DNA from: a virus
Direction: 5' to 3' (one strand)
IMG/VR virus record: IMGVR_UViG_3300029989_001703
Location: 1 to 24,473 of that record
Length of the DNA: 24,473 bases
This document shows positions 1-24,473 of the stretch, piece by piece. The translations under genes and the position numbers were made by a program. The notes beneath the pieces are model-generated. The model was not told where the DNA came from. It worked only from the letters and a program-made list of their open reading frames with translations, and did not search any database. Within the stretch, counting starts at the first letter, position 1. Every line of letters begins with the position of its first letter.

Positions 1-1425
1 TCAATACACAAGCAGCGTGTTCCAGAACGCGCACTGATGGCGCGCCGAATACTGGGCCGCGTCATAGCTTGCCAACGGGATGTCCTGCGACAGAAAGCGT
101 TGCGACTGCGGCGTGAACCTCGGCCACGGCGAATTGCCCGTTCCGTTCGGATTTCCGGAATCTGCGAATTGCGTCCACGCGGCGACGAGCTGATCCGAAA
201 GCTGCGTCTCCGCGGCATTCAGCGGATGCGAAACGCCCAGGATGCCGCCATGCCATTCCGGGAACAGGAACTGGATGTCGATCGTGTGCGCCGCCAGGGG
301 CTGGAAGCCGGGCATCGGCGGGAAGTAGTACGGCGCGTTGCGGTAATCGAACTCGTAGGCGTAGACCGGCACCCACTGCGACAGCAGCTGATCGATGTAC
401 AGCGAACGACACGCCCCCGGATCAGTCGCCACCGCGTCGTAGGCCAGCTGCGGCGTCGGATAGCTGCCGACCGGATAGCGCCCCAGCACCGCGCCCACCG
501 TCCCGGCCGGATACGGCACGCCGCTGCCGCCAGGCCCCGAAGGACCGCTATAGGTTGCGGTGACGAGTCGCGTGAAGTCCTCGGCCTTCATCGGCGTCTG
601 CGGCGGGCCCGAGAAGTACTCGGTGATGCCGATGCCGAAATTGGCCTCGTCGCGAACGATGCCGCCCAGTACCGGAACGTGATTGAACTGGCCGGACGTC
701 CACGCCTGCTTCGGCGTCAGCGGAACAATCGTCCCGTCAACCATCGGGCCGTTGACATAGGGCCCGTTCGCGTTGGCCGTGCCTTGCCATTGCAGGATTT
801 CCTGGGTCGACAGCTTGCGCAGACAGGCTGCCGCCTCGGGGCCGGTGCCGGGGCAACCGGCGGTCTGAGCAAAGCCCGTGCCGCGCGTCATCGCGATCGA
901 CAGGGGGGCGATCGTCGATGTCGGCGAGCTCTGGAGGATGGCGCGATGAAACAGCCCATTCACGAGCGGCGAAATCATGTTCGCGCCGGTATCCGACGCG
1001 CCGGCCGACTGGCCGCCGAGCGTCACGTTGTTCGGATCGCCGCCGAAGGAATCGATGTTGCGCTGCACCCAACGCAGCACCGCCTGGATGTCCATGATTC
1101 CGTAGTTCCCGAACGCATGGCCCTCGGAATTCAGGGCCGGATGCGCGAGGAAACCGAACAGCCCAAGCCGATAGTTCGTCGTCACGACCACGGTGTCGGT
1201 GCCCATCGGGCCGCCGGTCGCGAGCTTGCTGCCGTCGTAGTCGTTCGATGCGCCGTCCACATTGCCGCCGCCGTGGATCCAGACGATTACCGGGCGCTTG
1301 CCGGCATGGCGCTGCCATCCGCCGTGCTTGGTCGTGAAGACGTTGAGGTAGAGGCAATCCTCGTCGACGCTCGCCGGCCCGGCGAACACGCCCAGTGTCG
1401 TCACCTCGCCCGGGTGCATCCGCAT
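1..1425 (-). CDS. Type B carboxylesterase, probably 5'-truncated
   Basis: This is an alpha/beta-hydrolase of the carboxylesterase type B family, which hydrolyses carboxylic esters. Visible landmarks are EDCLYLNV (22-29), the oxyanion-hole HGGG (51-54), the nucleophile elbow GGQSAG with Ser140, the acid Glu260 in RDEANF, and the likely His380 in AAHTID. The C-terminus is complete and ends at the first base of the window. The first ATG lies only about 20 residues before EDCLYLNV, whereas family members usually carry a signal peptide and roughly 60-90 residues there. The frame stays open upstream of the ATG and encodes SSCM, which resembles the conserved Cys that pairs with the Cys of EDCLYL, so homology seems to continue past the start and then stop. 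No ribosome-binding site is seen before the ATG. I infer loss of the N-terminus, so the protein may be inactive or not exported. Confidence 0.8.
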   Translation of the reverse strand: MRMHPGEVTTLGVFAGPASVDEDCLYLNVFTTKHGGWQRHAGKRPVIVWIHGGGNVDGASNDYDGSKLATGGPMGTDTVVVTTNYRLGLFGFLAHPALNSEGHAFGNYGIMDIQAVLRWVQRNIDSFGGDPNNVTLGGQSAGASDTGANMISPLVNGLFHRAILQSSPTSTIAPLSIAMTRGTGFAQTAGCPGTGPEAAACLRKLSTQEILQWQGTANANGPYVNGPMVDGTIVPLTPKQAWTSGQFNHVPVLGGIVRDEANFGIGITEYFSGPPQTPMKAEDFTRLVTATYSGPSGPGGSGVPYPAGTVGAVLGRYPVGSYPTPQLAYDAVATDPGACRSLYIDQLLSQWVPVYAYEFDYRNAPYYFPPMPGFQPLAAHTIDIQFLFPEWHGGILGVSHPLNAAETQLSDQLVAAWTQFADSGNPNGTGNSPWPRFTPQSQRFLSQDIPLASYDAAQYSARHQCAFWNTLLVY

Positions 1426-1531
1426 GCACGACGAGCGCAGTATCGAAAGCTCGATGACACATGATCTAGCAAGATCTTGCGGGATTTGTTCTGAACTACT
1501 TCTATCTACGGCATCACTTGGCGATGGTGGG

Positions 1532-2428
1532 TCAGCACGCGTCGCGCCGGTATTGCGCTGGCGTCTGGCCGGTGAAGCGCCGGAAGGTGCTGGTGAAATG
1601 GCTCTGGTCGGAAAAGCCGACGGCCAGCCCGACGTCGCAGATGGAGGCCGGGTCCAGGCGCAGCAACCGCTTGGCCTCGCCCATGCGCAGCCTGAGAACG
1701 TACTGATGCGGCGTGCTGCCGAAGGTGTTCTTGAAGACCTTCAGCAAATAGTGCGGACTGAGATGCACGAGCGCGGCGAGTTCCGTCAGCGTCGTGTTCT
1801 GCGCCAGATGCGCGAGCAGATAGTCGCGCAGCAACACCGCCTTCGCCCGCGCCAGCACCGCCGTCCCCGGCGGCTCGACTGGCGCGCATCCGGCGTATCG
1901 GCTGCTCAGGTAACTCGCCAGCGCAATGCCCAGCGCCTCGGAATAAATCGGCCCGTTCGGCGCCCCGCGCAGCGCCTCCTCGTACATCGACATTGCCAGC
2001 CGCGTGACATGCGGGTCGCGCTCGCCGTACTGCGACGACACGCGCAAGCCGCCGGCGTCAGCCATCTGCGGCAGCAGGCGTTCAACATCCGCTGCCGCCA
2101 GGCGGACATAGAGCGTCTCGCGCGTCCCCGTCCATGTGATCGATTGCTGAACCGCGCCATGGTCGAGCAGGACGAAGTGCCCCGGCCGGATCACGGAGCG
2201 CGGCGCCGCACAACCACTGCCAACTTCGAGATTTGCCGAGCCATCGACGCAGATGCCGAGCAGCACTTCCGGCACGGCAAAGTCGCGCAGACACCCTGCC
2301 GGCCCGACGCGGTGCAAGGCCAGCGGAAAGCCGGCCCAATGATCGGGCTCGCTCGACCACAGCCGATCGGTGAACTTGATCGGACTTCTGTGCCGATTCG
2401 TCGCGAGTGCGTCCTGGCATGCCGTCAT
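1532..2428 (-). CDS. AraC-family transcriptional regulator
   Basis: This is a 298-residue DNA-binding regulator. The C-terminal 100 residues form a typical AraC/XylS domain: a first helix-turn-helix at about 213-237 (LTELAALVHLSPHYLLKVF), a linker helix with RMGEAKRLL, and a second helix-turn-helix at about 262-286 (VGLAVGFSDQSHFTSTFRR), ending in TPAQYRR. The N-terminal 190 residues would be the ligand-sensing or dimerisation part and show no recognisable effector motif. The gene is followed by the carboxylesterase on the same strand, which suggests it once controlled that gene or its pathway; this is inference. The ATG at 2428 is preceded by a GGAAGG purine stretch. Family assignment is secure; the inducer is unknown. 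Confidence 0.92.
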   Translation of the reverse strand: MTACQDALATNRHRSPIKFTDRLWSSEPDHWAGFPLALHRVGPAGCLRDFAVPEVLLGICVDGSANLEVGSGCAAPRSVIRPGHFVLLDHGAVQQSITWTGTRETLYVRLAAADVERLLPQMADAGGLRVSSQYGERDPHVTRLAMSMYEEALRGAPNGPIYSEALGIALASYLSSRYAGCAPVEPPGTAVLARAKAVLLRDYLLAHLAQNTTLTELAALVHLSPHYLLKVFKNTFGSTPHQYVLRLRMGEAKRLLRLDPASICDVGLAVGFSDQSHFTSTFRRFTGQTPAQYRRDAC

Positions 2429-2723
2429 CGCTGGGCCCTTCCGGGGATGAAGACGGAAATCTGTCCCCGATCCCGCATTGCCGTTTCATCGAAAGTCGAT
2501 GCTAGGGCGACCACCGAAAGCTGGTGAATTAGGGTTCACTGCGAATGAAAACGGCGGTAACGCCGCAGGCGCGCAAGCACGCGACGCGGAACAAAGCTTA
2601 TGGAACGAGACTGGGAAGTTGCAGCAGGCTCAGCGCGAGCATCGTCAAGATGAGCGCTTACGCTTGGCGTGTTGATTGTTGGCGATTGCCAGCGGCGCAG
2701 GGCTGGATCGAATCGAGAATGCC
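2429..2723. other. Noncoding host spacer between araC-type gene and tRNA remnant
   Basis: No convincing gene is seen here on either strand. The segment holds the 5' leader of the AraC-family gene, with an inverted repeat CATCGA-AAG-TCGATG at 2487-2501 and a looser CGGGGA...TCCCCG pair at 2442-2469. It also holds a small terminator at 2548-2565. Short reading frames across the tRNA end translate to the GGDRTPDPRL type of peptide that tRNA genes commonly yield, so they are not genes. Confidence 0.6.
2548..2565 (-). terminator. Small intrinsic terminator downstream of tRNA-Arg
   Basis: Read on the minus strand, CGGCG-TTAC-CGCCG is followed directly by TTTTC. The five-pair GC stem with a T run fits a short rho-independent terminator. 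It lies between the tRNA 3' end and the AraC-family gene, so it could end the tRNA transcript. Confidence 0.5.
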
Positions 2724-2777
2724 TGGTCTGCCCGGAGGGGATCGAACCCCCGACCCACGGCTTAGAAGGCCGTTGCT
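2724..2777 (-). tRNA. tRNA-Arg (TCT), 3' fragment at the prophage junction
   Basis: On the minus strand this reads as anticodon stem ACGGC, loop CTTCTAA with anticodon TCT, stem GCCGT, variable loop GGGTC, T stem GGGGG, loop TTCGATC, stem CCCTC, acceptor strand CGGGCAG, discriminator A and an encoded CCA. The D arm and the 5' acceptor strand (expected to end in CTGCCCG) are absent. Upstream of the AGCA just before the anticodon stem the DNA becomes AT-rich and no longer fits a tRNA. It is therefore a fragment, as left by integration of a phage into the tRNA 3' half. Confidence 0.85.
2724..2777. other. Prophage attachment junction (att core)
   Basis: The 3' part of tRNA-Arg(TCT), about 54 bp including CCA, is the probable crossover segment. 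Host genes lie to the left and phage late genes to the right. Tyrosine-recombinase phages often carry a copy of the tRNA 3' end, so the same block should recur at the other prophage end beside a complete tRNA-Arg. That end is outside the window. Whether to call this attL or attR depends on the integrase orientation, which cannot be seen. Confidence 0.75.
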
Positions 2778-2788
2778 GCAATAGAAAA

Positions 2789-2816
2789 TTTACTTTAAAA
2801 ATCAATCACTTATAAA
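2789..2816 (+). promoter_or_regulatory. Possible sigma70-like promoter facing into the noncoding strip
   Basis: TTTACT at 2789-2794 and TATAAA at 2811-2816 are separated by 16 bp on the plus strand. Matches to the consensus are 4/6 and 5/6. AT-rich DNA at an att site can look like a promoter by chance, and no gene follows, so this is weak. Confidence 0.25.
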
Positions 2817-2890
2817 ACTTATGCTGTGCCATTCATCGCCGTCAAAGGCAACGCTAACCCATTGATCTGCAAAGAATTGCATCTGCTGAG

Positions 2891-2909
2891 TGGCACACGG
2901 TTGGCACAC
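2891..2909. repeat. Two TGGCACAC direct repeats
   Basis: TGGCACAC occurs at 2891-2898 and again at 2902-2909, with start points 11 bp apart, about one helical turn. The position, about 115 bp inside the prophage from the att core, would suit arm-type integrase or IHF/Xis-type binding sites. The function is inferred from position only. Confidence 0.4.
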
Positions 2910-3210
2910 TCACGGACATCGTCACCATCACCGGCAACGCCGGTGCAATTCAACTCGTCGCTCACGTCGGCCGCAGGCCGGCGCTATTCAAACTCCACAC
3001 TTACGCCGGCTGGCCGGCGCTGATTCTGGGGCTGCCGAACCCGCGCCTACCCCCCATCAGCTGCGCGCGCGCAGAACTGATGCAGCGGGCGGCCTGTCGG
3101 CCGGAAGCGCGTAGGCCGCGCAGCCTGGAGCGCTACGCCGTCGACGGCAAGCCCAAAGTCGACAGACGCCAGCACCGCAAGCCGGTCGACGCAGGCCCGG
3201 AATCTGGACG

Positions 3211-3240
3211 AAAAAAAGCCCGCCCCGAAGGGCGGGCTTT
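3211..3240 (-). terminator. Strong intrinsic terminator ending the phage late operon
   Basis: The stem GCCCGCCC/GGGCGGGC (3218-3225 with 3230-3237) closes a four-base loop. On the minus strand it is followed by seven T residues (3217-3211). It lies just after the holin stop and is the last element of the minus-strand late genes. A three-T tail on the plus side makes it a weaker terminator in the other direction. Confidence 0.9.
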
Positions 3241-3268
3241 GCGCGGTGCACATCACGTCTACTGCATG

Positions 3269-3859
3269 TCATCCTCGATTAATCGTCGGCACGGTTGGAT
3301 CAGCCTGCATGCGGCCTCGATACCAGCTCGCAATGCCGAGGATCGGCGACACCACGCCGATGATGCCGGCGACAGCGGCCAGCACGCCAGGCAGCTGTGC
3401 GAGTCCTTCGGCATGGCCAGCCAGGGCGGCACCGTAGCCCGCAAACACGGTCAGCACCGACAGCAGCACGGCCAGCGCGACCGCGAATCCGATCGCTGGC
3501 CGCCATGAGTAGGTCGGCCAGTGTTCGGCCGCCGCCTCCACGCGCATGGTCGCGCCCACGTCGGCCGCAGCCGCCTGCTGGGCTTGCATGGCCTGCGCCT
3601 CGGCACCAAGGCGCATCTGCTCGACTTGCACGGCCAGCGCCTGAATGCGTTCCGCGTGCGTCGTTTCGATTTCGCGCAGCTTGAGCGCTGACGCAGGATC
3701 TGCGAGCGCGGCAGCAGCCGCCTGCGCATCGCCGGCTGGCGTGCCGAGTGCTGACGAGATGAGCGCGCCGACGGCGCCGCCGGCCGGGCCGCCGAGCAGC
3801 GAGCCAAGCAGCGGTGCAGCGCGGCCGACAGTGCCAGCGATATCTTTCCAGTCCGCCAT
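3269..3859 (-). CDS. 3TM-type holin (GTA_holin_3TM-like)
   Basis: This 196-residue membrane protein probably forms the pores that trigger lysis and give the endolysin access to peptidoglycan. It has an N-terminal Gly/Ala-rich hydrophobic segment (about 12-39), an Ala/Gln/Glu-rich helical linker (about 45-110), a conserved-looking WPTYSWRPAIGF stretch, and two clear transmembrane segments at about 121-147 and 153-180. This layout matches the 3TM holin family first described in gene-transfer-agent clusters. The ATG at 3859 lies 3 bp after the preceding stop, and a strong terminator follows. The lysis-gene neighbourhood (GH19 endolysin two genes upstream) supports the call. Confidence 0.8.
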   Translation of the reverse strand: MADWKDIAGTVGRAAPLLGSLLGGPAGGAVGALISSALGTPAGDAQAAAAALADPASALKLREIETTHAERIQALAVQVEQMRLGAEAQAMQAQQAAAADVGATMRVEAAAEHWPTYSWRPAIGFAVALAVLLSVLTVFAGYGAALAGHAEGLAQLPGVLAAVAGIIGVVSPILGIASWYRGRMQADPTVPTINRG

Positions 3860-3862
3860 GTG

Positions 3863-4273
3863 TCAGTCCTGCAAATCTGGCGCTTGCTGGGCGGCCAGTG
3901 TGCTGCGCAGCTCGTAGCCCATCAACGGCCAAATCTTGGTGATGGCGTTTTGCCGCGCGATCTTGCGGCCGAGATCGGCGTTGTAGTTTTCCGGGCTTGC
4001 GCAGGCGCTTTCGCCTGTGACGGTGAAACCGTTACGCAAGATGAGGACGCAGAAGGTCAGCAGGTCGAGCTCGATCGGTGGCGCGAGCACCCGCTTATCG
4101 TCCGGCAGCGCGTTGAATTCCTCGCTCGCGGTCATTGCGCCGGCGTAGCCATCGCCTGCCGTGAAGTAATGCTCGCCGGCAATGTTCGCCTCGATGTCGG
4201 CTGGCGTGACGCGCGGCGCGGTCAGGCCATTGGCTTGGATGATTTGTTCGATGCTGTTGTCGTTGATAGCCAT
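3863..4273 (-). CDS. Phage Gp49-family protein (N4 gp49 / Sf6 gene 66-like)
   Basis: This 136-residue protein has the signature of the N4 Gp49/Sf6 gp66 family: GLTAPRVTPADIEANI near the N-terminus, then LTFCVLILRNGFTVTGESAC and SPENYNADLGRKIARQNA, ending with IWPLMGYELR. The role of the family is not established to my knowledge, and it is found as an accessory gene in many phages. The frame could begin 21 bp earlier at a TTG, but the ATG at 4273 starts in the usual way (MAINDNSIEQ), so I chose it. It sits between the endolysin and the holin in the lysis cassette, which gives co-expression late in infection but does not prove a lysis role. Confidence 0.85.
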   Translation of the reverse strand: MAINDNSIEQIIQANGLTAPRVTPADIEANIAGEHYFTAGDGYAGAMTASEEFNALPDDKRVLAPPIELDLLTFCVLILRNGFTVTGESACASPENYNADLGRKIARQNAITKIWPLMGYELRSTLAAQQAPDLQD

Positions 4274-4343
4274 GTGGTCGGTTCTCGGTTGCAAGCGCCA
4301 TCAGGACGTGCTCCGGCGCTGCGCTCACGGCGCCGGGTCCAAT

Positions 4344-5051
4344 TCATACGTGCATCACCCCCGGCGCCCACTCCTCGATCGCGGCCTGATACAGCACCAG
4401 GCGCGCCTCGGTGCTCTGCCGGTCGCCGGGGTTGATGCGGCGGCAGACCGACTCGAACGAGGTCATGCCCTGATCGGCCAGCGGGTTGCAGCCGTGCGTC
4501 GACCAAAACCAGCCCGCCGCGTCGGCGGCCACGTCGGGCTGCTCAAGCAGCTCGGGATGCGTGACCACCGCGCGGCCGGTCGCGTCCTGGTACGCCTGAT
4601 AGTTGGCGCGGCCGGTGATCTGCATGAGCCCGCGCCCGAGGTAGCGCGCGCCGTCGCCGGGCTGGGTGTTGCCCAGATCGGCGCGGCCGTCGTACACGGC
4701 GCCGGCCAGCAGCAACGGCGCGGCGACGTAGTTGCCGGCGTTGAGTCGGCCGTCGGCGAAGCGGTCGCGGTCGGCGCGTTCGCCGGGCTTGGCTTCGCGG
4801 AAGCGCGTCGGCCAGACCGCGACGATGCGCGACGGCGACCGATAGATGAGGTTCTCCCTCAGCACGGTGAAACCGCGCGATTCGTGCGCGAGCTGCGCGA
4901 GCCAGGCGGCGCGCCGCAGCGGCGTGTCGATCTGCCAGCGTTGCGCGGCGGCGATCAGCAGCGGCGCCCAGCAGTTGGCAATATCGGTGCGCACGCCAAA
5001 CGCGCGGCTCAGCTGCGCGGGCGTGATGTAGGCCAGAGTGATCGGATTCAT
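4344..5051 (-). CDS. GH19 (chitinase class I-type) endolysin
   Basis: This 235-residue glycoside hydrolase family 19 enzyme is expected to cleave the glycan strands of peptidoglycan at lysis. Family motifs are AQLAHESRGF with the probable catalytic acid Glu57, RENLIYRSP with the second acidic residue Glu66, a GDGARYLGRGLMQITGRANY block (about 130-155), and a GWFWSTHGCN segment. No signal peptide or anchor is visible, so it should accumulate in the cytoplasm and need a holin for release. The start overlaps the stop of the upstream membrane-protein gene by ATGA (5048-5051), indicating translational coupling. Length is typical for phage GH19 lysins without an extra binding domain. Confidence 0.93.
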   Translation of the reverse strand: MNPITLAYITPAQLSRAFGVRTDIANCWAPLLIAAAQRWQIDTPLRRAAWLAQLAHESRGFTVLRENLIYRSPSRIVAVWPTRFREAKPGERADRDRFADGRLNAGNYVAAPLLLAGAVYDGRADLGNTQPGDGARYLGRGLMQITGRANYQAYQDATGRAVVTHPELLEQPDVAADAAGWFWSTHGCNPLADQGMTSFESVCRRINPGDRQSTEARLVLYQAAIEEWAPGVMHV

Positions 5052-5476
5052 GTTTGTCCGGGGTCAGTGCAGCAGTCGATGCACGGCCGCGACGATGTCG
5101 CGCCAGCGCATGAGGAGTCGGCCGCTGCCCAGATGCCGGCCGCGATGGCGGCCAGCAGCGTGACGATTCGTTTGCCGCGCGTGCCGGTGTTAGCCACGCG
5201 CCAGGTGAGCACGGCCCAGTCGACGCCAGAGCGGATGTGCCGCAGCAGCTCCGCGTTCTCGCGCGCTTCGGCCGCTTGGCGATCGAGCGTTTCCGTCATC
5301 TGCCGGATGAGTTCGTCGCGGATGTCTTCGCGGCGCGCGGCGGCGTCGAGGCGGTAGTCCTGCACCGCCATCCGCTCGGCACCGGCTTCGAGGCGCTCGA
5401 AAATGTGCTCCAGCAATTGCCGGTCGGAGCAAGTGGCCAGCATTCGCTGGGTAGTGCCGAGGTCGGGTGCAGTCAT
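5048..5476 (-). CDS. Coiled-coil membrane protein of the lysis cassette
   Basis: This 142-residue protein has a long charged helical region (about 20-90, rich in Glu, Arg, Gln and Ala) followed by one hydrophobic segment at about 102-120 (VTLLAAIAAGIWAA) and a short Cys-containing tail. The layout resembles small XhlA-like phage membrane proteins, which act with holins or lysins, but I cannot assign a family. The true start is ATG 5476: the same frame stays open far upstream, yet that part is a shadow of the next gene and crosses a terminator. It overlaps the endolysin start by ATGA. It could be a holin partner, pinholin-like protein or spanin substitute; the function is open. Confidence 0.7.
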   Translation of the reverse strand: MTAPDLGTTQRMLATCSDRQLLEHIFERLEAGAERMAVQDYRLDAAARREDIRDELIRQMTETLDRQAAEARENAELLRHIRSGVDWAVLTWRVANTGTRGKRIVTLLAAIAAGIWAAADSSCAGATSSRPCIDCCTDPGQT

Positions 5477-5485
5477 GTCGAGCCC

Positions 5486-5512
5486 AAAAAAAAAGCCCGC
5501 CGAAGCGGGCTT
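5486..5512 (-). terminator. Intrinsic terminator between tail-accessory and lysis genes
   Basis: The stem GCCCGC/GCGGGC (5495-5500 with 5505-5510) has a four-base loop and is followed on the minus strand by nine T residues (5494-5486). The next gene starts only 10 bp beyond, so the lysis genes depend on readthrough or antitermination, or on a promoter lying further upstream. Confidence 0.85.
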
Positions 5513-5528
5513 GGGTGAGCAGCGGGTG

Positions 5529-5900
5529 TTACGCCGCCGGCGGCGTCCAGCCTGTCGGCTCGACGTTCCAGACCGACAGCCAGCCGGGGCTGCCGCCAAC
5601 CGCCTCGATTGCCGCGCGAGTGTCGAGGTCATCGATGGCGATGACCACGCCGTTGGGTGCCCAGATGTTCGAGCGCGGCGGGTTCTCGTAGCAGAGAGCG
5701 AGCGAGATGCCGACGTGCGGCGCGCCCTCGGGCAGATCGAACATTTCCGAACCTTCGATCGGCGGGAGATCGCCGAACGCCCACAGGCCGCCGGCAGCCG
5801 GCGGGCTGGCCAGCGCGGCAATGGCGGCGTCGAGCGTCTCGACGATGACGCCGTGTTGGTGATAGGCGCCGACGGCGTCTTTGATAACGATGATGTACAT
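5529..5900 (-). CDS. Hypothetical phage protein near the tail-fibre genes
   Basis: This 123-residue acidic protein begins MYIIVIKDAVGAYHQ and contains a central MFDLPEGAPHVGISLALCYE segment and a C-terminal WNVEPTGWTPP. I do not recognise a family and see no membrane segment or signal peptide. An AGAGG ribosome-binding site precedes ATG 5900. It follows a virion-type gene with a 15-bp gap and is closed by an intrinsic terminator 17 bp after its stop, so it ends the tail-accessory block. A tail-fibre assembly or minor structural role is possible but is only inferred from position. Confidence 0.65.
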   Translation of the reverse strand: MYIIVIKDAVGAYHQHGVIVETLDAAIAALASPPAAGGLWAFGDLPPIEGSEMFDLPEGAPHVGISLALCYENPPRSNIWAPNGVVIAIDDLDTRAAIEAVGGSPGWLSVWNVEPTGWTPPAA

Positions 5901-5915
5901 GCAATGCCTCTTTGG

Positions 5916-6974
5916 TTAGGCGTAGGTGAAATGGCCGACCACATCACCGGCGGCAACCGCCGTCGCATCGAGGTCGGCATTGGCGGCGGTGATCGCGTAC
6001 GCGATCCCGGTGGTGAACGGCATGCCGAAATCGTCGCCGCCCATAAGCAGCGCCGTCGTCGGCGGAATTGCGAGCGTGAACACGGGCGTGTCGGCGCCCG
6101 GGCTGGGTGCCGTGGCTTTGTTGAAGAACGCCACGTACTTGATTGATGCGGTCGTGTTTGTGAGCACGCCGCGCAGAATTCGGCCGGCGCTTGCCTTCAC
6201 CGACGTCGCGTTGGTACTTGCTGCGCTGCGCACCTTTGCGATTGAAACGTTTGCAATCGTGCCCGCGCGCACCTGCATGCCAACGTCGCCGATCAGCGCA
6301 GTGCCAGCGCTAAGCGCCGGCGCCGGAGCGAGTTGCATCGGGCGAGCGGACAGCGTGCCAACAACAGTCGTCGTCCCAGACGTGTACGCGCTGACCCGTG
6401 CGCGAAAATAGCGGGCGGTGCGGGGAAACACCATCAGCCCGGTGGTGCTGCTCGACGAGAGTTGCACTGCATTGCCGACACCGTTGCCAAGCGCCGGCCA
6501 CCAGGTAGCTTGGCTGTCGCTGACCTCGTAAGTGATGGTTGCCGACCCGATGGCGGTGGTCTCGACGCTGATCGACATTGAGCCGAGCATGTCGACGCTG
6601 AACAGCACAGCCTGCGTTGTCGACGTCCCGCTGACCGATGCGCCATCGAGAAGCGCTACCGGCACACGCGCAGCGTCGGCCGTCGCCGTGCTGCTGAACA
6701 ATGCGGTGATGATGCTCGACAGCCGCTGCGCGATTCGCTGGAGCCGGCCGTTGAGGCCGGCGCTTGCTGTGTCGGTCGCGGGCGCGGCCTCGTTGACCGC
6801 GCCCAGCAGCACGGCTTGCGCCAGCTGGTTCGCCGCGCTCGCATCGCCACCACCGCCTGAGCCACCGCTGCCGGGGTTGGCCACGTAGACGACCGGCGCG
6901 AACGTGCCGTCGCCCAGGTCTTTCATCACCGTCGTGCACCGGCCGTGCACGCCCGTGATTTGTACATCTGCCAT
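5916..6974 (-). CDS. Predicted phage virion structural protein, Ser/Thr/Ala-rich
   Basis: This 352-residue protein starts with a short beta segment (VQITGVHGRCTTVMKDLGDG), then a Gly/Ser linker (about 34-44), a helical stretch, and several hundred residues of beta-rich, Ser/Thr/Ala-rich sequence. The C-terminal third (LTNTTASIKYVAFFNKATAP... then FTTGIAYAITAANADLD) resembles a domain common in phage virion and receptor-proximal proteins. A strong AGGAG site precedes ATG 6974. It lies downstream of the tail fibre and separated from it by a perfect palindrome. A tail-associated or decoration role fits; the exact position in the virion cannot be told. Confidence 0.65.
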   Translation of the reverse strand: MADVQITGVHGRCTTVMKDLGDGTFAPVVYVANPGSGGSGGGGDASAANQLAQAVLLGAVNEAAPATDTASAGLNGRLQRIAQRLSSIITALFSSTATADAARVPVALLDGASVSGTSTTQAVLFSVDMLGSMSISVETTAIGSATITYEVSDSQATWWPALGNGVGNAVQLSSSSTTGLMVFPRTARYFRARVSAYTSGTTTVVGTLSARPMQLAPAPALSAGTALIGDVGMQVRAGTIANVSIAKVRSAASTNATSVKASAGRILRGVLTNTTASIKYVAFFNKATAPSPGADTPVFTLAIPPTTALLMGGDDFGMPFTTGIAYAITAANADLDATAVAAGDVVGHFTYA

Positions 6975-6994
6975 TTGCTGCTCCTGAAATGCAA

Positions 6995-7016
6995 ACGGCC
7001 CGCAATTGCGGGCCGT
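6995..7016 (-). terminator. Perfect 22-bp palindrome between tail fibre and next gene
   Basis: ACGGCCCGCAA pairs with TTGCGGGCCGT without mismatch. On the minus strand it is followed by TTTGCATTT, so it may be a leaky terminator or an mRNA-stabilising hairpin. The next ATG, with its AGGAG site, starts about 20 bp beyond. Confidence 0.55.
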
Positions 7017-7043
7017 GCGGTGAAGATGCTTTTGTGCTGCTGA

Positions 7044-7751
7044 TTAGACTTTGCCGCGCACCGTGATGCAGGCCCGGGTCTGCGTGGTGTTGCTGCCGCC
7101 GCCCATTGCTTGTCGCATCACTGTGACCGAGTTGAGCGCAGTGCGCCCCGTCGATGCACTGACGACTTCCTGAAAGATCGCGTCGGTCGTGCCGCTGGCG
7201 TTGTCGATCTGAGTGGTGACCTGCACGCGCATCGTGCTGGCGTCGCTGTAGGCGATCGGCAGCGCGACGGTCTGCGAGGTTTCGCTCGTGCTCCAGGTCG
7301 AGTACACCGTCTGCTCGACGATGCCGTTGGGGAAGTACTGCACCTGTGCCGATGCGGCGAAGTCGTCGGCCTTGGCGTAGTACGCGCCGTGTTGGCCATC
7401 GAGCATGTCCGCATCGAACGCACACCCTGCACCGTCCACCAGCAGCAACTGGGCGAGCATGTGGGCGCCGTCGAACATCGCCATCGGCACGTAGTTGTCG
7501 AGCGTCACGAGATGCGCGTAGCGCGCGTCGAGCGCGGCCAGCAGCTGCGCGTCGTTGGACTTGGCCGGGGTGATGCCAGCAGCAGCAAGCACGGCCAGCA
7601 GCTCGGCTTGCAGCATGTTGAAAAAGTTCGCGACGAGGATCGTGCGCGGCGTGTTCGTGGCTGCGTCGCCGTCCGTGAACCAGCCTCCGGTGCCCGCCGT
7701 GCCGACAGCCGGCCGCGTGGCCACCGCCGTTGTGTGGTCGTATTTGTACAT
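7044..7751 (-). CDS. Tail fibre protein
   Basis: This 235-residue protein has an N-terminal attachment-like region (MYKYDHTTAVATRP..., about 1-85) that mentions GGWFTDGD and FFNMLQAELLAVLAAAGI, followed by the phage-fibre motif DADMLDGQHGAYYAKADDF at about 125-145. The C-terminal part is a beta-rich domain ending in ITVRGKV. The LDGQHGAYY motif is typical of tail-fibre shaft repeats. I set the start at ATG 7751: the frame is open for 88 more codons, but that part is the shadow of the gp48-like gene. It follows the gp48 gene with a 13-bp gap, the usual place for Mu-like fibre genes. It probably binds the host surface. Confidence 0.8.
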   Translation of the reverse strand: MYKYDHTTAVATRPAVGTAGTGGWFTDGDAATNTPRTILVANFFNMLQAELLAVLAAAGITPAKSNDAQLLAALDARYAHLVTLDNYVPMAMFDGAHMLAQLLLVDGAGCAFDADMLDGQHGAYYAKADDFAASAQVQYFPNGIVEQTVYSTWSTSETSQTVALPIAYSDASTMRVQVTTQIDNASGTTDAIFQEVVSASTGRTALNSVTVMRQAMGGGSNTTQTRACITVRGKV

Positions 7752-7764
7752 TCCGAATGCCTGT

Positions 7765-9294
7765 TTAAGAGAAGAGCAGATAGGTATGCGCCGGCTTGAG
7801 CCGCAGCAGCAGCGCCCGCAGGCTGTTGGGCAGGGTGACGGTGCTGCTGACGACCCACGTGGCGTCCCACTCGATGTCGCCCAGCGCGTCGCCGCAGCCG
7901 TCGAGGCCGACGCGAAACGGGTGGCACTCGGTGATCGTGATGGTGTAGCCAGCCGCCGCCGCGACAGTGGTGAAGTAGCCAATCGACTGGCCGCCGCGTG
8001 CAGCGAACGCGGCAACTACAGCAGCCCGGCGCTGCGCCAGCGTTGCTCCGGCATCGGGCGCCTGGCCGACGAGCAACTCGTAGTCGGTAATGAGGGCCGT
8101 CGTCGTCACCGGGCAGCAGTCGAGCAGCAACTGATCGGCAGACGCCTGCACGCGCGCCAGCTCGATCGAGGCGCCGTCGAGCAGCGGTTCATCGTCGAGC
8201 CAGGCGGGGCCGCGCGGCATGAGCAGTTGCAGTGCGGTCGCGTAGGAATTCTCTGCATCGGTCACTGTTACCAGCAGCTGATCGGTCGCGGCCGATAGCG
8301 CACTGCTGCCGCCGCCGCTGCTGGCGTCGATCGTGCCTCCCGCCGCACCCGCGCTTTGGTCCCAGGCACGCCACGTTGCAGTCATTTGCGCGACGCCGGC
8401 AGCCGGCGTGTAGCGCAACACGTCGGCAGGCCGCAGCAGCAATGCCGCAGCAGCAGTCACCGCGCCGACGCTTGCCCACGTCGCGCCGGCGTTGATCGAG
8501 TAGTCCCAGCCCGCGCCGGTCGTCGCAGTCAGCGCAATGCCGAGCGGGTCGCCTTCGGCGTCGGTCGCGCCGGCGAGCAGCGCGGACACGCGCACAGTCG
8601 CCGACGCGCCAACATCGATCGACAACGTCGGCGAGCTGGCGACCAACACCGGCACGGTGTTGAACGGCGCGGTCGGCACAGCGTTGATTGCACGGTCGCC
8701 GCGCGTAAATCGCAGCTCGTCGAGCCAGCCCAGGTAATAGTTCGCGCCCTCTTGAGTTTGGCCAACGTTCATATGTTGCGACGTCAGCGCGGTGCCCGTG
8801 CGTGTCGCAGCCGTCGCGCCGACATTGCCGTTGACAGAGACAGTGAGGGTGCCCGACGCCGTGCAGCGAGCGGCAACAAATGCCCACTGCCCTACCTGCA
8901 CGACACCGGTTGCAGTCGTTGCATCGGCGGAGGTTTCTGCCCAGCATCGCAACTGCCCTGCCGCATTCACCCAAAACAAAATTCCGTAGCGATACACGCT
9001 CGACCGCGTGTCGAGCAATACGTGATACGTCGCCGTCAATGCCGATGGCCGAATCCACCCTTCAATGGTCCACGCACCCGACGGCGCGAAATCCGCGCTG
9101 TCCGGCGCAGTCAGATAGCCTCCGGAAAACAGCAGGCTGGCACTGCCCCAGCGCGATTGCGCAGTGTCGATCTCGACCGCGCCGGTGGCTGTGACCGCGC
9201 GCCGCGCGGGCGACGAGTCAACGATGACACGGCTGCCGTCGCTGCCTTCGGCATGCAGCAGCAACGACACCGAGGAAAACAGACTGTCGGTCAT
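7765..9294 (-). CDS. LamG / adhesin-repeat / YmfQ (Mu gp48-like) fusion baseplate protein
   Basis: This 509-residue protein joins three parts. Residues about 1-210 are a LamG/concanavalin-like domain (WTIEGWIRPS, QWAFVAARC, GWLDELRFTRGDR). Residues about 215-340 match a repeat known from large bacterial adhesins (TDAEGDPLGIALT, YSINAGATWASVG, LRYTP, WRAWDQSAGAAGGT). Residues about 344-509 are a YmfQ/DUF2313 domain, the Mu gp48 baseplate protein (ALQLLMPRGPAW, ECHPFRVG, LRALLLRLKPAHTY). Free-standing gp48 proteins are about 190 residues. A GGAG site precedes ATG 9294, 2 bp after the gp47 stop; an earlier TTG at 9306 is less likely. A GTG at 8265 could give a lone YmfQ form. The added domains suggest glycan or surface binding at the baseplate rim. 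Confidence 0.85.
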   Translation of the reverse strand: MTDSLFSSVSLLLHAEGSDGSRVIVDSSPARRAVTATGAVEIDTAQSRWGSASLLFSGGYLTAPDSADFAPSGAWTIEGWIRPSALTATYHVLLDTRSSVYRYGILFWVNAAGQLRCWAETSADATTATGVVQVGQWAFVAARCTASGTLTVSVNGNVGATAATRTGTALTSQHMNVGQTQEGANYYLGWLDELRFTRGDRAINAVPTAPFNTVPVLVASSPTLSIDVGASATVRVSALLAGATDAEGDPLGIALTATTGAGWDYSINAGATWASVGAVTAAAALLLRPADVLRYTPAAGVAQMTATWRAWDQSAGAAGGTIDASSGGGSSALSAATDQLLVTVTDAENSYATALQLLMPRGPAWLDDEPLLDGASIELARVQASADQLLLDCCPVTTTALITDYELLVGQAPDAGATLAQRRAAVVAAFAARGGQSIGYFTTVAAAAGYTITITECHPFRVGLDGCGDALGDIEWDATWVVSSTVTLPNSLRALLLRLKPAHTYLLFS

Positions 9295-9296
9295 CG

Positions 9297-10334
9297 TCAG
9301 CTCCAAGTGATCGAGCCGGGCAGCGCGATCTCGCCCGCCGCGTACACGATGTTGGCCGCCGGCACTACCAGCGTGAAGTGCTCGACGCCAGCTGCGCCAG
9401 CGATCGCTTCATCGAGCCGCGACAGCCAGAGCGTGCCGCCCGGTTCCGCCTCGCGCCGCACGAAGTCGGCCACCTCGGCAACCACGGCCGCGCGCGTTGC
9501 GGTGGTGTCAGGCACCAGGCCGCTGATGGTGATGGCCAGCGGCACGCCGATCGGCGCCAATGCGGTGATGCGGGCGCATACGGGCTTGCGCACCGGGTCG
9601 GTCAGATACGCCTGCACGGCCGTGACGAGTGCACCGCTCGGGATGCTGTCGCCAGCCATCACGCGCACGTAAACATCCGGCGGGGCCGCTGCCACCCAGG
9701 CGCGCGTGACGCCAGCGACTTCCAGCGCCCACTCCACATAGTCGGCTTCCGCCCCGCCCTGCGGTGGCAGCTGTATGCGCGCCTTGATGCGCGCAAACAG
9801 CGCCGCGTCGGACTCGACATCACCGCCGCCGGTCAACGCGCCGGCAACGCCGACGGACTGCACGCCCGACACCGGAGACACCAGAGTCAAGGTCTGCCCG
9901 GCCTCGCGATTGCCGGCTGCGCCCGCGTCGTTGGCCGTGACGGTCACATCAAGCGTGGCGCCGGTGGCGGTGCCGCCGGTGGTGACGGTGTAGAGCGTGC
10001 CGTCGAGCGCGCGCAGAACGGCAGTCGTGCCGACGACTGCGCCGGCGGCAGTCGTGAGCGTCACGGTGCCGACCGCCTTCGACGCCGCCTTGCGCGGGAT
10101 GCTGAGCCAGATGCTGGCCCAACGGTCGAGCACGGCGTCCTCGGCAGTGTCTGGCAGCGCCTGGTCAGCGACCCATGCCTGATGGGCGTACAGGCTGTGC
10201 ACGCTGTAGGCCAGCACGCGGCCGTAGACCGGCGCATCGGCGCGCCGCAGCGCATCGGTGATGCCGAGGCGCCCGAGCAGGTCGGAGACGATACGGCCGA
10301 TCAGCGTCGGCAAGGTTGGGCGGTCAAACGGCAT
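9297..10334 (-). CDS. Baseplate J-like protein (Mu gp47-like)
   Basis: This 345-residue wedge protein joins the baseplate periphery to the hub in contractile tails. The N-terminus (MPFDRPTLPTLIGRIVSDL) and the sequence DALRRADAPVYGRVLAYSVHSLYAH are typical of the Mu gp47/P2 gpJ family, as are DRWASIWLS-IPRKAASKAVGTV (about 80-100) and the C-terminal region with RLDEAIAGAAGVEHFTLVVPAANI. A central beta-rich domain (about 105-185) is present. The start is ATG 10334, which overlaps the gp46 gene by 11 bp; the open frame further upstream is a shadow. It is followed directly by the gp48-like gene. Confidence 0.93.
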   Translation of the reverse strand: MPFDRPTLPTLIGRIVSDLLGRLGITDALRRADAPVYGRVLAYSVHSLYAHQAWVADQALPDTAEDAVLDRWASIWLSIPRKAASKAVGTVTLTTAAGAVVGTTAVLRALDGTLYTVTTGGTATGATLDVTVTANDAGAAGNREAGQTLTLVSPVSGVQSVGVAGALTGGGDVESDAALFARIKARIQLPPQGGAEADYVEWALEVAGVTRAWVAAAPPDVYVRVMAGDSIPSGALVTAVQAYLTDPVRKPVCARITALAPIGVPLAITISGLVPDTTATRAAVVAEVADFVRREAEPGGTLWLSRLDEAIAGAAGVEHFTLVVPAANIVYAAGEIALPGSITWS

Positions 10335-10770
10335 TGAGTTTCTCCCATGCGTCGGCGTAGCGCAGGTCGATCTTGCCGCCGGTGGTGCGGGTGAGGTGGA
10401 TGGTGAGGTCGAGGCGCTGCTGACCATTGCGCACGGCGGTGGCGTCAACCGCGGCGACGACGCCGTCGTCGACCATCCACGTGAGGGCCTCGATCGCATA
10501 GACCCGGGCGTCGTTCAGCGTGGCCGTCGTGAGCGTGCTGCGCGCCAACAGCCAGAGGCGCGATCCGATTCGGTCGCCCGGCACGTCGGGATAGCTGTCG
10601 CCCCACCAGCCCATGCGCTCGTCACCGGGCAGCAGATCGTCAGGCTCGGCGCGGCGCCATGTAAACAGGCTGATGACGACAGCACGAGCCAGGGCAGCAT
10701 CGGGATGCATGCCGAGGTCGAGCGTGCTGCCGGCGACGGTGATCGTGGCAGGCGATGCGGTGTAGAGCAT
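10324..10770 (-). CDS. Phage GP46-like baseplate protein
   Basis: This 148-residue protein carries the marks of the Mu GP46 family: WWGDSYPD, then GDRIGSRLWLLARSTLTTATL, then ALTWMVDDGVV and a C-terminal DLRYADAWEKL. Mu gp46 is equivalent to the P2 gpW/T4 gp25 class of sheath-initiator or wedge proteins that link baseplate and sheath. The order gp45-gp46-gp47-gp48 is kept exactly as in Mu. Its gene follows a hairpin and overlaps the baseplate J start by 11 bp. Confidence 0.92.
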   Translation of the reverse strand: MLYTASPATITVAGSTLDLGMHPDAALARAVVISLFTWRRAEPDDLLPGDERMGWWGDSYPDVPGDRIGSRLWLLARSTLTTATLNDARVYAIEALTWMVDDGVVAAVDATAVRNGQQRLDLTIHLTRTTGGKIDLRYADAWEKLNAV

Positions 10771-10792
10771 GAGCAGCTTTCAGAAACGACAA

Positions 10793-10813
10793 ACCCCGCC
10801 GGAGCGGGGTCTG
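10793..10813 (-). terminator. Hairpin between gp45-like and gp46-like genes
   Basis: ACCCCGC pairs with GCGGGGT around a four-base loop (10793-10810). On the minus strand it is followed by TTGTCGTTT, a poor T tract, so it may slow rather than stop transcription. It occupies the only sizeable gap (68 bp) in the baseplate genes. Confidence 0.5.
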
Positions 10814-10838
10814 TGCGGGATGGCCGTGTGTGCGGCGC

Positions 10839-11483
10839 TTACGCCATCGGGACCGGCCCGTCGGTGGTGACGGTGTCCGAGCCGCCATGCACGGCGCGCA
10901 CTGCGTGATCGTGCTCGTCGTAGATCTCGCGCATGCCGCGCGCGGTGTGCGCACCGCCCGCGTCGGCGACATCGCCGGCCGCCGTGATGTTGGCTTCGCT
11001 CGTCACGTTGCCTTGCGCAGCAACGGTGGCGTCAGCAGTGACCGGGCCGGTCACGTGCAGCGCGGCCTCAATCGTAACCATCGGCGTATCGGTGATCAGC
11101 ATTGGCTTGCCTGCACCACGCACGACGATGCCCGTGCGCGTGAGGTGCACCGACTGGCCCTGATCGTCGTAGACAGCAACTTCGCCCCCGGCAAGATTGC
11201 GCAGCCGGTAGCGGCGGTCGCAGACCGTCAGCACCACACCATGCCCACGGTCGCCGTCGAGGTAGGCAGAGACCTTCTCGGCACCGATCAGCGGGGCGGC
11301 CGTGAAGCCGTAGGGCTCGACGTGCTCGATCGCGTCCTTCGCTTCGTCGCCTTCAACCGTGACTTGCAATCGCTGCATGCCACCGCTGCTGTCTACGGCC
11401 GTCACCATGCCGCGCGCGAGCATGTTGCCAACGCGCCGCGCGATCGGCGCCAGCATGCGGGCCATCATCCGATCATTCGACAT
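10839..11483 (-). CDS. Baseplate spike protein (Mu gp45-like)
   Basis: This 214-residue protein belongs to the Mu gp45/baseplate assembly protein V family, the membrane-piercing spike at the tail tip. The N-terminal OB-fold part spans about 20-115 (RLQVTVEGDEAKDAIEHVEPYGF, GDRGHGVVLTVCDRRYR). A beta-helix-like stretch with short Val/Thr/Ala repeats follows (about 135-185: VTGPVTADATVAAQGNVTSEANITAAGDV). The C-terminal region contains EHDHAV, an HxH motif like the one that holds a metal ion at the apex of P2-type spikes. The start overlaps the end of the gp44-like gene by 11 bp. Confidence 0.92.
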   Translation of the reverse strand: MSNDRMMARMLAPIARRVGNMLARGMVTAVDSSGGMQRLQVTVEGDEAKDAIEHVEPYGFTAAPLIGAEKVSAYLDGDRGHGVVLTVCDRRYRLRNLAGGEVAVYDDQGQSVHLTRTGIVVRGAGKPMLITDTPMVTIEAALHVTGPVTADATVAAQGNVTSEANITAAGDVADAGGAHTARGMREIYDEHDHAVRAVHGGSDTVTTDGPVPMA

Positions 11484-12549
11484 AGGTGACTTTCTTCTGC
11501 TTCTTCAGCCTGTGGACGACGGCCGGCGTGATCCAGCCCGCTACCGGGCCAACGCTCAGCGTGGTCTGCGGGCCTTCGGCGCCCAGCGCCCAGGTGACTT
11601 CGGTGATCAACATCGCTTCGTCCCAACCGATCAGCGCATCACGCACATGCACCATCTGGTTCGGCTGCCAGAGCGCCCCGGTGCTTTGGCGCCAGCCCTG
11701 CACCACGTATTGAGTGACTTCCGAGCGCGCGCTGCGGTGATCGCGCTCATAGGTCGCGCGCTCTTGCACCGTGGTGCCATCGGCCTGCCCGCTCTGCTTG
11801 ATCAACAGCGTGCGGTTGCGGCCGATGTCGGCATCCGTCGCGCGGCCGGCGGCACCGTAACCAGCTGCAGGGCTGGCCGCGTCTGCGCCGGTGGACGACT
11901 GCCCGCGCACCACGTAGTTCGCGAACCTGTCCTTGTTGTCAAGGTCGGCCGACGCGCTGCGCACGTTGACGCCCAGCTCCAGCGCGTCATCGGCGCGGCT
12001 GCTGCCGACGTCGATCAGCACCAGGTTACCGACGGCATCGTCCGTGGCAAGCAGGCCGCGCGGGCTTAACAGGCGATCGAGCGACTCCTGCACGGTTTCG
12101 CCCTGCTCGATCTGGTGCTCTGCAACCGTGGCGACTGTCTCGATCTGCGCATGCACGCTCACGCTGTAGGACGACGCGAGCGCGCTGGCGATGCGCTCGA
12201 CGCTCAGCCCGCGCCATTGCCCCGGCGAATAGATTGCCGAGCAGTCGACGAGGTCGGCCGTCTTGCTTCGGCCCCGGATGCTGGCCGTAATGCTCCTGTC
12301 GTCGTAGCTGATTGGCCGCGCATCGATCCAGCCGGTCATTACCAGGTCGGCGCCGATGCGCACTTCCACGGCCTGCCCGGCACGGATGCGCCGCACCATC
12401 GCGCTGACTGCCGCGCCGGGCATGGCGGCCGTGACCCCGACCTCAAAGCTTCGCGACATGCGGTCGATGCCGGCGGTGATGCTGACCGCCAGCCAGCCCG
12501 CGTAGTCGATGCCGGCGATTCGGACGCTTACGGTGTTGTCGGCGGCCAT
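11473..12549 (-). CDS. Baseplate hub protein (Mu gp44 / gpP-like)
   Basis: This 358-residue protein fits the hub family of contractile tails (Mu gp44, P2 gpD, T4 gp27 class), which links the tail tube to the spike. Visible features are an N-terminal VRIAGIDYAGWLAVSITAGIDRMSRSFEV, the barrel-like GQAVEVRIGADLVMTGWIDA with DRSITASIRGRSKTADLVDCS (about 60-110), and a C-terminal YVVQGWRQSTGALWQPN followed by WALGAEGPQTTLSVGP. A CAGGAG site precedes ATG 12549. The first 22 bases overlap the end of a 50-residue gene. Neighbours gpN-like and gp45-like match the Mu order. Confidence 0.93.
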   Translation of the reverse strand: MAADNTVSVRIAGIDYAGWLAVSITAGIDRMSRSFEVGVTAAMPGAAVSAMVRRIRAGQAVEVRIGADLVMTGWIDARPISYDDRSITASIRGRSKTADLVDCSAIYSPGQWRGLSVERIASALASSYSVSVHAQIETVATVAEHQIEQGETVQESLDRLLSPRGLLATDDAVGNLVLIDVGSSRADDALELGVNVRSASADLDNKDRFANYVVRGQSSTGADAASPAAGYGAAGRATDADIGRNRTLLIKQSGQADGTTVQERATYERDHRSARSEVTQYVVQGWRQSTGALWQPNQMVHVRDALIGWDEAMLITEVTWALGAEGPQTTLSVGPVAGWITPAVVHRLKKQKKVTYVE

Positions 12550-12680
12550 GGGTGCTCCTGTTGTGCGCGGTACTCATCGAATGCCCATTGCCAATGGAAC
12601 GTGCATGCCATGAGGCGGCCGTTCTCACGAGCCAGCCACCCGAGCCAGCGGTGCCAGAGGTAGACGTGTTCGTTGTGCAT
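12528..12680 (-). CDS. Small Trp-rich phage protein, 50 residues
   Basis: An ATG at 12680, preceded by a good AGGTGA ribosome-binding site four bases upstream, opens a 50-residue frame ending in TAA at 12528. It starts MHNEHVYLWHRWLGWLAREN and later has CTFHWQWAFDEYRAQQEHPW. Six of 50 residues are Trp, with WxxWxxW spacing at 9, 12 and 15. It fills exactly the gap between the gpN-like gene (stop at 12684) and the gp44 start, overlapping the latter by 22 bp. Position, spacing and ribosome-binding site make it a real gene. The family is unknown to me; a helper of gpN or the hub is a guess. Confidence 0.7.
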   Translation of the reverse strand: MHNEHVYLWHRWLGWLARENGRLMACTFHWQWAFDEYRAQQEHPWPPTTP

Positions 12681-12683
12681 CGC

Positions 12684-13847
12684 TCACCTGCTCAAAACCT
12701 GCAACGGCAACGCCGGCAGGAACAACGGGTCATGCACGCGATTTCGCGCGCAGATCTCATCTGCGCGTGTGGCGTCGCTGTACAGGTCGTAAGCCAGCAC
12801 AGCGGCCGGCATGACGGCGCGCGGCGTGACGGTCATCAGCCGCGCGGAGTCGCGGGCGCGCGTCGCAACGTCGGTGATGACGGCGGTGCGCAGATCGGCA
12901 AGCACGGCAAACGATGCATCGGTCGCGGTTGCGGCTTCAGCGTCGATCGCCGCGCAGATGCGGTCGCGTAGCTGCTGCGCATCGTCGAGCACGGGCAGCG
13001 ACGGCATGGCCGCCAGCGTGTTGCTGGCCAGCACGACGAGCTGCATGCGCACCAGCGTTTGCAGCTCTGCGGTGTTGGCAGTGGTGGCCACCATCGCCGG
13101 GGTTGCTGATGCATCGGCAGTGCTGCGGTGCACCGGCAAGCCGGGCATGAGGTCGAGCACGCCGAAGGCACCGGCCAGCAGCGCGCCGTAATCGGCCGTG
13201 GTGACGCCGACGAACAGGTCGGCCACGCCTTGCGCAAGTTCTGCCGGCGTGCGCAACAGCGTCTGCACCTGGTTGATGATGCCGGTCGGGCTGACGACGC
13301 CCCATGCACCCTGCACGACTGCCAGCGCTGCCTTGGCCGATGCCATCGCCGCATCCACCACGTGCGCGGGCTGGTTGGCCACGCTGATGCCGGCGGCTGC
13401 ATCGGCCTTGCCTGCCGTGGTGACAGCGGCCGATGCGATCGACACCTGCGCGGCCGTGGCCGGCGTTGACGTCGGGAAGGTAAGTGCGCCGCCCTCGACA
13501 AACGTGAGGTTGAACCGGCACAGCCCACCCTCCTGGTTGCTGTGCGATACCCGGCAGTCCTTCACCGAGACAGTGAGCCGGCCGTACCACGGATGCACCA
13601 GCGTGCCCGAGCCGGCAGCCTCGATCGCGGCCAGCAGCGCATCGCGCCGGGTCATGTAGTCGGCGCCAATGACAAACGCCGTCACGCTGATTTCGCGCGT
13701 GGCGCGCCCGAGGTCAGCGACGTAGGGCACATCGCGCATCGGATAGTCGTAGACCTGCAAGCGGCGGCCGGCGGTCATGTCGTCGGCCGTGGCTTCGAAA
13801 GGCACACCGCGAAACGATGCGGCCATGAGTTGCTCGCGCCAGCTCAT
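12684..13847 (-). CDS. DNA circularisation N-terminal domain protein (Mu gpN-like)
   Basis: This 387-residue protein has the N-terminal domain named after the DNA circularisation protein of Mu (gpN, gp43): SWREQLMAASFRGVPFEATADDMTAGRR, then YPMRDVPYVADLGRATREISVTAFVIG and GTLVHPWYGRLTVSVKDCRVSHS (about 1-115). The name is historical; in Mu-like phages this product is a tail/baseplate component next to the tape measure. The rest is Ala-rich helical sequence with CRFNLTFVEGG near 125. The ATG overlaps the tape-measure stop by ATGA (13844-13847). Confidence 0.92.
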   Translation of the reverse strand: MSWREQLMAASFRGVPFEATADDMTAGRRLQVYDYPMRDVPYVADLGRATREISVTAFVIGADYMTRRDALLAAIEAAGSGTLVHPWYGRLTVSVKDCRVSHSNQEGGLCRFNLTFVEGGALTFPTSTPATAAQVSIASAAVTTAGKADAAAGISVANQPAHVVDAAMASAKAALAVVQGAWGVVSPTGIINQVQTLLRTPAELAQGVADLFVGVTTADYGALLAGAFGVLDLMPGLPVHRSTADASATPAMVATTANTAELQTLVRMQLVVLASNTLAAMPSLPVLDDAQQLRDRICAAIDAEAATATDASFAVLADLRTAVITDVATRARDSARLMTVTPRAVMPAAVLAYDLYSDATRADEICARNRVHDPLFLPALPLQVLSR

Positions 13848-15598
13848 GGCAGCCCCAGTGCTGCCGAGCGATAGCCGACATCGGGGTTCAGCGTCAGCCC
13901 CGGTGCCGAGGTCTTGCCGGCATCAACACGCATGCCGGCCGGTGCGCCGTCGAACGTAACCTTGATCTCGCCATTGACCTGCTGGCGTTGCGGCTGGTTC
14001 AGCAGGCCACCACCGGGCGGTGCATTGAGTGGTGCAGACGGCTGCACTGGTGTGCCGGCGGCCCAGCCGGCAACGGCCTTGGCGCCCTGCCAGACGGCGC
14101 CGTAGGTGTTGGCATAGAAGTCGATGATCGGCTGAATGTAGGGCTTGACCTTGGCCCACATGCCCATCAGGAAGTCGATCAAACCCGAGGCACCGTCCGT
14201 GATGCCCTGCCACAACCCGGAGAAGAAACTGCTGACCTCTTCCCAGTGATCGATGACGTAGACGGCTGCCAGACCCAGCAGCATGAATCCGATCTTCAGC
14301 GCGAGCAGCCACGGGTTGAAATTGGTCATCCCGTTCATGACTGCCGAGGCAATCGCCATCCCGCGCGCAACGCCAAGGGCACCGATCTTCAGCACGGTCA
14401 GCCCGGCCGCCATGCCAAACAGCCCGCGAATGATGCCGGGATGCTCCGCTGCAAACGTGGACATCCAGCTGCTGGCAGAGCCCAGCAAATCTGTCATGCC
14501 CTTGGCCTCGCCTTCAAACGCCCCGCCGATCGCGGCGGCAGCATTGATGGCCGTGCCGGTCATCGCGTCCCACAGGTTCTTGAGCGTGCCGAGCTGCGCA
14601 TTCACGCGCGTGGTCAGGTCGGCTTGTGCGGCCATGGACGCGCGCATTGCCTCGATGCCGTCCTTGCCTTGCGTGATCGCGATCGACACCGCCTGGAGCG
14701 TCTCGGCATCGTCGCCAAACAGCTCTTTCAGGATCGTCGTGCGGCCACCAGTGCTGAGGCCCTTGAGCTTCGCGAGCTGCGCATAGAAGTTATCCATGCC
14801 GCCGAACTCGCCCTTCCCGTTGGTGAAGTCGAGCTTGATGCCCTTGTGGGCCATCATCTTGTTGACCGTCGCCATCTTCTTGGCGTCGAAGCCGGCGGAG
14901 AACACCTTGCGCCATGCGTTGCCGGCAGCCTCACCGGCCATGCCGGAGCGCACCGCGACGGCGATCAGCGGCGCGAACGCCTGCGCGGCAGCCAGGCCGT
15001 GGACCTTGATCATGTCCATCACCGGCGCCATCTTGCTGAAGCCTTGCAGCATGTCGTCGCTGTTGACGCCCAGGTTCTGCACGCGCTGGATGGTGTCCAT
15101 CAGCGTGAGCATGTCGGCGTTGACGGTGCCGGTTGCGGTCTGGAGCTTGGCCGCGAACAGCGCTGCTTCTTCCGGCGCCATGCCGAGCTGCACCGCCAGA
15201 TAGGCAGTGGCCTTGCCAACGCCTTCCAGCACTGACTGCGCCGGCACGCCCTGCCGCAGTAGCGTGGTCATCATCCGCTGGAAGTCGGCCGTGGTGCCCG
15301 GCAGCTTGTCGCCCAGGCTGACCGCCAGTTCGTTGACCTTGCCGAACTCGGCAGCAACTGCGCCACCGGCGCCCATCATCGAGGTCTTGAGCTGGGTCGC
15401 GGCGTCTTCTTGATCGGCAAACGCCTTGAGCGAGCCGCCGACCATGGCCGCCAGGCCCGCGCCCATGGCGATGCCGCCCTTGCCCAGCGCGGCGGCTTGC
15501 AGCTTCCAGCCCTTGAGGTTCTTTTGCATCGTGCTCAGCATCGGCGACAGCTTGTCGATGCCGGTGATGAGCGCGCGGAGTTCGAAGGTTTTAGCCAT
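13844..15598 (-). CDS. Tail tape measure protein
   Basis: This 584-residue protein is the ruler and scaffold inside the tail tube. It has a TP901-type core: ITGIDKLSPMLSTMQKNLKGW near the N-terminus, GKVNELAVSLGDKLPGTTADF and GKATAYLAVQLGMAPEEAALF (about 85-170), and FGDDAETLQAVSIAITQGKDG (about 290). Hydrophobic segments follow at about 395-455 (LFGMAAGLTVLKIGALG, NFNPWLLALKIGFMLLG). A Pro/Gln-rich stretch precedes the C-terminus. At about 0.15 nm per residue, the length would predict a tail of about 85-90 nm. It starts 2 bp after the frameshifted chaperone stop, the classic location. Confidence 0.94.
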   Translation of the reverse strand: MAKTFELRALITGIDKLSPMLSTMQKNLKGWKLQAAALGKGGIAMGAGLAAMVGGSLKAFADQEDAATQLKTSMMGAGGAVAAEFGKVNELAVSLGDKLPGTTADFQRMMTTLLRQGVPAQSVLEGVGKATAYLAVQLGMAPEEAALFAAKLQTATGTVNADMLTLMDTIQRVQNLGVNSDDMLQGFSKMAPVMDMIKVHGLAAAQAFAPLIAVAVRSGMAGEAAGNAWRKVFSAGFDAKKMATVNKMMAHKGIKLDFTNGKGEFGGMDNFYAQLAKLKGLSTGGRTTILKELFGDDAETLQAVSIAITQGKDGIEAMRASMAAQADLTTRVNAQLGTLKNLWDAMTGTAINAAAAIGGAFEGEAKGMTDLLGSASSWMSTFAAEHPGIIRGLFGMAAGLTVLKIGALGVARGMAIASAVMNGMTNFNPWLLALKIGFMLLGLAAVYVIDHWEEVSSFFSGLWQGITDGASGLIDFLMGMWAKVKPYIQPIIDFYANTYGAVWQGAKAVAGWAAGTPVQPSAPLNAPPGGGLLNQPQRQQVNGEIKVTFDGAPAGMRVDAGKTSAPGLTLNPDVGYRSAALGLP

Positions 15599-15600
15599 GG

Positions 15601-16055
15601 TCAGTCCTGCGGGGTGTTGACGATCTTGCTGATGCGCGCGGCCTGCTGTTCGAGGTCGAGCGCGTCGTCAAGCGGCAGCCCGAGTACTTCCAGCGGCGAC
15701 AGCCGCCAGAAGTAGGCGAGGTCATGCAGCCGGTCGATTAGTCGGGCTGCGTCGGCATCGGGGTCGCTGCACCCGCCCCGCCAAGGAAAAAACCCGCGAC
15801 CGTCCACGCCAGCGTGTTGAGGTCGGACGGGCAGATCAAGTCCACCGTCGAGGGCGGCAGTTGCGCCAGGCGGCCGACGTAGCGGCACACCGGCCCCATC
15901 GCGAGGCTGACGTTGCCGCCGTCCATCGCCGTGGTGTAGGGCAGGCCAATCTCCCGCACGTCCTTGCCGGTGGGTCGGCGCAGGGTGATGACGGCAAGCT
16001 CAGTGCCGGCGACGGTGATCGGCTGGGCCAGCTTGAGGGTGATGGGTTCGCTCAT
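15601..16055 (-). CDS. Tail assembly chaperone, -1 frameshift fusion product
   Basis: This is the long form of the tail chaperone, made if ribosomes shift -1 at G GGT TTT (15795-15789). Residues 1-90 come from the gp41-like frame; about 61 further residues from the -1 frame include ARLIDRLHDLAYFWRLSPLEV and end in SKIVNTPQD, about 151 in all. The -1 frame has no start of its own that makes sense and stops 2 bp before the tape-measure ATG. A GG-CGGGG...CCCCG stem starts 8 bases after the slippery site. Arrangement and position match the G/GT-type chaperones of tailed phages, which bind the tape measure during tail building. The frameshift is predicted, not measured. Confidence 0.8.
15738..16055 (-). 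CDS. Tail assembly chaperone, short form (Mu gp41-like)
   Basis: This 105-residue product of the unshifted frame fits the Mu gp41-type tail assembly family: EPITLKLAQPITVAGTELAVI, then LRRPTGKDVREIGLPY and a DLICPSDLNTLAWTVAGFF helix near the C-terminus. It corresponds to the G form in lambda-style chaperone pairs, usually made in large excess over the fusion form. The start overlaps the tail-tube stop by ATGA (16052-16055). Confidence 0.88.
   Translation of the reverse strand: MSEPITLKLAQPITVAGTELAVITLRRPTGKDVREIGLPYTTAMDGGNVSLAMGPVCRYVGRLAQLPPSTVDLICPSDLNTLAWTVAGFFLGGAGAATPMPTQPD
15789..15795 (-). other. Slippery heptamer G GGT TTT for -1 frameshifting
   Basis: In the gp41-like frame the codons read GCG GGT TTT TTC, so the heptamer fits X XXY YYZ with X=G and Y=T. 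Both tRNAs can re-pair after a one-base backward slip (GGT to GGG, TTT to TTT). A five-pair stem at 15780-15776 and 15763-15759 with a 12-base loop lies 8 bases downstream, at a suitable distance for a stimulator. Confidence 0.8.
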
Positions 16056-16411
16056 TGCCAGATGCCTCGCGTGCCGTTGAATTCGAGATCCACTTCGCCG
16101 CTGGTGGGGTCGTAGGTTGGTTCACCCGCGAGCCACGCGCCCGAGAGCGTGTAGACGCGGCCGTTGATCATCTCGGCCGTGATCGTCATGTCGGTGGACT
16201 TCTTCAGACGATCGATCGGGAAGTTCGGGCCGAACAAGCCCTTGAGCTTGATGTAGGGCGTGCGATGCGTTTCGATGATGCCGACCGTGGAGTTCAGCCC
16301 CTCGGCCGGCGCGCGCTTGGTGTCGGTCAGCGGCACTTCGATGTCGCCCTTGGGCTCGACGATGTCGCCGTCGGCTTTGACGTAGCAAGTGCCTGCGATG
16401 CGGTTTGCCAT
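16052..16411 (-). CDS. Tail tube protein (Mu gp40-like)
   Basis: This 119-residue protein is the inner tube subunit of a contractile tail. It matches the Mu tail-tube family: ANRIAGTCYVKADGDIVEPKG, DIEVPLTDTKRAP, ETHRTPYIKLKGLFG and a C-terminal LSGAWLAGEPTYDPTSGEVDLEF. It lies 11 bp after the sheath gene and overlaps the chaperone start by ATGA, as in Mu-type tails. Size agrees with Mu tube proteins of about 118 residues. Confidence 0.94.
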   Translation of the reverse strand: MANRIAGTCYVKADGDIVEPKGDIEVPLTDTKRAPAEGLNSTVGIIETHRTPYIKLKGLFGPNFPIDRLKKSTDMTITAEMINGRVYTLSGAWLAGEPTYDPTSGEVDLEFNGTRGIWQ

Positions 16412-16422
16412 TGCTGTGCTCC

Positions 16423-17919
16423 TTATGCGTTGGCCGGGTACTGGAGCCGGAACTGCGCCAGCACGGCGACGATGCGCAGCTGGTTGACGTAGTCGGGCGG
16501 GAACAGGATGTCGAGCCGGTTGGGGTTGTTCGCGTTGCGCTCGACGATCAGGTACTTGGCGAACAACGCGGCGTTCTCGACGATGCCGAGTGCCTCCAGC
16601 TCGTAATACGCGACGGCCAGCTCCGCAGCGACGATCGACGGCGTAACGACGGGCGCCCCCGGTGCAATGCGGGTGCCGTTATCAGCCAGCAGATGCCGGC
16701 CATACTTGCTGGAGATGCGGTTGCGCAGATAACGCAGCACATACGCCGTGGTGTGCGGCGTTTCGCTATCCAGATAGCTGGTGTCGGGCTGACCGAGCGC
16801 GTTCTTCTGGTACGTGGTGATGGCGCGTTCGACACGCTGCACGCCGCCGCTGACGTAGGCAGTGGCGATGCCGTAGCCGAGCAGCGACTGGCGATCGCTG
16901 ATCGTCCAGCGGCTGCCGACCGGCGCCGGCATCACTGCATCAAGCGCGCCCGATTGCGTCGGCCGCGCCGGATGCGCCTTGATGAACACGGCATTGCGGG
17001 CCGTGTAGCTTGCCGCAGCCTCCCACACCGGCGTTGGCTGCGCGACCTCGGGGCCGTAGATGGTGGCGTGCTGATCGTTGAGCAGCCCGCCGAAGGTGAC
17101 GAGCGCGCCGAGCGTGCCGCGCTTTGCGCCGTACACATGGCCGTAGATCTGCCGCGACCAGCTCCAGCGGCCGGCGCTGTCACCCATCTCGGTCGCGAGC
17201 GCGGCAAGGCTGGCCGTGTCGTTGAACGGCATGGCGATGAAGTCGAACTCTTCGTCGCCCATCGCCGAAATCGCCGTCGACATGGTCGGCGCGCCGCTGC
17301 CGCCGCTCATGGCGACAATCGTGGCGCCGATGCCGGCCGGCAGCGCTTCGCCGCCGGCCAGGCCGCGATAGTTGCAACGCAGGTCGATGTCGTTGCCGGT
17401 CAGGCCCAGCCAGCGGCACAGGAAGGTCACGACGCCGGCCGATGCGGTGGCGGTCACCGGCAAATCGAGCGCGGCATTGACGGCGGCCGCAAGATTGGTG
17501 GCGACGACCGTGGCGGTGTCGCCCGCCAGCACGGCGATGGTGACAAGCTGCCCGGCGATGTAGGCCGACAGCGTGCCGGCGGTAGTGCACGGGCCGGTGA
17601 AAGTGATGGTGCCCGTGGCGGCAACACCGGTCGGTGCCGGCAAGGCCACAGCCCAGACTTCGCCCATCGGGTCGCTGGCGGCTGCGGCGGCGTACATGCG
17701 CGCCAGCATCGAGCCCCGCCCGAACAGCGCCCACGCCGACGTGATGCTGCTGACGAGCGTGAGCGTGCCGGCCGCGACCATGCCGGCCGACAGGCCATGC
17801 CCGAGCAGCAGCGTGCGCTGGACGCCGACGACGCTGCCGTTGGCCTGGGAGTTATCGACCTCTGCCCAAAACAATGGCACGCGCAGATTCGAGGGAATGG
17901 CGTTGAACGCGACCGTCAT
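16423..17919 (-). CDS. Tail sheath protein (Mu gpL-like)
   Basis: This 498-residue protein forms the contractile sheath. It is close to the length of Mu gpL and begins with the family-typical MTVAFNAIPSNLRVPLFWAE. The middle part has VTFLCRWLGLTGNDIDLRCNY (about 155-175) and WSRQIYGHVYGAKRGTLGAL (about 250-270). The C-terminal domain, which forms the interlocking handshake, includes SLLGYGIATAYVSGGVQRVER, LRYLRNRISSKYGRHLL and NRLDILFPPDYVNQLRIVAVL. It overlaps the DUF2635 gene by ATGA. Its presence defines the phage as a myovirus type. Confidence 0.95.
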   Translation of the reverse strand: MTVAFNAIPSNLRVPLFWAEVDNSQANGSVVGVQRTLLLGHGLSAGMVAAGTLTLVSSITSAWALFGRGSMLARMYAAAAASDPMGEVWAVALPAPTGVAATGTITFTGPCTTAGTLSAYIAGQLVTIAVLAGDTATVVATNLAAAVNAALDLPVTATASAGVVTFLCRWLGLTGNDIDLRCNYRGLAGGEALPAGIGATIVAMSGGSGAPTMSTAISAMGDEEFDFIAMPFNDTASLAALATEMGDSAGRWSWSRQIYGHVYGAKRGTLGALVTFGGLLNDQHATIYGPEVAQPTPVWEAAASYTARNAVFIKAHPARPTQSGALDAVMPAPVGSRWTISDRQSLLGYGIATAYVSGGVQRVERAITTYQKNALGQPDTSYLDSETPHTTAYVLRYLRNRISSKYGRHLLADNGTRIAPGAPVVTPSIVAAELAVAYYELEALGIVENAALFAKYLIVERNANNPNRLDILFPPDYVNQLRIVAVLAQFRLQYPANA

Positions 17920-18137
17920 TGGGTGACCTCGTCAGCAGGCGCGGCGGGCTCAGCGGCCGGCACAGTGGCGGGCGCGATGGCGGGGGCGGGTTCGGGCGGC
18001 AGGATCAGGTCGCGGTCGCGGATGCGGTGCGCCCAGTACTGGACGTTGGGGTCGACCTCGCGACCTTGGGGCGGCACGAGACCGCCGCGCTCGGGGTCCG
18101 GGACGGACATGCCGGGCGCAGGGATGTAAAGAGGCAT
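17916..18137 (-). CDS. DUF2635 protein (Mu gp38-like)
   Basis: This 73-residue protein starts MPLYIPAPGMSVPDPERGGL and contains VPPQGREVDPNVQYWAHRIRD, the recognisable DUF2635 pattern found between gp37 and the sheath in Mu-like tails. The last 25 residues are Pro/Ala-rich (PAPAIAPATVPAAEPAAP). I chose ATG 18137; the frame is open upstream but that is a shadow of gp37. It overlaps the sheath start by ATGA. The role is not known; constant placement next to the sheath suggests help in sheath or neck assembly. Confidence 0.85.
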   Translation of the reverse strand: MPLYIPAPGMSVPDPERGGLVPPQGREVDPNVQYWAHRIRDRDLILPPEPAPAIAPATVPAAEPAAPADEVTQ

Positions 18138-18150
18138 GCGATGCGCTCCT

Positions 18151-18738
18151 TCAGGTTGGGGGTGGCAAATCGATGGAGAGACGGGCGTCGATGACGCCGT
18201 CAGGTGCGGGCGGTGTGGTGGGTGCGATGGCATCGAGCGCGATGTCGATGCCAGCCAGCGGCGACAGTGCAGCGAGGTCGCGGCCCTGCCGGGTGGCGTC
18301 GGTGGTGCCGACACTGGCGTGCAGCTCCCAGTCGGCGCCAAATTCGAAGCGGTAGAAGAGCCGCGCGCGGTTCATCTTCAGCAGCATTCCGCCCTCGTAC
18401 TCGATCGGGCCGTAGTCGGCCGACACGCGCAAACCGGCCAGTACTGCAAGCAGTTCAGCTCGCACGACATGCACCTGATCTGCGGTGGCGACGCTGCCGA
18501 GTTCGTCGGCCGTGTTGTCGACCGAAACGACGACCGCGAACGCGTCGCGGTTCTGCTGGTAGATGCCGGTGCTCGATGTGTTGTCGCCAGCGCGGTCATC
18601 AAGCGGCATGACGTAGGCGGAGGCCACCGGGGCGTGACCGGCCTCGGGCACCGCCGCGAATTCGGCGGCGCCGAAGACGCGGCCACCGAAGCGCGGGGCG
18701 CCCGCGCGCAGCTCGTTGATGATCTGGGACAGCAGCAT
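18151..18738 (-). CDS. Tail terminator protein (Mu gp37 / DUF1834-like)
   Basis: This 195-residue protein resembles the Mu gp37 family, believed to cap the tail tube and sheath where they meet the head. Typical pieces are LLSQIINELRAGAPRFGGRV, VASAYVMPLDDRAGDN, NRDAFAVVVSVDN, LRVSADYGPIEYEGGMLL and LFYRFEFGADWEL. It shares one base with the stop of the HK97 gp10-like gene (TGATG) and starts the Mu-type tail block, so it is the seam between the HK97-like head and Mu-like tail modules. Confidence 0.85.
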   Translation of the reverse strand: MLLSQIINELRAGAPRFGGRVFGAAEFAAVPEAGHAPVASAYVMPLDDRAGDNTSSTGIYQQNRDAFAVVVSVDNTADELGSVATADQVHVVRAELLAVLAGLRVSADYGPIEYEGGMLLKMNRARLFYRFEFGADWELHASVGTTDATRQGRDLAALSPLAGIDIALDAIAPTTPPAPDGVIDARLSIDLPPPT

Positions 18739-19229
18739 CAGAGACGCTCCAGCACCAGGCCATCGGCGAACGCGATCGTGAGGCGTGCCTGCACGCTGGC
18801 GGCACAGCTGGCGAGCGCGTCGGTCATGTAGTTGGCGCGCGGTGCGATGCGCCAGCCCTGTCCGTTGTCGGCCTGCTTTTGATGGTCCTTGCGGCGCACC
18901 GCGCCGTTACGCACGCCGTGCCAGAGATAGGCCGGGTAGTAGTTGTCATCGGTGACGCCCAGTGCCGCGCGCTGCGGCCAGACGGCGATCGCCATGCCAC
19001 CGCGCATGATCTTGGGCTTGATGCTGCGCATCAGCCGGCCGGTGTCCTTGCCGGGGTGTTCGCCGGCTTGCGACACCGCGTTGCGTGCAACGAGGCGCCG
19101 GGCCTCGATGGCGACCTCACGGCCCGATGCACGCATGGCTTTGCGAATTGGGCCGCGTTTGAAGTCGGGGCGCTGGAGGCCGTAGGCATCGATGTGGACG
19201 ATGCCGGCCACCTGGGTGATGTTGCTCAT
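18738..19229 (-). CDS. HK97 gp10-like neck/tail-completion protein
   Basis: This 163-residue protein has the HK97 gp10 pattern: GPIRKAMRASGREVAIEARRL, then GEHPGKDTGRLMRSIKPKI, YYPAYLWHGVRNG and a C-terminal WRIAPRANYMTDAL. Such proteins act at the head-tail joint. I chose ATG 19229 (MSNITQ), which overlaps the head-closure stop by ATGA (19226-19229); the upstream open frame is a shadow. It is the last head-side gene before the Mu-like tail set. Confidence 0.85.
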   Translation of the reverse strand: MSNITQVAGIVHIDAYGLQRPDFKRGPIRKAMRASGREVAIEARRLVARNAVSQAGEHPGKDTGRLMRSIKPKIMRGGMAIAVWPQRAALGVTDDNYYPAYLWHGVRNGAVRRKDHQKQADNGQGWRIAPRANYMTDALASCAASVQARLTIAFADGLVLERL

Positions 19230-19585
19230 CTCAGTTGCTCCAGGTCGATCAACAGCCAGTCGTGCCGGCCTTGCCACGGCGCGACGCGCTTGATGCGGTA
19301 GACGCAGTCGCCATGCACCGCTTCCCAATCCGGGCCCATGCGCTCGATGCCGGCACGCCAGCGCACCGTGAGGTGGTGCGTGATTCCGTCGCCGGTCTGC
19401 ACGCCGTCGCGATACGTGGCGCCGCCGACAGGAGTGAGCCGCCCCCAGGCGTTGCCGGGTTCCGAGTACTCGGGCGTGATGCCAGCGCCGAGACCGGGCG
19501 CGTCGGTGCGCGTGCGGAAGGCCACGTAGTAGCGGAGGTCACCGGCCGTGGGCAGGCGCGACAGCTCTTTGGCGCGTTCGCTCAT
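19226..19585 (-). CDS. Head closure / head-tail adaptor protein (SPP1 gp16-like)
   Basis: This 119-residue protein is a head-tail joining protein of the SPP1 gp16/HK97 class, which seals the connector after DNA packaging. Visible pattern: GDLRYYVAFRTRTDAP at the start, AWGRLTPVGGATYRDG, THHLTVRWRAGIERM and YRIKRVAPWQGRHDWLLIDL. These beta strands are typical of the family. It is 3 bp from the connector gene and overlaps the gp10-like gene by ATGA. Confidence 0.88.
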   Translation of the reverse strand: MSERAKELSRLPTAGDLRYYVAFRTRTDAPGLGAGITPEYSEPGNAWGRLTPVGGATYRDGVQTGDGITHHLTVRWRAGIERMGPDWEAVHGDCVYRIKRVAPWQGRHDWLLIDLEQLR

Positions 19586-19588
19586 GGC

Positions 19589-20158
19589 TCACATCTCCGG
19601 CAAGCGGTAGTAGTCGAGCAGGCCGTCGAGCGACGGGCTGATGACGATGTCTGCCGGCGATAACAGGTCGCGGTGCTCGTAGAACATGCCCACGCGCAGC
19701 AGCATCCATTGCCGGATCGGCTCGGGCACATCGGCAGCAGCCGGGCCGTAGCCGGCGGTGTAGTCGATCAGCACGGCATTGGGTATCGGCGCGGCTTGCG
19801 GCCATGCCGCGCCGCGCGCGAGCACGACGCGCGGCGGGTCGCTGAAATCGTCGAGCAGCCATGCAGACGCCTGCACAGGTTGCAAGGCTCCGTCGAGGTC
19901 GCGGTACTGGATGGCGGTGACATCGATGACGGGGCCACGGCGCAGCAGCAGCGACGCCGCGAACCAGTCGAACGCGGCCCGCAGCGGGCAGCTGATGAAG
20001 GTGCGGCGGGTGTGCTCTTCGGCCTCCAGGCGCGCGGTCTTGATCCAGCCCGCGAACTGGGCTTGCTCGACGTCGCCGTCGATCGCGCGGCAGTGCGCGA
20101 TGGCGTCGGCGACGGTCACCGGCTCGATGGCCGGCTGGCCAAGCCGGCGCGGGTTCAT
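19589..20158 (-). CDS. Head-tail connector protein (HK97 gp6-like)
   Basis: This 189-residue protein is of the HK97 gp6/SPP1 gp15 type, which forms a ring under the portal. It has an N-terminal EPVTVADAIAHCRAI, AGWIKTARLEAEEHTRRTFI (about 36-55) and a C-terminal VPEPIRQWMLLRVGMFYEHRD followed by GLLDYYRLPEM. The helical first part with the conserved A(R)xxxExxT(R)R pattern is characteristic. It overlaps the upstream repeat protein gene by ATGA (20155-20158). Confidence 0.9.
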   Translation of the reverse strand: MNPRRLGQPAIEPVTVADAIAHCRAIDGDVEQAQFAGWIKTARLEAEEHTRRTFISCPLRAAFDWFAASLLLRRGPVIDVTAIQYRDLDGALQPVQASAWLLDDFSDPPRVVLARGAAWPQAAPIPNAVLIDYTAGYGPAAADVPEPIRQWMLLRVGMFYEHRDLLSPADIVISPSLDGLLDYYRLPEM

Positions 20159-20481
20159 CGCAGGCTGCGGGCGTAGGCGACGGCGTCGGGATGATCGTCG
20201 GCGTGACCGGCGGCGATCAGGTCTTTCGCGGCAGCGGCAGGCAGTTCGGGCGTGTCGTTGATGCGGCCAGCGTCGCAGTCGATCAGCAGGCGGACGGTGA
20301 TGACCTTGGGGCGGCGATTCTTGATCGCGGCAGCGGCGGCGGCCTCGGCTTCGAGGCGCGCGGCGGCCTCGGCTTCGGCACGCGCGGCGGCCTCGGCTTT
20401 TGCTGCTGCGGCGGCGGCAGGGTCAATCTCGGGCGTGATCAGGTCGCGCTGATCCACGCCGGCATTGTCGGTCGGGGGCAT
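20155..20481 (-). CDS. Ala/Glu-rich repeat protein between capsid and connector
   Basis: This 108-residue protein has three parts: an acidic lead (MPPTDNAGVDQRDLITPEID), a 30-residue helical Ala/Glu/Arg block made of 8-residue units (KAEAAARA, EAEAAARL, EAEAAAAA), and a compact C-terminal domain (PKVITVRLLIDCDAGRINDT, then AAAKDLIAAGHADDHPDAV). The helical part would form a coiled coil or single alpha helix. I recognise no named family, but small proteins are common at this position in HK97-like head modules. It overlaps the connector gene by ATGA. Confidence 0.75.
   Translation of the reverse strand: MPPTDNAGVDQRDLITPEIDPAAAAAAKAEAAARAEAEAAARLEAEAAAAAAIKNRRPKVITVRLLIDCDAGRINDTPELPAAAAKDLIAAGHADDHPDAVAYARSLR
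20336..20407 (-). repeat. Three tandem 24-bp repeats in the Ala/Glu-rich gene
   Basis: Units begin at 20336, 20360 and 20384, each with the shared core GCGGCGGCCTCGGCTT. The 24-bp period equals eight codons, so copy-number change would keep the frame and lengthen or shorten the helix by eight residues. Confidence 0.85.
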
Positions 20482-20508
20482 GGGCTACTCCGGGAGAGAT
20501 GGGGCAGT

Positions 20509-20534
20509 GCCGCGCGGCGCGTGAGCCGCGCGGC
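20509..20534. other. Hairpin after the capsid gene
   Basis: GCCGCGCGGC occurs at 20509-20518 and again at 20525-20534; as the unit is its own reverse complement, the copies can pair in a ten-base stem around a six-base loop. There is no T run on either side, so it looks like an mRNA end-protecting or processing hairpin and not a complete intrinsic terminator. It lies 13 bp after the capsid stop. Confidence 0.6.
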
Positions 20535-20547
20535 GACGTGATCAGGC

Positions 20548-21819
20548 TCAGGACGCGGAGTGCTGGAGGCACTTGGCAGCGCCGCCGACATCGGTCCAGG
20601 CACCGCCCGAGCGGGTCCAGCACAGGAAGCCAACCTGCCCCTTGCTCGCATAGACCGAGTCGGCGAAGCGGAACAGGGTCACGTCGAGCACGTCGCGGAT
20701 GATGTAGGGCGAGAAATCGCCGTAGGCGATCGACTTGGCCGACGCGGCCGGCACGGGCATCGCGTTGTTGATCTCGATGCCCTTGCCGAGCAGCTCTTCG
20801 GCACGGCCGCCGGTGATGCCGGCGTCCCAGCTCGGCAGCCAGATCGGGCGGCCGTTGGTGTCCTTGAGCTTGCGGATCATCTTGCGCGCCGACTGGCTCA
20901 TCATCCACTTGAGGCCGCCGACGGCTGCTTCCTCGTACGCCACGTCGATCGACTCTTGCAGCTCCACCAGATCGTCATAGCTGACGCTGACCGTGCTGCC
21001 GGTCAGGCACACGCGGCCGGTGGTCAGCGAGGTCAGCATGCCGCCCGGCTCATTGCTGCCCGAGCCGTTGGTGTAGCGGTCGTTCTGGTAACGACCGATG
21101 CGCATTTTCATGCGGTTGCTGACGAAGCCTTCGATATCGGCTTGCGAGTCTTGCAGCAGTTCGATGGGCACCGCGATGATCTTGCTGGACCACTTCTGCA
21201 CGTTGATCGTCACCGTGCCGAACACCGCGTCCGTCGCCGTGGCAGTGGAGTTCTGGTTGGCGATTTCGCCCATCTCCGCCGTGCCGTCGCTGGTGGGATA
21301 GCTCAGCGTGGCGCCGGTCGAACTCACCAGGCGCGTGGCGACGCGGCGCATGCCGCCGTAGTCCTTCATGGCTTCGAGGATTCGCGGTGCGACCTCGGTC
21401 TGCACCGTGTAACCGCCTTCACTGCCGGTGGTGGTGCTCAGCGTGTTGACCACGCGCCACTCGTTCGCGTCGAGCGCATTCGGGCCGTTGCGCATCCACT
21501 TGTTCATCAAGTGGGTGCCGACGACCTCGCGCTCGACCGGGGTCAGCGGCGCGGCGCTGTTCGACAGCACGCGCTCCATCAGCGCCACCGGGTTCGTGCC
21601 GGTCTCGACCACAGCATGGCGCGCGACCATGTCGCCGGCAGCGAGGTTCATGGCCTTCTGGGTGCGGTCGATCTGGCCGTCGAGGTCGGTGATCTTCTTT
21701 TCCAGTTCCTCGAACTGCTTGGTGAGGTCGGCGGACCAACCGGTCTTGTTGTTCTCGACCAGGTTGTGGATGGCCTTGGCGGCTTCGTTGCGGGCCTCCC
21801 GCAGCGCTTGGATCTTCAT
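20548..21819 (-). CDS. HK97-fold major capsid protein
   Basis: This 423-residue protein builds the icosahedral head. The N-terminal about 60 residues form a charged coiled coil (EARNEAAKAIHNLVENNK, LTKQFEELEKKITDLDGQIDR) like the HK97 delta scaffolding domain removed on maturation. The rest has the HK97 capsid pattern: TTTGSEGGYTVQTEVAPRIL, ATLSYPTSDGTAEMGEI, TINVQKWSSKIIAVPIELLQD (E-loop and spine helix), GGLKWMMSQSARKMIRKLKD and AIAYGDFS-like KSIAYGDFSPYIIRD near the end. No separate scaffolding gene is present, which fits a built-in scaffold. A protease gene lies upstream. Whether a crosslinking Lys is present cannot be judged. Confidence 0.95.
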   Translation of the reverse strand: MKIQALREARNEAAKAIHNLVENNKTGWSADLTKQFEELEKKITDLDGQIDRTQKAMNLAAGDMVARHAVVETGTNPVALMERVLSNSAAPLTPVEREVVGTHLMNKWMRNGPNALDANEWRVVNTLSTTTGSEGGYTVQTEVAPRILEAMKDYGGMRRVATRLVSSTGATLSYPTSDGTAEMGEIANQNSTATATDAVFGTVTINVQKWSSKIIAVPIELLQDSQADIEGFVSNRMKMRIGRYQNDRYTNGSGSNEPGGMLTSLTTGRVCLTGSTVSVSYDDLVELQESIDVAYEEAAVGGLKWMMSQSARKMIRKLKDTNGRPIWLPSWDAGITGGRAEELLGKGIEINNAMPVPAASAKSIAYGDFSPYIIRDVLDVTLFRFADSVYASKGQVGFLCWTRSGGAWTDVGGAAKCLQHSAS

Positions 21820-21838
21820 GAGGTCATTCCTTCGGACA

Positions 21839-21874
21839 AAGAAAAGGGGCCGCCCTCGCGAGAGGTGCGGCCCC
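21839..21874 (-). terminator. Strong hairpin between head protease and capsid genes
   Basis: GGGGCCGC/GCGGCCCC extended by CCTC/GAGG around a GCGA loop gives a twelve-pair stem with one bulged base (21846-21874). The minus strand continues with TTTTCTTT, so it meets the criteria for an intrinsic terminator. The capsid ATG begins about 20 bp later, after a GAAGGAA site. Confidence 0.75.
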
Positions 21875-21908
21875 GGTGTTGGGCGGGAGCCCGGGGGTCG
21901 GTGATAGG

Positions 21909-22817
21909 TCAGTGCCGGGCGAGCAGCGCGGCCACGCAGCGGGCGCGGGCATAGGCGGCGTCGACGGCGGCGGCTTCGGCCAGCAGTTGCTTGATGCGAT
22001 CGGGCAGCGCCGGGGCCGGCGTCGGCGCCGGAGGCGGTGCGAGGTTCTTCAGGTCGCGGCGCTCAGCAAGCATGGCGTCGACGACGGGCCGCCACGCAGC
22101 TGCGAGTGCCGTCGGCGTGGCGGTGCCGCGTGCGCTGGGGCCGGCTGCCGGATCGGTGGGCGCTGCGGCGTCGGCGGCGATGCTGTCGGCCAGCCCGGCA
22201 TCGATCGCCGCTTGGTCGGTGTACCAGGTGGTCTTGGCCATCGCCGCAATCCAGTCGTCGGCCGTCGTAGTCTTGCCGGCGGCCTTGGCGCGGCGTACGT
22301 AGTCGCCGGAGATGCAGACGTCGATCATGTCGAGCAGCTCAGCCATCTGGCGCAGGTCGTCGCTGTTGCCCCACATGCCGCAGCCGGCCTTGTGGATCAT
22401 CATCATTGCGCCGGGGGCGATCTCGACGGTGTTGCAGCTGGCCGCGATGGTCGTCACTGCGCTGGCCGCCATTCCGTCGATGTGCGCAACAGTGCGGCCC
22501 GGCAACTGGCGCAACGTGGTGGCCATCGAGCGGGCGTCGAACACGTCGCCGCCGGGGCTGTTGATGCGCACATGGATCAGCGGCACATCGCTGAGCTGCG
22601 CGAGCTGGGGCACAAGCTGGTGTGCGGAGATGCCGCCCCAGAACTCATCAGCATACGGGTCGATGACGTCGTAGAGGTAGACGGTTGCCGAGCTGCGGTC
22701 AGGCGCCAGCACGACGAGCGGGCAGTCGGGTACCTCATCAGGCTCGGCTGCGGGCGCCATCTGGGCACGCAGGGACACCCGCGCCTGGTTGTAGGCGCGA
22801 AGGATTTTCGGGGTCAT
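21909..22817 (-). CDS. ClpP-like head maturation protease
   Basis: This 302-residue protein is a ClpP/SppA-fold phage prohead protease. Motifs are INSPGGDVFDA (about 85-95, oxyanion region), DGMAASA with the nucleophile Ser119, MIHKAG with His142, and a following acidic helix. It should remove the N-terminal scaffold of the capsid protein during maturation. The C-terminal 80 residues (Pro/Ala-rich, then DRIKQLLAEAAAVDAAYAR) extend past the protease core and may bind the capsid. I chose ATG 22817 (MTPKILRAYN), as the longer frame begins inside the portal gene's Pro-rich tail. Order portal-protease-capsid is standard for HK97-type heads. Confidence 0.93.
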   Translation of the reverse strand: MTPKILRAYNQARVSLRAQMAPAAEPDEVPDCPLVVLAPDRSSATVYLYDVIDPYADEFWGGISAHQLVPQLAQLSDVPLIHVRINSPGGDVFDARSMATTLRQLPGRTVAHIDGMAASAVTTIAASCNTVEIAPGAMMMIHKAGCGMWGNSDDLRQMAELLDMIDVCISGDYVRRAKAAGKTTTADDWIAAMAKTTWYTDQAAIDAGLADSIAADAAAPTDPAAGPSARGTATPTALAAAWRPVVDAMLAERRDLKNLAPPPAPTPAPALPDRIKQLLAEAAAVDAAYARARCVAALLARH

Positions 22818-22827
22818 GCGGGTTCCT

Positions 22828-24150
22828 TCAGGGCTTTGGCGCAGGGGCCGGTTCAGGCGCGGGGGCCGGTGCGCGGGAGGCACCGGCGGGCGGGTAGTAG
22901 AGCTGGGCAGCAGCCCCGCCCATCGGTTCGCGGCGCTCTTCGTGCCGGACTTCGTCTTGCGTCAACCAGCCCGGGCCGGCTGATCCGCCCAGGGCGCGGC
23001 TGTAGTACTCGGCCAGCGCCTTGGTGTCGAGCGCGAGCAAAGCCTTGCGGTCGAACTCAACGAAGTAGCGCGACTTGAGCGGCCAGAACTTGCGGTTCAG
23101 TTCCTGTTCCCAGCGGCGCAAGTGCGGGCCGAGCGTGTAGGTCAGGAAGCCGAGCGACATGTGCTCGACGCCAGAACCGAACGACGTGGTTTTCTCAACC
23201 TGCCCGATCATCATCGGCGGCACGCCGAACGCGCGGGCGATGTCCTCGACCTGAAATTTCCGCGTCTCCAGCAGCTGGGCATCGGCGGCATTGAGCGAGA
23301 GCGGCTTGATTTCCATTCCGTCGGTCAAGATCAGTGGCGTTTTGAATGCGTTGTTGTTGCCGCTGTAGCGCTGTGCGAATGACTGGCGCAGGGACTCTTT
23401 TGCGTCGTCCTTCATCTTGCCGGGCGTCGACAGCGCGAACTGGATTTTCGCGCCGTTCTCCATGAACTTCGCCGCGTGCTGTTCGGCGGCCAGACCGATG
23501 CTGGCTGCGTGATAAGCGGCGTAGCGTATGACGCTCATGCTGCGGATGCCGTTGAAGCCGAACCCCGCCATGTGCAGCATGTCTTCCGGCGTGCAGCCGA
23601 CCGTGGTTTGCGTGCCGGGCAACGTGATCGCATAGAGCAGGTTCTGCCCCGCGACCTGATCCCAGATGACCGTGTCGGGCCACAGCGGGATGATCTCGCG
23701 CGGCTGGCCGTTGCGGTCACGGTCAATGTGCGCCGGGGCGTCGCCGCGCAGGAGCATGCAGGTGGCCAGCCATTCCCACATGCTGGCCGATGTCCATGCC
23801 GGGCTCGGTTGCTCGTTGAGCAGCCACCACAGGTCATGCTCGATGCGGCGCCGGCCGGTGCTGGTGCGCTCGTACACGTTGCAGGGCAGCATGGCGATGG
23901 CGCCGGCAATCAGCCGCGTGGCGGCATAGACGGCCGATAGCCGCATGGCGGTGGCGTCGTTGAGCGCGACACCGGCGACGCTGGGGATGCCAGTGCCGAA
24001 CAGCTCCAGCACCTGCGGATCGGACGAGAGCACCTGCGTGGTGATGGCGTTCTCGGCACGCTCGATGACGGGTTCAGTCCGGGGCGGCATCGCTGCGTCA
24101 AGCGGATTGGATCGCACGCCACGGGCGATGTTGCGGAGGGTTGCGAACAT
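22828..24150 (-). CDS. HK97-family portal protein
   Basis: This 440-residue protein forms the dodecameric ring through which DNA enters the head. It has the HK97 portal pattern: ALNDATAMRLSAVYAATRLIAG (about 62-83), CNVYERTSTGRRR, WEWLATCMLLRGDAPAHIDRD, FGFNGIRSMSVIRYAAYHAAS, LETRKFQVEDIARAFGVPPM and YTLGPHLRRWEQELNRKF. The C-terminus ends in a Pro/Ala-rich tail (PAPAPEPAPAPKP). It starts 2 bp after the terminase stop and is followed by the ClpP-like protease. Confidence 0.95.
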   Translation of the reverse strand: MFATLRNIARGVRSNPLDAAMPPRTEPVIERAENAITTQVLSSDPQVLELFGTGIPSVAGVALNDATAMRLSAVYAATRLIAGAIAMLPCNVYERTSTGRRRIEHDLWWLLNEQPSPAWTSASMWEWLATCMLLRGDAPAHIDRDRNGQPREIIPLWPDTVIWDQVAGQNLLYAITLPGTQTTVGCTPEDMLHMAGFGFNGIRSMSVIRYAAYHAASIGLAAEQHAAKFMENGAKIQFALSTPGKMKDDAKESLRQSFAQRYSGNNNAFKTPLILTDGMEIKPLSLNAADAQLLETRKFQVEDIARAFGVPPMMIGQVEKTTSFGSGVEHMSLGFLTYTLGPHLRRWEQELNRKFWPLKSRYFVEFDRKALLALDTKALAEYYSRALGGSAGPGWLTQDEVRHEERREPMGGAAAQLYYPPAGASRAPAPAPEPAPAPKP

Positions 24151-24152
24151 GG

Positions 24153-24473
24153 TCAGTCGTCCAGTGTGGCGAAGCCGCTGCTGTAACCGTCACCGCGATT
24201 TGCGAGGTGGCGATTGAGGGCAGTGAGTGCGGCAACGACCGGATCGATCTTGTTTTCCGGCCGCTCTTTGCGCGGGTAGATGTTGTCTTTCTGATCGCGG
24301 TGGCAGATGACGTTGCTGACTGCCCAGGCGGCAACCGGATCGCCGTTGTGCCGCAGCTTTCCTTGCAGCACCAGCGCCTCCAGCTCTTTCATCGGCTCGC
24401 TGAAGTTCAGCACCGTCGGCCTGATTTCGACCATCGGCACGTCTTCATCGAGCATGTGCCCGCTGAGTTGCGT
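24153..24473 (-). CDS. Terminase large subunit, C-terminal part only
   Basis: The frame is open to the right edge of the window, so this is the C-terminal fragment (about 106 residues) of TerL, the motor that cuts and packages phage DNA. The visible part corresponds to the end of the nuclease domain: MVEIRPTVLNFSEPMKELEAL, then LRHNGDPVAAWAVSNVICHRD and PRKERPENKIDPVVAALTAL, a standard ending of HK97-like large terminases. Most of the gene, including the ATPase motifs, lies outside. An internal ATG at 24455 should not be taken as the start. Confidence 0.93.
   Translation of the reverse strand, partial: TQLSGHMLDEDVPMVEIRPTVLNFSEPMKELEALVLQGKLRHNGDPVAAWAVSNVICHRDQKDNIYPRKERPENKIDPVVAALTALNRHLANRGDGYSSGFATLDD

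Follow-up and report, generated by a model that had tools for sequence, protein, structure and literature searches.

A Mu gp48-type baseplate wedge protein with an N-terminal lectin and adhesin-repeat extension shared by two prophages

Does a single open frame, located where a Mu-type phage keeps the gene of its baseplate wedge protein gp48, encode a wedge protein with a host-binding type arm of its own, and would such an arm stand beside the tail fibre or in its place? The window, i.e. the whole stretch of DNA analysed here, is the 24,473-base virus record IMGVR_UViG_3300029989_001703 (positions 1-24,473). Its minus strand harbors the structural half of a contractile-tailed prophage, with portal, protease and capsid region (identified from translations) at the right side. 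Left of the capsid region follow, in this order, the sheath (phrog_165), tape measure, gp44, gp45, gp46, gp47, the fusion gene, a fibre and a GH19-type endolysin, and Pfam and PHROGs matches depict the Mu-type order gp45-gp46-gp47-gp48-fibre. The genes next to the fusion gene are:

10324-10770, minus strand: gp46 (BW1), Pfam GP46 with E=1.2e-35
9297-10334, minus strand: gp47 (BW2, baseplate J), Pfam Baseplate_J with E=2.4e-56, 59% identical to the Derxia protein described below
7044-7751, minus strand: short tail fibre of 235 aa with an N-terminal anchor domain of Mu gp49 type (phrog_1833 tail fiber, 5e-14; anchor profile, 1.6e-20; alignment to the Mu gp49 N-terminus)

Between the fibre and the lysis genes a 352-aa protein is encoded (5916-6974, minus strand), for which neither Pfam nor PHROG gives a match. 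The left window end carries genes for a bacterial esterase, as read from the translation, and an AraC regulator. Between the AraC gene and the prophage lies a sub-threshold tRNA match (2727-2788, minus strand; 23.7 bits versus a gathering threshold of 29), possibly a truncated tRNA at the attachment site; no tRNA is predicted by ARAGORN.

The fusion gene, its ribosome-binding site and its three parts are:

7765-9294, minus strand: lectin-adhesin repeat-gp48/BW3 fusion gene, 509 aa, ATG start (uninterrupted frame; Pfam; PHROGs)
9301-9304, minus strand: Shine-Dalgarno GGAG of the fusion gene (anti-SD duplex of -6.9 kcal/mol, about equal to that of gp47; the GGAGCTGA context is also present in Derxia, L010)
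8671-9294, minus strand: LamG/concanavalin A-like domain, residues 1-208 (Pfam, phage LamG profile, PDB profile matches, AlphaFold 2 and Foldseek)
8266-8670, minus strand: Ig/cadherin-like adhesin repeat unit, residues 209-343 (40-46% identical to tandem repeats of about 147 aa in chromosomal frames)
7765-8265, minus strand: Mu gp48/YmfQ baseplate wedge protein 3 (BW3) domain, residues 344-509 plus stop (PF10076, phrog_203, alignment to free YmfQ)

No stop interrupts the 509 codons, and the ATG at 9294 is located two bases past the gp47 stop. The Pfam scores of the lectin and gp48 parts each amount to about twice the curated cutoff. As had been proposed, the fusion would place a surface-binding type module on the wedge. 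Pfam, profiles, AlphaFold and Foldseek agree on the lectin fold. The original prediction that LamG, adhesin repeat and YmfQ share one open frame holds, and its domain borders were correct to within about 10 residues. NCBIfam yields no match, and an AlphaFold model of the full protein calculated without an alignment reaches a pLDDT of 31.

The same architecture, for which a search had been suggested, is found at the same site in a second bacterium. Neither the full protein, scanned against the viral and genome collections, nor gp47, scanned against the viral collection, retrieved a close relative; a scan of genomes and viruses with an alignment of gp46 led to a prophage of Derxia gummosa DSM 723 (L010). 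There, directly after gp47, a 537-residue protein is encoded by an open frame (L010:9479-11092) in the order lectin-repeat-gp48, and start and Shine-Dalgarno sequence beside gp47 are retained in both phages. The two fusions are 39% identical over 537 aligned columns (BLAST). Identity decreases from 59% in the neighbouring gp47 and 60% in the gp48 part to 46% in the repeat and 28% in the lectin; divergence thus rises toward the tip of the arm, a pattern that a receptor-facing part would show. Both fusions group in one clade of a tree built from 77 gp48 domains, with a support of 100/100 and a long stem of 0.81. On present evidence this indicates a single origin, which preceded the divergence of the two phages. 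The sequences are best explained by one addition of the arm at the gp47/gp48 junction in the common ancestor of the window phage and the Derxia prophage. Lysis genes seem to follow directly after the fibre in the Derxia prophage, unlike in the window with its intervening 352-aa protein.

This second protein bears on two trivial explanations. The window corresponds to one virus-collection record, and unrelated genes might have been united by assembly or sequencing; because the three-part protein occurs at the same place in the Derxia gummosa genome, and additionally in an IMG/VR record of that prophage (L240, L261 and L437, which are not independent, as judged from comparison of L240 with L010), the probability of such an artefact is practically negligible. 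The fusion might also sit in a decaying prophage and lack a function in the virion. The window does resemble a prophage fragment next to the bacterial esterase and AraC genes, and the phage is known here from sequence alone. Against this stand the 509 open codons, adjacent tail genes that match their families near full length, and the open homologue in another bacterium, which render decay very unlikely.

The LamG fold predicted for residues 1-210 is found by both family and structure comparison. Residues 58-196 match Pfam Laminin_G_3 (PF13385; E=1.1e-16, 61.8 bits versus a cutoff of 27.6). Related LamG domains were collected from 79 IMG/VR loci, and a phage LamG profile scores 173 bits on the window lectin, which is itself a row of this profile. 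The Derxia lectin is not detected by Pfam Laminin_G_3 and reaches 34.6 bits with the phage LamG profile. Solved LamG-type structures retrieved with a profile of seven phage LamG domains are an S-layer domain protein (4qvs), an arabinanase (5hon) and pappalysin. In the AlphaFold model of the arm (residues 1-345; 43 rows, i.e. the arm and 42 relatives), residues 10-200 adopt a LamG jelly roll with a pLDDT of about 90. Among the Foldseek matches of this model are phage LamG proteins, the best with E 3e-17, and a GH43 arabinanase, whose ConA-like domain gives a TM of 0.68 by target; the matching solved structures are carbohydrate- or receptor-binding ConA-like domains. LamG domains can have non-carbohydrate ligands as well; the fold suggests that the lectin part of the fusion may bind a glycan. 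Clostridial neurotoxin binding domains, which head the Foldseek list of PDB entries, share only the common ConA-like jelly roll at 10-14% identity and hence carry no information on toxicity. An alignment that combined LamG with YmfQ sequences was set aside, its summary indicating that unrelated domains had apparently been superposed.

The middle part had been taken for a repeat of the kind found in giant adhesins, and its homologues agree with this. Residues 205-350 share 40-46% identity with repeats in Burkholderiales chromosomal frames of about 1,000-5,500 aa, where units of about 147 aa are arranged in tandem, and the chromosome of Derxia gummosa itself also encodes repeats homologous to this unit. 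A frame of 4,542 residues (L438) contains 29 matches to the repeat profile, about 18 of them strong, at a spacing of about 147 residues. This frame and L439 exemplify giant repeat proteins encoded on Burkholderiales chromosomes and composed of the unit also present in the phage arm; they are a candidate source of the captured repeat, and their architecture suggests that they are adhesins. In the viral collection a scan for the repeat has the Derxia prophage as its sole match. Pfam Cadherin_4/5 and Big_9 remain below their cutoffs on the middle part (E 0.01-0.09; 16.3, 15.4 and 14.1 bits), the repeat profile finds no convincing match in the PDB, and AlphaFold models the repeat poorly (pLDDT 33-60).

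The C-terminal part is a complete gp48. Residues 354-508 match Phage_Mu_Gp48 (PF10076; E=2.2e-22, 79.9 bits versus a cutoff of 37.4) over model positions 2-147 of 150, and residues 347-508 match PHROG 203, 'baseplate wedge subunit' (E=1.3e-38). At the border to the repeat, the original prediction had pointed out a possible internal start:

8263-8265, minus strand: GTG codon at the ancestral YmfQ start position, probably unused (alignment to free YmfQ; anti-SD pairing)

In an alignment this GTG coincides exactly with the first codon of free YmfQ and therefore marks the ancestral start. The alignment would also suit a gene with two products, the long fusion and a free YmfQ, mixed in one baseplate. 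However, anti-SD pairing upstream of the GTG amounts to -2.9 kcal/mol compared with -6.9 kcal/mol at ATG 9294, and at the domain border of the Derxia homologue no start preceded by a good ribosome-binding site is conserved. A second product from this codon, which is sufficiently explained as a remnant, is consequently highly improbable, and this part of the prediction is not upheld.

Whether the arm adds to the fibre or replaces it can be judged from the fibre-docking loop of gp48. In the cryo-EM structure of Mu, fibre gp49 sits on a gp48 loop formed by residues 133-155 (PMC11915804). The corresponding region of the fusion is reduced to a short segment:

7825-7839, minus strand: VTLPN, what is left of the segment that aligns with the Mu fibre-docking loop 133-155 (alignment of 231 YmfQ domains and Mu gp48)

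Both fusions retain 5 loop residues versus 23 in Mu, and 209 of the 232 sequences (231 distinct YmfQ domains and Mu gp48) possess at least 19. The sister of the fusion clade consists of four free YmfQs of about 200 aa, which keep the docking loop and are followed by a gp49-type fibre. Furthermore, the fibres downstream of the fusions are short, with 235 aa in the window and 223 aa in Derxia compared with a median of 302 aa. From these features one could conclude that the docking loop was lost as the arm was gained, and that the arm replaces the docked fibre as main receptor-binding device.

A shortened loop of 3-12 residues is observed in 23 of the 231 distinct YmfQ domains, 2 of them being the fusions, and in several lineages. 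The others are L097, L098, L100, L102, L103, L106, L108, L110, L111, L113, L117, L118, L120, L124 and L109, as well as L316, L318, L288, L329, L202 and L039. As these 21 further sequences have a short loop and no fusion, the loop does not define the gp48 family, and their occurrence in several lineages speaks against a coupling of loop loss to the arm. A gp49-type anchor domain is encoded just behind gp48 in 21 of the 23 short-loop loci and in 194 of the 203 full-loop loci (Fisher p=0.31), including both fusion phages (window E=1.6e-20; Derxia), and the separate tail fibre gene that had been predicted for the window is one of these. The fibre lengths fall into the lower quarter of 198 fibres but are still within range. 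Since the anchor is equally common with short and full loops, the sequences indicate that the lectin arm is most likely an addition beside the docked fibre, and replacement of the fibre is unlikely. We thus regard the gene as probably encoding a BW3 with a covalent N-terminal adsorption arm, extra to the gp49-type fibre.

In such an adsorption arm one adhesin-type Ig/cadherin repeat would act as the spacer and the LamG domain as the tip. The N-terminal region of Mu BW3 is a three-helix bundle embedded between gp43 domains (PMC11915804), so the 340-residue N-terminal arm, if the protein is incorporated into the virion, must exit there. If each wedge contains one BW3, as in Mu, where the protein would form a heterotrimer with two gp47, a baseplate should bear six arms. 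Alongside the docked gp49-type fibre they would contact surface polysaccharide, and these contacts could pull the baseplate down or add avidity ahead of sheath contraction. The modules probably originate from a giant-adhesin repeat of the host and a phage LamG module.

Comparison of 231 distinct YmfQ domains, together with just under 2,000 genome searches, yields two phages with this exact architecture, and no record of the annotated phage collection spans 80% of the fusion. No third N-terminal fusion was found by family searches in 399 genomes from the order of Derxia, 385 from the class of Azospirillum and 369 from the class of Derxia, or by searches with a fusion profile in three samples at family level (74, 201 and 161 genomes); given the limits of sampling and of a first look, more may exist. 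Long frames upstream of YmfQ, for instance in L324, L325 and L209, were rejected as fusions; they seem to arise where GC-rich DNA leaves a wrong frame open across gp47.

All other additions to YmfQ seen here lie behind the core. They comprise a C-terminal LamG domain (L326, G669; Pfam 4.9e-7), a C-terminal F5/8 type C domain in Azospirillum soli (L016; 1.7e-6), a tail of 650 residues that matches Ig families weakly (L306) and about 310 residues of propeller-like repeats, as judged from sequence (L348/L350, G1085). Binding-type domains thus appear to have been added to the BW3 platform repeatedly. A more far-reaching and rather doubtful proposal is that BW3 serves as a general landing site for covalent adsorption arms, acquired independently at either end. 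The host-adhesin-derived N-terminal arm would here grow from the helical bundle of the wedge, and lectin binding could pull on this bundle and trigger contraction apart from the fibre.

A core and otherwise conserved wedge protein of the Mu/SfV tail type can carry its own host-binding type arm, with a spacer homologous to bacterial adhesin repeats. Host-range predictors restricted to fibres and spikes would overlook an arm on the wedge. Together with their several C-terminal counterparts, the two prophages with N-terminal arms provide a natural series for the number of binding devices on a simple baseplate and for the triggering of contraction at the wedge.

In comparison with Mu gp48 and SfV-type YmfQ, the fusions have the place after gp46-gp47, the aligned domain start, the family-invariant residues and the C-terminal PAHT motif in common. 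YmfQ is, as originally stated, normally a separate protein, with free members of about 180-200 aa in named phages, whereas the window protein carries the N-terminal lectin-repeat extension of 340 residues and has a docking-loop region of 5 residues. The Derxia fusion agrees with it in part order, site, short docking loop and downstream fibre anchor and deviates most in the lectin. The giant repeat proteins of Burkholderiales contain tandem arrays in frames of thousands of residues that are unlinked to phage tails, while the fusion contains one unit.

A binding domain on BW3 is already known from another system. Gp119 of Bacillus phage Vp4 is a BW3 with two carbohydrate-binding modules that are absent from its homologues, and it binds B. 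cereus cells by experiment (PMC11406892). Like the fusion, it combines a BW3 core with polysaccharide-binding type domains in a single chain. In Gp119, however, the core is N-terminal and modules of CBM fold lie behind it, whereas in the fusion LamG is positioned in front and linked by an adhesin repeat; furthermore, Vp4 belongs to the Herelleviridae with Gram-positive hosts, and the fusion to a Mu/SfV-type tail. New is therefore the N-terminal LamG and adhesin repeat on a tail of this type. In T4-like cyanophages giant LamG proteins occupy the slot after the gp47 homologue, as the fusion does, but are far larger. In S-CAM8 (54684-73187; L357:2685-21188) a 6,167-aa protein with LamG domains and a YHYH domain follows directly behind gp6; its match to baseplate wedge family PF23786 is sub-threshold, and it may represent an oversized equivalent of BW3.
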